In this document: positions 1-64,000 of the stretch, piece by piece
How positions within the stretch are numbered: position 1 is the stretch's first letter
How the letters are laid out: each line of letters opens with the position of its first letter
Assembly (NCBI RefSeq): GCF_008370495.1
Contig: NZ_VTUX01000007.1
Coordinates: 248,001 to 312,000 of the forward strand
Direction: 5' to 3'
Length of the DNA: 64,000 bases
Source: Pseudohalioglobus sediminis
GTDB taxonomy: Bacteria; Pseudomonadota; Gammaproteobacteria; Pseudomonadales; Halieaceae
The notes under the pieces: model-generated
The model's input: only the letters and a program-made list of their open reading frames with translations
Told to the model about the DNA's origin: nothing
Databases searched by the model: none
Position numbers and translations under genes: made by a program

Positions 1-1154
1 AGGAAGAAGTTGGGGAAGCCCGGCAGGCAGACGGAGCGATAAGCCTGCACCTTCTTCGACCAGGCCTCGTCGATGCTCAGGCCATTGCGCCCGCGCAGGT
101 CCATCGGGCGCATGAAATTAAAGGGATGGAAGCCGGTTGCCAGAATCAACACATCCAACTCGTGGGTTACCCCGTCACTGGTCACCACGCCCTGCTCACA
201 GATACGCTCTATGGCGGTAGTTTCCAGGCTCACATTCTCGCGCTGTATCGCATCGTAGAAGGTGCTGTTGATAATCAGGCGCTTGCAGCCCACGGGATAA
301 TCGGGCGTCAGCCGGGCACGCAGTTCGGGGTCGCGCACGCTCTTGCGCAGGTTGCGCTTGGCCGACCAGCTCATGTAGGCATGCTGCAACTTGCTGCCGG
401 TTACCGCCTTGCTGAAGGTGTTGCGCAGCACGAAGGCATAACGCCTGCTGAGGGCGGCCAGCTTCTCCTGCTTACCGCGGAGGCTGGCCTTGTCACGCTC
501 GCTGTACTCCTTGTCCGGCACGCGGATGATCCACTGCGGGGTGCGCTGGAACACGGTCAGCTCGCCCGAGGTCCTGGCTATTTCACCGATCACCTGGCAG
601 GCGGTGGAGCCGGTGCCGATAATACCCACGCGCTTGCCGGCGAGGTCCACGTCGTGGTTCCAGCGAGCGGTATGCCACATCTTGCCCTGGAAGGTATCCA
701 GGCCCTTGATATCGGGATAGGCCGGGTGATGCAGGATGCCGGTGGCGGAAACCACGAAGTCCACCTCGAGAAAGTTGCCCTGGCTGGTGGTTAGCTGCCA
801 TTTACCATCCACGTAGTGGCAGGTCTCTACAGCTTCGTTGAAACGTATCTTGCCGGAGATCCCCTGCTCGTCGGCGACCTGCTGGAAATAGGCCTGGATT
901 TCGGACCCGCGCGCGAAGCGGTGGCTCCATTCCGGGTTGCCACGGAAACTGTAGGTGTACATGTGCGCCGGCACGTCACAGGCCACCCCGGGATAGGTAT
1001 TTTCACGCCAGGTGCCACCGAGCTGGTCGGCTTTCTCCAGGATAGTGACATCCTCGATACCTGCTTCACGCAGTTTTATCGCCATCAGGATACCGGTCAT
1101 ACCGGCACCGATTACCGCCACCGACGGGTTCTTGCTGTTACTGGCCTGCTGCAT
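1..1154 (-). CDS. FAD-dependent Baeyer-Villiger-type monooxygenase (3' end outside window)
   Basis: Flavoprotein monooxygenase that would insert oxygen next to a ketone, or hydroxylate, using NADPH and O2. Reading leftwards from the ATG at 1154 gives 384 codons without a stop, so the C-terminus lies beyond base 1. Near the N-terminus is an FAD-binding GAGMTG motif, followed by LGGTW. The segment FQGKMWHTARWN matches the Baeyer-Villiger fingerprint FxGxxxHxxxW, with N where P or D is usual. A second Rossmann motif, GTGSTA, follows (NADPH site). A GAGGTGA ribosome-binding site lies 6 bases before the ATG. It is divergent from an AraC-type regulator, which probably controls it. Substrate unknown; cyclic, steroid or long-chain ketones are possible. 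Confidence 0.85.
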   Translation of the reverse strand, partial: MQQASNSKNPSVAVIGAGMTGILMAIKLREAGIEDVTILEKADQLGGTWRENTYPGVACDVPAHMYTYSFRGNPEWSHRFARGSEIQAYFQQVADEQGISGKIRFNEAVETCHYVDGKWQLTTSQGNFLEVDFVVSATGILHHPAYPDIKGLDTFQGKMWHTARWNHDVDLAGKRVGIIGTGSTACQVIGEIARTSGELTVFQRTPQWIIRVPDKEYSERDKASLRGKQEKLAALSRRYAFVLRNTFSKAVTGSKLQHAYMSWSAKRNLRKSVRDPELRARLTPDYPVGCKRLIINSTFYDAIQRENVSLETTAIERICEQGVVTSDGVTHELDVLILATGFHPFNFMRPMDLRGRNGLSIDEAWSKKVQAYRSVCLPGFPNFF

Positions 1155-1183
1155 CTTCGCTCACCTCTGCTGTTTAATGTTTA

Positions 1184-1196
1184 TACAGCTACTGTA
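1184..1196. promoter_or_regulatory. Inverted repeat between divergent monooxygenase and AraC genes
   Basis: TACAG-CTA-CTGTA: perfect 5-base arms with a 3-base spacer, 29 bases upstream of the monooxygenase start and 121 bases upstream of the araC-type gene. It is a possible operator for the adjacent regulator. A short dyad like this can occur by chance. Confidence 0.3.
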
Positions 1197-1317
1197 AGCA
1201 GCGGCACGGGAATACCCAATATGACACAGGGACAATTACTTATGATATTCGGACATTACCCCTTGCCCTGTTTCCGGCTATCGCATAGTCTCCAAGGCTC
1301 TGTACCGGGACGACCAG

Positions 1318-2340
1318 ATGGGTAAGAAGAGCGATACCAGTCATCATATAAAGGCCCTGCCTACGGCGATGAAAGCCATGCAGGCGATGGGATTCAGCGC
1401 CAGCGACTGCCTTGCGGGGACGGACCTCAGCGAACAGGATATTGCCCGCCCGGGCAACGTACCTTTCACCCTGGAGCAGGAATTTCGCTTCCACCGCAAC
1501 CTGCTGTCACTTACCGATAACCCCATGCTGGGCCTGTTACTGGGCCGCGAGTACCTGCTCGAGTCATACGGATTGCTGGGGTATGCATTCATGAGTGCAC
1601 CGACCCTGCGCCAGGCCATGATTGTTATCCGCAACTATGGCCCGCTCACGTTCACCCTGTTCGACATAAGCTTCCTGGTAGAGGGCGATCGCGGCATATT
1701 GCGCCTGGCACCCGACATCGAGATTCCCGATGACCTGCTGACCTACTACGTGGACCGTGACCTCACCGCTGCCGTCAGTGGCAGCCACAACGCGGTGCGC
1801 CAACCACTGCAGCCGGTACACATCCGGCTGATACACAACAGCGTCAATCGCCGGGACATCTACGAGCGTCACTTTGGCTGCCCGGTGTCGTTTGCCGCAC
1901 CGGCGGCGGAGGTGCAGATTGATGCGGCGCGGCTGGACGAGACCCTGCCCCTGAGCGACCACGAGACCAGTTCCATCTGCCAGCAGCAGTGCCGCCTGCT
2001 GCTGGCGCGCATGCAATCGGGTAGTACCTACGTGGACAAGGTCAGGCAGCTGATTGTCGCGCGACCGGGCTACTTCCCCGACATCGACTATGTTGCGGAA
2101 AAACTGAACATGACCAGCCGCACCCTGCGTCGCAAGCTGTCGCGCGAGGGTAGCAGCTACCAGGACATCCTCGCCGAGGTGCGCTACGAGCTGGCACGCG
2201 AATACCTGGCCACTTCGACCCTGCCATTGGAAGAAATTTCACAGTTGCTGGGCTACAGCGCGCCGGGAAATTTCAGCAACGCTTTCAAGCGCTGGCACGG
2301 TGCCTCACCCCGGGAATACCGCCAGACCGCGTCACGCTGA
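1318..2340 (+). CDS. AraC-family transcriptional regulator (arabinose-binding-domain subtype)
   Basis: Cytoplasmic DNA-binding regulator of 340 residues. The N-terminal two thirds resemble the AraC-type ligand-binding and dimerisation domain found in regulators of lipid, alkane and sterol catabolism. The C-terminal 100 residues hold the double helix-turn-helix: first helix pair around VAEKLNMTSRTLRRKL, second around EEISQLLGYSAPGNFSNAF, ending in the family motif GASPREYR. The ATG at 1318 gives the usual family length. It is divergent from the monooxygenase, the common arrangement for a local activator. The inducer cannot be read from the sequence. Confidence 0.9.
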   Translation: MGKKSDTSHHIKALPTAMKAMQAMGFSASDCLAGTDLSEQDIARPGNVPFTLEQEFRFHRNLLSLTDNPMLGLLLGREYLLESYGLLGYAFMSAPTLRQAMIVIRNYGPLTFTLFDISFLVEGDRGILRLAPDIEIPDDLLTYYVDRDLTAAVSGSHNAVRQPLQPVHIRLIHNSVNRRDIYERHFGCPVSFAAPAAEVQIDAARLDETLPLSDHETSSICQQQCRLLLARMQSGSTYVDKVRQLIVARPGYFPDIDYVAEKLNMTSRTLRRKLSREGSSYQDILAEVRYELAREYLATSTLPLEEISQLLGYSAPGNFSNAFKRWHGASPREYRQTASR

Positions 2341-2359
2341 GCGCCAACGTAAAAAGAAA

Positions 2360-2387
2360 TTAGCAGTGGCGCAGGCATTCCTGCTAA
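2360..2387. promoter_or_regulatory. Inverted repeat downstream of the AraC gene
   Basis: TTAGCAG and CTGCTAA form perfect 7-base arms with a 14-base loop, 20 bases after the araC-type stop codon. No T-run follows, so a classical terminator is not supported. It may be a weak terminator or an operator for zwf. Confidence 0.25.
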
Positions 2388-2448
2388 CATTGCCTGCTCT
2401 TCCAGCGGCACCCCAGAATGCTGCGGACTGAATCACCGTTCATAACAA

Positions 2449-2471
2449 GTTGTTGCGCATTCGCCAACAAC
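2449..2471. promoter_or_regulatory. Candidate operator upstream of zwf
   Basis: GTTGTTG and CAACAAC form perfect 7-base arms around a 9-base spacer, ending 44 bases before the zwf ATG. zwf-edd operons in gammaproteobacteria are commonly repressed by HexR, but this sequence does not match the HexR consensus I remember, so the regulator is unassigned. Confidence 0.35.
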
Positions 2472-2515
2472 ACCGACACGCAGACACTTAACGCCCCTCT
2501 CGAGGAACGACGTGT

Positions 2516-3970
2516 ATGAGTCAAATGGTTGATTTGGTTATTTTTGGTGGCACCGGGGATCTCTCTACCCGCAAGTTGTTGCCTGCGTTATATCAATTGC
2601 ATCGCGATAAGCTGGCCGATCGGCTGCAACGGATCATCGCCACCGGTCGCGGCGCCATGGATACCGCCCAGTTCCTGCTGGAAGCGCAGAAGAACCTGCA
2701 ACGCTTCCTGCCCGCGGACGACTGGGACGACGCTGTCTGGGACAGCTTTCGCGAGCGCTTGCACTATGTGCAGTTGGACGCGAACCAGCCACAACACTAC
2801 GCCGAACTCGCAGCGCTGCTGGACCAGGGCGAGACCACCAGCAGGTTGTTTTACCTGGCGACACTGCCGTCACTGTACGGGGATATCTGCCAGCAACTCA
2901 AGGCCGCCGGCGCCGTAAACGATGCCTGCCGCGTGGTGCTGGAAAAGCCCCTCGGCCATGACCTGGCCTCCTGCCGCACCATCAATGAACAGGTTGCCGC
3001 GGTGTTTGACGAGGAAGCCACGTTCCGCATAGATCACTACCTGGGCAAGGAAACGGTGCAGAACCTGCTGGCGCTGCGCTTTGGTAACCCGCTGTTTCAT
3101 CCCATGTGGAACAACACCTTTATCAACAGCGTGCAGATTACCGTTGCCGAGGAGATCGGCGTTGCCGGCAGGGGCAGCTACTACGCCGACACCGGCGCCC
3201 TGCGCGACATGGTGCAAAACCACCTGCTGCAGGTGCTGTCGCTGGTGGCGATGGAGCCGCCATCCAGCCTGAAAGCGACAGACATCCGCGATGAAAAAAT
3301 GAAGGTGCTGCGCTGCCTGGAACCCATCACTCTGGGCAACGTAAAAGAGCGCACGGTGCGCGGCCGCTATGCCGCCGGGGCCGTAAGCGGCAAAGCCGTC
3401 AAGGGTTTCCTCGAGGAAGACGCCTTTCACGACGCCCTCAACACGGAAACATTTGTAGCCTTGAAGGTGGGCATCAACAACTGGCGCTGGGCGGGCGTAC
3501 CGTTCTACCTGCGCACCGGCAAGCGGCTCAGTCGTCGCTACTCGGAGATCGTTATCGAGTATCGCCGCCAGCCCTTCTCCCTGTTCGCCAATGATCCCCA
3601 GGAACTCACCAATAAACTGGTCATCCACCTGCAGCCCGAGGAAAGTATCAGCCTGCACACGGTGAACAAGAAACCCGGCCTCACCAACAAGCTGCGCCTG
3701 AAGCCGGTGGAGTTGCACCTGACCGACGACTCGCAGGAAAAACACAGCAGCTACGACGCCTATGAGCGCCTGCTGCTGGACGCCCTGCACGGGGACCAGA
3801 CCCTGTTCATGCGCCGCGACGAGGTGGAAACTGCCTGGCACTGGATCGACTCCATCATCGCCGCCTGGGACGAGAACGGCACGCCGATAAAGTCCTATAA
3901 CGCGGGCACCATGGGTCCCAACGCAGCCACCGCGCTGGTGGCGGTGGATGGGCGCAGCTGGCATGAGTGA
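2516..3970 (+). CDS. zwf: Glucose-6-phosphate 1-dehydrogenase
   Basis: Oxidises glucose 6-phosphate to 6-phosphogluconolactone with NAD(P)+, the entry step of the Entner-Doudoroff and oxidative pentose phosphate routes. The 484-residue protein has the dinucleotide motif GGTGDLSTRK at residues 11-20, LEKPLGHDL, and the active-site signature RIDHYLGKE near residue 171. Length matches the family (about 490). A GAGGAACG ribosome-binding region precedes the ATG. The 3' end overlaps pgl, so zwf, pgl and edd form one operon encoding consecutive steps. Confidence 0.97.
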   Translation: MSQMVDLVIFGGTGDLSTRKLLPALYQLHRDKLADRLQRIIATGRGAMDTAQFLLEAQKNLQRFLPADDWDDAVWDSFRERLHYVQLDANQPQHYAELAALLDQGETTSRLFYLATLPSLYGDICQQLKAAGAVNDACRVVLEKPLGHDLASCRTINEQVAAVFDEEATFRIDHYLGKETVQNLLALRFGNPLFHPMWNNTFINSVQITVAEEIGVAGRGSYYADTGALRDMVQNHLLQVLSLVAMEPPSSLKATDIRDEKMKVLRCLEPITLGNVKERTVRGRYAAGAVSGKAVKGFLEEDAFHDALNTETFVALKVGINNWRWAGVPFYLRTGKRLSRRYSEIVIEYRRQPFSLFANDPQELTNKLVIHLQPEESISLHTVNKKPGLTNKLRLKPVELHLTDDSQEKHSSYDAYERLLLDALHGDQTLFMRRDEVETAWHWIDSIIAAWDENGTPIKSYNAGTMGPNAATALVAVDGRSWHE

Positions 3971-4643
3971 GCACTTGTTTGACCACGCCGATACCCGCGA
4001 CGAGGCACTGGCGAAGCACATTGCCGACGCGCTGCAGCGGGACATCAGCGCGCGCGGCGCGGCCAGCATTGCGGTGTCCGGAGGGCGCAGCCCGCGCGGG
4101 CTGTTTCTCAAGCTCGCAGCCAGGCCACTGGACTGGAGCCGTGTGCACATCACCCTGGTCGATGAACGCTGGGTGGATACAGCGAGCGCTGATTCCAACG
4201 AGCGCCTGGTGCGGGAGACGCTGCTGCAGGGCCCCGCCGCAGACGCCAACTTCATCGGGCTGAAAACCGCGCATGCGGATCCCCGCGAGGCCATCCCGGC
4301 ACTGGTTGCAGCCCTGGCCACCATGCCTCTGCCACTGACCTGTGTGGTGCTGGGCATGGGCGACGACGGCCACACCGCCTCCTGGTTCCCGCAAGCCAGC
4401 AACCTTGGCGCGCTGCTGGACCCTGATAACCCCGCGCCGGTGGCGGTCTGTGACCCGGTCACGGCCCCGCACCTGCGCATGACGCTGACGCTCCCGGTGG
4501 TGCTGGCTGCAAGCGAAATCATGCTGTATATCACCGGCGATGCAAAGCGCGAGGTGCTGGCACGCGCCGCAGCGGCAGACTACCCGGTGGCCGCAATCAC
4601 CGCGCAACAACACAATCCGGCAAGTATCTGGTGGGCACCCTGA
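3963..4643 (+). CDS. pgl: 6-phosphogluconolactonase (DevB/SOL type)
   Basis: Hydrolyses 6-phosphogluconolactone to 6-phosphogluconate in the cytoplasm. Family motifs are [18 protein letters not shown] and [13 protein letters not shown], which bind the phosphorylated sugar in this isomerase-like fold. I chose the ATG at 3963, overlapping the zwf stop by 8 bases and giving 226 residues. An in-frame ATG at 3948 would add five residues and cannot be excluded. The stop overlaps the edd start (TGATG), so translation of all three genes is probably coupled. Confidence 0.95.
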
Positions 4644-6451
4644 TGACCGATCCCCGACTTCACGCCATTACCGAGCGTATCATCGAACGCAGCCGCGACA
4701 CGCGGCGCGACTACCTGGAACGGATGGCGGCGCAGCGGGCCCAGGGGCCGCGCCGCGGCACCCTGTCCTGCTCCAACCTCGCGCACGGCTTCGCCGCCTG
4801 CAACGAGCAAGACAAGCAAAGCCTGAAACTGACGGAAGCGGCCAACATCGGCATCGTCAATGCCTACAATGACATGCTGTCCGCGCACCAGCCGCTGGCA
4901 ACCTACCCGGACCTGATCAGGGAGGCCGCCCACGGCATGGGCTGCACCGCCCAGGTGGCGGGAGGCGTGCCCGCAATGTGTGATGGCGTCACCCAGGGCA
5001 CCGCGGGCATGGAGCTCAGCCTGTTCAGTCGCGACGTGATTGCCGGCGCCACCGCCATCGCCCTGTCCCATAACATGTTCGATGGCGCGCTGTGTCTCGG
5101 TGTCTGCGACAAGATCGTACCCGGGCTGCTCATCGGTGCCCTGTCCTTTGGCCACCTGCCGGTCATTTTTGCGCCCGCGGGCCCGATGACCTCTGGCCTG
5201 CCCAACAAGGAAAAAGCGGCCGTGCGCCAGCTCTTCGCCGAAGGCAAGGTCGGCCGCGATGCACTGCTGGAGGCGGAGTCCGCGGCCTACCACGGCGAAG
5301 GCACCTGCACCTTCTACGGCACCGCAAACAGCAACCAGATGCTGATGGAAGTCATGGGTATCCACATACCCGGGGCTGCATTCGAACCCCCCGGTACGCC
5401 CTTGCGCGACGCCCTGACACGGGGCGCCGCAGAACGCCTGTGCAGGATCACCGCGCTCGGCAAGGAGTACACGCCGCTGGCCAGCGTGGTCGACGAGAAA
5501 AGTATCGTCAACGCCATTGTTGCCTTGCTGGCGACCGGTGGCTCCACCAACCACAGCATTCACTGGGTCGCCATCGCCCGGGCCGCAGGCGTACTCATCG
5601 ACTGGCAGGACTTTGCCGACCTGTCCGCCATCTCCCCGTTGGTGGCGCGTGTCTACCCGAACGGCAGCGCCGATGTAAATCATTTCCACGCCGCCGGCGG
5701 CAGCGGCTATGTGATTCGCACACTGCTGGACAACGGCTTGCTACACGAGGATGTCACCACCAACTGGGGGCAGGGTCTTGGCCACTACACCCGCCAGCCC
5801 CAGTTGGCAGATGGGGTGCTGCACTATGTGGACGGCGCCGCGAACAGTGCCGACGCCGCGGTACTACGGCCGGCCAGCGCGCCATTTTCTGCCGACGGCG
5901 GCCTGCGCCTGCTCAAGGGCAATCTCGGGCGCAGCGTGATCAAGGTCTCTGCCGTGGCACCCGAGCACCGGGTCGTCGAGGCGCCGGCACAGGTCTTCGC
6001 CAGCCAGGACGAACTCAAGGCCGCCTTCGAGGCAGGAGCACTGGAGCGCGATGTGATAGCGGTGGTACGGTTCCAGGGCCCCGCCGCCAACGGCATGCCT
6101 GAGCTGCACAAGCTGACACCCTACCTGGGAGTGCTTCAGGACCGTGGCTTCAAGGTCGCGCTGGTCACCGACGGACGCATGTCGGGCGCATCCGGCAAGG
6201 TACCTGCCGCCATTCACCTGACTCCGGAAGCACTCGCAGGTGGAGCGATAGCCAGGGTGAAAGACGGCGATTTACTGCGCCTGGACGCGGATGCAGGCAC
6301 CTTGCAATGCCTCGTGCCCGAGCAGGAATGGGCTGAACGCGAAGCGGCGGCACGACCGACGACGGAGGCAGAGCATGGCACTGGCCGCGAGTTGTTCGGA
6401 TTCATGCGCCGCGCGGTGGGCGATGCGGAGTCCGGCGCCAGCGTGTTCTAG
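4643..6451 (+). CDS. edd: Phosphogluconate dehydratase
   Basis: Dehydrates 6-phosphogluconate to 2-keto-3-deoxy-6-phosphogluconate, the first reaction unique to the Entner-Doudoroff pathway. The protein has 602 residues, matching the roughly 603 usual for Edd, and belongs to the IlvD/Edd iron-sulfur dehydratases. Recognisable segments are [38 protein letters not shown] and, near the C-terminus, [15 protein letters not shown]. The cysteines in the CDG and GVCDK segments are likely cluster ligands. The start at 4643 overlaps the pgl stop; the GTG at 4631 is less likely. The usual partner eda does not follow: the next gene is on the opposite strand. Confidence 0.96.
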
Positions 6452-6484
6452 CCGGCGCGCGGTGCTGGCCGGCGCATGTCCCCG

Positions 6485-7690
6485 CTACGCGGTGATCTGG
6501 TTGAGGATGGCCAGGGTGCTGTCCTCGTCGAGCAACCTGGGCACGGGGTAGTCCATGCACTCGGCAACCGCGGCGTCGGCGAGCGCGGCGTGGTCCTCGC
6601 GCCGAATCAGGTCGGAACGATCGGGAATACCGACCTGGGTACGCAGTTCGCGCACAGCGGAGATAAACTTGTGCGCGAGCTGGGCCTGGGGCTCGCCCTG
6701 CGCACCGGCACCGATGACCACCGCCAGTTCCGCCAGCCGCGGCTCTGCCTCCTCGCGACAGTACTCCAGCACGTGCGGCAACACCAGGGCATTGGCCAGG
6801 CCATGGGGTATGCCGTAGCGACCACCGATCTGGTGAGCGATGGCATGAACGCTACCGACAAATACTTGGTTGATGGCCATACCGCCGTAGAACGCCGCCA
6901 ATGCCATGCCCTCGCGCGCGGCGAGATCACTGCCATCCTGGTAGGCATTGACCAGATGCCGGAACACCAGCCTCACCGCCAGGCGCCCGTCCTGCAGCCG
7001 GGAGCCACGCTCCCATACGCCGATATAGGCTTCGATGGCATGAGTTAATGCGTCCATGCCGGTGGCAGCGGTAATGTGCGGCGGCAGGCCCAGCATCAAC
7101 TGTGGGTCCAGTGCCACTGCCGCGGGTAACAGCGTGGGGCCGGACAACACACTCTTGCTGCGGGTGCTGGCATCCTTTACCACCGCGCCCGCGGTGGCTT
7201 CCGACCCGGTACCGGCGGTGGTAGAGATGGCGTAGATCGGTAGCGCCTCGTGCTTGACCTTGCCCAGGCCAGCCCAGTTACGCGGGTCTTCACTGGAGGT
7301 GGCGCAGGCGGCGATCACCTTGGCACAGTCCATGGCAGACCCCCCGCCGATGGCCAGCACGGCCTGGCACTGCTCGGTCCGCAGCAGTGCCACCCCCGCC
7401 TCGACTTGCTCATAGGTCGGATCCGGCTGTACACCGTCATACCAGGCCACGGGGACCCCGGACTCCAGCAGTGCTGCGGCGGCCTGGTCGGCGATGCCAA
7501 GATCGCGCAAGGGCTTGTCCGTGACCACCAGTATCTTGCCCGGATCAAGACTGGCAATGTGCTCGCACAGATGCCGGCTGCTGCCGGGACCCGTGAAGGC
7601 TACGTGGCGGGTATCCCCCATAAACGGGGACAGCACCCGCAGCATGGTGAGGTAAAGCTTGTGTCGAACCCTGCGCACCAGGTTGGCCAT
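6485..7690 (-). CDS. Iron-containing alcohol dehydrogenase
   Basis: Group III (iron-type) NAD(P)-dependent alcohol dehydrogenase, 401 residues, cytoplasmic. The nucleotide-binding segment is GGGSAMDCAKV, followed by TTAGTGSEAT. Metal ligands are probably the Asp and His of GMDALTHAIEAY and the histidines of GSVHAIAHQIGGRYGIPHG. The first 30 residues are basic and precede the usual family start. It is convergent with edd and separated from it by 33 bases of GC-rich sequence. Neighbours do not reveal the substrate; a medium- or long-chain alcohol is possible. Confidence 0.9.
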   Translation of the reverse strand: MANLVRRVRHKLYLTMLRVLSPFMGDTRHVAFTGPGSSRHLCEHIASLDPGKILVVTDKPLRDLGIADQAAAALLESGVPVAWYDGVQPDPTYEQVEAGVALLRTEQCQAVLAIGGGSAMDCAKVIAACATSSEDPRNWAGLGKVKHEALPIYAISTTAGTGSEATAGAVVKDASTRSKSVLSGPTLLPAAVALDPQLMLGLPPHITAATGMDALTHAIEAYIGVWERGSRLQDGRLAVRLVFRHLVNAYQDGSDLAAREGMALAAFYGGMAINQVFVGSVHAIAHQIGGRYGIPHGLANALVLPHVLEYCREEAEPRLAELAVVIGAGAQGEPQAQLAHKFISAVRELRTQVGIPDRSDLIRREDHAALADAAVAECMDYPVPRLLDEDSTLAILNQITA

Positions 7691-7769
7691 GATTACGTCC
7701 TGTCAGCAATGTGTTTATGCCGCAATAGTAGCAGGAAAACCCGCCGCCCCCCCGCCTGCGTCGCGGCGC

Positions 7770-9140
7770 CTAGGCCAGCAGGCCCAGGGGCAGGTCTGCG
7801 GAGGCCGGGTCATAAAAACGCGCCACGTTGGGCAGCACGGTATCCAGGTCACTCGCCGGGACACCGAACCACAGCGCCAGTTCGGCAAAATACTCTTCTA
7901 CCGCGGTGGTCGGGGCATAGATTCCGCGGCCCACGTCCAGCGGGCTGCCGGGGTAAATCTCGGGGTAGGTGCCGTAGAAACGACCGCCATTCACGGCACC
8001 GCCCATGACGATGTGGTGCCCGCCCCAGCCGTGATCGGAGCCCCTGCCATTGGACGTCAGCGTGCGCCCGAAATCAGACGTGGTGAATGTAGTGACCTGC
8101 CTGGCCACACCCAGCTCCCGCAGCGCATTGCGAAAGGATAGCAGTGCGTTGCTCACCGCCGGCAGCATCGCTGCCTGGTTGTTCAGCAATTCGTCGTGGT
8201 GGTCCCACCCGCCTACGGTGACAAAGAACACCTGGCGTGGCGCGCCGATCTGTTCGCGCACGGAGATAATGCGCGCTATCTGGCGCAGTGAGGTCGACAG
8301 CGGGTCCTCAGCAAACACCGTCGCCAGCGGCGCCGCGGACTGCATGGCCTGGACAAAGTACTGCTGCGCTTCAATGCTACCGGCCAGCCGGTCGCGGTAC
8401 TCGCCGCGCAACAGGTGCCCCGGGCGCGCACCGAGCAGGGAGTCGATGAACTGCCGGCGCAGCTCACCCACGTTGGAGCCGTCGTTGTAACCGTTCAGGC
8501 CAATAGCGCCGTCCCCCTGAGGAGTCACACTGTACTCGGCTACAGTGCTACCGCTCTGGAATATATTGTTCCCCGACAGCGAGATGTTCATGGATATACC
8601 ATTGCTGGGGTTCGGCCCCTGCAGCAGGTCAGCCATACGCCCGCCCCAGCCCTGTGCGGAGCGCTGGTCGGAAATCGCCGTCTGCCACTGCTGAATCTGG
8701 TCGGAGTGGGAGAACAGGCCCAGTGGTGCAGCGGCGGTGCCCGCTGCCAGTGCCTGGGCGTCAAACGGCTCCAGCAGGGTGCCGACGTTGCAGAGCATGG
8801 CCGCGTCGCCCTCCGCGAACAACTGCTGCAGTCCGGTCATGCCGGGGTGCAGGGCAAAACGCCGGCCGCTATCGGCAGTGCCTGCCAGTGGCAGCAGCGC
8901 GTCCCGTGGCAGCGCCAGGTCCGAGCGGATGGACTGGTACTGCCCGTACTGGTCGCTGTCATCGGGCACCAGCATGTTGAAGGAATCGTTACCGCCAGCC
9001 AGCAGGATGCAGACCAGCGCACGGTAATCACCGGCTCCCTGTGCGGCCACCGAGCGGGCCAGGCCAAGCTGCAGTATTGAAGAGGCTGCGGTGACCGTGG
9101 CCAGGCCGCAGCTGTGGGCGAGAAATGTCCTGCGCTTCAT
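7770..9140 (-). CDS. DUF1501 protein, Tat-exported
   Basis: Member of the DUF1501 family (alkaline-phosphatase-superfamily-like fold), 456 residues, function not established. The N-terminus KRRTFLAHSCG with a following hydrophobic stretch ending near SVAA is a twin-arginine signal, so the protein is probably exported folded. Family segments include GGNDSFNM, GRTLTSNGRGSDHGWGGHH and GGRFYG. Three consecutive ATG codons follow an AAGGAGG site; I chose the third (9140, spacing 8), with 9143 equally possible. The ribosome-binding site sits on the stop of the DUF1800 gene, 7 bases upstream, so the two are co-transcribed. Confidence 0.88.
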   Translation of the reverse strand: MKRRTFLAHSCGLATVTAASSILQLGLARSVAAQGAGDYRALVCILLAGGNDSFNMLVPDDSDQYGQYQSIRSDLALPRDALLPLAGTADSGRRFALHPGMTGLQQLFAEGDAAMLCNVGTLLEPFDAQALAAGTAAAPLGLFSHSDQIQQWQTAISDQRSAQGWGGRMADLLQGPNPSNGISMNISLSGNNIFQSGSTVAEYSVTPQGDGAIGLNGYNDGSNVGELRRQFIDSLLGARPGHLLRGEYRDRLAGSIEAQQYFVQAMQSAAPLATVFAEDPLSTSLRQIARIISVREQIGAPRQVFFVTVGGWDHHDELLNNQAAMLPAVSNALLSFRNALRELGVARQVTTFTTSDFGRTLTSNGRGSDHGWGGHHIVMGGAVNGGRFYGTYPEIYPGSPLDVGRGIYAPTTAVEEYFAELALWFGVPASDLDTVLPNVARFYDPASADLPLGLLA

Positions 9141-9153
9141 CATCATTGCCTCC

Positions 9154-10884
9154 TTACAATTCCACGGCCTGGTCGGGCGAAATCAGCACCAGGTAGATCG
9201 CTGCGCGTACCCTGATCTCGAGGTCCTCGATCTGGTCTATGGACGCGCGGATACTGTCTCGCGTGGCGGGTGACAGCGTGCCGTAGGCCATTACCAGGTC
9301 GAGCCGGTCCAGCAGCGCCGCGGTATCGTCTGCCAGCGCCAGGTATTCATCGAGGTTCGCCCGCGCGGGCTGGAACGGCGGCAACGGCAGGTCGTTCCAG
9401 TTATCGCTCAGCACGGCCTCATCGAGGAGGTTGGAAATAGCGATCACAGTGGTGCTGTTGGTGATCTGGAACTCCGGCGCCACCAGGCCGGCATCGCCAA
9501 TATCGCCGAGCGGACTGTGATTGGGCAGGTAAAAATTGAACACACTGGGAGCCGACAGCGGGTGCTGCCCGATCCGTTGCTGCAGCGCATAGCCGGCGTT
9601 GGCGAAAAAGCCATCGGGGCTGGACACGTTCAGCTGCCGGACGGCCGCAAGCAGGCGCAGCACGGGCTCACGCAATTTGCCGGCAGCACCATCGATTTCC
9701 GGAAGCGCCGTGGCCTCCGGGTCGAGCAGAACCGCGCGCAGCACCGCGCGCATGTCGCCGCGTTCACCGCCATCGAGACCATTGAACGCTTCCGCCACCC
9801 GTTGTACGTAAGCCGGACTGGGATTGGAGGTGACCAGTCGCTGGATCAACTGGCGGCCGATAAAGGGGCCGACATTGGGGTGCTGGAACAGGTTGTCGAC
9901 TGCGTCCTCGATGTCCTGCATGCCAGCCTGGCCCGCAGGGATCACCTGGCCGCGCAATAAACGCTTTGACTCCCTGTCGTGGAATGCCTCGAACATTTCC
10001 ATGGGCACGCGGAAATTGGGTTCGCGGCGCCAGAACGGCCCCTCGCTATCGCCGAAGGTAAGGCCGGTGAAGACGCGCGCGAACTCGCGGATATCGTCAT
10101 TGTCGTAAGTGGGAATCAGGCGACCCCGATCATCGCGCTTCTCGGTGCCGTCCAGGTTCAGCTCATAAAGGCCGATGGAGAACAGCTGCATGACCTCGCG
10201 GGCATAGTTCTCGTCCGGATAACGGTTGGCCTCGGGATCGGCCAAAGCATTCCCCAGGTGACTGAGATAAACGCCCATTGAGGGATGCAGGGTCACCGCC
10301 AACAGCAGGTCGCGGTAGTTGCCAAAGGCATGTTTGAGCAGGGTGTCATAGTAGTTGCTCAGCGCATGCGGTTGCGCCAGCAGGGTGTTGAGGCCGTCAG
10401 ACACCACGAAAATCTGGCTCAGTGCGTAGGCCACCCGCTGGCGCAACTGGTCAGGTGCGGTCGCGCTCTGCTGCCACCAGGCCAGGCGGCGGAACACCAC
10501 CTGTAGCTGGTTAATGCGCTCCTCCAACTCAACGAAGTCACCCGCCGACTGCCGGCGCATCAACTCGGCTACCAGCGGGTCGTGCCGACTGATCGGCAGG
10601 CGGAACTGCTGTTCCAACCACTGGGCCTCGCCACGTTCATGGATTTCCTGGATACCGGCATAGTTCATGCCGAAGGTGCTGCGCGAGGCCAGGCGTGCTG
10701 CGGCTTCAATGCCGCTCAGCTGTGGGGTCGGTGCAGGTGCCGGGTCCGGATCCGGGTCGGGCGCCGGGGCGGGAACCGGGCCAGGCAAAGGTGGCGCGCC
10801 GGAGCCCCCGCCGCTGCTGCCGCCACCGCATGCAGCCAATCCCAACACCAGGCTCAACAGCAGCGCAAAGCGAATCGTGTGCAT
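9154..10884 (-). CDS. DUF1800 lipoprotein
   Basis: DUF1800 family protein, 576 residues, function unknown. A signal peptide ends in the lipobox LAAC, followed by a Gly/Ser-rich and then Pro/Asp/Ala-rich linker of about 35 residues, as in many surface-tethered proteins. The conserved domain starts around residue 58 (AARLASRSTFG). Further family segments are YALSQIFVVS, NYYDTLLKHAFGNYRDLL and YPDENYAREVMQLFSIGL. A GGGGG ribosome-binding site lies 4 bases before the ATG. It is the first gene of a two-gene unit with the DUF1501 protein, a pairing seen in many aerobic bacteria. Confidence 0.9.
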   Translation of the reverse strand: MHTIRFALLLSLVLGLAACGGGSSGGGSGAPPLPGPVPAPAPDPDPDPAPAPTPQLSGIEAAARLASRSTFGMNYAGIQEIHERGEAQWLEQQFRLPISRHDPLVAELMRRQSAGDFVELEERINQLQVVFRRLAWWQQSATAPDQLRQRVAYALSQIFVVSDGLNTLLAQPHALSNYYDTLLKHAFGNYRDLLLAVTLHPSMGVYLSHLGNALADPEANRYPDENYAREVMQLFSIGLYELNLDGTEKRDDRGRLIPTYDNDDIREFARVFTGLTFGDSEGPFWRREPNFRVPMEMFEAFHDRESKRLLRGQVIPAGQAGMQDIEDAVDNLFQHPNVGPFIGRQLIQRLVTSNPSPAYVQRVAEAFNGLDGGERGDMRAVLRAVLLDPEATALPEIDGAAGKLREPVLRLLAAVRQLNVSSPDGFFANAGYALQQRIGQHPLSAPSVFNFYLPNHSPLGDIGDAGLVAPEFQITNSTTVIAISNLLDEAVLSDNWNDLPLPPFQPARANLDEYLALADDTAALLDRLDLVMAYGTLSPATRDSIRASIDQIEDLEIRVRAAIYLVLISPDQAVEL

Positions 10885-11026
10885 ATCGCCCCCTTATCAG
10901 CTTTTTTGTCACCAGCACGACATTCAGCATAGCGCTGTCGCCGGTAAGGCAATGTGATGTCGCGTTAAGATTTGTAATGCCCGCTAAGGCCGCCGGGAGC
11001 AAGTCTTATCCGCCGAAAAGTCCAGC

Positions 11027-11881
11027 TTACTGGCGCTGCATGCGCAGGATTTGCTGTATCAGGCGAATTGCGTCGGCACTGAGCTGCTCTGGCGAGTCGA
11101 AGTTGTCACGCCATATGTTTTCCGGTTGCGCTGCACCGACACCGGAAGCGCGAGCCTCCACCACCAGCCAGCCCTGGTAATCCAGAAAATCCAGCGTGGC
11201 GAAGGTCTCGGAAAATTGCACCTGGCCGCGACCGAGTTCACCGCGATGGCTCTCGCCCAGGCGCACATGCACCAGGTGATCACCCGCCGCCGGCAGCGCC
11301 CGGGCGGGATTGAACTCTTCCAGGTGAGCATGATAGGTGTTGTAGAGGACACCAATATTTTCCGCTCCGACATCCCGGCACATGCGCGTCGCCGCGTCTG
11401 CGGTATTGATCAGGTGGACATCGAATCGGCTCTGGAACTCCAGCGCGAGGGTGATACCCAGGCCCGCTGCGTGATCCGCCACGGCGCGCAGGCAATGGCG
11501 GCTCCACTCCCATTCGCGATCAGTGGGGGGCCGGCCACTGAAAACGCCCTGCGCCTGGAACAGGCCCCCACACAGCATGCTACTGCCGACCAGCGCGGAT
11601 TCTTCCAGTCGCTCCACGAGGTAGCGCACCGCGGCATCGCGCACCGCGCTGTCCGGCGATATCGGATTGGCCTCGGGCGGCAGCGTGACACTGGTGATAG
11701 CCGTCATATCCAGGTCACGCAGCGCCACACTGATAAGCCGCAGCGCAGAGTGCCCCTGGCCCGCCACCGGCAGTTCGACGCCCTGGTAGCCCTGGGCCGC
11801 GAGCTGTTCCAGCACCGGTATGATCTCTGCTCCGGGCGCCTCAGCCCAGAGCCGTAAATCCATGCCTAAACTGACGTCCAC
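11027..11881 (-). CDS. Sugar phosphate isomerase/epimerase-like TIM-barrel protein
   Basis: Probable xylose-isomerase-like TIM barrel (AP-endonuclease 2 superfamily), 284 residues, cytoplasmic. Typical elements are GYQGVELP near the N-terminus, LALEFQSRFDVHLI with a candidate metal-binding Glu, YNTYHAHLEE, and HLVHVRLGESHRGELGRGQ with His and Glu of the kind that bind Mn or Mg. The GTG at 11881 is preceded by GGTGGAG 5 bases upstream and is preferred over the internal ATG at 11863. Substrate unknown; keto-sugar epimerases and inosose dehydratases share this fold. It is divergent from the cytochrome c gene. Confidence 0.8.
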   Translation of the reverse strand: MDVSLGMDLRLWAEAPGAEIIPVLEQLAAQGYQGVELPVAGQGHSALRLISVALRDLDMTAITSVTLPPEANPISPDSAVRDAAVRYLVERLEESALVGSSMLCGGLFQAQGVFSGRPPTDREWEWSRHCLRAVADHAAGLGITLALEFQSRFDVHLINTADAATRMCRDVGAENIGVLYNTYHAHLEEFNPARALPAAGDHLVHVRLGESHRGELGRGQVQFSETFATLDFLDYQGWLVVEARASGVGAAQPENIWRDNFDSPEQLSADAIRLIQQILRMQRQ

Positions 11882-12010
11882 CTTTACTCCACCTTTGCCA
11901 CTGCAGGGCGCGAGTACGAAGCATTACAGATGCGGCCGCAGGTTGCCACAGCGAACGCGCGCGGCCAGCGGCTCTGCTACACTGCCCCAGAGACCAGGAG
12001 GATTCGACCT

Positions 12011-12349
12011 ATGACCCGTTTTATTTCCTGCACAGCGGCTATGGCAGTGACGCTATTCGGCATTGCCGGCGCAAACGGTTCCGAGCGTATGGAAGACGGC
12101 AAGCGCGCCTACGAGAGGGTCTGCGCCGCCTGCCATGCCACCGGCGTGGAAGGCGCGCCTGTGGTCGGCAACAAGAGCGACTGGCAGCAGCGCTCGGACC
12201 TGTGGGAGGCGGTACTGGTTGAGCACGCGGAGAAGGGCTACCTGAAAATGCCGGCCCGCGGTGAGTCGGATTACCTGACTGACTATGACGTCAGCGCTGC
12301 AGCCGAATACATGCTGACCCTGACCCACCCTGAACTACCCGCCGACTGA
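12011..12349 (+). CDS. Small monoheme c-type cytochrome (c5-like)
   Basis: Periplasmic electron carrier of 112 residues. A signal peptide of about 24 residues ends near GANG. One heme site, CAACH, lies near residue 37, and a likely axial methionine is in YLKMPARG. Layout and the late Met ligand resemble cytochrome c5. The ATG at 12011 follows AGGAGG at 9 bases, so this start is well supported. It is isolated, convergent with the MFS gene, and has no obvious redox partner next to it. Confidence 0.88.
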   Translation: MTRFISCTAAMAVTLFGIAGANGSERMEDGKRAYERVCAACHATGVEGAPVVGNKSDWQQRSDLWEAVLVEHAEKGYLKMPARGESDYLTDYDVSAAAEYMLTLTHPELPAD

Positions 12350-12353
12350 AGCG

Positions 12354-13541
12354 TCACCGCTCCGTGCTCGGCAGCGCCAGCAATGCGCACAGGCCGATTA
12401 CCGGCAACACTGCCAGCCCCTGGATAACCAGCTGGTAGCTGCCGGTCACGTCATAGACATAGCCGGCCAGCGGGGGCCCCGCCAAACCCAGTGGCAGGAA
12501 CATGGGTGATTGTGCGCCATTGACCTGGCCGATGATCTCGGGCGGGAAATAGCGGCTGTTGAGATAGGGATGCAGGGGCAGAAAGGACCCGCCGCTGAAT
12601 CCCAGCAACGCCACACAGGCGATAATCATCGGCCCGCTGCGGGCATCGGCCAGCAGCAACAGGCCGCAGGCCGACACTGACAGGAGAAACGCCACGATCC
12701 AGCGTATATGCTGTCGCGCCCTGTCCACGAGGCTGGCCACGATAAGCTTGCCGCCAAAGCCGGCACTGCCCGCCACGGACAGGAACAGGCCGCTCTCCAC
12801 GGCAGAGAACCCGCGATTGGCGAATAGTGGTGGATAGCAGATTGCCAGCAACAGCGTGACCGCCAGTGCCATCGCCACGATGACCCCGACCAGCCAGAAA
12901 GCCCTGCGCCGCAGTATCTCGCCACTGACCCGGTTTGAGGTGTCAGACACCGCGCCGACGATTCCCGGGGCCAGCGCCGCCAATATCCAGGCCCAGAGAA
13001 TTACCATCATTGCGATAGCGAGCAGGGCCAGGGCGGTACGCCACTCCACCCACTGCAATATAAAACCGACGAAGACAGGCAGGGTCACCGACGAGACACT
13101 GATACCCAGGGAGGCGATCGCCAGCGCCCTGCCCTCCCGACCCGGATACTGTTTTACCATCAGCGCATTGATCACCACCGGGCCATAGCAGACCAGGCCC
13201 AGGGAGAACACCAGGAAGCAAAGCGCAACCATGACAATACTGTCGGCCTGGCTGAGCACCAGCAGTGAGCCCATGGCGACGGCGCTGCCCAGTAACAGCA
13301 GGTGCCGAATGGACCAACGGTCCACCACGCGGCCGACCAGGGGGGAGAGCAGGCCCGGCGCCAGCAACATCATGACCGGGGCCATGTTGATCAGGGCCAC
13401 GCCAACGCCAAACTCCTGCGACAGCGCGGGAACAAAAAAGCCGAATATGGAAAGCAGGCCGACGCCGAGGCCAAGGCAGGTCATCCCCGCCATGGCCGGC
13501 ATCCAGAAGCGCAGCCCGTCAAGGACTGCGCCACGGCTCAT
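12354..13541 (-). CDS. MFS transporter (oxalate/formate or monocarboxylate type)
   Basis: Inner-membrane transporter of the major facilitator superfamily, 395 residues with about 12 hydrophobic segments. The N-terminal FGFFVPALSQEFG pattern and the RVVDRWSIRHLL loop after helix 2 are typical of the monocarboxylate or oxalate/formate exchanger branch. The ATG at 13541 is taken as the start; a GTG lies directly before it. It is last in the leftward catabolic unit, 21 bases after the acetoacetate-decarboxylase-like gene, so it probably moves the substrate or product of that pathway. Confidence 0.87.
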   Translation of the reverse strand: MSRGAVLDGLRFWMPAMAGMTCLGLGVGLLSIFGFFVPALSQEFGVGVALINMAPVMMLLAPGLLSPLVGRVVDRWSIRHLLLLGSAVAMGSLLVLSQADSIVMVALCFLVFSLGLVCYGPVVINALMVKQYPGREGRALAIASLGISVSSVTLPVFVGFILQWVEWRTALALLAIAMMVILWAWILAALAPGIVGAVSDTSNRVSGEILRRRAFWLVGVIVAMALAVTLLLAICYPPLFANRGFSAVESGLFLSVAGSAGFGGKLIVASLVDRARQHIRWIVAFLLSVSACGLLLLADARSGPMIIACVALLGFSGGSFLPLHPYLNSRYFPPEIIGQVNGAQSPMFLPLGLAGPPLAGYVYDVTGSYQLVIQGLAVLPVIGLCALLALPSTER

Positions 13542-13562
13542 CACGGCGCCGGGCCGGGCAAT

Positions 13563-14342
13563 TTAGCCGCGTCGCGGCCCGCCGTTTTCTCCGGGCCAGC
13601 GCGAACCGGATATGGTATCCGCATAGGGCAGGAATGCTTCCGCATCCAGTTCACCCGCCAGGGTGATCTGCCGGTCAAGGAAAATGGGCCACCACAGGTG
13701 GGCCGACACCTGCTCGCGCATGGGCAGCAGACTTGCCAGCGGATCCCAGGGACTGTCGCGTAGCAGCAGTTCACCCTGCACTTCTTCTTTCCAGGCGGTG
13801 CCGTACTTGCTCATCACATGCACGACGTGGGGCGGGAAGTCGAAGCCGGTGGCGGGGCCACCCACGCTGACTGCCCGCGAGTACTTTAACCACCACTCGT
13901 TCTGCACCCACTCTTCCTCGGCCTCTACCGGGCCGGTGGAAACGCCCTTGAACTCCACGAAGGTATAACCCTGGTGAATACAGCGCGCCGTGACCTGGGG
14001 ACCGAGCCGGTAATACTCGGTGGTGCAGGGGTACTTGGGCTGGCCGTTGGTTTCCTGGCTGATGAATATGGCCGACTCCTGGTCGATGCCGTAACCGAGG
14101 GTGTATTCGCCCTCGGTGCCGTTGTAGTCGGCATCGACCGTGGTAACGATGCCGTACTCGGGTTCGTCCGGAACCGGGAAGTTGTAGATGGTGAGATTAA
14201 CGTGCGGTTTGGCACCGGGATCGATGCCGGGTGGCAGCAGGCTGGCGATCGCTTCCGGGTCGGTGCGGTACACGATTTTCAGCATAGGCCAGTTGACGAT
14301 ATCGCCGGGGTTGCCCTGGGGGGCGCCTGATTGGTTGCTCAT
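13563..14342 (-). CDS. Acetoacetate decarboxylase family protein
   Basis: Member of the acetoacetate decarboxylase-like superfamily, 259 residues. The segment IDPGAKPHVNLTIYNFP and a later QETNGQPKYP resemble the family core; the Lys after QP may correspond to the Schiff-base lysine, but alignment is needed. The ATG at 14342 has AAAGGTGA just upstream and is preferred to longer starts. It belongs to the leftward catabolic unit. Many relatives in such clusters are not true acetoacetate decarboxylases and may act on other beta-keto acids or as hydratases or aldolases, so the reaction is uncertain. Confidence 0.75.
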   Translation of the reverse strand: MSNQSGAPQGNPGDIVNWPMLKIVYRTDPEAIASLLPPGIDPGAKPHVNLTIYNFPVPDEPEYGIVTTVDADYNGTEGEYTLGYGIDQESAIFISQETNGQPKYPCTTEYYRLGPQVTARCIHQGYTFVEFKGVSTGPVEAEEEWVQNEWWLKYSRAVSVGGPATGFDFPPHVVHVMSKYGTAWKEEVQGELLLRDSPWDPLASLLPMREQVSAHLWWPIFLDRQITLAGELDAEAFLPYADTISGSRWPGENGGPRRG

Positions 14343-14378
14343 TTCACCTTTCCTTTTTATTGCTGCGACCTGCACCCT

Positions 14379-14477
14379 CGTCGTTCCCGCAGAAACGGGA
14401 CGCCAGAACAGGTGAGGCCTGGTCACTGAACTTGCTGAACTCTGCTATAACGGCACGCCGCCTGCGCGGCAATGACG
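14379..14477. repeat. MITE-like intergenic repeat element
   Basis: A 99-base stretch bounded by CGTCGTTCCCGC and GCGGCAATGACG. The two ends are inverted repeats matching at 10 of 12 positions. It resembles the dispersed 'CGTCATTCCCGC' intergenic repeats of many proteobacteria, which give RGNDG-type peptides when translated. It fills most of the 160-base gap between the SDR and decarboxylase-like genes. No copy count is possible from this window. Confidence 0.45.
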
Positions 14478-14502
14478 GTGCAGGCAAAGTCACCAGCTCC
14501 TG

Positions 14503-15381
14503 TTACCCCACCATCGCCGGGACCGGCGTGGTGCGGTTGAGTATCATTTCTGTGCGGGCGCGAATCTTGGCGTCGGTTTCCGCGGTGGTTTCCAGCAGCC
14601 AGAAGGCATCCTCCTGCAGGCCCTGAACCGCCATCTCCGCCACTTCGTCAGGGTGCGTTGTCTGTAACTCGATGCCATACTCGGCGGCCATTTTCTTCAT
14701 ATCTTCCACCGAGTTGATGCCGGATTCATTGCCCTGCACATCCTTTTGCAGCGCCTCGGGGCGCACCCTGCCTGAATTGAACAGGCCGGTGTCAACCACG
14801 TGGGGGCCGGGAAACAGTGCGCTCACCTTCACCGGCAGCCCGCCGGCCTGGCACTGGTAGTGCAGGTTTTCGGTGATGGCGTGCACGGCAGCCTTGCTCG
14901 CGGTGTAGATCGGAGCATCCGGCAGGATCAGGTAGGCACCGTTTCCTGAGCCGGTCACCACAAAATGTGCTTCCTTGCCGGAGGCCACCAGTCGCGGCAT
15001 GAACGCGCGGATGCTGTTGATCACGCCCCACACATTCACGTTCAGGCACCACTGCCAGTCTTTTTCCGAGTAGTCCCACATGGCGCCGGTTTCGCCGGCA
15101 CCAATGCCCGCGTTGGCAAACACCAGGTCGAGTCCGCCCAGTTTGATTTTAGCCGCATCGGCCAGGGCGCCCAGGCTGTCCACGGAGGTTACGTCACAGT
15201 GCTCCACAATGGCGTCGATGTTTTCCGCGGCGAGGTCCTCGACAATCCGGGCCATGGCGGCCTCGTCCACGTCACCAACGGCGATCTTTGCGCCACGTCG
15301 ACCGAGCGCAAATGCCAGTGAGCGCCCAACACCGCTGGCGCCGCCGGTAATCAGCGCCACTTTATCGTTGAAGTCCCTCAA
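14503..15381 (-). CDS. Short-chain dehydrogenase/reductase
   Basis: NAD(P)-dependent SDR oxidoreductase, 292 residues. The cofactor motif TGGASGVG lies near the N-terminus, NAG is in FANAGIG, and the catalytic YTASK follows a Ser-containing VTGSGNG strand. I favour a TTG start at 15381 that overlaps the Rieske stop (TTGA) with AGGA 6 bases upstream. An ATG at 15429 would add 16 residues but overlap the upstream gene by 52 bases. Third gene of the leftward catabolic unit; probably oxidises a hydroxyl made by the neighbouring oxygenases. Confidence 0.87.
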   Translation of the reverse strand: MRDFNDKVALITGGASGVGRSLAFALGRRGAKIAVGDVDEAAMARIVEDLAAENIDAIVEHCDVTSVDSLGALADAAKIKLGGLDLVFANAGIGAGETGAMWDYSEKDWQWCLNVNVWGVINSIRAFMPRLVASGKEAHFVVTGSGNGAYLILPDAPIYTASKAAVHAITENLHYQCQAGGLPVKVSALFPGPHVVDTGLFNSGRVRPEALQKDVQGNESGINSVEDMKKMAAEYGIELQTTHPDEVAEMAVQGLQEDAFWLLETTAETDAKIRARTEMILNRTTPVPAMVG

Positions 15382-16352
15382 GCGATTTCCTTCTTGTCCT
15401 GTGAAGTGAGGTAAAACTGTCGCACCCACTTGCGGAACGTGACCAGGGTTTCGTCGCCCTTGCAGAACACCGGGCGACGCTTGTGTACTTTGTTGGCCCA
15501 GATGGGATAGTCGTCACTGAGGCCGTCGATAATGCCTTTCATCACGTCATCACCGGCGAAATCCTCGATCTCCTTGCGCACGATAAGCGTCCAGCGCATA
15601 AAGGTCTGGTGGCGATCAATAGGCTGCGCGCTGTTATACATGATCATTTCGGCGCCGGGGCCGTAGGTTGTGCGCACCATGGCGAAACCGGGGCTGTAGG
15701 TGGTCGCGTGCAGGTGCCCGGGGTAGACGGCTTCGGTCATTTCCGAGTGCAGGTGCATAGTGCGGCCGTCGGCATCAATGGTGACTTCCGATTGCGGAAC
15801 TGACTGCTGCTTGTGCACGTACTGGAAGTGCACCGGATCGCATGAGTTCTCGCAAATGTCCTGTACGTGTGCGGGCACCAGGTGCTCGGTGTAACGCGGG
15901 GTGGTCCAGTTCGGGTCCCCCAGTTCGGGCAGATCGGGCAGCCCCCACTCCGGGGCCGTGTTCTCCGGGTGAAACCAGACATAGATTTCGCCGTTCTTCT
16001 CTTCCGTGTGCCAGGTGCGCAGCTGGGCACGCTCGGGAATATCCTCACAGTAGGGAATATGTGAACACTTGCCGTCGTCGGCATTGAACTGCCAGCCGTG
16101 GAAAGGACAGCGGATCGTCTCGCCTATCACCCGGCCCTCATGTCCGAGGTGCGCACCCAGGTGTGGGCAGAACGCGTCGTGCACGGCAGGTTTACCACTG
16201 CGTGTGCGGTACAGCACCAGTTCCCGGTCGAAAGACTTGATCGGCTTTACCTCGCCGATCGCCAGCTGGTGCGAGCGCTCAACGGAATACCAGCCCATGG
16301 GGAAGTTCGGGGTGGTACTGGTTTGTGACTCACAGGATTCCACGATAGTCAT
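15378..16352 (-). CDS. Rieske-type ring-hydroxylating oxygenase subunit (KshA-like)
   Basis: Terminal oxygenase of 324 residues. The Rieske [2Fe-2S] site is C62-P-H64 and C82-P-F-H85, with the standard 17-residue spacing. The mononuclear iron site is ENSCDPVHFQYVH (Asp, His, His). Length and single-subunit layout resemble 3-ketosteroid 9-alpha-hydroxylase oxygenase (KshA) and related enzymes. No ferredoxin reductase gene is adjacent, so electrons must come from elsewhere. It follows the amidohydrolase by 24 bases and overlaps the SDR start. Steroid or other polycyclic substrates are plausible, not proven. Confidence 0.88.
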   Translation of the reverse strand: MTIVESCESQTSTTPNFPMGWYSVERSHQLAIGEVKPIKSFDRELVLYRTRSGKPAVHDAFCPHLGAHLGHEGRVIGETIRCPFHGWQFNADDGKCSHIPYCEDIPERAQLRTWHTEEKNGEIYVWFHPENTAPEWGLPDLPELGDPNWTTPRYTEHLVPAHVQDICENSCDPVHFQYVHKQQSVPQSEVTIDADGRTMHLHSEMTEAVYPGHLHATTYSPGFAMVRTTYGPGAEMIMYNSAQPIDRHQTFMRWTLIVRKEIEDFAGDDVMKGIIDGLSDDYPIWANKVHKRRPVFCKGDETLVTFRKWVRQFYLTSQDKKEIA

Positions 16353-16376
16353 GGCATTTCTCCGCTATCTGCGTGT

Positions 16377-17591
16377 TCAGTTAAAGATTGATATATCGGG
16401 ACCAATTTCGTCAGCCACCTGCTGCAGCCGCGCCCGATCCAGACCATAGAATTCCACCGCGTTTTCACCGAGGATCTTGCGCCCATCCGCCTCGGGCAGG
16501 CCACCGAAGGTAGCGCTATAGTAGTCACGCGTGTGCGGCCAGGTGCCTTCCGGATGCGGGAAATCACTGCCCCACATGATTTTTTCCAACCCGATTTCGT
16601 GGCGCAACTCGATGTCGACACGTTTCACGCAGGACGCGCCGATACCCACGTTACGGGCAAAGTATGCGCTGGGCGCCATGGACAGATGACTCTTGAAATC
16701 GCCGAGCTTGGCAGAGATGTCACCCTCGTTGTACTGGAAATCCATCAGCCGCAGCCAGGGTGGCAGCATGAACATGGTACCGCCTTCCACAATCATTGCC
16801 CGCAGCCGCGGGAAACGCTCAAATACGCCGCCCCAGATCATGAAGGTCAGCGGCCGGTACAGCCACCACATCACCTCCGAGACATAAATACCCATCGCCC
16901 CGGGCAGTTGCTCGCGCGCGTCCTCTGCCGGGAAGCCACGGCCGAAATACTCCGCGTGCGGCGCCGGCCCCGAATGGAAATGCACAATCACCCCGAGGTC
17001 CTCGCAAATTGCCCAGAAGGGATCGTATTTCACGTGGTGGTAAGGATCATTGTCGTACCACATGGTGGGAATCATCACCGAGCGCAGGCCGTTATCAACG
17101 CACCAGCGCACTGCCTCAACCGCCTGCTCCACATCCCACAGCAGGGGAATGGAGGCGACACCGATATGGCGCGCGGGGTCGTTGGCACAGAGCTCCGCCA
17201 GCCAGCGGTTATGGGCCATCGCTCCCGCCCACTGCAGTTCGGGCACCATGTCTTTCGGCGACAGCCCCAGGCCCGCGCCAAACGGCGGGGTGTTTTTTTC
17301 GGTAATACCGTCGGGAAAGATGATTTCCGCGGCGATACCGTCGCCGGCGAGCATCTTTTCCCGCTCTCGGTAATCCCAGGCCCCGGTCAGCTCCTGCTTG
17401 ATGGGCGCGCGCCAGGCGTCGTTGATTTCCTTGATCAGGAACATGGACTCGGACTTGTCCATCATGTCCACGGTAACGGGTACCGCCATATCGAGCATTT
17501 CGTGGTACTTGCTCTCCACGTAGGGCTTGTAGTCGGCGATCGGCAGCCCGGCGTGGCAGTCGGTGGATACGACCAGCAACTTGTCTGACAT
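16377..17591 (-). CDS. Amidohydrolase family 2 metal-dependent hydrolase
   Basis: TIM-barrel metal hydrolase of the amidohydrolase-2 (ACMS decarboxylase-like) family, 404 residues. The N-terminal strand carries STDCHAG in place of the common HxH. Later segments are VIVHFHSGPAPH and, near the C-terminus, IMWGSDFPHPEG with the conserved Asp. Members hydrolyse or decarboxylate ring-cleavage products. The ATG at 17591 follows AGGTGAG at 7 bases, better than the GTG at 17603. First gene of the leftward catabolic unit, directly divergent from tetR across a palindrome. Confidence 0.87.
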   Translation of the reverse strand: MSDKLLVVSTDCHAGLPIADYKPYVESKYHEMLDMAVPVTVDMMDKSESMFLIKEINDAWRAPIKQELTGAWDYREREKMLAGDGIAAEIIFPDGITEKNTPPFGAGLGLSPKDMVPELQWAGAMAHNRWLAELCANDPARHIGVASIPLLWDVEQAVEAVRWCVDNGLRSVMIPTMWYDNDPYHHVKYDPFWAICEDLGVIVHFHSGPAPHAEYFGRGFPAEDAREQLPGAMGIYVSEVMWWLYRPLTFMIWGGVFERFPRLRAMIVEGGTMFMLPPWLRLMDFQYNEGDISAKLGDFKSHLSMAPSAYFARNVGIGASCVKRVDIELRHEIGLEKIMWGSDFPHPEGTWPHTRDYYSATFGGLPEADGRKILGENAVEFYGLDRARLQQVADEIGPDISIFN

Positions 17592-17654
17592 CTTTTCACT
17601 CACCTGTCGATTTTATGGTGTCGGCAATGCGCAACAAACGCGCAAGCTTGCACA

Positions 17655-17666
17655 TTTGTATACAAA
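17655..17666. promoter_or_regulatory. Palindromic operator candidate between amidohydrolase and tetR genes
   Basis: TTTGTATACAAA is a perfect 12-base palindrome lying 64 bases before the amidohydrolase start and 45 bases before the tetR start. Its position in the divergent promoter region and its symmetry fit binding of the TetR dimer encoded next to it. Confidence 0.5.
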
Positions 17667-17710
17667 ATAGTTTAATGCTTTTACGAATGCAACCGCATTA
17701 CGGATTATTC

Positions 17711-18334
17711 ATGGACATCATCGACGCCCCTGTAGGCCGCCGGGAAAAACGCAAGCAGGAGATTCGCGCACGTATCGAGGACGCCGCCTACCGGCTGTTC
17801 CAGCGCTACGGGATCGAGGAAACCAGCATCGAGCAGATCTGCCAGGAAGCAGACGTGGCGCGGCGCACTTTTTACGGCCACTTTCCCAACAAACACGCCC
17901 TGCTCGGCGGGCTGGGCATGAGCCGCCTGTACAACCGCGCCGAGCCCATGCTGCATGAACTCATGACCACCCAGCGCTCCACTCGCGGGCGCCTGCAGGC
18001 GATGATCGACTATATCGAGGCCGGCTTTGCCGGCATGAACGGGATCGACCGCCAACTCATCCTCGTAGGGCCCACCGCGTTTGCGGAAGACCAGGAGCGG
18101 CAGCGAGAGATCGGCAGCTCAGCGATGGCCCACTTCACCCAGTTGATCCGCTCCGGCGTCGAACTGGGCGACGTGAACCCGGAATTCTCTCCGGAAATGC
18201 TTGCCACCACCGTGGTCGGCACGCTGAATACCCTGACCATCAACTGGTGCCTCGACGATGACTACCCCGTATTTGCCAAACTCGAGGAAGCACGCAGGCT
18301 GTTTGAAACGCTGATCTGCAAAGACAACGCATAG
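17711..18334 (+). CDS. TetR-family transcriptional regulator
   Basis: Repressor of 207 residues. The N-terminal helix-turn-helix is clear: ARIEDAAYRLFQRYG, then TSIEQICQEADVARRTFYGHF, the most conserved TetR segment. The C-terminal ligand domain is not assignable. I chose the ATG at 17711; an in-frame ATG at 17687 would add eight residues, and neither has a strong ribosome-binding site. It sits between two outward-facing catabolic units and probably represses one or both, with a pathway intermediate or CoA ester as inducer. Confidence 0.9.
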   Translation: MDIIDAPVGRREKRKQEIRARIEDAAYRLFQRYGIEETSIEQICQEADVARRTFYGHFPNKHALLGGLGMSRLYNRAEPMLHELMTTQRSTRGRLQAMIDYIEAGFAGMNGIDRQLILVGPTAFAEDQERQREIGSSAMAHFTQLIRSGVELGDVNPEFSPEMLATTVVGTLNTLTINWCLDDDYPVFAKLEEARRLFETLICKDNA

Positions 18335-18406
18335 GTCCGCAGACATCATTGTCCGCGGCTCCCCCCGCGTGCATGCTGCCGAATTCAGCTACCCGGAGCA
18401 ACACCA

Positions 18407-19561
18407 ATGGGACCACTCGCAGGCCTCACCATTATAGAAATAGCCGGCATCGGCCCCGGCCCCTTCGCCGCGATGTCACTGGCGGATATGGGCGCCAATG
18501 TCATTCGCGTCGAGCGGCCCGGCGGCGGCTTGTTCGCCGCACAACAGGATACCCGGCTGGACCTGCTTAACCGCAACAAGCGCTGCATCGCGGTAGACCT
18601 GAAAACCGAAGCCGGCGTCGACACCGTCTTAACCATGGTGGAACAGGCCGATGCGTTGCTGGAGGGCAACCGGCCCGGCGTCATGGAGCGACTGGGGCTC
18701 GGCCCCGACACCTGCCTGCAACGCAATCCGAAACTGGTGTACGGTCGCATGACCGGCTGGGGGCAGCAGGGCCCGCTGGCACACGAGGTGGGGCATGACC
18801 TCAACTACGTTGCGCTCACCGGCGCCCTGCACGCCATGGGCCGCGCGGGTGAGAAACCGGCGATTCCCCTTAACCTGGTTGGCGATTTTGGCGGCGGCGG
18901 ACTGATGCTGGCCTACGGTATCGTCTGCGCCTTGCTGGAAGCAAAAAACTCAGGGCGCGGGCAGGTTGTGGACGCGGCCATGATCGACGGCGCCGCGACA
19001 CTCATGACCAGCGTCTACGCCGCCAACCAGGTCGGCTTCTGGAGCGATGAACGCGGCACCAATGTGCTGGACTCCGGTGCGCACTTCTACGAGGTCTATG
19101 AAACGGCCGACGCCAGGTATATCAGCATCGCCTCTGTCGAACCCCAGTTCTACGCCGCCCTGCTGGCGGCACTGGGGGAGGACATCGAAGGCATGGAAAA
19201 CCAGTGGGATATGGCCAACTGGGCCAGCTTCAAGGAGCGACTGGCGGGCGTATTCAAGAACAAGACACGGGATGAGTGGGACGCGCACTTTGCCGATGCT
19301 GACATTTGTTATGCCCCGGTGCTGTCGATGGCGGAAGTCCGCCACCATCCGCACCACCAGGCCCGCGGCACCTTTGTCGATGATGGCGAGGTCTGGCAAC
19401 CAGCCCCGGCGCCGCGCTTCAGCCGCACTCCCGGTGCCGTCAGCAGACCACCGGCAGAGATTGGCGCGCATTCGCGCGAGATACTCGCCGAGTTCGGCGT
19501 TGATGACCAACGCATCGACGCACTGCTGGATTCAGGCGCAGTAAAACAGGCCGACAACTGA
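18407..19561 (+). CDS. CoA-transferase family III protein, alpha-methylacyl-CoA racemase-like
   Basis: CaiB/BaiF-fold enzyme of 384 residues. Segments match alpha-methylacyl-CoA racemase better than formyl-CoA transferase: GHDLNY near residue 129 (catalytic His-Asp region), ALTGALHAMGR, and VGDFGGGG near residue 158 with the catalytic Asp. Such racemases invert the 2-methyl centre of branched acyl-CoAs so that beta-oxidation can proceed, as in sterol side chains and isoprenoids. It follows tetR by 72 bases and leads a unit with a cupin and a P450. Confidence 0.85.
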   Translation: MGPLAGLTIIEIAGIGPGPFAAMSLADMGANVIRVERPGGGLFAAQQDTRLDLLNRNKRCIAVDLKTEAGVDTVLTMVEQADALLEGNRPGVMERLGLGPDTCLQRNPKLVYGRMTGWGQQGPLAHEVGHDLNYVALTGALHAMGRAGEKPAIPLNLVGDFGGGGLMLAYGIVCALLEAKNSGRGQVVDAAMIDGAATLMTSVYAANQVGFWSDERGTNVLDSGAHFYEVYETADARYISIASVEPQFYAALLAALGEDIEGMENQWDMANWASFKERLAGVFKNKTRDEWDAHFADADICYAPVLSMAEVRHHPHHQARGTFVDDGEVWQPAPAPRFSRTPGAVSRPPAEIGAHSREILAEFGVDDQRIDALLDSGAVKQADN

Positions 19562-19584
19562 ACGAAACACCCAGGAGAGAACCA

Positions 19585-20031
19585 ATGTACACACCGGAAG
19601 CGATTCATTTTGGTGCCGACGACCTGCCCTTTGTCGACATCGGCGATGGCAGCATGCTGAAAGTACTGCAGGTAAAGCGAGGCGAGGGCCTGTGGATTAT
19701 CGAAAACATTTTCAAGGCGGGCTATGAGGTGGAGAAACACAAACACACCGGACCGGTGTGGGGTTACACCACCTCTGGCGCCTGGAAATACAAGGAGTAT
19801 GACTACGTCAATCGCGCCGGGTCTTTTCTCTACGAGCCCGCAGGATCCGTGCACACGCTGCAGTGCATCGAGGACGACACCCGCGTCTGGTTCCACATGC
19901 ATGGCAGCAACATCAACCTGGACGCGGACGACAACATCACCTCGGTGGTAGACGGCGAGCTGACACTGGAATTCTACTATGCCATGTGCGAAGCCCAGGG
20001 CCTGCCGCGGCCCAGGGTGCTGGTGGAATAA
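19585..20031 (+). CDS. Cupin-domain protein, dihydroxyacetophenone-dioxygenase-like
   Basis: Small single-domain cupin, 148 residues. Metal-ligand residues are probably those of EKHKHTGPVWGY and the His of AGSVHTLQ, followed by FHMHGSN. The pattern resembles 2,4'-dihydroxyacetophenone dioxygenase and related cupin oxygenases that cleave carbon-carbon bonds with iron. A strong AGGAGAG ribosome-binding site precedes the ATG. It lies 23 bases after the racemase-like gene and 2 bases before the P450, hence co-transcribed. True substrate unknown. Confidence 0.8.
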   Translation: MYTPEAIHFGADDLPFVDIGDGSMLKVLQVKRGEGLWIIENIFKAGYEVEKHKHTGPVWGYTTSGAWKYKEYDYVNRAGSFLYEPAGSVHTLQCIEDDTRVWFHMHGSNINLDADDNITSVVDGELTLEFYYAMCEAQGLPRPRVLVE

Positions 20032-20033
20032 CC

Positions 20034-21233
20034 GTGGCCATCGATATCTACAACCCGGACAACTACACCGCAGGCATACCCCACGAACAGTTTGCCTGGC
20101 TGCGGGACAACGCGCCGGTGTACTGGCACCAGCACCCCCAGGGCGGTGGTTACTGGGTAGTGAGCCGCCACGCCGACGTGGTCACGGTATCGCGGGATTT
20201 CCGCACCTACTCCGCGGAACAGGGCTTCGTGCTGGTGGATGATCTCCCCGATGACATCCTGTCCATGGCCCGCAACCAGTTGCTGGGTATGGACCCGCCG
20301 CGGCACGCCCCGCTGCGACGCGCGGTCATCACCCGCTTTACATCGAGCAGACTGCAGCAACTGGAGCCCGGCATTCGCGCTATCGCCCGCGATATCATGG
20401 CGCGCGCGCGCGACCTGGGTGAGGTCAACTTTGTCGAGGACCTGGCCGGCGACCTGCCCACCGCCGTGATCTGCTCGCTACTGGATATTCCCAGGGACAT
20501 GTGGGCGCAGATCCGGCGCTGGTCAGACCTGCAGACATCCGCCTCCGACCCCGACCTCGGCGGCACCCCGGACGAGGTCAACCAGGCCAGCGTGGAAATG
20601 GGCACCTACGGCTTTGAACTCGCCTGCGAGCGCAAGGACCGGGGCGGTGAGGACCTGATCTCCCTGCTGATCAACCAGGAGGTGGACGGGCAGAAGGTGA
20701 CGGAAGCCGAGTTTGCCTCCCTGTTCATACAGATCACCGTGGCCGGCAACGAAACCACCCGCGGCCTGATCAGCAGCGGCCTGTACCAGCTGGCCAGTCG
20801 GCCGCAGCTCTACCGCGAGCTCGAAAGCCACCGCGGGTTGATCCCCTCTGCCGTGGAAGAGATGTTGCGCTGGACCTGCCCACTACACTATTTCCGCCGC
20901 ACTGCGACGGCGGACGCGGAACTTGCCGGGCAGGCAATCAAGGCGGGCGACAAAGTGGTCATGCTATACAGCTCCGCCAACTTTGATGAACGCGTATTCG
21001 ACAAGCCCATGACCTTCGATATCCACCGCGACCCCAATCCGCACCTGGCGTTCGGCCACGGCATTCACCTGTGCCTGGGCGCCAACCTGGCACGCCTGGA
21101 GGCGCGGATATTCCTGGAGGAGTTCTTCGAACAGTTCAGTGGGCTGGAACTGACCGCCGAGCCCACGTTCATTCGTTCGAACCTGGTCCACGGTTTCAAG
21201 GACATGCCGGCGAGATTACTACCGCGAGACTGA
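20034..21233 (+). CDS. Cytochrome P450
   Basis: Soluble heme monooxygenase of 399 residues. The I-helix motif is AGNETT, the K-helix ExxR is in EEMLR, and the heme-binding loop is FGHGIHLCLG with the ligand Cys at residue 347. Segments such as MDPPRHAPLRR and FRRTATADAEL resemble CYP125/CYP124/CYP142-type enzymes that hydroxylate terminal methyls of sterol or isoprenoid chains. I chose the GTG at 20034, 2 bases after the cupin stop, because the protein then begins with the usual AIDIYNPDNY. No ferredoxin gene is adjacent. Confidence 0.92.
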   Translation: MAIDIYNPDNYTAGIPHEQFAWLRDNAPVYWHQHPQGGGYWVVSRHADVVTVSRDFRTYSAEQGFVLVDDLPDDILSMARNQLLGMDPPRHAPLRRAVITRFTSSRLQQLEPGIRAIARDIMARARDLGEVNFVEDLAGDLPTAVICSLLDIPRDMWAQIRRWSDLQTSASDPDLGGTPDEVNQASVEMGTYGFELACERKDRGGEDLISLLINQEVDGQKVTEAEFASLFIQITVAGNETTRGLISSGLYQLASRPQLYRELESHRGLIPSAVEEMLRWTCPLHYFRRTATADAELAGQAIKAGDKVVMLYSSANFDERVFDKPMTFDIHRDPNPHLAFGHGIHLCLGANLARLEARIFLEEFFEQFSGLELTAEPTFIRSNLVHGFKDMPARLLPRD

Positions 21234-21239
21234 AGCCGG

Positions 21240-22145
21240 TTACTGACTGGCGCCCCAGCGCGCACTGAAGCCGCGGGTATCCACGTGCACGAAACCGCCG
21301 TGACGGGCGTTTTTACGATAGCGCCCCACGCCGCCGTGCAGCCGCTGTTCACCGGAACCGGCCATGTACGCTTCGGCAATGCCGGCAAGCAGTTCCACGT
21401 CGGCCTTGTCGCGGCGCCCATCCCGGTTCAGGTCATCCATTCTGCCGTCGCCATCGGCGTCCACGAACAGGTCCATGGCATCACCGTAGACGTGGCGGCT
21501 ATTGGCGACGTTGCCGATCTTGCGGTTATACCAGGGCGTGCGGTAGGCGCTGATCACCCCGAATGTCTCCACGGCGTAGCCCCGCTCCCGCACCGCGCCC
21601 AGCAGGCCCTCCAGCAACACCAGCAGTGATTCCCGCAGTGCCAGGTACTTGGGGTAACCGCTGCGCTGCTTGCACAGGAACTGACGCAGTTGAAAATGCG
21701 GCGTCAGCTGCAGGTCAAGCATGTCCTCGGTGACCTCGATAAACCCGGCCGGCGGGCTGTAAAACTGCGGCAGGCGCGGGTTTCCCGGAGGTGCCGGCCC
21801 CATGCGATAGCCGTTGAGGCGCCCGTCCACGACCGCAGTGGCCGGGACGGTGACCAACAGGTTGATGTGCATTTCCCCGGCTCCGCCGCTCACCCGCAGG
21901 GGATACAGGCCCGGCTCGGCGGGCACCTGCAGCAGCCACCCTCCTGCCTCGCGCACACCGGCTGGCGCGCCCGCCATACTGAGTTCGAGACCGCTCTCCA
22001 TGCCGAGGTGCACACGTTCCCCGGGGCTCGCCACCAGCACGGCCGGGCTGAAATCCACGGCCAGGCCCCGCATCTGCACCACCGGCACTTCCGCTCGTGC
22101 CTGTGTACAGCAACAAATCATTATCATGCAGATGACAAAACGCAT
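21240..22145 (-). CDS. M15-type peptidoglycan peptidase with calcium-loop motifs
   Basis: Exported D-Ala-D-Ala-carboxypeptidase-like M15 protein, 301 residues. A signal peptide ends near TQARA. The C-terminal zinc peptidase shows SRHVYGDAMD (SxHxxGxAxD) and GGFVHVD. Directly after the first motif sit two EF-hand-like acidic loops, DADGDGRMDD and DLNRDGRRDKAD. The middle of the protein, around FYSPPAGFIEV, has no assigned role. The ATG at 22145 follows GAGGGTGA and lies 1 base after the L,D-transpeptidase stop, so the pair probably remodels peptidoglycan together. Confidence 0.85.
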   Translation of the reverse strand: MRFVICMIMICCCTQARAEVPVVQMRGLAVDFSPAVLVASPGERVHLGMESGLELSMAGAPAGVREAGGWLLQVPAEPGLYPLRVSGGAGEMHINLLVTVPATAVVDGRLNGYRMGPAPPGNPRLPQFYSPPAGFIEVTEDMLDLQLTPHFQLRQFLCKQRSGYPKYLALRESLLVLLEGLLGAVRERGYAVETFGVISAYRTPWYNRKIGNVANSRHVYGDAMDLFVDADGDGRMDDLNRDGRRDKADVELLAGIAEAYMAGSGEQRLHGGVGRYRKNARHGGFVHVDTRGFSARWGASQ

Positions 22146-22146
22146 T

Positions 22147-23778
22147 TCACCCTCTCCCGGGCGGCGCATTGAGCGCGGCCAGCGCGGCCGCATCCTTGCC
22201 GTACACATCAGCGTGAAACTGTAACTTGTCGCCACGGGTGGGGCTGGTGGTCCAGTACATCAACATGACATCCACTTCGCGCTGCAGATAGACACGATAC
22301 TGCTGCTCGCGGCTGTCCACCAGCGCGTTGATCTGCTCCAGTGACCAGTTGTCCGGATCGTTGAGCAGCACCTCGGCGAAAGCAAACGGGTTCTGGACCC
22401 GCACACACCCCGAGCTGAAAGCTCTCGAGCTGCGTGAAAACAGTGCTTTCGCCGGGGTGTCGTGAAGATAGATCGCGTGCCGGTTGGGGAAGATAAACTT
22501 GACCCTGCCCAGCGCGTTGTTTGCCCAGGGTTGCTGCACCACCCTGAACGGGAAGTTATCCGGGCTGTAGGCCGACCAGTCCAGGTCACGTGGGTCGACC
22601 TGCCTGCCGCTGCGGTCGTAAAGGTGGTAACGATTATCGATTGCGTACTGCGGATTGGCCCTGAAAGCCGGAAACAGGCTGCGGCGAATAATGCTGCGCG
22701 GCACGGTCCAGATCGGATTGAACTCCAGGTACTTCAGCCGCGCGGTAAAGATCGGGGTCTGGTGCTCGATGGTGCCGGTCATAACCGGGGTCTCCCACAA
22801 CAACTCACCGTCACGCAGGTAATACAGTTCAAAGCCGGCAATATTGACGATAATGGCGTCCTCGGCGGTTTCACGCGAAATCCAGCGCAACCTGTCCATA
22901 TTGACGCGCAGGGAATCGACACGCTGGTCCCAGGTCATGTTGAGGAAAGCGTAACTCTGCCTGCCAATAATTCCGTCCACGTCGATACCGTGATCACGCT
23001 GGAAGCGCCTCACCGCGGACTCCAGCGCGTCATCGTAAACCGTCGATCCGGCAGGAGCTTCAGCGGAAAGGTATCCGAGCCGGGCAAGACGCTGGCGCAG
23101 CGGGACCACATTGGCATGGCTCTGGCCGGGCTTCAGCACCACATCATCGGCCACCGCCACAAAGGTCTCTGCAGCAGCCAGTTCACGAAAGTAGGCGAGC
23201 GCTGCCTTCATCTGCAGATAGAAGTTCTGCCCGGGCCTGGCGCGCTCCACGAGATCAAAAACGCTGCCTGTAGCGATCGCCGTGCGCAGACTTTCCGACA
23301 CCCGCCCCGGCTCAAAGTCGAGGCGGTCATAGTTAAAGGCGGGATCCAGCTGCTTCGGATCGACCTTGCCCTGCAGAAGGTGGCGGATGAACAGAATCAG
23401 GCCGTCGCTCAGCAACACATCAAAGCGCGCCCGCAAGCGGTCGCGATTTTCCCAGGCTTCATACTGCCGCTGCCACAGCGTCTGCAGGGTCGGGTAATGG
23501 TAGTCCGCAGGGTTGAGTCCATCGGCAGCAGCGGCGCCGAGCAGGTCCAGTATGCCTCTCACCTGCTCCCGATCCTGCCAGGCCGGCTGGTAGTCATTCC
23601 CGGCATAGAAATCGGCGATGATCTCGGGTTGGTTTACCACCCCGCCGGCGGGCAACTGCCCGGCGCCATCCATCAACAGGTGCTCGGTTACCTGCATCAA
23701 TTCCTGTTGCAGGTCTGCCCTCGCCGCAATCGGCAGTAGCAGTGGCAGCAGTGTCGCGAAAATTACAAGCTGTCGCAT
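22147..23778 (-). CDS. L,D-transpeptidase of the YcbB/LdtD type
   Basis: Periplasmic enzyme forming 3-3 peptidoglycan cross-links, 543 residues. A hydrophobic signal ends near AARA. Order: N-terminal scaffold, a peptidoglycan-binding domain around LRQRLARLGYL to GIIGRQSY, then the YkuD catalytic domain with HDTPAKALFSR and the active-site motif SSGCVRV (Cys near residue 458). The start at 23778 gives a clean signal peptide; upstream in-frame codons look untranslated. It leads a two-gene operon with the M15 peptidase and is divergent from ilvE. Confidence 0.92.
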   Translation of the reverse strand: MRQLVIFATLLPLLLPIAARADLQQELMQVTEHLLMDGAGQLPAGGVVNQPEIIADFYAGNDYQPAWQDREQVRGILDLLGAAAADGLNPADYHYPTLQTLWQRQYEAWENRDRLRARFDVLLSDGLILFIRHLLQGKVDPKQLDPAFNYDRLDFEPGRVSESLRTAIATGSVFDLVERARPGQNFYLQMKAALAYFRELAAAETFVAVADDVVLKPGQSHANVVPLRQRLARLGYLSAEAPAGSTVYDDALESAVRRFQRDHGIDVDGIIGRQSYAFLNMTWDQRVDSLRVNMDRLRWISRETAEDAIIVNIAGFELYYLRDGELLWETPVMTGTIEHQTPIFTARLKYLEFNPIWTVPRSIIRRSLFPAFRANPQYAIDNRYHLYDRSGRQVDPRDLDWSAYSPDNFPFRVVQQPWANNALGRVKFIFPNRHAIYLHDTPAKALFSRSSRAFSSGCVRVQNPFAFAEVLLNDPDNWSLEQINALVDSREQQYRVYLQREVDVMLMYWTTSPTRGDKLQFHADVYGKDAAALAALNAPPGRG

Positions 23779-23927
23779 GGGCGATGCCGGATAGCCAGAG
23801 TTGCCACGCAGGTTATCTGCTGTCGGGGGCTGTGACAAATTTCCAGATTTTGTCTGCTCCCGGCATCCCGCTGGCGGACATCTCAGGTTATGATTACGGG
23901 TTTCCCACAGCATAATCGAGAAAAATC

Positions 23928-24923
23928 ATGGCGGCTTTCGGCACACAATTCACCACGGAAATGGTTATCAGTCGATTCGGGGATGGGCAGTGGTCCAATC
24001 TCGAGGTGGTGCCGGTGCAACCGTTCTCGATGCACCCGGCAACCCATGTGCTGCACTACGCCAGCGAGTGCTTCGAAGGCCTGAAGGCCTATCGCACTGC
24101 AGCGGGCGGCATACATCTGTTCCGACCCGACCGGCACGTGGCTCGCATGCTCAACAGCGCTGCGCAGCTGCTGCTGCCCGCGCCTGATGAAGCGGCGCTG
24201 AAACGCTCACTGCAAATGGCCGTCAGTGCCGTGGCCGATGAGATTCCCGCCTATCCGGGGGCGTTGTACCTGCGCCCCACACTGCTGGGCACGGAAGAAG
24301 ACATCGGCGCCGCTGCGCGCCCGACCAGCAAGGCGCTCTACTATGTACTGACATCGCCGGTGGGCGATTATTTCAGCGGCGGCCTGCAGCCCCTGCGGGT
24401 GAAAGTGGACGACCAGGCGCAGCGCTCTACCCCCAACTTCGGGGCGGTGAAGACCGGCGGCAACTACGCCGCCGCCATGCGCCAGGTGGTGCAGGCCAAA
24501 CAGGAATTCGGGGCCGACCAGGTCCTGTTCGCCCCCGGAGGGGTGGTGCAGGAGACCGGCGCCGCCAACTTCGTGCTGATCGACGGCAACGAGTTGCTGA
24601 CCAAACCCCTGGATGGCTCCATCCTGCCGGGGGTGACGCGCGACAGTATCCTGCAGCTGGCGCGCGACGCCGGGCTGACGATCTGTGAGCGCGATTTCAG
24701 CGTCGAGGAACTGCTCGAGCGCGCACCCGGCGCGGAAGCCGCCCTGACCGGCACCGCGGCCGTGCTCACGCCGGTGGGCGAGCTGGTTTACCAGGGCAGC
24801 ACCATTAAAGTCGGTGACGGACAGATGGGGCCCTGGTCCGAGCGTTTGCGCGAGCAGCTGTGTGCAATCCAGAGTGGCGCCGCAGAAGACCCACACGGCT
24901 GGCGCGTGCCGCTGGAGACTTAA
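23928..24923 (+). CDS. ilvE: Branched-chain amino acid aminotransferase
   Basis: Class IV PLP-dependent transaminase for Leu, Ile and Val, 331 residues. The active-site lysine is in AVKTGGNYAA, with ECFEGLKAYR near the N-terminus and EGSNFV-like QETGAANFV, DGSILPGVTR later. The sequence resembles the BCAT2-like subgroup rather than E. coli IlvE. It is followed after 1 base by the quinone oxidoreductase gene, so the two are co-transcribed. Cytoplasmic. Confidence 0.93.
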   Translation: MAAFGTQFTTEMVISRFGDGQWSNLEVVPVQPFSMHPATHVLHYASECFEGLKAYRTAAGGIHLFRPDRHVARMLNSAAQLLLPAPDEAALKRSLQMAVSAVADEIPAYPGALYLRPTLLGTEEDIGAAARPTSKALYYVLTSPVGDYFSGGLQPLRVKVDDQAQRSTPNFGAVKTGGNYAAAMRQVVQAKQEFGADQVLFAPGGVVQETGAANFVLIDGNELLTKPLDGSILPGVTRDSILQLARDAGLTICERDFSVEELLERAPGAEAALTGTAAVLTPVGELVYQGSTIKVGDGQMGPWSERLREQLCAIQSGAAEDPHGWRVPLET

Positions 24924-24924
24924 C

Positions 24925-25911
24925 ATGAGCTTGCCACAGCGGCGTTACGTCGCGATCAACGCCGAAGACCAAAGTCTGTCCATTGCCCGGGACGACTGCC
25001 CGGCTCCGGGCCCCGGGGAGCTATTGATCAAGGTGGCGGCGGCCGGGCTCAACCGGGCAGACCTGCTGCAGCGACAGGGGCTCTACCCGCCACCCGCTGA
25101 CGCTTCCCCCATTATGGGCCTTGAAGTGGCAGGCACTGTTATCGCCATGGGCGCGGACGTCAGCGGCTGGCAGACAGGTGATGCGGTCTGCGCATTGACT
25201 CATGGCGGCGGCTACGCCGACCACGCGGTGGCGCCAGCCAGCCAGGCGCTGCCGATTTCAGACAGCATTGGCGTGGAACAGGCTGCAGCCCTGCCGGAGG
25301 CCTTGCTGACCATGTGGCATAACGTATTCCAGCGCGCCGGGATGCACGCCGGAGACAAGGTGCTGATTCATGGCGGTGCCAGCGGCATGGGTACCCTGGG
25401 CATTCAAATGGCCAGCGCCCTTGGCGGTGAGGTCTACACCACCGCGGGCACAGCGGACAAGTGCAAGGCCCTCGAGGCACTGGGCGCCACCAGGGCCATT
25501 AACTATCGTGACGAGGACTTCGAGCAGGTCCTATCCGAGATGGGGCTCAGGGATGCGATCGACATCATCCTCGACATGGTCGGCGGCGACTTTATCCAGA
25601 AAAATATCAACGTGGCCGCGCCGGAAGGCCGCATCGTCAACATTGCCTTCATTCGTGGTTTCCAGGCCGAGATCAACTTCGTGCCGCTACTGTTGAAGCG
25701 AATCACCCTGAGCGGCTCCACCCTGCGCGCCCAGAGCTTCGAGCAGAAAGCGGTAATGACCCGGGAAATTCGCGAGCACATCTACCCTCACCTCGAGAGC
25801 GGCGCTATCAAACCGGTGATCGATCGTGTATTTGAACTGGAGGATGTGGAACAGGCGCATGATTACATGCAAAGTGGTGCCCACATGGGCAAGATCCTGC
25901 TGCGGCCCTAG
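24925..25911 (+). CDS. NAD(P)H-quinone oxidoreductase, PIG3/zeta-crystallin family
   Basis: Zinc-independent medium-chain dehydrogenase/reductase, 328 residues. The N-terminal GroES-like part contains AGLNRADLLQRQGLYPPP, typical of PIG3-type quinone reductases. The Rossmann motif GGASGMGTLGIQMA follows, and zinc-binding cysteines are absent. The ATG at 24925 lies right after the ilvE stop with GGAGA upstream; longer in-frame starts would run inside ilvE. Likely reduces quinones or reactive carbonyls with NADPH. Confidence 0.9.
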   Translation: MSLPQRRYVAINAEDQSLSIARDDCPAPGPGELLIKVAAAGLNRADLLQRQGLYPPPADASPIMGLEVAGTVIAMGADVSGWQTGDAVCALTHGGGYADHAVAPASQALPISDSIGVEQAAALPEALLTMWHNVFQRAGMHAGDKVLIHGGASGMGTLGIQMASALGGEVYTTAGTADKCKALEALGATRAINYRDEDFEQVLSEMGLRDAIDIILDMVGGDFIQKNINVAAPEGRIVNIAFIRGFQAEINFVPLLLKRITLSGSTLRAQSFEQKAVMTREIREHIYPHLESGAIKPVIDRVFELEDVEQAHDYMQSGAHMGKILLRP

Positions 25912-25977
25912 GGGCGATGCACCCTGGCTGGCTTGCCCCCCGGGACACCCCGCCAACTTCTCTACCAAGGAACCACT

Positions 25978-26727
25978 ATGCAGACTTTGAACGACCACGT
26001 AGCCCTGGTTACCGGTGCCGCTTCCGGAATTGGCCGTGCCACCGCACTGCGGCTGGCGGACGCCGGGGCAGCTGTGTTTCTCGCCGATATTGACGTCGAT
26101 GGCTTGCAACAGACGGCAGCGAGCCTGCCCACGGGAAGTCGCAGCGAGGTCATGGCACTGGACGTCACCGACTCCGCCGCCTGTGACGCCGTGGTAGAGG
26201 CCTGCGTCAACACTTTCGGCAAGCTGGACATACTCTGCAATATAGCCGGCATTCCGCTGTGCGAGCATATGACCGAGATTACCGACGCGCAGTGGCGTCG
26301 CGCCACCAGCATCAACCTCGACGGCGTATTCTTCATGTGCCGCGCCGCCATGCCCCACCTGCTCAGCAGCAAGGGCAATATTGTCAATATGTCCTCCAGC
26401 GCCGGACTGGTGGGGCAGGCCTACAATTCGGCGTACTGCGCCACCAAGGCGGGCGTGCTGATGTTCTCCAAGGCCCTGGCCATGGAGTACGGCAAACAGG
26501 GCGTGCGGGTGAACGCGGTCTGCCCCGGTTTTGTCAAAACCCCTCTGACCGCGGCATTCAGTATGCCCGAGGGCGCCGATATGGACCTGGTAGGCAAGCT
26601 GATGCCGCTCAGCGAGGGTGCCGAAGCGGAAGAGATCGCCGACGCTGTGGCCTATCTCGCGTCGCCGGCGGCACGTTTCGTCAACGGCATTGCCCTGCCC
26701 ATTGATGGCGCCCAGACTGCAGGCTGA
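25978..26727 (+). CDS. Short-chain dehydrogenase/reductase
   Basis: Classical SDR of 249 residues: cofactor motif TGAASGIG, acidic residue after the second strand (ADIDVDG, favouring NAD), NIAG, Ser in MSSSAG, catalytic YCATK, and the PGFVKTPL segment. AAGGA lies 7 bases before the ATG at 25978. It is 66 bases after the quinone oxidoreductase and on the same strand, so it may share its transcript. Substrate unknown. Confidence 0.9.
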   Translation: MQTLNDHVALVTGAASGIGRATALRLADAGAAVFLADIDVDGLQQTAASLPTGSRSEVMALDVTDSAACDAVVEACVNTFGKLDILCNIAGIPLCEHMTEITDAQWRRATSINLDGVFFMCRAAMPHLLSSKGNIVNMSSSAGLVGQAYNSAYCATKAGVLMFSKALAMEYGKQGVRVNAVCPGFVKTPLTAAFSMPEGADMDLVGKLMPLSEGAEAEEIADAVAYLASPAARFVNGIALPIDGAQTAG

Positions 26728-26816
26728 AGCCCGGGGCTTGCATGCAGGCACCGCAGTGGTGATGATGGTCAGCGTGCCTTTCGCCCATGAACCTTTTGCG
26801 ATCCCGACCTGAGCTG

Positions 26817-28403
26817 ATGACCCGACTAAATACACTTGCCCTGCTGTTTTGCCTTTTTTCCGTCTCCGCCTGCAGCGAACCACCGCCGGCGAATACTGCT
26901 GCTGAGCCGGGTGCCGTCAGCGCGGACACCGCCAGTATGGACGCCCCGGGCACGAATGCCCCGGGGCAAGCCGACGCTCCAGCATCGCTTGCACCGAGCC
27001 CCGACGAGGAGGCGCTTGAAACGCCAAGAGTATTCGGGGAAGCCTGGACGGGTGATCTCGACGTCATGGAAGAGCGCCGGGTTATCCGCATGCTCACGGT
27101 CTACACGCCCGGCCGCTACTACCTGGAAAGTAACGGTGAGGAAAAGGGGCTGGTGAAGGAAATGGCCAGTCGCTTCGAAGACTTCATCAACAAGGAGCTG
27201 AAGCGCAAGACCGTAAAGGTGAACGTGGCGATTATCCCCATGGCCCGCGGTCAGTTGATACCCGCACTGCTGGCAGGCCAGGGTGACATCATCAATGCCG
27301 GACTCTCCATTACACCGGAACGGGACGAACTTGTCGATTTCAGTATCCCGGTAAGCAAACCGCTGTCCGAGGTGCTTATCACCGGACCCACGGCAGAGCC
27401 ACTGGCCGACATTGAGGATCTCTCCGGCAAAACGCTGTATGTGCGCCAGTCCAGTAGCTATCGCGAGAGTGTGGAGGCCCTGAACCAGCGCCTGCAGGCA
27501 AAAGGTAAAGCGCTGGTGCATATCGAGCCGGTGTCCGAGTTCCTGGAAGATGACGACCTCATCGAGATGGTAGACCGGGGCCTGCTGCCCTGGGCAATTG
27601 TTGATGATTACAAACCCCTGCTCTGGAAAGACGTATTCGCCAACATTACCGTGCGCGACGATATCGTGTTCAGGGAAGCGGGGCGCATCGCCTGGGTCTT
27701 TCGCGAGGACAGCCCGCAGCTGGCAGCGGCGCTGAACAAGTTCCTGAAGCAGAACCGCGAAGGTACGCTGATCGGCAACGTACTCAGGAATCGCTATATC
27801 CGCGACTTCGACTGGGCCGCCAACGCCCTCGATGATTCCGACTACCGTCGCTTCCTGGAACTGGAGCACCTGTTCGAGAAGCACGGCGAGAAGTACAACG
27901 TCGATTACCTTATCGCTGCGGCACAGGGCTACCAGGAGTCACGCCTTGACCAGAGCGCACGCAGTGCCGCCGGGGCCATCGGGATCATGCAACTGCTGCC
28001 CTCGACTGCCCGCGACAAGAACGTCGGTATTCCTGATATCCACGAGGCCGACGCCAACATCGAGGCCGGCATCAAGTACCTGGACTTCCTGCGCCAGCGC
28101 TATTTCAATGACCCGGAAATCACCCGTGTAAACAAGACGCTCCTCGCCCTGGCGGCGTACAACGTGGGTCCTTCTCGCATGATCAACCTGCGCAACAGCG
28201 CGGCGAAGAAAGGCTACGACCCCAACGTATGGTTCGACAACGTGGAGCTGGTCGCCGCCCGGGAGGTCGGTCGCGAGCCGGTGCAATACGTGGCCAATAT
28301 TTACAAGTACTACCTCGCCTATCGTTTCAGCCTCGCCCAGCAGGCTCGCCACGCCGAAGCCCGTGCGCGCGCGGGCATGAGTCCCTATCGCTCCGAGGAC
28401 TAG
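26817..28403 (+). CDS. MltF-like membrane-bound lytic transglycosylase
   Basis: Lipoprotein that would cleave peptidoglycan glycan strands, about 528 residues. The signal ends in the lipobox SVSAC, followed by a Pro/Ala-rich linker. Residues of about 80-330 form a periplasmic substrate-binding-protein fold (family 3). The C-terminal SLT domain has the catalytic Glu in YQESRLD, then AAGAIGIMQLLPSTA and ALAAYNVG. This domain order is that of MltF (518 residues in E. coli). An ATG at 26787 would lengthen the signal peptide by ten residues. The 3' end overlaps the convergent metallohydrolase gene by 4 bases. Confidence 0.9.
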   Translation: MTRLNTLALLFCLFSVSACSEPPPANTAAEPGAVSADTASMDAPGTNAPGQADAPASLAPSPDEEALETPRVFGEAWTGDLDVMEERRVIRMLTVYTPGRYYLESNGEEKGLVKEMASRFEDFINKELKRKTVKVNVAIIPMARGQLIPALLAGQGDIINAGLSITPERDELVDFSIPVSKPLSEVLITGPTAEPLADIEDLSGKTLYVRQSSSYRESVEALNQRLQAKGKALVHIEPVSEFLEDDDLIEMVDRGLLPWAIVDDYKPLLWKDVFANITVRDDIVFREAGRIAWVFREDSPQLAAALNKFLKQNREGTLIGNVLRNRYIRDFDWAANALDDSDYRRFLELEHLFEKHGEKYNVDYLIAAAQGYQESRLDQSARSAAGAIGIMQLLPSTARDKNVGIPDIHEADANIEAGIKYLDFLRQRYFNDPEITRVNKTLLALAAYNVGPSRMINLRNSAAKKGYDPNVWFDNVELVAAREVGREPVQYVANIYKYYLAYRFSLAQQARHAEARARAGMSPYRSED

Positions 28404-29866
28404 TGCTGCACTTCCGGGCTTTCGAGGCGGGCGGCGGTGTCAGCCATGCGCGACTGCAGCCAGTAGATTTCGTAGTCGTTGCGCAATCCGCCCTCCGCCG
28501 CCTCCAGTAGCGTCGCCAGCGCGCTCTGGCGTAGCGCCAGGGCACCTGCGTCCGCCGGCTCCGCGGCCAGCATCACCTCGATCACGTGCAGGCTCCTGAC
28601 CGCCTCACCGGCAGCAAGATAACCCTCGGCAAGCTCACGTAAGCCATCGTTGCCGGCCAGCCGGGCCAGGTCAGCGTATATCTCCCGCGCCGGCACGGGG
28701 TAGAGCTCGGTGGTGCTGTCGAAATGGAACCAGGTCATGTAGTAGTCCCAGATACTGCGCACGGCCCAATCCACTTTGCCGTGATTCTGCACCAGCTCCA
28801 GTTCCGGGGGCAGCGCAATTTCACGCATCAGCTGGTACACCGTCTTGCCGGCGTTCATCCCGGCAACCGTCTGGTCGTGAACATACTGCACCGCGTCGCG
28901 TATGCGCTGCATGTCGCTGGCAATTGTCTCGGCGCCGGACGTAGGGTCGAGATGACTGGGCACCACCGTTTCAATCCCCAGTGGCAACAGGAAATCGAGC
29001 GACTTCACATACTCAATGGGCTTACGTACTTTCTCTCCGCGCATGGTGAAAATATTGGGGAACTGCGGAAACTGCGGGCCGAAAAAATCGCCGCTGAGCA
29101 GCATTTTCTGCTGTGGCAGCCACATCACCAGGTTGTCGGCGCCCTCGGCACCGGGAGTACCGAAGACCTCAAACTCTACGCCGCCCAGGCTAAAGGCGAA
29201 TTTTTCCCAGTCGCCAACGGTGAGCGTGGGTTCGATACCGCCATAACGCATCATGGCGATGTCCGGGCGATCCTCCCAGGCAGGCATCCACGGAAACAGG
29301 GTGCGATTGCGACCGTACTGATAGGGTTCCAACTCGGAAAGATAGCGCTGCTCTTCGACAAATGCCTCGTGGGTGATAATGCGCGTTTGCGCATCGGCAA
29401 AGAAGCGCGTGCCGCCGGTATGATCCGCGTGTGAATGACTGAGTACGATGGTGTGCACGGGCGCATCCGATACCGCCTGCAGTGCCGCCAGCTGCTTGGG
29501 CGTTTGCAATACCAGGCCGGTGTCAAACACCACGTTCCCGGCACTGGTAGTGACCATGATCACATTGCCCACACCCGTGGCCATATACACATTGTCGCTG
29601 AGCTTGCGCACCTCAACCGGCCGCCTGATCAGTTCCACGGCACTGCCATGAGTTGCATCATCGTTCATTTCACCACCCAGGCGACGCGTCGCGGCATCAC
29701 CGATAGCATCCAGCGCGGCCAGTTGCGCGGTTTTCTTGATGCCACTGCCGGCCTCCTCATCGAGGTATAGCCAAAGCGCTCCCAGTGACAGTGCAGCAAG
29801 CAATACAAGCAGTACTACCCTGGCGCGGCCACCGCTGAAAAATGGGTTTCGATAGGTCGTTGTCAT
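28400..29866 (-). CDS. Membrane-anchored alkylsulfatase-like metallo-beta-lactamase-fold hydrolase
   Basis: 488 residues. One N-terminal transmembrane segment (about residues 17-34) points the protein to the periplasm. The metallo-beta-lactamase motif HSHADHTGG carries the zinc ligands, and SGDFFGP carries the bridging Asp. After residue 310 comes a helical segment (DYYMTWFHFDSTTELYP) like the dimerisation domain of SdsA1-type alkylsulfatases. The start overlaps the DUF3604 stop (ATGA), so translation is coupled. It may act on sulfate or phosphate esters. Confidence 0.85.
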   Translation of the reverse strand: MTTTYRNPFFSGGRARVVLLVLLAALSLGALWLYLDEEAGSGIKKTAQLAALDAIGDAATRRLGGEMNDDATHGSAVELIRRPVEVRKLSDNVYMATGVGNVIMVTTSAGNVVFDTGLVLQTPKQLAALQAVSDAPVHTIVLSHSHADHTGGTRFFADAQTRIITHEAFVEEQRYLSELEPYQYGRNRTLFPWMPAWEDRPDIAMMRYGGIEPTLTVGDWEKFAFSLGGVEFEVFGTPGAEGADNLVMWLPQQKMLLSGDFFGPQFPQFPNIFTMRGEKVRKPIEYVKSLDFLLPLGIETVVPSHLDPTSGAETIASDMQRIRDAVQYVHDQTVAGMNAGKTVYQLMREIALPPELELVQNHGKVDWAVRSIWDYYMTWFHFDSTTELYPVPAREIYADLARLAGNDGLRELAEGYLAAGEAVRSLHVIEVMLAAEPADAGALALRQSALATLLEAAEGGLRNDYEIYWLQSRMADTAARLESPEVQH

Positions 29867-32064
29867 GGTGCCTCCTCAGCGGGCGCTACGAAAAGGGGTG
29901 ACGACCAGGCGCGCTGCTGGGCTGGCGCCAGGCAGTCATCTTCTGCCGGGGTACGGTAATCGCCATAGCAGGGGTTCACTGCCACGCAGTTGCCCTGCTC
30001 ATCGTACTCACAGCGCAGGTTGTCTGCATTGATCATCGCGGTCGTCTCCTGAATGGCGCGGGCGTAATACACCACCTCGCGCGCTTCATCGCGGAAGGCC
30101 TCGTCAACGAATTCTGCTGTGCACTCGAGGACGCCAGGCTCGCAATCGAAGGTCCGCCAGGGATCCTCCACCAGGGTCTCGACGGCTTCACCGGGGTAAC
30201 TTTGCCGACGAATACGCACAATCTCAATGCGATCCATCTGCCAGCGTTCGTCACCTGGGTTATAGCATTGCCCTGCACACAACGAGGCAACGCGAGCCTC
30301 GCCCAGGCCAGTGTAGGCGTGTTCAGGGCAGCCGGGTTGCTGCTTGAAATCACCGATCGCGCTGACCCGGAAGCGTGGGTTGCCCGTAACCAGCACCTCT
30401 GACCCCATCGGCACCTCGTTGCCGCCCTCTAGCAGGTCGAACCAGAGCAGGATGCGGTCACCGGATGTGGCATACACTTGGCGACGCTTGAGGCTGTCCC
30501 AGATCGCGTGGCGATCTCGACCCTGGCTGTGGGCTGCGACCAGGCCACCGGTGAGCCAGAATGAATTCTGCCTCTCCATATTGCGCGAATTCTGCAGGCC
30601 CACGCTATTGTCCGCATCCAGGGCAACGGAGAAAGGCTCGGGATCACGCTGATCGCCCACGCGCCGGGCCAGGCGCGGATTTTCGGCGCCAAAGGACTCG
30701 GTCATGAACTTGCGCGCGACCTCCTTGTAGCCGGTACCGGGCTGGCTGCGGTGATTGTCACTGGAGCCAATAAAACCGAAGCGAAAATTCAGTGGTCCCT
30801 GGCCGGGCTGGAAACCGGTGATGGCCAGGGCATATTGCGCTGAGGTGGCGGGCCGGTGATCCATCGGTTCGTTAAAGCAGTCGCTACAGGTACCACAGTT
30901 CAGCCAGTCCACAACCTGCTGTCCCGGCACGGTGAGGTGCCCGGAGTTGCCGGCGTCAACGAAGTTCTGTCTCGCCTCGAACTCCCTGCGCTGGCACTCT
31001 GCCGGGCTCTCGCCAGACGCCTCACAGCGCCGGCGTATTATCTGCCCGGCGCGATGACAGCACGGCATATAGTCATCCCAGGGCTCCGGGCAAACCAGGC
31101 CACCGTCATCACCGCTTACCGCCGCGCGCCAGCGGCGATACTCTTCGGCGTTGCCGTGACCGGAATATATTTCAAACAGTATCTGGCGGCGGGGGTCGTG
31201 CTGCTGCAGATTCAGTTGCTTGTCGAAGCGCGTTCCGGCTGGCGTATTCATGCCCCAGGTATTGCCGTGTGGAATGACCAGGCTGTCAAAGCCCCACTGA
31301 TCCAGCTTGGTGAACAGCTCTCTGGGGTCGCTGGCGACCTCCAGGCAATCGTCTGGCAGCGCCTTCACATTCACGCCCTGCTCACACAGGGGGGTGTCAG
31401 CTATTTCGTCGTAATAGCCCTGTATGCCCAGGTAAAATTCGCGATTTTCGAAATCCATTAGTGACATCATCAACTGTGACACCCGACCTATGGGTGCCCG
31501 CGACAGCCTTTCGCGTGGTGCCGCAATGGCGCGACTCGGCACCGAGCCTTCCGCCGTGTCCAGGAAGATGACGTTCTTGTGGCCATAATGCGTAGCCGGG
31601 TCAGTGCTTACCTGGCTCCATTCCCACCCCAGGAACGCGACCAGGTCGGGATTGTCGGAGTCGCCGGCAGCGGCGTTGCACTCGCGAATACTCTCACGCG
31701 TCTCCGCCCAGCGCCGCGGCGTCAGCCCTTCCGCGTGGTCGTTGATAGACCAGAAATCCAGGCCGGAGCAATAGCGGGCAAAGTCACAGGCGTCGGCGGG
31801 TGGATGCAGACCGGTACCTCCGGTCAGCGGCGTGGACATAATGAAAGCATCCGGCGAGAACGTGGTGTGCACATGCAGGTCGCCAAACAGTATCTGGCCT
31901 TCTACATCGGGGCGAACCGTTGCCTGGCGCTGTGCCCGCTCCTGCAACACAGTGTCCGCGAGCGCCGCACCCTGGATCTGCCCCCTGCCCTGGGGTTCTT
32001 CGCATCCGCACAGGGCGATCATTGCAAGCAGCATCGCCAGCGACCCGGCATTGCACCATCTCAT
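29863..32064 (-). CDS. DUF3604 lipoprotein
   Basis: Large exported protein of 733 residues, family function unknown. The signal ends in a lipobox (ALCGC). The segments GDLHVHTTFSPD and SINDHAEG match the metal-binding start of the PHP-like phosphoesterase fold seen in DUF3604 proteins. A later FGFIGSSDNH fits another metal site. There are many cysteines (for example CGTCSDCF and CEPGVLEC), suggesting disulfides in the periplasm or at the surface. It is translationally coupled to the alkylsulfatase-like gene, which suggests that both act on the same ester-containing substrate. Confidence 0.87.
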   Translation of the reverse strand: MRWCNAGSLAMLLAMIALCGCEEPQGRGQIQGAALADTVLQERAQRQATVRPDVEGQILFGDLHVHTTFSPDAFIMSTPLTGGTGLHPPADACDFARYCSGLDFWSINDHAEGLTPRRWAETRESIRECNAAAGDSDNPDLVAFLGWEWSQVSTDPATHYGHKNVIFLDTAEGSVPSRAIAAPRERLSRAPIGRVSQLMMSLMDFENREFYLGIQGYYDEIADTPLCEQGVNVKALPDDCLEVASDPRELFTKLDQWGFDSLVIPHGNTWGMNTPAGTRFDKQLNLQQHDPRRQILFEIYSGHGNAEEYRRWRAAVSGDDGGLVCPEPWDDYMPCCHRAGQIIRRRCEASGESPAECQRREFEARQNFVDAGNSGHLTVPGQQVVDWLNCGTCSDCFNEPMDHRPATSAQYALAITGFQPGQGPLNFRFGFIGSSDNHRSQPGTGYKEVARKFMTESFGAENPRLARRVGDQRDPEPFSVALDADNSVGLQNSRNMERQNSFWLTGGLVAAHSQGRDRHAIWDSLKRRQVYATSGDRILLWFDLLEGGNEVPMGSEVLVTGNPRFRVSAIGDFKQQPGCPEHAYTGLGEARVASLCAGQCYNPGDERWQMDRIEIVRIRRQSYPGEAVETLVEDPWRTFDCEPGVLECTAEFVDEAFRDEAREVVYYARAIQETTAMINADNLRCEYDEQGNCVAVNPCYGDYRTPAEDDCLAPAQQRAWSSPLFVAPAEEAP

Positions 32065-32210
32065 GGCAAACCTCGAGAAGTTAATGCGACCATATTACAT
32101 TTATAGCAGCCTGGCAGCCAGTGCTGTTGCCCATGGGTCAGTGAGAGGTACGAATTGGCAAACCGCAGCACCTCGGCCGGCAGTTTGTGGGCGGGGATAG
32201 GAAATGCAAA

Positions 32211-32244
32211 CACCCCTGCCACCATTCATAACGGCACAGGGGTG
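32211..32244 (-). terminator. Candidate terminator of the AlgP-like gene
   Basis: CACCCCTG and CAGGGGTG form an 8-base stem with further partial pairing inside. Reading leftwards it is followed by a short T-rich stretch (TTTG). It lies 38 bases after the stop of the AlgP-like gene. Confidence 0.35.
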
Positions 32245-32281
32245 CGAGTTGCTACAGCGAGGTCACACGCGGGCGACCGGC

Positions 32282-32854
32282 TTACTTCCGGGCTGCGGCC
32301 TTTTTCTTGGGTGCGGCCTTCTTCTTGGCAGCGGCTTTTTTCTTGGGTGCTGCTTTTTTCTTGGCAGCGGTTTTCTTTTTCGCAGCAGCCTTCTTCTTGG
32401 GGGCAGCCTTTTTCTTGGCCGCGGTCTTCTTCTTGGCCGGCGCTTTTTTCCTGGTATTGGCTGAAGCCTTCTCCACCATGGCGGCTGCCTGGTCTGCAGC
32501 CTTTGCCTTGCGCTGCTCGAGGATCAGGTCCGCCCTCACCGAGGTGTAGCGCTGCGCAGCCTCATATGCAGCCTTGGCAATACGCCCTACCGACTCGGCG
32601 AGTTCCTGAACCTGTTTTCTCAGTTCATCCACCTTCTTCTGGTTCGCCGGAGTGGCTTTCTTTTTCAAAGCTGCCCGCGCTGAACTCAAGCGCTTGTTCG
32701 CCGTGGTGTGACGCTTGCGCGCGGCCTGCAACTCACGCTTGGCTTTGGCATGAGATTTTTCTGATTCCGCTACCAACTTCTTGCGAAGTTGCTCAACTTT
32801 TTTATTAGCCTGGGAGGCCATTTTTGTGGCCTGGGCCAGTTCTTTTTCCAACAT
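32282..32854 (-). CDS. AlgP-like histone-H1-type basic protein
   Basis: 190 residues in two parts. The N-terminal 120 residues are predicted coiled coil rich in Lys, Ala, Glu and Gln (for example QANKKVEQLRKKL). The C-terminal 50-60 residues are tandem Lys/Ala/Pro repeats of the AAKKKAAPKKK type, resembling the tail of histone H1 and of Pseudomonas AlgP (AlgR3). Probably binds DNA non-specifically. I favour the ATG at 32854; a GTG at 32875 would add seven residues. The repeats are prone to slippage, so tail length may vary between strains. Confidence 0.85.
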   Translation of the reverse strand: MLEKELAQATKMASQANKKVEQLRKKLVAESEKSHAKAKRELQAARKRHTTANKRLSSARAALKKKATPANQKKVDELRKQVQELAESVGRIAKAAYEAAQRYTSVRADLILEQRKAKAADQAAAMVEKASANTRKKAPAKKKTAAKKKAAPKKKAAAKKKTAAKKKAAPKKKAAAKKKAAPKKKAAARK

Positions 32855-33019
32855 TGCTGCTCTCGCTCTGTTCACTCAGGAAGTACCGCAAAAGTAGTGT
32901 AGGCTTAAACTGCGTATAAGTAACGTACATTTTTTGACCTGCATCATGCCGGGCTGCAGTTTCATTGATAGTGTCAACGTAATCAAAAATTATCAGCGAA
33001 TACCCTGGAGAATAAACAC

Positions 33020-33688
33020 ATGAGCGTTTCAGAATCGGGCGTTGTTATCGACTACTACAGCGACATACTGTGCGTGTGGGCATGGATAGCACAGCCGCGT
33101 CTTGATGAACTGGAAAAACAGTGGCAAGGGCATATTACCGTCCGCCATCATTTCGTCGACGTTTTCGGCGACTGTGAAAAAAAGATTCCCCAGAGCTGGG
33201 GCGCCGAAGACGGCTATGAAAAGTTCGGTGAACATGTGCAGCATTCGGCGCAGCCTTTCGAGCTGGCGACGGTACACCCTGACCTGTGGCAAACCATACG
33301 CCCGCGCTCATCGGCGCCGGCACACCTGCTACTGCGCGCCGCGGCCCTGGTCGAGTCGGAACAATTGCTGGCCCGGCTTGCCCTGCGCATCAGGCGCGCA
33401 TTTTTCTGCCAGGCACTGGACGTCAGTTCACTGGATGTGCTGCTTGAACTTGCCACCGAAGAAGGCGCCGATGCAGGCCAGTTGCAGCGTGCTGTCTATG
33501 ACGGCAGCGCGATTGCCGCGCTGATGACTGACCTGCGCCAGGCCAGCGATCTCGGCGTGCGCGGCAGCCCCACCTGGATTCTCAACAGCGGGCGACAGGT
33601 ACTGTACGGTAACGTCGGTTATCGCATTCTCAACGCCAACATTGAAGAACTGCTGAATAATCCCGCCGACGAGGCAAGCTGGTGCTGA
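33020..33688 (+). CDS. DsbA-like (FrnE/isomerase branch) thioredoxin-fold protein with one active-site Cys
   Basis: 222 residues, no signal peptide, so probably cytoplasmic. The thioredoxin-fold active site reads C18-V-W-A21: the second Cys of the usual CPWC is replaced by Ala. The cis-Pro loop is intact (GVRGSPTWILN). The N-terminal IDYYSDILCVWAW and overall length fit the DsbA family branch that includes FrnE and 2-hydroxychromene-2-carboxylate isomerase. The protein ends in Cys (EASWC). The single Cys suggests isomerase or glutathione-dependent chemistry rather than disulfide formation. GGAGA lies upstream of the ATG. Confidence 0.82.
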   Translation: MSVSESGVVIDYYSDILCVWAWIAQPRLDELEKQWQGHITVRHHFVDVFGDCEKKIPQSWGAEDGYEKFGEHVQHSAQPFELATVHPDLWQTIRPRSSAPAHLLLRAAALVESEQLLARLALRIRRAFFCQALDVSSLDVLLELATEEGADAGQLQRAVYDGSAIAALMTDLRQASDLGVRGSPTWILNSGRQVLYGNVGYRILNANIEELLNNPADEASWC

Positions 33689-33732
33689 TGCGCTGATTTC
33701 CAGTCATCCACCCTGACAAATGCGCCAAGCAT

Positions 33733-33757
33733 AAAAAAGCCACCCGCAGGTGGCTTT
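33733..33757 (-). terminator. Rho-independent terminator of the cytochrome/beta-helix operon
   Basis: AAAGCCACC-CGCA-GGTGGCTTT: a perfect 9-base stem with a 4-base loop. Reading leftwards it ends in six T residues. It lies 19 bases beyond the stop of the beta-helix gene. It may also work weakly for the DsbA-like gene on the other strand. Confidence 0.85.
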
Positions 33758-33776
33758 GCGATGCAGTCGGCAATAA

Positions 33777-35297
33777 CTACTTGGTCAGTTCCAGCATAAA
33801 TTTCGCCGCTTCCAGCAAGGTCTCGTCATCGAGATGACCCTGCGGCGGCATCTCCGGATAATCGTCCCGCTTCTTCACCGGGCTGGCAGCGTAGGCCGCG
33901 ATGCCTTCCGGATTGTCCATATACAGGGCCTGTATGATCTGCGTGGGCGGCCCGATCATACGTGAACCGTAGGCGTGGCACCCGGCGCATACGCCGTAGT
34001 AGGCCAGCTTGCCCTTTTCCATGTTGCTCTCGTTGAGACGCGGCGGCACCGGTTCGGGCAAGGTGTAGGTCAGCACGCTCTTGGTGTTGGCAAAATCACA
34101 CTCGCCGTAGTTGTCCAGTCCGAGGGTCCGGTAACGCTCCGGGTTGAGGATGCAGCCGTCATCCATGCCCACGGTGTCGACGATATCAGGACCGCGCGTC
34201 AACATCTGTGTGGCCAGGATGGCGCGCACCACGGGTGCCGGGTTGTTGCCATTGTCCTGCATGATGTTGTTGAGGATCTTGGGACGATTGGGATTGGGGT
34301 CCGCATCCTGGTCCTTGGCCGCGTTGCCGGCCAGTGAGAAGTCGGTAAAGGTGATACCCACGGAATCATTGCCGCTAATGATATTTTGCTCCACCACGAC
34401 ATCGTCGCAGGCCATCACCAGCACGCCGGTGCCGGACGGGATATTGGAAACCAGGGATCCGGGAATGGCAAAGTTCTCGTGGTTGTTGTCGACCACAAAG
34501 TTGTTTCGAATAATGACATCGCCGCAGGTCTTGATGGGCAGCCCGGGCGTTATGAACGCGAGAATACCGCCGGTGTTGTTGTACACAAAGTTACCTTCCA
34601 CCAGGGCGGCACGGCTGTTCTCGATCTCGATACCGGCGACGCTGTCAAATACCTGGTTGTAAACCACATCAACGTTATCGGACATGCCGACATAGATAGC
34701 GGCGTCTTCGATACCGGAGATAACGTTGTGGGCCACGATACCGTTCTTACCCAGCTGCGGGAAAATGCCATACACACCGGTGTCGACGATAATGTTGTTG
34801 CGGATGATGTAGTTGTTACCCGCCTGCCCCATGATGGCGTTGCCCTTGTACTTGGTGATGTACAGGTTCTCAACCGTCACCCCGTTGCCGGAGTACAGCA
34901 CGGCATCGTTGCGCACGCCCTCGCCATCCATCACCGGGTAGTTGCCCCGCTCGATCACACCGGAGAGCGTGATATTGTCCTTGTCGATATAAACCGTTTC
35001 CCTGTAAGTGCCGGGCATCACCTTGATCACGGCGCCGGGCTGTGCAGCCTTGACTGCATCCTGGATGGACTCACCGTCCTTGACCACGATCAGCTCACCA
35101 CTGGTCGGTGTTTCCCAGGCGCGCACGCTTACCGCGCCTGCCGCTGCGGCGACTTCTGCAGCACCGGTAGAGGTGAATTCCGCCTTGGGTGCAGTAGGCA
35201 CCTTGATAACAGTGGGTTCCGGTTGATTCGACTTGCCGAGGTAGTAACCCCCGCCAAGCAGAACCAGGGCGCCGACGATGGCTACGATTTTATTCAT
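33777..35297 (-). CDS. Parallel beta-helix protein fused to a C-terminal cytochrome c domain
   Basis: 506 residues. An N-terminal hydrophobic segment with GGGYYLG looks like an uncleaved anchor or signal. Residues of about 55-350 are right-handed beta-helix repeats rich in NN, IIRNN and VYNN turns, starting with the carbohydrate-binding-like SIQDAVKAAQPGAVIKVMPGTY. Residues of about 425-506 are a monoheme cytochrome c with CAGCH and a likely axial Met in YPEMPPQ. A GGAGAAG site precedes the ATG, which overlaps the peroxidase stop by 8 bases. Beta-helix domains of this kind are of unknown function. The fused heme suggests electron transfer to or from the helix-bound substrate. Confidence 0.85.
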   Translation of the reverse strand: MNKIVAIVGALVLLGGGYYLGKSNQPEPTVIKVPTAPKAEFTSTGAAEVAAAAGAVSVRAWETPTSGELIVVKDGESIQDAVKAAQPGAVIKVMPGTYRETVYIDKDNITLSGVIERGNYPVMDGEGVRNDAVLYSGNGVTVENLYITKYKGNAIMGQAGNNYIIRNNIIVDTGVYGIFPQLGKNGIVAHNVISGIEDAAIYVGMSDNVDVVYNQVFDSVAGIEIENSRAALVEGNFVYNNTGGILAFITPGLPIKTCGDVIIRNNFVVDNNHENFAIPGSLVSNIPSGTGVLVMACDDVVVEQNIISGNDSVGITFTDFSLAGNAAKDQDADPNPNRPKILNNIMQDNGNNPAPVVRAILATQMLTRGPDIVDTVGMDDGCILNPERYRTLGLDNYGECDFANTKSVLTYTLPEPVPPRLNESNMEKGKLAYYGVCAGCHAYGSRMIGPPTQIIQALYMDNPEGIAAYAASPVKKRDDYPEMPPQGHLDDETLLEAAKFMLELTK

Positions 35298-36504
35298 GGT
35301 CTTCTTCTCCGTTGTTGATGTCGCCGGCATCGGCAACTTCAAAATGCACCAGCCCCAGCCCTGATGGCAACTGCCGGGGTGGTTCAGGTTTGAAACTCTC
35401 GTCCGTCAGGGTTTTGAGGAAATCCACCAGCCGGTCCAGTTCCTCATCGGTCAGGTTCGGTTCCCAGATGTGCCAGTGTATCTTCAATTCTTCGCCTTCG
35501 GGTACCGCGTGACCACGCCCACCCGTGTAGAACGCCACGGCCTCGCGCAACGTAGCAAAGCGACCCGAGTGCATATACGGCGCGGTCAACTCTATATTGC
35601 GCAGTGTCGGCACCTTGAACCCGCCGCGCTGGGTTGGTTCGTTCAGGGGCACTTCCGCACCGGGGTCAAAGGGCATGCCTACGGGCTCCGGCGTGCCGAG
35701 TACCGCGATCTGCTGATTGGTAAACAGCGGGGGTGTATGACATTCGGCACAGCGGGCGACAAAAGAACGGAAGATGTTCAATCCCTCTATCTCGGGCTCC
35801 GTCAGGGCATCGGCGTAGCCGTGTGCATACTGGTCGTAGCGACTGTTAAGCGAGATCAGGGTCACCTGGAACGCGGCTATGGCCGCGTAGACCTGGTCCA
35901 ACCTGATCTGCGCATCCGCGGCCACGAAATCTTCGGGGTAGGCCTGGGCAAACAGCTGGCGGTAGGCCGGTAGACCGTTCAGGGTCTCCAGCAACAATTG
36001 CGGGTCACTGCCCATTTCATGTTTGTCGAACAGGGGGCCCAGCATCTGCCCCTCAAGGGAGGTGGCGCGTCCGTCCCAGAAGAAACTATTGAGGAAAGCC
36101 ACATTCCATAGTGTCGGCGCCGAGCGCGGCAGCACCGAGCCGTTGATACCCACACTCCGACCGAGCCCGTCGGAAAAGCCTTTGTCAGGCGCGTGGCAGG
36201 TGGCACAGCTGACCGTGCCATCACGGGACAGCACCGGGTCGAAGAACAGGTAGCGGCCGAGATCGGTCTGTTGCGGTGTGAAGCCGTCCCGCCACTGTGG
36301 CAGACCGGTTTTCAGGCCACCGACCCCGGCGTCCTGCAAGGATGGGTACATCTGGTAAAGGCTGCGCAACTCACAGTGGCCGGCAGTCAGCTCAAACCCC
36401 GGCGGACAGTCGTCATTGAGCACAATCGGCTCACCCGCGGCACCGGCGCCAGCAGCAGCGCCAAGCAGCAGGGGGATAAATATGAGCTGCAGCAGGTGTT
36501 TCAC
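35290..36504 (-). CDS. Diheme cytochrome c peroxidase / MauG-family protein
   Basis: 404-residue periplasmic protein with a signal peptide. Two heme sites, CATCH near residue 99 and CAECH near residue 257, plus the family segments FDPVLSRDGTVSC, WDGRATSLEGQ and TAPYMHSGRF. The family either reduces H2O2 to water with electrons from small cytochromes (CcpA) or oxidises protein side chains (MauG). An extra N-terminal stretch with a Cys pair (CPPGFELTAGHC) and a Pro/acidic C-terminal tail are unusual. The GTG start lies 2 bases after the c4-type cytochrome stop. Confidence 0.9.
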   Translation of the reverse strand: MKHLLQLIFIPLLLGAAAGAGAAGEPIVLNDDCPPGFELTAGHCELRSLYQMYPSLQDAGVGGLKTGLPQWRDGFTPQQTDLGRYLFFDPVLSRDGTVSCATCHAPDKGFSDGLGRSVGINGSVLPRSAPTLWNVAFLNSFFWDGRATSLEGQMLGPLFDKHEMGSDPQLLLETLNGLPAYRQLFAQAYPEDFVAADAQIRLDQVYAAIAAFQVTLISLNSRYDQYAHGYADALTEPEIEGLNIFRSFVARCAECHTPPLFTNQQIAVLGTPEPVGMPFDPGAEVPLNEPTQRGGFKVPTLRNIELTAPYMHSGRFATLREAVAFYTGGRGHAVPEGEELKIHWHIWEPNLTDEELDRLVDFLKTLTDESFKPEPPRQLPSGLGLVHFEVADAGDINNGEEDHE

Positions 36505-36506
36505 GC

Positions 36507-37142
36507 TCAGTCCTGTGGCGCCAGGCTACGCAGGTAGGCAACCACATCTTTCACTGCCTGCTCGTCCGGCAACACTGCCGCCATGGCGCGCATCTGCCTG
36601 CCAGTCTTGTCCTCGGGATGAGAGCCGCGATGCCCGCCACGGAATGAAAGCAACTGCGCCTGCGTGTACCAGTCGTCAGCACCCACGAGTCGGGGCGAGT
36701 TCAGCGCCGGGTTACCCACCCCACCTGCACCGTGGCAAGCGCCACAGAACTGGTTGTAATAATCTGCACCCATTGCCACATCACCGGACACCGTCACCGG
36801 CGATGACGGGCTGTCCAGGCTGGCTATATATGCGGCCACGTCGGCGATGGCCTTGGCATCCGCCAGGGTGGCAGCCATCGGCGCCATCTGCTTGGAGATG
36901 GCAGTATCACCCTCTCCTCCGCGTATACCGTCGCGGAACTTCTGCAATTGTGCTGCTATATACACCGGTTCGAGGTGATTGAGGCGCGGCGCATTCAGGG
37001 CCTGGTTGCCCTGGGCACTGTCTCCGTGACAGGCAATGCAACTGGCATAGCTCGCCTTGCCAGCGTCCAGGTCGTCAGCGGCCACAGCGCCGGCAAACAC
37101 TGCCAGGGCGAGGGCAGCTACCATCTTTTCGAGTAAATTCAT
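36507..37142 (-). CDS. Diheme c4-type cytochrome
   Basis: 211 residues. A signal peptide ends near AVAA. Two homologous cytochrome c domains have CIACH and CGACH, each followed by an N-A-P/S-R-L segment and a Met ligand region (KQMAPMAATL; RQMRAMAAVL). This is the cytochrome c4 arrangement, a common electron donor to periplasmic peroxidases and terminal oxidases. GGAGA lies upstream of the ATG at 37142. First gene of the three-gene leftward operon and the likely electron partner of the peroxidase. Confidence 0.92.
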   Translation of the reverse strand: MNLLEKMVAALALAVFAGAVAADDLDAGKASYASCIACHGDSAQGNQALNAPRLNHLEPVYIAAQLQKFRDGIRGGEGDTAISKQMAPMAATLADAKAIADVAAYIASLDSPSSPVTVSGDVAMGADYYNQFCGACHGAGGVGNPALNSPRLVGADDWYTQAQLLSFRGGHRGSHPEDKTGRQMRAMAAVLPDEQAVKDVVAYLRSLAPQD

Positions 37143-37287
37143 TGCGGGTTCTCCACTTACAGGGGGCGGGCAACCAGAATGCGCTTGTATCCATCCTGAC
37201 CGCATATAATAATTCCGAACATGAAATGTAGCTGAAAATAACAACAAGCCCGACCTATTGCCACGGCGGAGGGGACAAGCGCCGTAC

Positions 37288-37304
37288 CCTGAGCTAGACT
37301 CAGG
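37288..37304. promoter_or_regulatory. Inverted repeat upstream of the zinc-ribbon gene
   Basis: CCTGAG-CTAGA-CTCAGG: perfect 6-base arms with a 5-base spacer, 57 bases before the zinc-ribbon start and 146 bases before the c4-type cytochrome start. Possible operator for either divergent gene. Confidence 0.25.
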
Positions 37305-37360
37305 CGAACCGCCACGGCATCGCGGGCCTCGATATCAACCAGAACAAACAGGGAAAGCAG

Positions 37361-37759
37361 ATGGAATACACCCCCGGCGAACACAGTATCAAGTGCCCCA
37401 AGTGCGGCCACGGAATGAAAGAAGTACAGTATGGCGGCGACGTGGTCATTGATCGCTGTACCCACTGCGAGGGCATCTGGTTCGATGCTGGTGAAGCCGA
37501 GCAGCTGAAAGGCAAGTGGATGGGCGACGCACTGGATATGGGCGACCCGGACGAAGGCAAAAAGTGGGATGCCGTCGAGGATATCGCCTGCCCGCGATGT
37601 GGCAAGGACATGCAAAAGCGCTCTGACCCAGATCAACCACATATCTGGTTCGAGGAGTGCGATGAGCACGGCATGTTCATGGATGCGGGGGAGTTTACCG
37701 ACTACAAACACGAGACCTGGGCAGACTGGTTCCGCAGCCTGATCAAGGGCTCTCGCTGA
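37361..37759 (+). CDS. Double TFIIB-type zinc-ribbon protein
   Basis: 132-residue cytoplasmic protein with two zinc ribbons. The first has CPKCGHGM and, 20 residues on, CTHCEGIWFDAGE. The second has CPRCGKDM paired with a variant ECDEHGMFMDAGEF, in which His replaces the last Cys. WFDAGE/MFMDAGE is the signature of the zf-TFIIB small-protein family, whose role is unknown. A clear terminator follows. It is divergent from the cytochrome operon. Confidence 0.85.
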   Translation: MEYTPGEHSIKCPKCGHGMKEVQYGGDVVIDRCTHCEGIWFDAGEAEQLKGKWMGDALDMGDPDEGKKWDAVEDIACPRCGKDMQKRSDPDQPHIWFEECDEHGMFMDAGEFTDYKHETWADWFRSLIKGSR

Positions 37760-37784
37760 GCCGACACGCCCACAGCAAAACCAT

Positions 37785-37811
37785 AAAAGGGCGACTCGGT
37801 CGCCCTTTTTT
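37785..37811 (+). terminator. Rho-independent terminator after the zinc-ribbon gene
   Basis: AAAAGGGCGAC-TCG-GTCGCCCTTTT: a perfect 11-base stem, 3-base loop, T-run to 37811. It separates the zinc-ribbon gene from the DAHP synthase promoter. Confidence 0.92.
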
Positions 37812-37821
37812 CTAATACACA

Positions 37822-37841
37822 ATGTAAGTCAGTACTTACAT
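37822..37841. promoter_or_regulatory. TyrR-like box upstream of DAHP synthase
   Basis: ATGTAAGT-CAGT-ACTTACAT is a perfect 8-base inverted repeat. It contains TGTAAG-N6-CTTACA, close to the TyrR/PhhR consensus TGTAAA-N6-TTTACA. It ends 16 bases before the ATG of the DAHP synthase gene, a position that fits repression by an aromatic amino acid-responsive TyrR protein. Confidence 0.65.
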
Positions 37842-37857
37842 CTAAAGACAGGTTTCC

Positions 37858-38916
37858 ATGAGCAACAACACCGATGACGTGCGCATTGGCAGCGCCAGGC
37901 CGCTGATCACTCCCTGGGTGCTGGCCGATGAACTACCCATTAGCGAACGTGCTGTCGCCACCGTGGACAGCGGCCGTCGCAGCATCGAACGCATTATGTC
38001 GGCGAAGGATCCCAGGCTGCTGGTGATCGCGGGGCCCTGCTCCGTGCATGACCCCGAGGCACTGCTCGAGTTTGCGCGCGGATTCCAGCTCGCCTGCGCC
38101 GAGCTGGACGATGCAATTTACCCTGTACTGCGCGTCTATTTCGAAAAACCGCGTACGGTTATGGGCTGGAAAGGCCTGATCAACGATCCGGACCTCGATG
38201 GCAGCTTCCATATCAACAGGGGCCTGCACCTGGCCCGGAAAGTGCTGCTGGATGTGGCCGAAATGGGATTGGCGTCAGCGAGTGAATTTCTGGACACCAC
38301 CTTCGGCCAGTATTACGCCGAGCTGGTGAGCTTTGGCGCCATCGGCGCACGCACCGTGGAAAGCCAGATCCACCGCGAACTCGCCTCCGGACTGTCCATG
38401 CCGGTAGGCTTCAAAAATGGTACCAATGGGGAAATCGGTGTGGCAATCGACGCCATCCGCTCCGCCAGCCACAGCCACTGGTTCCCGTCCCTGACCAAGG
38501 AGGGCACCCCGGCCATCCTGCAGTCCACGGGTAATGCCCACGGCTACCTGATTTTGCGCGGCGGTAGCCAGACCGGGCCCAATTACGGACCCGAGGCAGT
38601 GCAGGCGGCTGCGGTTGCCCTGGCCGATGCGCAGCTGACACCGTCACTGATCGTCGATTGCAGTCACGGCAACAGCGCCAAGGACCCGCGCAAACAGGCG
38701 CAGGTCGTGTCCAGCCTTTGCGAGCAGATGCAAACCGGACAACGCGCCATCCGCGGGGTGATGCTGGAGTCGCACCTGCTGGAGGGCAACCAGCCACTGG
38801 GTGACGGCACTGGCCTCGTGTACGGGCGCAGCGTGACCGACGCCTGCCTGTCGCTGGAGGACACCGTACCGCTGCTGCAACAGCTGGCAGCGGCAGTGCG
38901 CATGCAGAATCAGTAA
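37858..38916 (+). CDS. 3-deoxy-7-phosphoheptulonate (DAHP) synthase, class I
   Basis: Condenses phosphoenolpyruvate with erythrose 4-phosphate, the first step of aromatic amino acid synthesis. 352 residues, the AroF/AroG/AroH length. Motifs are VIAGPCSVHDP, YFEKPRTVMGWKGLINDP, RTVESQIHRE, GFKNGTNG and VDCSHGNSAKD. The metal ligands Cys (AGPCS), His (CSHGN) and Glu/Asp (MLESHL region) are present. The isozyme cannot be fixed, but the TyrR-like box upstream suggests a tyrosine- or phenylalanine-regulated form. Confidence 0.95.
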   Translation: MSNNTDDVRIGSARPLITPWVLADELPISERAVATVDSGRRSIERIMSAKDPRLLVIAGPCSVHDPEALLEFARGFQLACAELDDAIYPVLRVYFEKPRTVMGWKGLINDPDLDGSFHINRGLHLARKVLLDVAEMGLASASEFLDTTFGQYYAELVSFGAIGARTVESQIHRELASGLSMPVGFKNGTNGEIGVAIDAIRSASHSHWFPSLTKEGTPAILQSTGNAHGYLILRGGSQTGPNYGPEAVQAAAVALADAQLTPSLIVDCSHGNSAKDPRKQAQVVSSLCEQMQTGQRAIRGVMLESHLLEGNQPLGDGTGLVYGRSVTDACLSLEDTVPLLQQLAAAVRMQNQ

Positions 38917-39030
38917 CCTGTTAGCCTCGCTGCCGGGGAACCGCGATAAGCGTTATTTATTGCGTGGATAGTTCAGCCGCAGGGTCCGCGCCTGTTAGAC
39001 TACGGCCTTTGCTGACAGAGGAATCCGACC

Positions 39031-40389
39031 TTGTCCAACCTCGACTATGACCTCTTCGTTATCGGCGCCGGTTCCGGCGGCGTTCGCGCCGCGCGCATGG
39101 CCGCCGGATTCGGTGCCCGCGTGGCGGTTGCCGAGGACCGCTATATGGGTGGCACCTGCGTCAACGTGGGCTGCGTACCGAAAAAACTTTATGTTTACGC
39201 TTCGGAATATGGCAAGGGCTTCACGGACGCACGCGGTTTTGGCTGGGAGGCCAACCAGCCCGAGTTTAACTGGAGCACGCTCCGGGACAACAAAAAAACC
39301 GAGATATCGCGCCTGAACGCCATCTACCGCAATCTCCTGGGCGGCGTGGAAGCAGACCTCATTGACGGCCGGGCCAGGATCACCGGCCCGAACTCGGTCG
39401 CAGTAGGCGACACCGAATACAGCGCTGGCAAAATACTGATCGCCACCGGCGGCTGGCCGCACATACCCGAATTTCCAGGCAGGGAGCTGGCGGTCACCTC
39501 CAACGAGATCTTCGATCTTGAGACCTTCCCCAAGCGCCTGCTGATAGTCGGCGGCGGCTATATCGCGGTGGAATTCGCCGGCATTTTCAATGGCCTGGGC
39601 GCCCAGGTCACCCAGCTTTATCGAGGCCCGCTGTTCCTGCGCGGCTTCGACGAGGACATTCGCCATCACGCGGCCAGGGAAATCGCCAAGAGCGGCGTGG
39701 ACCTGCGCTTCGACACCAACGTCACGTCGATCGAGCGCGGCAGCGAAGGCTTGCAGGTGACCCTGACCGATGGCAGCGTGATCGAAACGGACACCGTGCT
39801 CTACGCAACCGGTCGTAAACCCAATCTCGCCGGACTGGGACTGGAAAACGTGGATGTTGCCCTCAACCCGGACGGCACCATCGCCGTGGACAAGCAGTTC
39901 CGCACCAACGAGGCCACTATTTACGCACTGGGCGACGTGACCGGAGGCATGGAGCTCACACCGGTGGCGCTGGCCGAGGGCATGGCCTTTGCGCGTCGCG
40001 AATTCGGTAATATGGACGCCGCGCCGGAATATGACTTCATTCCCACCGCGGTGTTCTCCCAGCCCAACATAGGCACAGTCGGTTTCACCGAGGAGCAGGC
40101 CAGGGAGGCTTTTGGCGATATCGCCCTGTACAAGTCCGAATTTCGACCCATGAAGCACACCATCTCCGGACGCGATGAGCGCAGCTTCATGAAGCTGATT
40201 GTGGACACGGCGACAGATCGTGTCATCGGCGTGCACATGCTGGGCCCAGACGCCGGGGAGATCATGCAGGGCATTGCCATTGCCATGAAAGCCGGCGCCA
40301 CCAAGGCCGTGTTCGACAATACCATCGGCATCCACCCTACTGCAGCCGAGGAGTTCGTCACCATGCGGGAACCCTGGGTCCCCGACTGA
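39031..40389 (+). CDS. gorA: Glutathione-disulfide reductase
   Basis: FAD- and NADPH-dependent disulfide reductase, 452 residues. GAGSGG binds [16 protein letters not shown] holds the redox pair Cys43/Cys48, [11 protein letters not shown] binds NADPH, and the C-terminus has the catalytic His-Glu of HPTAAEE. Tight agreement with bacterial GorA. The start appears to be TTG at 39031 with AGAGGA 8 bases upstream; no ATG gives a complete FAD domain. It is followed by the ABC transporter genes after 22 bases. Confidence 0.93.
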
Positions 40390-40411
40390 AGCCGGACAAC
40401 AACGGGCAACC

Positions 40412-41344
40412 ATGATTGAAGCGAGCCACCTGAGCAGGCAGTTCGGCCGCAAAACGGCCGTCTCCAACGTTTCGTTCAACATCGAAGCCGGCGAGGTAGT
40501 GGGCCTGCTCGGGCCAAACGGGGCCGGCAAGACCACCATCATGCGCATGCTCAGCGGCTACCTGGAACCCACCACCGGTGCGGTGACGGTCAACGGCGAA
40601 AACCTCGGCCAGAACGCCTACTCCATACAACGGCAACTGGGTTACCTGCCGGAGAACCTGCCGGTGTACCCCGATATGCTGGTAGCCGACTACCTGGATT
40701 ACGCAGCCACGATCAAGGGCATCGAGCGCGGTGACCGCTCCAGGGCAGTGCGCGAAGCGCTGCTTGCCACGGCCATGATGGATCGCGCCCTCGAGCGCAT
40801 AGCCACACTGTCGCGCGGCCAGAAGCAGCGTGTTGGTGTCGCCCAGGCCATACTGGGCAGGCCCCGCTTTCTGATCCTGGATGAACCCACCAACGGACTC
40901 GATCCACACCAGACCGAGCAAATGCGGGATCTTGTCCAGCAGCTGTCGCGCCGGGCCACGGTCATCGTGTCCACGCATATCATGCAGGAAGTGGAGGCGA
41001 TGTGTGACCGCGTGCTGATGCTGCGCGACGGCCAGCTCGCCCTGGATCGCGCCCTGGGCGACCTCCACCGCAGTAATACCCTGGTGCTGCGCACCGACGA
41101 TGACACACCCGCGTTGCAGGCGCTGCTCGAGAAAGTACCGCAAGTAGAGCGCGTTGAAACCGGCGCTGCGCAGCCGGGATGCCGCGAATACCTGTTGCAC
41201 CTGCGGGAGGGCTGCAACACCGATCTCGCCGCCAGCAATATCTCTCACTGCGTACTGGGCGCGAATGCCCGGCTGTTCCAACTGGAATGCAGGGTCAGGT
41301 CGCTGCAGGAAGTGTTTGCGGAAGTCATGCTAGATGACGAATAG
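40412..41344 (+). CDS. ABC transporter ATP-binding protein (GldA-like)
   Basis: 310-residue ATPase. Walker A GPNGAGKT, Q-loop region LGYLPENLPVY, signature LSRGQKQR, Walker B FLILDEPTNGLDP, and switch His in VSTHIMQEVE. The C-terminal 80 residues extend the ATPase as in gliding-motility GldA and copper-type (NosF) ABC-2 exporters. It overlaps the next gene by 11 bases, so the ATPase, permease/GldG fusion and DUF4340 protein form one complex-encoding unit. Confidence 0.92.
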   Translation: MIEASHLSRQFGRKTAVSNVSFNIEAGEVVGLLGPNGAGKTTIMRMLSGYLEPTTGAVTVNGENLGQNAYSIQRQLGYLPENLPVYPDMLVADYLDYAATIKGIERGDRSRAVREALLATAMMDRALERIATLSRGQKQRVGVAQAILGRPRFLILDEPTNGLDPHQTEQMRDLVQQLSRRATVIVSTHIMQEVEAMCDRVLMLRDGQLALDRALGDLHRSNTLVLRTDDDTPALQALLEKVPQVERVETGAAQPGCREYLLHLREGCNTDLAASNISHCVLGANARLFQLECRVRSLQEVFAEVMLDDE

Positions 41345-44156
41345 CGGCGTGATCCGGCGCGTAGCCGGCAAGGAACTGGCCCTGTTTTTTGCCTCACCCG
41401 TGGCATGGCTGTTTCTTGCCGGGTTCGCCGCGGCGAGTTTGTTCATCGTGTTCTGGGCGGAATCGTTCTTCGCCCGCAATATCGCCGACACGCGTCCGCT
41501 GTTCGAGTGGATGCCGCTACTGCTGGTCTTCCTGTGCAGCGCACTCACCATGCGCATGTGGAGCGAGGAGCGGCGCAGCGGCACGCTGGAACATGTGCTG
41601 GTGCAGCCCACGCCACTGTGGCACTTCGTCATGGGAAAGTTTTTCGCCTGTGTGCTGTTGCTGTTGCTGGCACTGGCGGCCACCCTGCCGCTGCCTGTCA
41701 CCGTGGCCCTGATTGCCGATCTCGACTGGGGTCCGGTATGGGCCGGTTACCTCGCGACCATGCTACTGGGAGCGGCCTACCTGGCCCTGGGGCTGTTCGT
41801 ATCTGCACGCACGGACAATCCCGTTGTCAGTCTCCTCGGCAGCGTCGCGCTTTGCGGGCTGCTTTATCTCCTGGGCAGCGACCTGCTCACCGGCTTTTTC
41901 GACACTGAACAGGCAGAGACACTGCGGCTGCTGGGCAGCGGCTCACGTTTCGAGAGTATTACCCGCGGCGTGATCGACCTGGTGGACCTGTTCTACTACC
42001 TGACGCTGATCGCCGTGTTTCTCACGCTCAACGTGTACACGCTGGAAAAGATCGGCTGGGCGCGCGTAGCCAACACGCCGCGACAGCGCCACTGGCGCGC
42101 TGGCGTCACCTTGCTGCTGGCGAACCTGTTACTGGCCAACGCACTGGCAGAGCACTGGAGCCTGCCGCGTTGGGACGTGACCGAGGGACGGCTTTACTCC
42201 ATTTCCAGTCCCAGCCGCGAACTGCTCTCGAACCTGCAGGAACCGCTGCTCATTCGCGGGTATTTCAGTGCGCGCAACCATCCGCTGCTGGCTCCGCTGG
42301 AACCGCAATTGAAGGACCTGCTGCTGGAATACGCCGAGGCGGCTGAGGGCAAGGTGCGGGTTGAGTTCATCGATCCGCTGGAACACCCGGAACTGGAACA
42401 GGAAGCCAACCAGCGCTACAACATCCGCCCCTCCCCGTTCCAGTTGGCAGACCGCCACCAGACGGCCCTGGTCAACGCCTATTTCAACCTGTTGATCGAG
42501 TATGGCGACGAATACAGGGTACTGTCCTTCAACGACCTGATCGAAGTGCGCACCTCAACCAACGGCCAGCCGGAGGTGTTGCTCCGCAACCCGGAATTTG
42601 AAGTGACCCGCTCCATCCGCGACGTGCTGTATGCCTATCGCGCCGGCGGTGACCTGTTTGCCGGCCTCGAGCGACCTGTGGAATTTATCGCTTATGTGTC
42701 AGACGCAGCGCTGCTGCCCGATGCCCTGCTCGCCTACCGTGATTCCGTGGTTGCACAGTTGCAACGGGCGGTGGATGCATCCGATGGCATGTTCAGTTTC
42801 CGCTTCCTCGATCCACAGGCCGATGACGGCGAGCTCGCTCGCAGGATTCAGCAGGATTGGGGCTTTACGCCCATGACCCACGCCCTCGACTCCGAACGCG
42901 ACTTCTACTTTTACATGACACTGGCAGACGCGCACCAGGTCGTGCAGCTGCCAACCGCCGACTTTGACCCGGGACAATTTCGCAAGGCCCTCGACGCGGG
43001 GCTGCGCCGCTTTGCCCGCGACTTTACCCGCACCGTGGCTTTATCTGCACCGCAGCCCAGTGCGCAGATGGCCCAGTACAATCTTGGCGGGCCGGGGTTC
43101 GCCAACCTGGAGAACGCCATTGCACGTGACTACCTGATCGCCAGGGAAAACCTCGCGGACGGCAGCGTCAGTCCGGAGGCCGACATTCTCGCCGTGGTGG
43201 CGCCGAGAGATCTGGGTGAAGCGGCAATCTTTGCCATCGACCAGTTCCTGATGCGGGGCGGCACGGTGATACTGGCCACCTCGCCCTTCTCGGTAGAGCC
43301 AGAAAAGGATGCGCTGGCGCTGCGCGACTGGCCAAGGGGCAAACTCCGGGACTGGTTGCGCCACCACGGCATCGAGATGGCAAACCAACTGGTGCTGGAC
43401 AAGCGCCACGCCCGCTTCCCGGCACCGGTTCAGCGCGACAGCGGCGACCACCAGTTCCGGGATGTGCGCATTGTCGATTATCCGTATTTTCTCGATATAC
43501 GCGGCAGCGGACTGTCCGCTCACCCCCTGCTCGGCAGCCTGCCACAAGTGACCATGGCCTGGGCCTCGCCCCTGCAACTTGAACGCAGGGCCGGCATCCG
43601 CATCAACCCCCTATTGTGGAGCAGCGAGGAAGCCTGGCTGAGCGAGGACGACGCCATCACCCCGCGGCAGGACGAAACCTGGTCAGCGCCCGACCAGACC
43701 ACACGCCATCTGCTCGGCGCCATGCTCAATGGCCGTTTCGAGTCGTATTTCCAGTCCCCACCTGCACTGCCGGAAACCACGGGCGAGGGGGACGGCATCG
43801 GCACCCTGCTGAAGCGCGCGCCGGGTTCAGCGCGAATCATTGTCTTCGCCTCCAACGATTTCCTCAGCGACCGGGTACTCGGCGCACAGGTTCGCGCCAC
43901 CGGAACGCAGTACCTCGGGCCCATCGAGCTATTCAGCAACACGCTTGACTGGTCACTGCAGGATGAACAGTTGCTGCAGATACGCTCTCGCGGGAACTTC
44001 AATCGCACACTGCCGCCGATGGAACCACAGCAGCGACTGTCGCTGGAGCTGTTCAACTATGGCGCGGCGCTGGCCTGGCTTGTGTTACTGGCACTGGCGA
44101 GCTGGGTACTGGGTCGACGACGGCGCGCACGCTACAGGCGGGAGCTGGGCCTGTGA
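41334..44156 (+). CDS. ABC-2 permease fused to GldG-like auxiliary domain
   Basis: 940 residues. The first 240 or so are an ABC-2 permease with six hydrophobic segments (GldF-like), beginning RVAGKELALFFASP. Another membrane helix near 255-270 leads into a long periplasmic GldG-like domain (about residues 285-740; for example WDVTEGRLYSIS and LLRNPEFEVTRSI). One C-terminal helix ends in RRRRARYRRELGL. GldF and GldG are separate in gliding Bacteroidetes; here they are fused. Substrate unknown. Co-transcribed with the ATPase and DUF4340 genes. Confidence 0.88.
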   Translation: MTNSGVIRRVAGKELALFFASPVAWLFLAGFAAASLFIVFWAESFFARNIADTRPLFEWMPLLLVFLCSALTMRMWSEERRSGTLEHVLVQPTPLWHFVMGKFFACVLLLLLALAATLPLPVTVALIADLDWGPVWAGYLATMLLGAAYLALGLFVSARTDNPVVSLLGSVALCGLLYLLGSDLLTGFFDTEQAETLRLLGSGSRFESITRGVIDLVDLFYYLTLIAVFLTLNVYTLEKIGWARVANTPRQRHWRAGVTLLLANLLLANALAEHWSLPRWDVTEGRLYSISSPSRELLSNLQEPLLIRGYFSARNHPLLAPLEPQLKDLLLEYAEAAEGKVRVEFIDPLEHPELEQEANQRYNIRPSPFQLADRHQTALVNAYFNLLIEYGDEYRVLSFNDLIEVRTSTNGQPEVLLRNPEFEVTRSIRDVLYAYRAGGDLFAGLERPVEFIAYVSDAALLPDALLAYRDSVVAQLQRAVDASDGMFSFRFLDPQADDGELARRIQQDWGFTPMTHALDSERDFYFYMTLADAHQVVQLPTADFDPGQFRKALDAGLRRFARDFTRTVALSAPQPSAQMAQYNLGGPGFANLENAIARDYLIARENLADGSVSPEADILAVVAPRDLGEAAIFAIDQFLMRGGTVILATSPFSVEPEKDALALRDWPRGKLRDWLRHHGIEMANQLVLDKRHARFPAPVQRDSGDHQFRDVRIVDYPYFLDIRGSGLSAHPLLGSLPQVTMAWASPLQLERRAGIRINPLLWSSEEAWLSEDDAITPRQDETWSAPDQTTRHLLGAMLNGRFESYFQSPPALPETTGEGDGIGTLLKRAPGSARIIVFASNDFLSDRVLGAQVRATGTQYLGPIELFSNTLDWSLQDEQLLQIRSRGNFNRTLPPMEPQQRLSLELFNYGAALAWLVLLALASWVLGRRRRARYRRELGL

Positions 44157-45055
44157 GTCGCTTTCTGTTCGCCATGGTCATGCTGCTGCTGGTGCAATTG
44201 CTGGTGCTGGCCAACTCCTACCGGCAGGATGCCGATGCCCTCACCAAGGCGTCCGGGCAGGCGCTCATCGACACCAGCGGCTACCTCGTGGAGGAAGTGC
44301 TGCTGGAGGATCATCGCGGCGACAAGGTCAGGTTGCGCCGGGCCGGCAAGGGCTGGCTACTACCGGAGCTGGACGGGCTACCCGCAGATGCGGAGCGCGT
44401 CGACCTGATGTTGGAGAAGCTCACCGTCACCGATCCGGGTTGGCCGGTAGCGCAGACCCTGGCGGCGCGACAGCGCTTCCAGGTAGCGCGTTATCATTTT
44501 CGCCGCAAACTGGTGCTGAGTTCACAGCAGCAGGAACTGGGTGAGGTGTACCTCGGCACGGCGCCGGTGTTTCGCAAAGTACATGCTCGCAATGCCGCAC
44601 AGGACGACATTTACAGCGTCGAACTGTCACTGTTCGAGCTGCCCGCGGACGCCGGCAAGTGGCTGGAGCCACGCCTGCTACAGGTGCGCGCGCCGGTGGC
44701 GATCACCGCAGATGGATACAGTCTTACCCGCACCGGGGAAAAATGGGTACTGGGCAGCGGCGCCGAGCCGGACCCGCGTGAGCTCAATGCACTGCTGAAC
44801 GCACTACGCGGGCTGCGGGTCCAGGGCGTTGCCGAGGAGAGCGTTGCCGCCAGGTTGCCTGAAGTGGAGGCAGAACTCATCCTGCAGGTGCAGGCACTGG
44901 CGGGTGATGTAAAGCTGGCGCTGTTTGAACTCGAGGGTGAGTACTACATCCGCAGCAGTGAATACCCCCACCTGTTCGTCATCAGTGCCTATGAATTCGA
45001 CAAGCTGACCGGCATCGACGGCATACTGATGTCCGCACCGCAACCGCCGGAATAG
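44153..45055 (+). CDS. DUF4340 protein
   Basis: 300 residues. A single N-terminal membrane helix (MVMLLLVQLLVLANS) and a long extracytoplasmic part matching the DUF4340 style (VEEVLLEDHRGDKVRLRRAGKGW; LTRTGEKWVL). DUF4340 proteins regularly follow GldG-type ABC genes and probably form part of that complex. The GTG start overlaps the permease stop (GTGA). The gene is convergent with the LysR gene, 18 bases away. Confidence 0.85.
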   Translation: MSRFLFAMVMLLLVQLLVLANSYRQDADALTKASGQALIDTSGYLVEEVLLEDHRGDKVRLRRAGKGWLLPELDGLPADAERVDLMLEKLTVTDPGWPVAQTLAARQRFQVARYHFRRKLVLSSQQQELGEVYLGTAPVFRKVHARNAAQDDIYSVELSLFELPADAGKWLEPRLLQVRAPVAITADGYSLTRTGEKWVLGSGAEPDPRELNALLNALRGLRVQGVAEESVAARLPEVEAELILQVQALAGDVKLALFELEGEYYIRSSEYPHLFVISAYEFDKLTGIDGILMSAPQPPE

Positions 45056-45073
45056 GTAGCCGGGAAACCACCT

Positions 45074-46066
45074 CTACTTGATGGCCTGCAGTTGCTGCCC
45101 CTGCTCCACCGGCTCACCGGGGCCACTCAGGTGCTTCATCAGCAGGGTACGCATCCACTGGTGCGGCGCACTGCGCGAGGTGCGCGTGTGCCGCAACAGC
45201 GACATCTTGCCGCGATTGGAACTGTGGGTGTTGCGTATCATGCGCTGCAGTTCGGCGGGCAGTTCACGGCCCACAATCAGGTTGCTGTACAGGCCGCTGG
45301 CCTCGAAACCGGCGTTGGCCACCAGCAGGCAATCCGTGCGTGCCAGCACCCCCACTGCCGACGCGAACTGTGTGGTCTCCAGAGAAATGTTGCGGTGCAC
45401 ACCGTATTGCCCCAGCACATCGTCGACCATGGAGGTGTTCTCACGAGAGAGGCCGGGGAGGTACAGCCGCAGGTGGCTATAGAGCAGAAAATCCTGCAGC
45501 TCAAATTCCGCCTTGTCATGCAGTGGGTGCTCACGGCGCATGTAACAGCGGGGAGCCAGCGTGGTGATCGGCTCTGCGTGAATATCCCGGTCCGTATCCA
45601 GTGCCAGGAAGGCCACAAAGTCTACCTCACCCTTTTTCAACTGCTCCTGGTAATCGGGCGTTATCTCAGAGGTGATCACCTGTACACCGGGCGCCGTCTC
45701 ATGCAACTCGGCAATCAGTCCCGGCAACAGGGCTTCACAGAGTATCGGCGGCAACAACAGCTTGAAACTGGTGCAGTAAGTGGCGGGGTCAAATTCCGCA
45801 TCGCCCAGCACACGCTCGACTGACTCCAGCAGGTTGGGCAACTCCTGCCCCAACTCCTCCGCCCTCGGAGTCGGTACCAGTCCGTGCGCCGTGCGCGTGA
45901 ACAACTCGTCTTCGAAGGCGTCACGGAGTTTTTGCAGAGTCTTACTCAGTGCCGGCTGGCTCACTGACAACCGTTCTGCGGCCCGGGTGACATTGCGCTC
46001 TTCAAGCAGGATTTGCAGCGCCACCAGGAGGTTCAGGTCGGTGCGGATCAGCTTCCGTGAAATCAT
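45074..46066 (-). CDS. LysR-family transcriptional regulator
   Basis: 330 residues. The N-terminal winged helix-turn-helix reads NLLVALQILLEERNVTRAAERLSVSQPALSKTLQ, unmistakable for LysR. The rest is a type 2 periplasmic-binding-protein-like effector domain. It sits alone and is divergent from a small lipoprotein gene, with an inverted repeat just upstream that suits autoregulation. Target genes cannot be deduced. Confidence 0.92.
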   Translation of the reverse strand: MISRKLIRTDLNLLVALQILLEERNVTRAAERLSVSQPALSKTLQKLRDAFEDELFTRTAHGLVPTPRAEELGQELPNLLESVERVLGDAEFDPATYCTSFKLLLPPILCEALLPGLIAELHETAPGVQVITSEITPDYQEQLKKGEVDFVAFLALDTDRDIHAEPITTLAPRCYMRREHPLHDKAEFELQDFLLYSHLRLYLPGLSRENTSMVDDVLGQYGVHRNISLETTQFASAVGVLARTDCLLVANAGFEASGLYSNLIVGRELPAELQRMIRNTHSSNRGKMSLLRHTRTSRSAPHQWMRTLLMKHLSGPGEPVEQGQQLQAIK

Positions 46067-46083
46067 CTTCCCACTCGCTAGAA

Positions 46084-46098
46084 ATAACTTTTAGTTAT
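46084..46098. promoter_or_regulatory. Inverted repeat upstream of the LysR gene
   Basis: ATAACT-TTT-AGTTAT: perfect 6-base arms with a 3-base spacer, 18 bases before the LysR start codon. It fits the T-N11-A dyads bound by LysR proteins and could mediate autoregulation. Confidence 0.45.
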
Positions 46099-46214
46099 GC
46101 TGGACATGCTAGCAGAGGATAACACCTGTATTACAGGGAAATTTCACCGTATCCGGAACTGCCTCCCGAGTAAGCAGTCCATTGATAGGCAAGTTGAAAA
46201 AACGCGGAGCTACC

Positions 46215-46394
46215 ATGCGCATACTGAGCCTGAGCCTATCCCTGGGTGCTGTCCTGCTGTTGGGGGCCTGCGCTCCCACACCGACACTGGAACCGAAGGC
46301 GAGTGCTGAATTTACCGGTCTCAACCGGGTTTCTGGCAGCGGCTTCGATGAAGCCGGGGCCAACAGGCTGGTGGGCAAGATCGGCGACGACTAA
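46215..46394 (+). CDS. Small lipoprotein, 59 residues
   Basis: Short exported lipoprotein: hydrophobic signal followed by lipobox LGAC. The mature part is only about 40 residues with no recognised domain (TLEPKASAEFTGLNRVSGSG). The ATG at 46215 has GGAG 6 bases upstream. No family identified. It lies 97 bases before a second lipoprotein gene on the same strand and is divergent from the LysR gene. Confidence 0.7.
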   Translation: MRILSLSLSLGAVLLLGACAPTPTLEPKASAEFTGLNRVSGSGFDEAGANRLVGKIGDD

Positions 46395-46491
46395 AGCACG
46401 CCCTTCAACACCGGGGACCGTGTATAGCTGCGCGGGGCCCATGCTGCTAACATGTGCGACGTTTATTTCCGTCGTTCAAGAGAGGCCCTGC

Positions 46492-47073
46492 ATGCGCAGT
46501 ATCCAGCTACTGGCAACCCTGTTGCTGTCACTTTCCATGGTCGCATGCAGCACCATCGAGACGCGTACTGAAAACACCGACACGTTTGCTGCAGCCAACT
46601 ACAAGTATTTCAAGTGGCGCAGCGAGCCGCTGGCCAACCCCGGCGGGTCCGCTGACCCCCTGTACACCATGGACCCGGTAATTCGCCAGCAGGTGAATGC
46701 ACAGCTTGCCCAGAAGGGCTATGTGCTGGATCCCGAGCGTGCGCAGTTCAGTGTCGACTACCTGCAGGCTACCGCGCTGCGACAGGGAGTGCTCAGCCAG
46801 GATGCCAACAACGGCATCGACCCTATCCCGTCTGCACGCCCCAATCGCCAGATCAACCAGGCGATGGTTGACAACGCCAACGCCCTGGCAGGTGTACAGA
46901 CGACCAATAACATAGCCATCCAGTTCAACAAGGTCAGCAACAACGAAGAAGTCTGGCGCGTGGTTATCACCAAGATCGTCGAGGACGTCAATCGCATTGA
47001 CACGGCCACGATGGAAAAGAACATCGCAAAAGGGATCAAAAAGGGCCTGGGCGACCTGCCCGATGCGCGCTAG
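46492..47073 (+). CDS. DUF4136 lipoprotein
   Basis: 193-residue lipoprotein with lipobox MVAC. The mature part starts with the DUF4136 pattern (ANYKYFKWRSEP) and has the usual VNAQLAQKGY segment followed by a less typical C-terminal half. Function of the family is unknown; it is probably anchored in the outer membrane. AGAGG precedes the ATG at 46492. Its 3' end overlaps the convergent dehydrogenase gene by 4 bases. Confidence 0.8.
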   Translation: MRSIQLLATLLLSLSMVACSTIETRTENTDTFAAANYKYFKWRSEPLANPGGSADPLYTMDPVIRQQVNAQLAQKGYVLDPERAQFSVDYLQATALRQGVLSQDANNGIDPIPSARPNRQINQAMVDNANALAGVQTTNNIAIQFNKVSNNEEVWRVVITKIVEDVNRIDTATMEKNIAKGIKKGLGDLPDAR

Positions 47074-48044
47074 CCGCCATACACCTCTGGATTGAAGCAG
47101 CACGGCATGCGCTCACCGGTGAGCGCAGCGATGGCGTTATCGGCAGCCACATCGGCCATTCTGGCCCGGGTGCGAATGGATGCACTGCCTATGTGCGGGG
47201 CCACCACGACATTGGGTAACGCCAGCAGCGGGTTGTCCATGGCCACCGGCTCCCGCTCGAATACATCAATGCCCGCAGCCGCGAGTCGACCACTGGACAG
47301 CGCCGCTGCCAGTGCGGCTTCATCAACGATACCGCCACGAGCGGTATTGACCAGCACGGAATCCGCTTTCATCAGGGCTATACGCTTCTTGTCCAGCAAG
47401 CCACGGGTGCCGTCATTGAGTGCCACGTGGACGCTGACAAAGTCACTGCGCGCCAGCAACTCTTCCAGGGTAACCATGGTGACGCCGGCCACTTCGCGAG
47501 GCGAGCGATTCCACGCCAGCACCTCCATGCCAAAGCCGGCCGCGCGCCGCGCCACGGCCTGGCCGATATCGCCGAGCCCAATAATGCCCAGCGTCGCGCC
47601 GCTGACGTCCTTGCCGGTAAAAAAGTCCGGGGCCCACGCGTTCTGAGGCGTCCAGTTGCCCATGCGCACAAAGTGATCCGCCTCGACAACGCGCCGCGCC
47701 GCGGCCAGCATCAGCGCCATCGCGGTGTCCGCCGTGGTGTCCACCAGCACGCCCGGGGTGTGCCCCAGGGCAATCCCCCGCGCCGTGAGGGCATCCACGT
47801 CCACATGATCGACACCTACAGACATACTGGAAACAAATTCCAGCGTGGGTACCGCATCCAGCAGTTCCCTGTCCACGCGGTCAGTAAGCAGGCAGAGCAG
47901 CCCATGACAACCGGCGAGTTCCTCGCGCAGCGCCTCGGCACTGAGCAGGCCGGTGTCCATCCAGACATTCATTTCGCAGTAGCGGGACAGCTCGCGAATG
48001 CGTTCTCCGGGCAGTTGATGTGTGACCAGTACTTTCTTGGGCAT
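47070..48044 (-). CDS. D-2-hydroxyacid dehydrogenase (glyoxylate/hydroxypyruvate reductase type)
   Basis: NAD(P)-dependent enzyme of 324 residues. The nucleotide motif is GLGDIGQAVA, with NRSP after the second strand favouring NADP. The catalytic triad is Arg in NTARGGIVDE, Glu in FEREPV and His in APHIGSA. Length and motifs fit GhrB-like reductases of glyoxylate and hydroxypyruvate. It is followed upstream by HIT and SDR genes on the same strand with short spacers. Confidence 0.9.
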   Translation of the reverse strand: MPKKVLVTHQLPGERIRELSRYCEMNVWMDTGLLSAEALREELAGCHGLLCLLTDRVDRELLDAVPTLEFVSSMSVGVDHVDVDALTARGIALGHTPGVLVDTTADTAMALMLAAARRVVEADHFVRMGNWTPQNAWAPDFFTGKDVSGATLGIIGLGDIGQAVARRAAGFGMEVLAWNRSPREVAGVTMVTLEELLARSDFVSVHVALNDGTRGLLDKKRIALMKADSVLVNTARGGIVDEAALAAALSSGRLAAAGIDVFEREPVAMDNPLLALPNVVVAPHIGSASIRTRARMADVAADNAIAALTGERMPCCFNPEVYGG

Positions 48045-48050
48045 GGGAGC

Positions 48051-48482
48051 TCAGGTGTCCAGTTCGGCGGGGATGAGCTTGAGCATGCGTTCCAGCAATG
48101 CCTGCCATTCCCGCAATTGCTCTTGCGTATAAGCCTCGGCGCCTTCCAGGTTACCCCAGACCGGCTGTGGCCAGCACGGATCCAGCGGCGAGCGGCCGAT
48201 CACGTGCAGGTGCATCTGCGGGACCAGGTTACCGAGCCCTGCAAAATTGACCTTGTCGAAGCCGAGCACATTCTTGATGAAGCCGGAGACGGCGGCGCAG
48301 TCGGCGCGCACCGCGTCGGCATGCTCCGACGGCAGATCAAGGAAATCCTGCATCTGCGTCTCCGGCACCAGGATAAACCAGGGCAGGCTGGCGTTGCGAT
48401 GCAGCAGCAGCCTGGCGGCCGGCAGACTACCAAGGTAATGGCAGTCATTGAGCAATTGTGGGTGAATATCGGTCGCGTTCAT
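48051..48482 (-). CDS. HIT-domain protein
   Basis: 143-residue nucleotide-binding protein. The histidine-triad segment reads QMHLHVIGR, so only two of the three triad histidines are present; the third position is Gly. This form occurs in a proteobacterial HIT subgroup. Probable nucleotide hydrolase or transferase with altered activity. It lies 6 bases upstream of the hydroxyacid dehydrogenase gene. Confidence 0.82.
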   Translation of the reverse strand: MNATDIHPQLLNDCHYLGSLPAARLLLHRNASLPWFILVPETQMQDFLDLPSEHADAVRADCAAVSGFIKNVLGFDKVNFAGLGNLVPQMHLHVIGRSPLDPCWPQPVWGNLEGAEAYTQEQLREWQALLERMLKLIPAELDT

Positions 48483-48542
48483 AGCGGCAGTCCTTTGGCT
48501 ACGCCCCTAACTCTAGCGAGCGCAGCCGCGATGTTGCAACGA

Positions 48543-49307
48543 CTAAATCGTCATTCCGCCATCTACCACGATGCACTCACCATTGGTGTAGGAGGCCGCG
48601 TCTGACACCAGGTACAGCACGGTGCCCGCCATTTCATCGGGATCAGCGTGCCGCCCCATGGGAATACCCTTGATGGCTTCCTGGTAGATTTCATCCTGGG
48701 TAAACAGTGCGCCGGCAAACCTGGTCTTGGTCAGGCCGGGCAACAGCGCGTTACAGCGAATGCCCAACGGCGCACATTCCTTAGCGAAAGCCTTGGTCAT
48801 ATTGATCACCGCTGCCTTGGTAATGGAATAAATACCCTGCATAGCCCCAGGCTGCAGACCATTGACCGAGGCGGTGTTGACGATAGCGCCGCCCCCGTGC
48901 TCACGCATCAGTTTCCCGGCCTCGATAGACATGAAGAAGTAGCCGCGAATGTTCACTTCCACGGTCTTGTTGAAAGCGCCAAGGTCAGTGTCGAGAATGT
49001 GCCCGAAATACGGGTTGGCCGCAGCGTTATTGACGCAGATATCCAGACGACCGTGCTGCTCACGGATATGCGCAAAGAGGGCCGAGATATCCTCCATGTT
49101 ACCGACATGGCAGGCGAACGCTTCGGCGCTGCCGCCGGCGTCAACGATGGACTGCGCCACGGCCTGGCAGTCCTCCAGCCTGCGGCTGGACACGATGACA
49201 TGTGCCCCCTGCGTGGCAAGCAAACGCGCGATCGACTCACCGATACCGCGGCTGGCGCCGCTTACCAGTGCGATCCTGCCGGTCAGGTCAAAAATATCTG
49301 TGCTCAT
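48543..49307 (-). CDS. Short-chain dehydrogenase/reductase
   Basis: Classical SDR, 254 residues: SGASRGIG cofactor motif, SSRR after the second strand (NADP-type), NNAA, Ser in NTASVNG, catalytic YSITK, then PGLTKTRFA. Similar proteins act as 3-oxoacyl or hydroxysteroid dehydrogenases. It is 20 bases downstream of an MFS gene on the same strand. Confidence 0.9.
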   Translation of the reverse strand: MSTDIFDLTGRIALVSGASRGIGESIARLLATQGAHVIVSSRRLEDCQAVAQSIVDAGGSAEAFACHVGNMEDISALFAHIREQHGRLDICVNNAAANPYFGHILDTDLGAFNKTVEVNIRGYFFMSIEAGKLMREHGGGAIVNTASVNGLQPGAMQGIYSITKAAVINMTKAFAKECAPLGIRCNALLPGLTKTRFAGALFTQDEIYQEAIKGIPMGRHADPDEMAGTVLYLVSDAASYTNGECIVVDGGMTI

Positions 49308-49327
49308 CTCATGCTCCTCTGTGAAGA

Positions 49328-50503
49328 TCAGTTGGCGGGGACACCCTGTTGTTTACCTGCCTCGCTTATTACCCAATAAAGGTACCAGACCAGCGCCAGC
49401 GACCACAGGCCCCAGGTTGCCGAATAGCCGATAGTACCGAGGGCAAGGCCGCTCATCAGCGGCCCGAACACCCGCCCCCATGAGGCTGCCGCTGCGGTGG
49501 TACCCAGGATGCGTCCGCGCTGGGCGGCCGGTGTGCGCTGGGTAATGATGGTATTGAGCAGGGGCATGCAAAGTGTCGCCCCGGACATGGACAGGAACAT
49601 GGAAGACACCATGGTGTACATATTGTCCGCCACGGTAGCCAGCAGGAAGCCACCGAGGAACATTGCTACAGCAACGCGCAGCAGGCCCCACTCGCCGAAC
49701 AGTCGAACCAGCGCGCCCATGGCTCCGCCCTGCAGAACAACCATGATTGCACCCTGAATCCCGAACACCACACCCACGTCACGGGCACTCCAGTCCAGCA
49801 GTTCTGCCACCCACAGGGGAAACACATAAGTGGCCGAACTGACGCAGGCATTGTGCAGCAGGTACTGGAACACGAACAGGCGGTTACCGCCTGCCTTCAG
49901 CAGGCTCATCACCGAGGCCTGCGTGCCACTCTTCTGCAAGCCACGGTTCGCTTTGCGCTTTTCCGGCGACAGTGACTCGGGCAGGAAAAAATACGCCGCA
50001 ATAATTGCCAGCACCGACATCAGGCCGGCAAACAGGCAGGGTAGAGTAAAACTGCCACTATCGCCCGCCAGCAAGCCGCCCAGCAGGGGCCCCAGCACCA
50101 GACCCAGGCCGAAGGCGGCGCCGATCAATCCCATGCCCCTGGCACGGTTCTCCGGCCCGGTGATATCCGCCATCATCGCCGAAGCCACACCAAAGTTGCC
50201 AGCCATCAGGCCGGCAAAACCGCGCGCGGCAAACACCATCCACAGCTCGCTCGCCAGCCCCAGGGCCATGTAAGCCAGCGCGCCACCGCCGAGACAGAGC
50301 ATAATCACCGGCTTGCGACCCATGCGGTCAGACAGCCGCCCCCAGAAGGGGGCCGAAATCCCGGCACAGGCAGCGTAGGTCACGATGATCAGGGCGATAT
50401 CAAGTTCATCCGCGCCCAGTTGTGGCGACAGGAAAGGGAGGATGGGAATTACAATGCCGAAGCCGATCAGGTCCAGCAGAACGACGCCAAATAACAGTGG
50501 CAC
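49328..50503 (-). CDS. MFS transporter, TetA-like drug/H+ antiporter family
   Basis: Inner-membrane transporter, 391 residues with 12 hydrophobic segments. GFGIVIPILPFL in helix 1 and GRLSDRMGRKPV in loop 2-3 are typical of the TetA/TCR 12-helix antiporters. A GTG at 50503, 4 bases after the ubiX stop, is my preferred start; an ATG at 50575 would overlap ubiX by 68 bases. Exports an unknown compound, and may simply travel with ubiX as a housekeeping pair. Confidence 0.87.
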   Translation of the reverse strand: MPLLFGVVLLDLIGFGIVIPILPFLSPQLGADELDIALIIVTYAACAGISAPFWGRLSDRMGRKPVIMLCLGGGALAYMALGLASELWMVFAARGFAGLMAGNFGVASAMMADITGPENRARGMGLIGAAFGLGLVLGPLLGGLLAGDSGSFTLPCLFAGLMSVLAIIAAYFFLPESLSPEKRKANRGLQKSGTQASVMSLLKAGGNRLFVFQYLLHNACVSSATYVFPLWVAELLDWSARDVGVVFGIQGAIMVVLQGGAMGALVRLFGEWGLLRVAVAMFLGGFLLATVADNMYTMVSSMFLSMSGATLCMPLLNTIITQRTPAAQRGRILGTTAAAASWGRVFGPLMSGLALGTIGYSATWGLWSLALVWYLYWVISEAGKQQGVPAN

Positions 50504-50507
50504 TCTT

Positions 50508-51071
50508 TCAGTTACCCTGCCAGCGCTTGATTTGTGGTACCGGCAGGTCAAACAGATCGAGCACGCGGCCAACACCCTGTGTTACCACATCATTCAGTGA
50601 CTCAGGGCGGGTATAGAAGGCCGGTACGGGGGGCGCGATAACAGCACCCATCTCCGAGAGCTGCGTCATGGTACGCAGGTGGCCGGTATGGAGCGGTGTC
50701 TCGCGAACCATCAACACCAGCCGGCGTCGCTCTTTCAGCACCACGTCGGCCGCTCGCGTCAGCAGGCTGGAGGTTACCCCGCTCGCGATCTCGGACATAC
50801 TGCGTATGGAACAGGGAGCAACCAGCATGCCGGCAGTGATGAAAGAACCACTGGCAATCGATGCGCCGACATTCTTGATGGGGTGTACTTCCGCAGCCAG
50901 CGCCCGCACCTCGGCAGCGGACATATCCAGTTCCGAATGCAGGGTCAATTCAGCAGACTTGCTCATCACCAGGTGTGTTTCCACACCGCAATCGCGCAGC
51001 AGCTCAAGCGCCCGCACACCGTAAACGATGCCCGATGCGCCGCTGATACCGACGATGATGCGCCTGTCCAT
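50508..51071 (-). CDS. ubiX: Flavin prenyltransferase UbiX
   Basis: Makes prenylated FMN, the cofactor of UbiD-type decarboxylases, for ubiquinone synthesis. 187 residues with GISGASGIVYG at the N-terminus, LVMSKSAE, GSFITAGMLVAPCSIRS and LMVRETPLHTGHL, all family hallmarks. The ATG at 51071 is taken. UbiD itself is not in this window. The gene lies downstream of the helicase gene by 42 bases and may be co-transcribed. Confidence 0.93.
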   Translation of the reverse strand: MDRRIIVGISGASGIVYGVRALELLRDCGVETHLVMSKSAELTLHSELDMSAAEVRALAAEVHPIKNVGASIASGSFITAGMLVAPCSIRSMSEIASGVTSSLLTRAADVVLKERRRLVLMVRETPLHTGHLRTMTQLSEMGAVIAPPVPAFYTRPESLNDVVTQGVGRVLDLFDLPVPQIKRWQGN

Positions 51072-51113
51072 ATGCTTCAGCCCTGTTTGCAGAGCCGTCA
51101 CTCTAGCAAAAAT

Positions 51114-52865
51114 TCAGCGCGGCTGCTTTTTCCCGCCGCCCTGTCGGTTTTTCTTGCCGGCGCCCTGTTTGCGCTTGCGCGGCTTGCCGCCAGCATCTTT
51201 CAGCCGGGATGCCTGCAGTCGCTGCCCGCTAACCCAGACCGATTTCAGGTGGCGCAGGATTTCAGGGGGCATACCCTCCGGCAGGTCCACAGTGCTGTGG
51301 TCGTCATAGATCTCAATGCGGCCGATGTACTGGGCGTCCAGTTCAGCTTCATTGGCGATCGCGCCCACGATATTGGCGGGCTTCACGCCGTGCTCATGCC
51401 CCACTTCAATGCGGAACCGCTCCATGCCCTTGTCCGGGCGGGCATCCGTTTTGCCGCGTTCCCGCGAGGGTTCGGCGCCCGGCCCTGCCGCCGGTTTATT
51501 CTTGTCCGGCTTGCTCGCTTTTTTCTCTTTCTTCTCTTGCTCCGCGCGCGCTGTCAACGGTTTGTCGCCCTGCGCCAGGGCCCCCAGCGCCGCGGCGATA
51601 TCCATCACCGGCACGCCATACTCGGCCTGGTAGTCTTCGACCAGCTTGCGGAAAGCATCCAGCTCGGCCGTGGCCAGGGTTTCCGTGATGCGCTGCTTGA
51701 AGCGAGCCATGCGTTTATCAGCCAGTTCGGCAACACTCGGCAGCGCCATTTTCTCGATAGTCTGCCCCGTGGCTTTTTCAATGGCCCGCAACAGGCGACG
51801 CTCACGATTGGCGGCAAACAAAATGGCGTCACCCTGGCGACCGGCGCGACCCGTACGACCTATCCGGTGGACATAGGCTTCCACGTCGTAGGGAATATCG
51901 TAGTTGATCACGTGGCTGATGCGCTCCACATCCAGGCCGCGCGCGGCCACGTCGGTGGCCACCAGGATATCGAACTTGCCGGCTTTCAGTTTTTCGATAG
52001 TACTTTCCCGCTGTTTCTGCGGAATGTCGCCATTGAGCGCCGCGGTAGCGTAGCCGCGCGCAGCCAGCTTATCCGCCAATTCCGCAGTTGCCAGCCGCGT
52101 GCGCACGAAGACTATGGCGGCGTCGAACTCTTCCACTTCCAGTATCCGGGTGAGAGCATCCAGCTTGTGCACGCCCGCCATCATCCAAACGCGCTGGCGT
52201 ATGGATTCATTGATCACGGTCTGCACCTCGATGGACACTTCCACGGGCTTCTCCAGGTGCTTTTGCGCAATGCGGCGGATAGCATCGGGCATCGTGGCCG
52301 AGAACAGTGCTACCTGGCGCTGCTCCGGTGTCTGCTCGAGAATCCATTGCACGTCGTCAATGAAGCCCATGCGCAACATTTCGTCTGCCTCGTCCAGCAC
52401 CAGGGTGCGCAGGGCCGACAGGTCCAGTGAACCCCTGCGCATGTGGTCCATGACCCTGCCCGGCGTGCCCACGACTACTTGCACTCCGCGTTGCAATTGA
52501 CGCAACTGACCGCGGTAATCCGCACCCCCGTATATGGGAAGCACGTGAAAACTCTTCAGGTGACGCGCATATTTCTGGAACGCCTCTGCGACCTGTATGG
52601 CCAACTCGCGTGTGGGTGTCAGCACCAGTACCTGTGGCAAACGACTTCCGGACTGCAGGCTGGCCAGGGCCGGCAGGGCAAACGCGGCAGTCTTGCCGGT
52701 ACCTGTCTGTGCCTGTCCGAGTACATCCCTGCCATCGAGCAGCGCGGGAATAGTAGCGGCCTGTATCGCCGAGGGGTTCTCGTAACCGACATCAGCAAGC
52801 GCTTGCTGCAGCGGTGCGGGGAGAGCCAGTTCTGCGAAACTGGTTACGGGAGACTGGGTAGACAT
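51114..52865 (-). CDS. deaD: DEAD-box ATP-dependent RNA helicase
   Basis: 583 residues. The helicase core has Q-motif IQAATIP, motif I AQTGTGKT, Ia PTRELAIQ, II DEAD, III SAT and VI HRIGRTGRAG. After residue 430 comes a charged linker, then a DbpA-type RNA-binding domain (RFRIEVGHEHGVKPANIVGAI) and a Lys/Arg/Gly-rich tail. This order matches DeaD/CsdA, which acts in ribosome assembly, mRNA decay and cold adaptation. A GC hairpin lies in its 5' leader. Confidence 0.92.
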   Translation of the reverse strand: MSTQSPVTSFAELALPAPLQQALADVGYENPSAIQAATIPALLDGRDVLGQAQTGTGKTAAFALPALASLQSGSRLPQVLVLTPTRELAIQVAEAFQKYARHLKSFHVLPIYGGADYRGQLRQLQRGVQVVVGTPGRVMDHMRRGSLDLSALRTLVLDEADEMLRMGFIDDVQWILEQTPEQRQVALFSATMPDAIRRIAQKHLEKPVEVSIEVQTVINESIRQRVWMMAGVHKLDALTRILEVEEFDAAIVFVRTRLATAELADKLAARGYATAALNGDIPQKQRESTIEKLKAGKFDILVATDVAARGLDVERISHVINYDIPYDVEAYVHRIGRTGRAGRQGDAILFAANRERRLLRAIEKATGQTIEKMALPSVAELADKRMARFKQRITETLATAELDAFRKLVEDYQAEYGVPVMDIAAALGALAQGDKPLTARAEQEKKEKKASKPDKNKPAAGPGAEPSRERGKTDARPDKGMERFRIEVGHEHGVKPANIVGAIANEAELDAQYIGRIEIYDDHSTVDLPEGMPPEILRHLKSVWVSGQRLQASRLKDAGGKPRKRKQGAGKKNRQGGGKKQPR

Positions 52866-52888
52866 GGATATACCTTGGACGGCGGATG

Positions 52889-52913
52889 CGCCGCCCCTTG
52901 AAAGGGGGCGGCG
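52889..52913 (-). promoter_or_regulatory. GC-rich hairpin and possible promoter in the deaD leader
   Basis: CGCCGCCCC and GGGGCGGCG form a 9-base stem 24 bases before the deaD start. Just upstream on the same strand is TGTATAAT at 52914-52921, which looks like an extended -10 element, though no good -35 is visible. Cold-shock helicase genes often have structured leaders. Role inferred only. Confidence 0.35.
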
Positions 52914-52931
52914 ATTATACAGGCATGGCGC

Positions 52932-55058
52932 CTAGAAGCTATAGCGAATGCCAGCCTCTATAGAGCGACCGGCCTCGGGAGCGATGTCGCGCAGGAAGGA
53001 GGTACTCAGGCGAATCTCCTCATCGGTGACATTGTTGAAGTTCACGAACGTCACCAGATCGCCTCCGCCCACGGGCAGGCGGTAATCCACGCCGAGGTCC
53101 CAGCGGGTATAGCCCTCGGTAGCCGCTTCGTTATCACCGGGACGATTCTGGTCTGCAGCATCAACCACGCGGCCCCAGACGTCCCAACTTTCGCTAACCC
53201 AGTTCAGGCGAGCACCGAGCCGCCGCGGGGGCAGCCGCGGGACATCACCACCACTTTCCAATTCGCCGCGCGTCAGGTCACCGAACAGCCCCAGGCGCAG
53301 GTCCCCGGGACCGATAGCCGCGAGGGTGAAATCGGTATCGAGTTCGATCCCCCAGAACGAGGCGTCTTCCTGGTCGTACACATAAACGGCGACCTCATCT
53401 ACTTCAGTGCCCGTGGACATCAGCCCGATATAATCACGAAAATCGTTGTAGTAGAGGTTGATGGCAACGTGATGGCCATCGCCCTGCCAGTCAATACTGA
53501 AATCCACGTTGCGCGAGGTTTCCGTGTCGAGCGCGGCGTTACCGATCTCTATGGCGTTAGTTGCCGCATGCACAACCAGTTCTTCCGCGTCGCGTGCCTC
53601 CACATTGGAATAGAGCTCTTCGGTTGTAGGCGCGCGCTCCGCCAGCGACAGCGCCAGGCCCAACTGCCAGGCTGGCGTCAAATCCCACAGTGCCGAGCCG
53701 GACGCGCTGAGGGAGTTGAAACTGTTGCTGTCAGCCGCATAGGTGTCGGGGTCGCGCTCGGCATAGTCGTAACGAGCGCCCAGCTCGAAGGTCCAGTCTC
53801 CGCTGTGGTAGTCCTCCAGCAGAAACAGCCCGAGCTCCTGGTTATCCGTAACCGGGATAAACGCCTCCTCACCGAGCGCGCTGAATTCTCCGGAGATAAG
53901 CTGCGCGCCTATCACGCCGTGAAAATTGGCAACCGTGTCGTGCACCAGCTCCAGGCGGCCTTCCCAGGCTTCATTCGCATAAGTGGTACCGATTTCACCG
54001 GAACCTTCTATTTCACTGTGCTCGTAATCGGTGTAGGTGAGAAAACCGCGAAATACCTCTACGCCGGCGAAAGGTTCATGCCAGTGCAGTGCCGCGTCGT
54101 AACGGGTCTGCTCCACGTCGAGGGTGACGCCATCACCATGACCGTGCTCATCCTCTTCATGGTGCTCTTCATCATCGAGGTGTTCTTCATCCTCGAGGTG
54201 CTCGTCCTCATCGTGATCTTCATGCTCGTGGTCTGCATGGGCCCCTGCCGGAATACCGTAGCGATTTTCCAGGCGGTTGACCGCAAGGCCAAAGAAACCC
54301 GAATCAAAATGGTAGCTTCCGCCGAGGGTCAGGCTCTTGGTGCGGCCGCCGGTGTTGGCCAGCACCCCCTTGCGCTCGCCCTCTTCCCCGGCTTCGTGCG
54401 CTTCGTGGTCCTCGTCATGGTCATCATGCTCCGCCTCGGTGGAGGCGTAGCCGGGAATATCCATGTCGTTCCAGTCCCGATACAGGGCATCGGCGTGAAT
54501 CGCGAGGTTGCCGCTGCTGCCGTCGAAACGCGCAACCACGTTATCCATGTCCGTGGCGCTGTCGTGGCGGTATTCCACGGCGCCGGTGGGCTCATCGGGC
54601 AGGGAAGTGGGTATGCGGTTGTCGAGCACGTTGACCACCCCCCCTATCGCGCCGCCGCCATAGAGCAGGGTGGCGGGACCGCGCAGGATTTCGATGCTGT
54701 CTGCCAACAAGGGCTCAACAGACACCGCGTGATCAGCGGACAGGTTAGAGGCGTCGGCACTGCTGGTGCCGTTCTGCAGCACGGTGACCCGCGCGCCCTG
54801 CTGGCCTCGAATCACCGGCTGACCAACGCCGGGCCCGAATGAGGCATTGGCCAGCCCCGGAGTCGTCCCCAGGGTATCGCCCAGGGTGCTGGCCGCGGCA
54901 CGGCTGAGCGCGTCACCGGACAAGACGGTAACTGGCAGGGCGGTTTCAGCGGTTTTCTTGTGCAGAGGAACAGACACCAGCACGTGTTCGAGGGGCAGCT
55001 GCTCGGCAGCCGCGTTCGCCGCGGCAACAGCCACGGCAATCGGTACAAGACGTTTCAT
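52932..55058 (-). CDS. TonB-dependent outer-membrane receptor with His/acidic loops (ZnuD-like)
   Basis: 708 residues with a signal peptide ending near NAAA. The plug domain has TVLSGDALS, GQPVIRGQQGARVTVLQNG and SIEILRGPATLLYGGGAIGGVVNV. The barrel ends in the outer-membrane signature with C-terminal Phe (RYSF). Two extracellular loops are packed with His, Asp and Glu: about residues 205-222 and 272-309. These loops resemble the zinc-catching loops of ZnuD. It probably imports zinc or another divalent metal. The ribosome-binding site CAGGAG is held in a hairpin (see 55065-55102). Confidence 0.92.
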   Translation of the reverse strand: MKRLVPIAVAVAAANAAAEQLPLEHVLVSVPLHKKTAETALPVTVLSGDALSRAAASTLGDTLGTTPGLANASFGPGVGQPVIRGQQGARVTVLQNGTSSADASNLSADHAVSVEPLLADSIEILRGPATLLYGGGAIGGVVNVLDNRIPTSLPDEPTGAVEYRHDSATDMDNVVARFDGSSGNLAIHADALYRDWNDMDIPGYASTEAEHDDHDEDHEAHEAGEEGERKGVLANTGGRTKSLTLGGSYHFDSGFFGLAVNRLENRYGIPAGAHADHEHEDHDEDEHLEDEEHLDDEEHHEEDEHGHGDGVTLDVEQTRYDAALHWHEPFAGVEVFRGFLTYTDYEHSEIEGSGEIGTTYANEAWEGRLELVHDTVANFHGVIGAQLISGEFSALGEEAFIPVTDNQELGLFLLEDYHSGDWTFELGARYDYAERDPDTYAADSNSFNSLSASGSALWDLTPAWQLGLALSLAERAPTTEELYSNVEARDAEELVVHAATNAIEIGNAALDTETSRNVDFSIDWQGDGHHVAINLYYNDFRDYIGLMSTGTEVDEVAVYVYDQEDASFWGIELDTDFTLAAIGPGDLRLGLFGDLTRGELESGGDVPRLPPRRLGARLNWVSESWDVWGRVVDAADQNRPGDNEAATEGYTRWDLGVDYRLPVGGGDLVTFVNFNNVTDEEIRLSTSFLRDIAPEAGRSIEAGIRYSF

Positions 55059-55064
55059 TTGTTA

Positions 55065-55102
55065 ACTCCTGATAGTGTCGAAAGTTTGACTGTGTCAGGA
55101 GT
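55065..55102 (-). promoter_or_regulatory. Intercistronic hairpin sequestering the TonB-receptor ribosome-binding site
   Basis: Read as leftward mRNA: ACUCCUGA, 22 bases, UCAGGAGU. The 8-base arms are perfectly complementary, and GUC/GAC can pair inside. The first arm contains the last codon and UGA stop of the 101-residue gene. The second arm contains the AGGAG site of the receptor gene, 7 bases before its AUG. Ribosomes finishing the first gene would open the hairpin, giving translational coupling. Confidence 0.6.
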
Positions 55103-55400
55103 GTGCCGGGGGCCCCCGGGCGTTGAAGGGTGAAACCACACCAGTGATGGGAGCGGTGACGATGACATCATCTGCAAACGTTGCCAGCCAGGTCGGCCCG
55201 GCGCACCCGGCGATATCCGTCAGTTGCGCATCGGCGCTGTGCTTGCAAAGCAGGCACTCGACATAGGTGTCGTCCAGCTCATGCCAGTGGCCCGCTTCCT
55301 GCGCCTGCACAGCGGCAGTGAAGACCAGCGCCACAAACGCCAGCGACCGGGCCAGATTGCCGGGGCGGCGCAGATGCTGTAGTGAGAACGACGAATGCAT
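55095..55400 (-). CDS. Small exported cysteine-containing protein upstream of the TonB receptor
   Basis: 101 residues. An N-terminal basic stretch and a hydrophobic segment ending near AVQAQ form a signal peptide. The mature part has CLLCKHSAD (a CxxC) and another Cys in AGCAGPT, plus HWHELDD, and so could bind a metal or form disulfides. I do not recognise the family with certainty; small Cys/His proteins of this type often precede zinc-type TonB receptors. It ends 36 bases before the receptor start. Confidence 0.7.
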   Translation of the reverse strand: MHSSFSLQHLRRPGNLARSLAFVALVFTAAVQAQEAGHWHELDDTYVECLLCKHSADAQLTDIAGCAGPTWLATFADDVIVTAPITGVVSPFNARGPPAHS

Positions 55401-55448
55401 AGTGGCGCAGATTCTACTCGACTTTCATCACTGTAGTCACCTTTCCGA

Positions 55449-56642
55449 TCAACCGAACCAGGCCAGCAGGGTATTGATGATCAGGGCGTTACTCAGGTCG
55501 ATGAAGAAAGCCCCCACCAGCGGCACCACTACGAATGCCCGGGGCGCCGGGCCCAGTGCCTTGGTCACGGCAGTCATGTTGGCAATGGCAGTGGGCGTCG
55601 CACCCAGGGCGAGGCCTGAGTAGCCCGAACAGATCACCGCCGCATCGTAGTTGGCGCCCAGCAAGCGGAACACGACGAAAACCGTGAACAGCACGATCAG
55701 CACCAGCTGCACTGCCAGCAATATGAGCATGGACCCGGCCAGGTCCGCCAGCGCCCAGAGCTGCAGGCTCATCAGCGACATCGACAGGAACAAACCCAGG
55801 CTGACATCGGAAACCAGCGCCAGCGAGCGCGTTCCGGTTGGCCACTGGTAGCGCGGCAGGAACCGCGGCAGGCTGTTGGTGAGTATGATCCCGGCGAACA
55901 GGCAGGTTACAAAGTCCGGCAGCATCAGGCCCCATCCGCCCAGCAGATCGTTGAGGTGCATGCCCACACCGATAGCGATGGCAATCACCAGCAGCACTTT
56001 GAGAATACCGTCGACATCGATTATCTCGTGTTCCTTGTAGCGAAAACCGACCGTAAGTTCGCCGCTGTCTTCCGGGTTGAGCTTGTTGCGCCAGACCAGG
56101 TAGCGGGCAATGGGACCACCGATCACACCACCAAAAATCAGCCCGAAAGTGGCACATGCAAGACCCACTTCCATCGCATAGGGCATGCCGTACTCAGCTG
56201 CAAAGGTGGGAGCCCAGGCTATGGCGGTACCGTGACCACCACTGAGGCTAACCGATCCGGTAAGGACCCCGAGGGCAGGCGGTGCGCCATTGAGCATCGC
56301 GACGCCGATTCCTGCCAGGTTTTGCAGGAACAGATAGCTCACGGCCAGCACCAGCAAAATCAGCAGGGAGCGGCCACCCTGCTTGAGCACGTCGATACGG
56401 GAGGACAGGCCAATGGTGGTAAAAAACACGATCAGCAGCATGTCCCTGTTGGCCATATCAAAGGTGACCTCGGAGGCGGTGAAGGCATACACCAGGGCAA
56501 AGCCCAGCGAGGCCAGCAAGCCCCCGGTAACCGGCTCAGGAATATTGTAGTCGCGCAGCAGCCCGACGCGCCCATTGATATAGCGCCCCAGGTATAAAAC
56601 CAGGATGGCTACGATCAGGGTCTGGCGTGGGTCGAGTTCCAC
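55449..56642 (-). CDS. gltS: Sodium/glutamate symporter
   Basis: 397-residue inner-membrane transporter for L-glutamate with Na+. It begins with the typical DPRQTLIVAILVLYLGR and has VSLSGGHGTAIAW and, in the second half, ICSGYSGLALGATPTAIANM, the two pore-loop motifs of the GltS family. About ten hydrophobic segments. It lies 21 bases after the lipoprotein gene and 48 bases before the small exported-protein gene, all on the same strand. Confidence 0.94.
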   Translation of the reverse strand: MELDPRQTLIVAILVLYLGRYINGRVGLLRDYNIPEPVTGGLLASLGFALVYAFTASEVTFDMANRDMLLIVFFTTIGLSSRIDVLKQGGRSLLILLVLAVSYLFLQNLAGIGVAMLNGAPPALGVLTGSVSLSGGHGTAIAWAPTFAAEYGMPYAMEVGLACATFGLIFGGVIGGPIARYLVWRNKLNPEDSGELTVGFRYKEHEIIDVDGILKVLLVIAIAIGVGMHLNDLLGGWGLMLPDFVTCLFAGIILTNSLPRFLPRYQWPTGTRSLALVSDVSLGLFLSMSLMSLQLWALADLAGSMLILLAVQLVLIVLFTVFVVFRLLGANYDAAVICSGYSGLALGATPTAIANMTAVTKALGPAPRAFVVVPLVGAFFIDLSNALIINTLLAWFG

Positions 56643-56663
56643 GGGCTATTCAGCGGCGCAGGG

Positions 56664-57542
56664 TCAGCGTAACGAGAAGGTTGCGACAACGCTGTCAGCG
56701 CGCAGCAACTCAAGCGTTTGTCCGCTAATGCGATAGGCATCCACACTATCCAGCATCTGCAGGAATGCCTGTTCCAGCTCGGCACCATCGACACAGGCGC
56801 GCATCGTTGAGGCCAGCGGCCCGAACTTGATCGGCGTGCCATGCACGGAGTGACCCTCACTGCTGAACCCGCCGCTATAGCGATTACAGCCGGCAAAACC
56901 TGCTACCGAGCCCTCGTCGTGATCCAGCACCATATCAGCGGGTGCACCGCCGGCTCCCAGCGCCGCCGCTTCGCCGTGCAATGTCTGCAGCAGCCAGGTG
57001 GCCTGTGTGGCGTCATTCTCTGCGGAACCTGCCGGCACTGCCGCCGGGGGCGCGTCGTCAGCTTGCGCCGGTGGCGGCTCCTCGGCCGGCGCCTTGGTCA
57101 CCGGTTCGGCGACACGCTGCACCATTATCTGTACCGGGTTACCACTGAATGGGTCAATGTACTCGGTAGTGGTGAACAGCAGGCGGTCGCCTCGCGATAT
57201 GGTGGCACGCAGGGCATAGCGCATGCGCGGATCAATCACCGTAGGATCGTAATTGATGGTGAAGGGATACGGCGGTCCCCCCTGCGGCTGGATCAGCACA
57301 CTGGTCATAACCGTCGCCATGGCATCTGCCCTGGATATGTCCTGCAGTTGCACCTCCAGTTCCGCACCGGGCGGCAGCATCATGCGCTCCCGGTAAAACA
57401 CTTCGCCTTCTATCGTTGACACCTTACCCACCTCCCCCGACGCCTGCTCCGGCGCACCAATGTCGTCACCGCCGCAGGCAGACAGGAACAGCATCACCGG
57501 CCCGAGGACCAGGGCACCCAGCGCAGTGGCATTCTTTGTCAT
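56664..57542 (-). CDS. Lipoprotein with YbaY-like and META domains
   Basis: 292 residues. Lipobox FLSAC. The first domain (about 40-140) resembles YbaY-type proteins: EVFYRERMMLPPGAELEVQLQDIS and MRYALRATI. A Pro/Ala-rich linker leads to a C-terminal META (HslJ-like) domain with AGCNRYSGGF and FGPLASTMRAC. HslJ-like domains occur in heat-shock and envelope lipoproteins of unclear function. I chose the ATG at 57542 for its clean signal peptide; an ATG at 57572 overlapping the SnoaL-like stop is the alternative. Confidence 0.85.
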   Translation of the reverse strand: MTKNATALGALVLGPVMLFLSACGGDDIGAPEQASGEVGKVSTIEGEVFYRERMMLPPGAELEVQLQDISRADAMATVMTSVLIQPQGGPPYPFTINYDPTVIDPRMRYALRATISRGDRLLFTTTEYIDPFSGNPVQIMVQRVAEPVTKAPAEEPPPAQADDAPPAAVPAGSAENDATQATWLLQTLHGEAAALGAGGAPADMVLDHDEGSVAGFAGCNRYSGGFSSEGHSVHGTPIKFGPLASTMRACVDGAELEQAFLQMLDSVDAYRISGQTLELLRADSVVATFSLR

Positions 57543-57568
57543 AGCTGATTTCCCGATTGATCGCGTTC

Positions 57569-57955
57569 TCATGCGGAGAGCTGCTCCAGCATTGCCCGCA
57601 TTTTGCCGTGCACGGCATTCAGCGCCTTGAGCGGGCGCACCATCACCTTGAACTCACATATTTTCCCCTGCGCGTCGAAGGTCATGATATCGACCCCATT
57701 GACCTGCAAGCCATCAACCTCGCAGACGAACTCCAGCACCGCATAATTGCCGCTGACAACTTCCTTGACGTAGTGGAATCCGTCATTGAGCACGTGCATG
57801 GCACCGGTCAGGTACAAGCGCGTGATGTCACCGCCCTGCTGCGGTGTATGCACCACCGGCGACAGGAATACGCACTCACCTGCTATCAACTCTTCAAGCA
57901 ACGCTGCATCGCTGGTGGCGACGAATCGGTGCCACTTGGCCAGGGTTTCGTGCAT
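57569..57955 (-). CDS. SnoaL/NTF2-like domain protein
   Basis: 128-residue single-domain protein of the NTF2-like superfamily, cytoplasmic. Typical layout: an N-terminal helix (ETLAKWHRFVATSD), then FLSPVVHTPQQGG, and a final strand FKVMVRPLKALNAV. Members bind or isomerise small hydrophobic molecules; the function here is unknown. It is divergent from the hydrogenase operon and probably starts the leftward unit through gltS. Confidence 0.78.
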   Translation of the reverse strand: MHETLAKWHRFVATSDAALLEELIAGECVFLSPVVHTPQQGGDITRLYLTGAMHVLNDGFHYVKEVVSGNYAVLEFVCEVDGLQVNGVDIMTFDAQGKICEFKVMVRPLKALNAVHGKMRAMLEQLSA

Positions 57956-58102
57956 TACTCGCTTCCTGTTTCATATTCCGTACGCTGTGCCAGCATGGTA
58001 GGTCACCGCGGGAGAGTTTCCAAGCCGCCATGTCCAACGCACGCCAGAACGACACGGGCTCCGTGTCGATACCGGGCCACCCCTGGCCGCACACACAGCA
58101 AA

Positions 58103-58118
58103 CTTGATCCAGATCAAG
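58103..58118. promoter_or_regulatory. FNR/ANR-type binding site upstream of hupS
   Basis: CTTGATCCAGATCAAG: the core TTGAT-N4-ATCAA matches the FNR/ANR/FnrN consensus at every fixed position, and flanking C and G extend the symmetry. It is centred 192 bases before the hupS ATG. With a start of transcription near 58171 it would sit at about -60, a known activating position. Confidence 0.8.
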
Positions 58119-58157
58119 CGTGCCGAAGATAGCCCGGTGCGCAGGCTTCAAACATCC

Positions 58158-58165
58158 TATATATA
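58158..58165 (+). promoter_or_regulatory. Possible -10 element of the hydrogenase promoter
   Basis: TATATATA, about 40 bases downstream of the FNR-type box. No convincing -35 is visible, as expected for an activator-dependent promoter. Assignment depends on the position of the FNR box. Confidence 0.4.
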
Positions 58166-58302
58166 GACTTAAGGCGTATGGGTTCAGCGGGTGATGCCTG
58201 CTAGCGTCAACGATAATAAGCAATACTCAATTCAGCCGGAAAATGCGCTACCGCTCACGGCGGTTACGGGTTTTCCGTCATCAGCAGCACGGAGAATCCG
58301 TT

Positions 58303-59382
58303 ATGAGCTCACCGGAGACCTTTTATGATGTCTTCCGCCAGCAGGGCATCAGCAGGCGTTCCTTCAATAAATTCTGCTCCCTGACCGCCGCCTCGCTGGG
58401 CCTCGGACCCAGTTTCGCACCCAGGATTGCCCACGCCATGGAGACCAAGCGCCGCACGCCGGTGATCTGGATGAACGGCCTGGAATGTACCTGTTGCTCA
58501 GAGAGCTTCATTCGCTCGGGACACCCGCTGGTATCCGATGTGGTGCTGTCGATGCTGTCGCTGGATTACTCCCACGTGCTGATGGCGGCGGCCGGACACC
58601 AGGCCGAGGCCGCGCTCGAGGAAACCCGCACCCAGCACGCCGGGGAGTACATCCTCGCCGTTGAAGGCAACCCGCCGCTCAACGAAGACGGCATGTTCTG
58701 TATTGTCGGCGGGCGCCCTTTCCTGGAACAACTCAAGGAAATGGCAGCGGGCGCCAAGGCCATTGTGGCCTGGGGATCCTGCGCCTCCAACGGCTGCGTA
58801 CAGGCCGCCAAGCCCAACCCGACCCAGGCCACGCCCATTCACAAGGTCATTCGCGACAAGCCCATCATCAAGGTGCCCGGTTGCCCGCCCATTGCCGAAG
58901 TGATGACCGGCGTACTCACCTATATCCTGACTTTCGACCGGCTGCCGCCCCTGGATCGCCTCGGTCGCCCGGAAATGTTCTACGGGCAGCGCATCCACGA
59001 CAAGTGCTACCGCCGCCCGCATTTTGATGCCGGCCAGTTCGCCGAGGAGTGGGACGACGAAAACTCCCGCAAGGGCTACTGCCTGTACAAGATGGGCTGC
59101 CGCGGTCCCACCACGTATAACGCCTGCTCCACCGTGCGCTGGAACGAGGGCGTGTCCTTCCCCATTCAGTCGGGCCACGGCTGCATTGGTTGTTCCGAGG
59201 AAAATTTCTGGGATAACGGCCCGTTCTACGACCGCCTGGCCGAAGTGCAGACGCCGCTGGGCGTGGAGGCCAACGCCGACAAGATCGGACTGACTGCGGC
59301 GGGCGTCATCGGCGCCGGGGTGGCAGCACATGCCGCCGTATCCGCCCTCACCCGGGTGCGCAACCCCAACAGCGGAGAATAA
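58303..59382 (+). CDS. hupS: [NiFe] hydrogenase small subunit, O2-tolerant group 1d type
   Basis: Electron-transfer subunit of the membrane-bound uptake hydrogenase, 359 residues. The twin-arginine signal SRRSFNK exports it folded with the large subunit; cleavage after AHA45 puts the first ligand at mature position 17. Proximal-cluster residues are C62-T-C64-C65, C160 and C165 (SCASNGC) and Cys of VPGC. Cys64 and Cys165 (mature 19 and 120) are the two extra cysteines of the [4Fe-3S] cluster that gives oxygen tolerance in E. coli Hyd-1 and Ralstonia MBH. A C-terminal helix anchors it in the membrane. Start at 58303 with GGAGA upstream. Confidence 0.97.
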
Positions 59383-59385
59383 GCA

Positions 59386-61176
59386 ATGACTGTGCAAACA
59401 CCCAACGGCTTTACCCTGGACAACGCCGGACAGCGCATAGTGGTAGACCCGGTCACCCGTATCGAGGGTCACCTGCGCATCGAAGTCAACGTCGACGACA
59501 GCAACATTATTCGCAACGCCGTCTCCACCGGCACCATGTGGCGCGGCCTGGAAGTCATCCTCAAGGGGCGCGACCCGCGCGATGCCTGGGCCTTCACCCA
59601 GCGTATTTGCGGCGTCTGTACCGGCACCCACGCGCTGACTTCCGTGCGCGCCGTGGAGGATGCCCTCGACATCCAGATTCCCGAGAACGCCAACACCATC
59701 CGCAACCTGATGCAGCTGGCGCTGCAGGTACACGACCACATCGTGCACTTCTATCACCTGCATGCGCTGGATTGGGTGGACGTGGTGTCGTCACTGTCCG
59801 CCGACCCGCGCGCCACCAGCGAACTGGCGCAGTCGATTTCCGCCTGGCCGAAGTCATCCCCGGGCTACTTCCGCGACCTGCAGGCGCGCCTGAAAACTTT
59901 CGTCGAGTCGGGCCAGCTGGGCCTGTTCCGCAACGGTTACTGGGGCCACCCGGCCTACAAGCTGCCCCCGGAGGCCAACCTGATGGCGGTGGCGCACTAC
60001 CTGGAGGCTCTGGATTTCCAGAAAGAAATCAAGAAGATACACACCGTTTTCGGCGGCAAGAACCCTCACCCCAACTGGCTGGTAGGCGGCGTGCCCTGTC
60101 CCATCAACGTCTCCGATACCGGTGCCGTCGGCGCCATCAATATCGAGCGCCTGAACCTGGTGAAACGCATTATCGACGAGTCGCGCCAGTTCTCCGAGCA
60201 GGTCTACCTGCCGGATCTCAAGGCCATTGCTTCCTTTTACAAGGACTGGGGTTTTGGCGGCGGCCTGTCCAGCCAGAACGTGTTGTCCTACGGCGACATT
60301 CCCGATCACGCCAACGACTATTCCGCAGCCAACCTGATGCTGCCCCGGGGCGCCATCATCAATGGCGACCTGAGCACCGTGCACGAAGTAGACCAGCGCG
60401 ACAGCGAGGAGATCCAGGAATTCGTCAGCCACTCCTGGTACAGCTACGACGACGAGAACAGGGGCCTGCATCCCTGGGACGGTGTCACCGAGCCCAATTT
60501 CGATCTGGGCCCCAATTTCAAGGGCACCAAGACCAAGATCGAGCAGCTGGACGAAAACGCCAAGTACTCGTGGATCAAGAGCCCGCGCTGGAAAGGCCAC
60601 GCCATGGAAGTGGGCCCGCTGGCACGCTATATCATCGGCTACGCCCAGAACAACCCGGAGTTCAAGGAACCTACCGAGAAGCTGCTGTCGGAACTGGACT
60701 TGCCGGTTTCAGCCCTGTTCTCCACCCTGGGCCGCACTGCGGCGCGCGGGCTGGAATGCGTCTGGGCGGCAGACAAGATGGACTACTTCTACAACAAGCT
60801 GATCAGCAACATCCGCAATGGCGACCTGGCCACCGCCAATACCGAGCGCTGGGATCCCTCAACCTGGCCCAGCGACGTCAAGGGTGTCGGTTTTACCGAG
60901 GCGCCGCGCGGGGCCCTCGGCCACTGGATCCACATCAAGGACGGCCGCATCGAGAACTACCAGGCGGTGGTCCCGACCACCTGGAATGCCGGCCCCCGCG
61001 ACAACGAGGGCAATATCGGCGCCTACGAGGCCTCCCTGCTGGACACACCCATGGCGGACCCGGAACAGCCGCTGGAGATCCTGCGTACGATTCACTCCTT
61101 CGACCCCTGCCTGGCCTGCTCCACGCATGTGATGAGCCCCGAAGGTGAACCCCTGTCAGACGTGAAGGTTCGCTGA
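59386..61176 (+). CDS. hupL: [NiFe] hydrogenase large (catalytic) subunit
   Basis: Carries the Ni-Fe(CN)2CO site that splits H2; 596 residues before processing. Nickel ligands are in the L1 motif [10 protein letters not shown] (Cys76, Cys79) and the L2 motif DPCLACSTH (Cys575, Cys578). The 15-residue extension after His581 (VMSPEGE... to VKVR) is the peptide removed by HupD after nickel insertion. It has no signal and is exported with the small subunit. It starts 3 bases after the hupS stop. Confidence 0.97.
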
Positions 61177-61198
61177 GGCGGCGAGCGAGGAGACGGCC

Positions 61199-61948
61199 AT
61201 GACCAGTTCTTTCGAATCCAAGCCGCGGCCGAAAGGCTTTCTCAGCGCGGTGGTGCACCACGCCACCGAAGTGCAGACGCCGGCGGCCAAGATCTATGTG
61301 TACGAGGCGCCGGTGCGTATCTGGCACTGGTTCAACGCGCTCTGCATTGTGCTGCTGGTGATCACCGGTTACCTGATCGGCAAGCCCCTGCCCTCTGTCG
61401 AGGGCGAGGCCTCCGAACTGTTCGTGTTCGGCTATATCCGCCTTATCCACTTCGCTGCGGGGCAAATCCTTGCCATCGCGCTACTGTTTCGTATTGGCTG
61501 GGCGATTATCGGCAACCACCATGCGCACCAGCTGTTCCTGCCCCCACTGTGGAGCGCCAAGTGGTGGCGTGAGGTGTGGCACGAGGTGCGCTGGTACACC
61601 TTCCTTGAGCGTACGCCCAAGAAGTACGTCGGCCATAACCCGCTGGCGCAGCTGGCCATGTTCTTCCTGTTCCTGCTGCCACTGCTGAACGCTGTGGCCA
61701 CCGGCTTCGCCCTGTATGCCGAGGGCGCGGGTACAGACAGCATGTGGTACACCCTGTTTGGCTGGGTGTTCACCGTATACGGTGACAGCATGCACGTGCA
61801 CACCGTCCACCGCCTGACCATGTGGGTCATTGTCTGCTTCTCCCTGATCCACATCTACGTCGCTATACGCGAGGACATCATGAGCCGCCAGAGCCTGGTG
61901 TCCACCATGATTTCCGGCTGGCGTTACTTCAAGGACGACAGGGAATGA
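61199..61948 (+). CDS. hupC: Hydrogenase b-type cytochrome subunit
   Basis: Inner-membrane diheme cytochrome b, 249 residues with four main hydrophobic segments. It anchors the hydrogenase and passes electrons to quinone. YEAPVRIWHWFNAL at the start of helix 1, the His of RLIHFAAG, and HTVHRLTMW in helix 4 are family motifs and likely heme ligands. An N-terminal extension of about 35 residues precedes helix 1. The stop overlaps the hupD start (ATGA). Confidence 0.95.
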   Translation: MTSSFESKPRPKGFLSAVVHHATEVQTPAAKIYVYEAPVRIWHWFNALCIVLLVITGYLIGKPLPSVEGEASELFVFGYIRLIHFAAGQILAIALLFRIGWAIIGNHHAHQLFLPPLWSAKWWREVWHEVRWYTFLERTPKKYVGHNPLAQLAMFFLFLLPLLNAVATGFALYAEGAGTDSMWYTLFGWVFTVYGDSMHVHTVHRLTMWVIVCFSLIHIYVAIREDIMSRQSLVSTMISGWRYFKDDRE

Positions 61949-62568
61949 GCGGCCGCAGCCAGGCGCTGGTACTTGGCGTCGGTAACCTGCTGTGGGCGGA
62001 CGAGGGCTTTGGCGTGCGCTGCGTGGAGGCTTTCGACCAGCACTTTGCCGTGGGCGATGACATCACCGTCGCCGACGGCGGCACCCAGGGCCTGTACCTG
62101 GTTGACCTGCTGCGCGACCACAATCCCGTGGTCATCTTCGACGCGGTGGATTTCGGCGACGCTCCCGGCACCCTGCGGCTGGTGCGCGACGACGACATTC
62201 CGGCATTCGTGGGCGCCCACAAGATGAGTTTGCACCAGGCCGGCCTGCAGGACGTGATTGCCTGCGCCAAACTGCTCGGCGGCTGCGCCAGCGACATGTT
62301 GTTGATCGGTGTGCAGCCGGTGGAACTGGAAGACTATGGCGGCAGCCTGCGTGACGAGATCAAGGCCTGCATCCCCGCGGCCCTGGACAGGGCGGCGGAA
62401 TACCTCGCTGAACGCGGCTACACGGTCACGCCGCGCAGTGCGCCGGCAGCGAGCGACGTGATCACCCCGGGGCTGGACCTGGCCAGTTACGAAACTGGTC
62501 GCCCCAGCGACCACGCTGCCTGTCGCCACGGTGACGAGCGCGTCCTGCTACGCTCTGCCAAGGCCTGA
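61945..62568 (+). CDS. hupD: Hydrogenase maturation protease
   Basis: Nickel-dependent endopeptidase that trims the C-terminal peptide of HupL; 207 residues. Conserved metal-sensing residues are Glu in LLWADEGFGVR, Asp in FDAVDFGD and His in AHKMSLHQAG. The C-terminal 50 residues beyond the protease fold are long for the family (about 195 is usual). The ATG at 61945 overlaps hupC, and earlier in-frame starts would lie inside hupC. Cytoplasmic. Confidence 0.95.
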   Translation: MSGRSQALVLGVGNLLWADEGFGVRCVEAFDQHFAVGDDITVADGGTQGLYLVDLLRDHNPVVIFDAVDFGDAPGTLRLVRDDDIPAFVGAHKMSLHQAGLQDVIACAKLLGGCASDMLLIGVQPVELEDYGGSLRDEIKACIPAALDRAAEYLAERGYTVTPRSAPAASDVITPGLDLASYETGRPSDHAACRHGDERVLLRSAKA

Positions 62569-62569
62569 T

Positions 62570-62881
62570 ATGTGCGTTGGCGTGCCCATGCTGGTGACGG
62601 ACATCCTGCCTTCAGGGGCGGCGCACTGCCTGCCTTACGGCGAACCCGGCGTGGCGCACACGGTAGAAGCTTCACTGCTGGACACGCCGCCTGCGGCAAA
62701 TGACTGGCTACTGGTGCACGTGGACGTGGCAATACGCGCGCTGGACCCCACCGAGGCACAGCAGATCGGCGACGCGCTGAGGGCGGTAGAAGCTGCTGCC
62801 GCGGGCCAGCCCTTCGAACACCTGCTGGCAGACCTGATTGAGCGGGAGCCGGAACTCCCGCCGCACTTGCGCAATGATTGA
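62570..62881 (+). CDS. hupF: HypC/HupF-family hydrogenase chaperone
   Basis: 103-residue chaperone. It begins MCVGVPM, where Cys2 is the residue that carries the Fe(CN)2CO unit in HypC proteins, so the start at 62570 is certain by family rule. Its place after the protease gene matches HupF of Rhizobium and HoxL of Ralstonia, dedicated HypC paralogues of oxygen-exposed hydrogenases. The longer C-terminal helix (EHLLADLIEREPEL) also fits HupF. It starts 1 base after hupD. Confidence 0.92.
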   Translation: MCVGVPMLVTDILPSGAAHCLPYGEPGVAHTVEASLLDTPPAANDWLLVHVDVAIRALDPTEAQQIGDALRAVEAAAAGQPFEHLLADLIEREPELPPHLRND

Positions 62882-62894
62882 ACTCGAGGAATCC

Positions 62895-63293
62895 ATGGCT
62901 GAAGAAAGCGTTGCCATTACTGACATGCTGGGTTGCGGACTGCTGCAGCTGGCCGCGGACGACGATATCGACACCATCAGTCGCGCCGAGGGCTTCAAGG
63001 TACTGTTTTTCAGCGGCGGCAAAAGCCGGCGCTCTGACGCCCACGATGTCGCCGTGGCGCTCAGGGAAATCCTCAAGGATTATCGCGGGCGCGTGCGCGC
63101 CCTGCTGGTACCCGGCGACGACAACCCCGAGCTCAGCGCGCGATATCGCGTGCTCGCTACTCCCAGCCTGGTGTTGTTGAAGGACGATGCCATACTGGAA
63201 GTGATCCCGCGGGTGCGTGACTGGGCAGACTATGCCGGGGCTTTCCAGCGCTACCTCGGCAAGCCCGGCGTTGCCGGCACGGAGACAAACTGA
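62895..63293 (+). CDS. hupG: HyaE/HupG thioredoxin-like hydrogenase assembly protein
   Basis: 132-residue thioredoxin-fold protein without active-site cysteines (FFSGGKSRRSDAHDVAVAL in the place of the CxxC loop), as in HyaE/HupG/HoxO. It assists the small subunit, possibly by guarding its cluster or Tat signal. The start at 62895 has GAGGA just upstream; the ATG at 62874 overlaps hupF but lacks a ribosome-binding site. The stop overlaps the hupH start (TGATG). Confidence 0.9.
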   Translation: MAEESVAITDMLGCGLLQLAADDDIDTISRAEGFKVLFFSGGKSRRSDAHDVAVALREILKDYRGRVRALLVPGDDNPELSARYRVLATPSLVLLKDDAILEVIPRVRDWADYAGAFQRYLGKPGVAGTETN

Positions 63294-64000
63294 TGAACGA
63301 AACAGAAACGCAGGGCGCGGAGCTGATTCCACTGCAGGACCTGGATCGCGGCAACCCCATGATCTGGGAGGGAGAAGAACCCGCCCAGGGCGTATTTGTC
63401 GCACCCGGGGAGGACAGTGACCCGCTGGCACTGCTGGGGTCACCCTCGGTGACACTGCCGGTCGCGCCAAGACTGCCCTCCGACTTCGAGATTTCCGCCG
63501 CGCTGGGCGCCAGGCTCAGGGCCCTCGATGAGGCACTGCAGAGTGTCGCCGGCGGCGAGCGCAACGCTGCCAGGGTGTCACTGGAAACACTGGACCCTGC
63601 AGATCGGGAAGCGGTACCACTCCTGCTTGGCAACGGCGAGGTAAGCGGGTCACTGACACTGGATGCCATCGCCTACCAGTTCCAGGAAGCCGTGACCCCC
63701 GGTGTGTGGATGGTCACCGGGTCGGATGGCAGCAACTGGCTGGAAGTGGCCGCAGTGCCCGGCATCGTGGACAGCGCAGCCAGCAGCCTGCGCCAGGCCC
63801 CGATAGCGCTGCCACAGCATGTTCCCGAGGTCATGAACGGCCTCGCGGTGCTGGCAGAAGTCAACGAGCATGCTGCGCAATGGGACGGGGCCGCCCCCCA
63901 CAACCGCATACTCAACTTCACCCTGATGCCCATGAGTCCGCAGGACCAACAGCTACTGATTGACGTGCTTGGCCGCGCAGAGTTGGTGCTGGAATCCGGC
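63293..64000 (+). CDS. hupH: HyaF/HupH hydrogenase expression protein (3' end outside window)
   Basis: Only the first 236 codons are present, open to the right edge. The sequence (GVWMVTGSDGSNWLEVAAVP; NRILNFTLMPMSP; LGRAELVLESG) fits the HyaF/HupH/HoxQ family, which works with HupG in small-subunit maturation. It overlaps hupG by the TGATG junction. From gene order in Rhizobium and Ralstonia, hupI (rubredoxin), hupJ, hupK and hyp genes are expected to follow. Confidence 0.92.
   Translation, partial: MNETETQGAELIPLQDLDRGNPMIWEGEEPAQGVFVAPGEDSDPLALLGSPSVTLPVAPRLPSDFEISAALGARLRALDEALQSVAGGERNAARVSLETLDPADREAVPLLLGNGEVSGSLTLDAIAYQFQEAVTPGVWMVTGSDGSNWLEVAAVPGIVDSAASSLRQAPIALPQHVPEVMNGLAVLAEVNEHAAQWDGAAPHNRILNFTLMPMSPQDQQLLIDVLGRAELVLESG

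Follow-up and report, generated by a model that had tools for sequence, protein, structure and literature searches.

A second, MauG-linked branch of the TIGR03805 beta-helix family in Pseudohalioglobus sediminis and its relatives

A three-gene operon in the window (the whole 64,000-nucleotide stretch of Pseudohalioglobus sediminis DNA analysed here) encodes three exported haem proteins, a cytochrome c4, a MauG-like dihaem enzyme, and a beta-helix/cytochrome c fusion, and the last two are a second, MauG-linked branch of the known TIGR03805 kind. We assign them to a separate branch because the TIGR03806 (SO2930) dihaem cytochrome is absent from this branch and the MauG-like gene is absent from the other. 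The arrangement suggests that the MauG-like enzyme acts on the fusion protein or on what the fusion binds. Tentatively, we read the operon as a periplasmic redox module in which the enzyme would oxidise residues of the helix face or a bound ligand, with electrons leaving via the cytochromes.

The three genes read leftward from 37142 to 33777 in the order c4, MauG-like enzyme, fusion (Table 1), with a 2-base gap at the first junction and an 8-base overlap at the second. Together the proteins carry five CxxCH motifs (two, two, and one), and these numbers were constant in the alignments (21/21 for c4, 25/25 for the MauG-like enzyme, and 27/27 for the fusion, comprising the window's sequence plus those of 20, 24, and 26 of 46 loci, respectively). 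Coordinates and motif counts thus bear out the layout given in the original prediction, terminator included. The longest open reading frames start elsewhere for c4 (TTG 37247) and the fusion (TTG 35342); the c4 start was adopted from the signal peptide, by inspection, while the predicted fusion start falls at the column where the reading frames of many aligned orthologues themselves begin, a few others having been trimmed to it. A sequence scan returned five terminator-like sites, shuffled sequences averaging 3.1, and the operon's terminator, located after the last stop, had the most stem pairs of the five; the same scan found no promoter-like site on the operon's strand. A downstream DUF3604/metallo-beta-lactamase pair was rejected as part of the operon, as the terminator and an opposite-strand gene intervene and a DUF3604 match was found in only 3 of 46 loci.

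Table 1. Features of the operon, in window coordinates.
Feature	Coordinates	Strand	Start and stop	Basis
Dihaem cytochrome c4, 211 aa, CxxCH at C35 and C133	36507..37142	-	ATG 37142, stop 36507	Cytochrom_C family; signal peptide by inspection
MauG-like dihaem enzyme, 404 aa, CxxCH at C100 and C252	35290..36504	-	GTG 36504, stop 35290	CCP_MauG family, alignment, fold and profile searches
Beta-helix/cytochrome c fusion, 506 aa, TIGR03805 family	33777..35297	-	ATG 35297, stop 33777	Family profiles, alignment, structure model
N-terminal hydrophobic helix of fusion, residues 2-23, probable membrane anchor	35229..35294	-		By inspection
Right-handed beta-helix domain of fusion, residues 69-347	34257..35093	-		Alignment, structure model, fold search
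C-terminal monohaem cytochrome c domain of fusion, residues 425-505; C437xxC440-H441, Met483	33783..34025	-		Alignment, weak structure matches
Intrinsic terminator stem-loop	33736..33757	-		9-pair stem 33757-33736, then T-run

Relatives were collected by a scan with short peptide patterns, which samples them rather than listing all (106 stretches matched, 53 confirmed). The MauG-like gene accompanied the fusion in 46/46 close loci, a count that omits seven distant loci of about 32% identity. With 20 further stretches, picked as close fusion relatives before neighbours were counted, and a Ruegeria plasmid, the set rose to 67 loci, the window not among them; the MauG-like gene lay upstream of the fusion and on the same strand in 67/67, and upstream in all 56 that remained after duplicates were removed at 95% identity. 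Across 390 genomes of the order Pseudomonadales, 56 had the fusion (E below 1e-100) and 55 of those also had the enzyme (E up to 1e-80), the 56 and 55 positions being transcribed by hand; the enzyme occurred in none of the 334 genomes lacking the fusion. The two genes were linked in all 55 genomes, lying no more than 300 bp apart in 54 and 1.2 kb apart in one, and the single exception, G045, is an 83%-complete draft. Module members were found in bacteria of two phyla; homologous clusters occur, for instance, in Ruegeria pomeroyi DSS-3 (SPO_RS20595 to SPO_RS20610) and in Thalassotalea. Since the pairing holds in 56/56 loci and 55/56 genomes, we reject chance adjacency. Divergence of the three proteins was also correlated (Mantel r 0.69 to 0.78, P = 0.001), but we set this aside as evidence because linked genes diverge together anyway.

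Neighbour analysis found the c4, enzyme, and fusion genes kept together, the point on which the original prediction had staked its three-gene unit. The pairing of MauG-like enzyme and fusion is near constant, whereas c4 proved optional, being present in 46/56 nonredundant loci and absent in 10/56; none of 11 c4-less loci examined had a substitute CxxCH gene upstream on the same strand within ~3.5 kb. By its two CxxCH domains and its similarity to solved structures (1etp, E = 7.6e-24; 6q2u, E = 1.3e-23; both just behind 5lo9, "Cytochrome C," E = 9.1e-25), the window's protein qualifies at sequence level as a c4. Met ligation of its haems is predicted, and Met86 and Met184 are invariant in the 21-sequence alignment.

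The two branches differ in haem partner. The MauG-like gene was found in 56/56 MauG-type loci and 0/29 other TIGR03805-like loci, while SO2930 was found in 0/56 and 26/29, respectively, the latter becoming 24/26 without the own-genome copy and Novosphingobium (known carriers) and Hymenobacter (known noncarrier), all seen beforehand. The other branch comprises the seven distant loci (L079 to L085), two plasmid loci (L087 and L088), and 20 further stretches; all seven distant loci had SO2930 and lacked the MauG-like gene. Pairing or fusion with SO2930 is, we believe, part of the TIGR03805 family description. The original prediction had overlooked this usual partner. A fused SO2930 copy with TIGR03805 lies elsewhere in the window's own genome. 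A residue comparison with 21 of the 29 other-branch loci showed Y176, P180, Y202, E224, E226, N227, and F248 to be common to both branches, whereas K106, Y150, K151, M156, M205, and K256 were invariant in 67/67 MauG-type sequences (duplicates retained) but occurred in 0 to 19% of the other-branch sequences. Swaps from the other branch to the MauG-type branch were K, Q, Y, and D to M, M, F, and N. These branch-specific residues are candidates, much of the protein being invariant anyway.

The predicted make-up of the fusion (beta-helix, cytochrome c domain, and anchor, the last probable) held up. The protein matched Beta_helix and TIGR03805, the latter at 169.8 bits against a cut-off of 141.5, and three orthologues scored 183.8 to 189.6. 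Its haem domain scored 22.1 with the Pfam cytochrome c model, under the cut-off of 27, and was poorly modelled (block pLDDT 38 to 85); we call it a cytochrome c domain because C437xxC440-H441 and Met483 are invariant in the 27-sequence alignment and because it weakly matches c-type cytochromes of known structure. In some orthologues (L070, L073, and L075), the N-terminus resembles a cleavable signal peptide instead of an anchor. The conserved face of the beta-helix carries Y150, K151, M156, F179, Y202, M205, E224, E226, N227, and F248. No conserved Trp was found in the fusion, the best Trp columns reaching 40% and 51%. The open-licence literature searched yielded no described function for the fusion, as originally stated, or for the three-gene composition, and no description of Ruegeria genes SPOA0149 to SPOA0154, a weak null given that these tags were a guess. 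The helix family, for which no function is known, was already catalogued as TIGR03805, a point previously missed.

The MauG-like enzyme resembles several dihaem families and is assigned to neither MbnH nor MauG, as it scored below both cut-offs: 223.4 bits with the MbnH model TIGR04039 (its best NCBIfam match; cut-off, 362.85) and 198.9 bits with the MauG model TIGR03791 (cut-off, 443.85). Four orthologues behaved likewise (192.2 to 226.2 and 154.8 to 204.3 bits, respectively). Cytochrome c peroxidase 1zzh came first and 6e1c, which we take to be an MbnH, second in a PDB profile search, and BccP of Shewanella came first in Foldseek. In the 25-sequence alignment, Tyr326 (25/25) and the H343-W344-H345-I346 motif were invariant, as were Gln153, Pro157, and Glu163, which align with 6e1c and 1zzh and presumably correspond to MauG Q103, P107, and E113. 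By sequence position, Tyr326 aligns with MauG Tyr294 and a Tyr of 6e1c, while 1zzh has a Met there, which we take to be the axial ligand of its high-potential haem. The 1zzh gating-loop His, presumably with the gating role its name implies, falls opposite Ile120, which varies among family members. A reference title within PMC6405878 calls MauG Tyr294 an axial ligand, and the title of entry 6e1c reads "a MauG-like protein associated with microbial copper homeostasis." The sequence thus predicts, for the enzyme's six-coordinate haem, the Tyr axial ligand of MauG and MbnH. Superfamily membership by itself was rejected as grounds for calling the enzyme an ordinary peroxidase, since the ligand positions differ (Tyr for Met, no gating His).

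Two neighbours that the original prediction missed recur near a minority of loci. A TonB receptor (model score of 450 or more) lay near at least 21/56 MauG-type loci and 0/21 other-branch loci, with a model trained on loci of the same set (held-out count, 7/21); at a looser score of 200, receptors also appeared in 2/21 other-branch loci. An AraC regulator lay near at least 14/56 MauG-type loci, and its model matched 2/29 other-branch loci. Contig ends make all of these counts lower bounds. Neither gene was found near the window's operon or near most loci, and receptor comparisons gave generic siderophore-type similarity only, with no substrate indicated. These neighbours suggest a module devoted to a compound imported through the outer membrane rather than to general peroxide defence.

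In the redox module that we tentatively favour, the anchored fusion would hold a ligand or functional site on the conserved face of its beta-helix domain, and the MauG-like enzyme, through its putative His/Tyr-ligated haem, would oxidise face residues or the bound ligand. Electrons would pass from the fusion's own haem to cytochrome c4, where present, and on to the respiratory chain; the compound may arrive via the outer-membrane TonB receptor. We infer the contact between the proteins, the high-valent chemistry, the direction of electron flow, and the substrate. With no Trp conserved in the fusion, the reactions of MauG and MopE at Trp are not directly transferable. Of the options originally offered, oxidation of a helix substrate fits the Tyr-ligated MauG-like site better, and destruction of H2O2 fits less, given that the enzyme lacks the axial Met and the gating His typical of classical peroxidases. 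A periplasmic H2O2 peroxidase, to which c4 and the fusion's cytochrome donate electrons while the beta-helix merely tethers it to the envelope or a polymer, is accordingly an unlikely reading: the invariant Tyr, the loss of c4 from 10/56 loci beside near-constant fusion pairing, and the TonB and AraC neighbours all tell against it, despite CCP_MauG membership, the leading 1zzh and BccP matches, and a c4-type donor gene that usually adjoins the enzyme gene.

Somewhat less likely again is handling of copper or another metal, as in MbnH/MbnP or SACCP/MopE, with a metal site made or exposed on the conserved face (two invariant Met plus Tyr and Glu) and the TonB receptor serving a metal ligand. The MbnH match, the fusion's weak NosD matches, the restriction of invariant M156 and M205 to the MauG-type branch, and TonB receptors near MbnH/MbnP pairs, mentioned in a passage of PMC3621798, are consistent with this. 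However, the enzyme falls below the MbnH cut-off, the window's genome has no match to the MbnP partner (TIGR04052) at E up to 0.1, the fusion lacks a conserved Trp and scores 56.9 with the NosD model, far under its cut-off of 300, and the minority of neighbours scanned or read included no recognisable metal-handling gene. We consider it improbable that the enzyme is a maturase turning a Tyr of the helix face, with Lys or Met neighbours (Y150, K151, M156, and M205), into a protein-derived cofactor; in that case, the fusion would represent a new class of periplasmic dehydrogenase, its own cytochrome domain the immediate acceptor, c4 the shuttle, and the TonB receptor the route of the substrate. 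Most doubtful is a polysaccharide-acting enzyme, a beta-helix lyase or epimerase like AlgE4 or PL6 whose haem parts deliver or withdraw electrons during an oxidative step. In Foldseek, the structures nearest to the fusion model were mannuronan C-5 epimerases and alginate lyases, and the fusion has conserved Glu-x-Glu, Tyr, Lys, and Arg, but the matches are at fold level (TM to query of 0.25 to 0.44 and 11 to 17% identity among the 50 listed), and the recurrent neighbours, inspected mostly by eye, included no recognisable carbohydrate gene.

To our knowledge, MauG-type enzymes belong to the small group that alter side chains in folded proteins, with few protein targets known. The fusion, accompanied by a MauG-like enzyme in almost all of the genomes examined that have it and in two phyla, is a candidate new target. 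The orphan TIGR03805 family also gains a redox context, and because each branch has its own haem partner, comparing the branches points to which residues go with which chemistry.

Among known systems, passages of PMC3621798 describe dihaem enzymes with partner proteins (MbnH-MbnP, SACCP-MopE, and CorB-CorA), TonB receptors often lying near MbnH/MbnP pairs, and a MopE Trp that becomes kynurenine, possibly through SACCP. Like MbnH/MbnP (TIGR04039/TIGR04052), the module combines a MauG-like dihaem enzyme bearing the Tyr with a constant partner gene and, at some loci, a TonB receptor, but its partner is a beta-helix cytochrome, its enzyme scores 223.4 against 362.85, and the genome has no MbnP match. 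MauG of the methylamine dehydrogenase system shares the fold and the axial Tyr294 position, whereas the enzyme here scores 198.9 against 443.85 and no Trp is conserved in its partner. Bacterial cytochrome c peroxidases (CcpA, MacA, and BccP) share the CCP_MauG superfamily and a c-type donor gene that usually adjoins but differ in having Met rather than Tyr, a gating His, and no near-constant beta-helix partner. TIGR03805/SO2930 systems are alike in helix family, conserved-face core, and c-type haem partner, and a few have a TonB receptor or AraC gene nearby, as a minority do here. Their dihaem partner is adjacent or fused, whereas here the helix carries a fused monohaem domain, and SO2930 is replaced by a MauG-like enzyme that c4 usually accompanies.

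The window's three leftward genes were found as the original prediction had described them, with the same junctions, five haem sites and terminator. In domain searches the first protein matched cytochrome c over two stretches and the second CCP_MauG; in the third, a TIGR03805 beta-helix precedes a cytochrome c domain whose score is below the Pfam cut-off. The closest loci by this beta-helix/cytochrome c fusion (86 to 90% identity) include Seongchinamella, Pseudohalioglobus and strain HTCC2148.

A pattern-based scan of 84,980 species genomes yielded 53 loci, 46 of which carried close relatives of the fusion (52 to 90% identity); the MauG-like gene lay directly upstream of it in all 46, and a c4 gene was found in 41. 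Together with a Ruegeria megaplasmid and 20 stretches taken from the order's genomes, the set came to 67 loci, or 56 once near-duplicates were dropped. Among these 56, the MauG-like gene was present in 56, c4 in 46 and the SO2930 dihaem cytochrome (TIGR03806) in none. Two separate searches of 390 genomes found the fusion in 56 and the enzyme in 55, with 55 common to both and linked. The near-constant pair is the MauG-like enzyme and the fusion; c4 and the TonB receptor and AraC-type regulator neighbours are optional. Hosts include Halieaceae, Thalassotalea, Bowmanella, Alteromonas, Paraferrimonas, Reinekea, a Rhodocyclaceae bin, Solimicrobium and Ruegeria, as well as the Bacteroidota Kriegella and a Cyclobacteriaceae bin. 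In 11 c4-less loci, no other CxxCH gene was found upstream on the same strand within ~3.5 kb. An extra gene separates enzyme and fusion in two loci, Ruegeria L086 and L109, which are the two most divergent clusters. One MauG-like copy may be decayed or carry a sequencing error, because an in-frame TAA lies inside its aligned stretch.

Coordinates of features in the window and in compared loci
Feature	Location	Remark
DUF3604 + metallo-beta-lactamase-fold protein	window 28400-32064	leftward two-gene unit, 4-base overlap
Lysine/alanine-rich protein	window 32282-32875	histone H1-like repeats (by eye); no Pfam match
ZnuD-like TonB-dependent receptor	window 52932-55058	434 bits, below ZnuD cut-off of 950
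Extra gene between enzyme and fusion	L086 10853-11929	annotated TPR protein in Ruegeria
Extra gene between enzyme and fusion	L109 5029-6099	clusters with Ruegeria gene by BLAST
bhcABCD, beta-hydroxyaspartate cycle	L086 907-5255	a few genes from the Ruegeria pomeroyi cluster
Thioesterase-like genes upstream of MauG-like gene (c4-less)	L123 2530-4599; L117 2896-3726	by eye; L123 also has a CoA-transferase-like gene there
TIGR03805 + SO2930 single-protein fusion	L001 (own genome, contig C23) 1327-3693	788 aa
MauG-like copy with in-frame TAA	G030:C1:794740-795819	

Downstream of the cluster, a DUF3604 match was seen in 3 of the 46 close loci (L033, L034 and L042), and a Thalassotalea neighbour (L043) has, by eye only, a similar motif; ORFs resembling the lysine/alanine-rich protein lie downstream in 8 of the 46.

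TIGR03805 is a curated family, and both of its branches coexist in the window's own genome, since a second member is joined there to SO2930 in one protein. Across 29 loci of this other branch, SO2930 occurred in 26 and a MauG-like gene in 0. Y176, P180, Y202, E224, E226, N227 and F248 are common to both branches, conserved in 95% or more of one set and 100% of the second; the differences, from MauG-linked to other, are N153 to D, M156 to K (95%), F179 to Y and M205 to Q. By our reading of strand register in the predicted model (mean pLDDT 79.5), shared and differing residues would sit on adjacent coils of one face. The likeness of this model to mannuronan epimerases and alginate lyases is one of fold. 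No conserved Trp column was found in the fusion alignment.

A TonB receptor (score 450) neighbours 21 of the 56 loci, compared with 0 of 21 in the other branch (2 of 21 at score 200); in loci outside the model-building set the count was 7 of 21. AraC-type regulators neighbour 14 of 56, compared with 2 of 29 in the other branch. These neighbours, absent near most loci, including the window's, suggest a compound taken up from outside the cell. The Ruegeria regulator scored 195.8 bits (cut-off, 250) against QhpR, a regulator from a quinohaemoprotein amine dehydrogenase system; this likeness is only a lead.

For the dihaem enzyme, the whole-profile search ranked the peroxidase structure 1zzh first and the MauG-like structure 6e1c second. 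Foldseek's top match was a Shewanella peroxidase, with 6e1c in fourth place and MauG in eleventh at similar scores, so the fold alone is not decisive. The enzyme's predicted structure has middling confidence (pLDDT 72.4). With the C-terminal third alone, 6e1c and MauG ranked before peroxidases. All 25 aligned sequences have Tyr326, at the position of MauG Tyr294 and of a Tyr in 6e1c; 1zzh has Met there. Gln153, Pro157 and Glu163 are also invariant, and sequence alignments revealed no gating His. The invariant H343-W344-H345-I346 motif had no equivalent in the 6e1c and MauG alignments. The nearest NCBIfam family was MbnH, far below its cut-off, with MauG scoring lower still.

The component pieces of the cluster are already catalogued. 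Literature searches, covering open-licence papers only, turned up no description of the MauG-linked TIGR03805 branch, of the mutual exclusion between it and SO2930 seen across these loci, or of its TonB/AraC neighbours. The simplest account is that the fusion, or a ligand it binds, would be the target of the MauG-like enzyme, and electrons would exit via the fused haem and c4. Alternatively, the enzyme may be a peroxidase. A bolder candidate possibility is that the fusion is a MauG-matured dehydrogenase. The action on a partner is proposed by analogy with MauG and methylamine dehydrogenase (PMC6405878) and with MbnH-MbnP, SACCP-MopE and CorB-CorA (PMC3621798).
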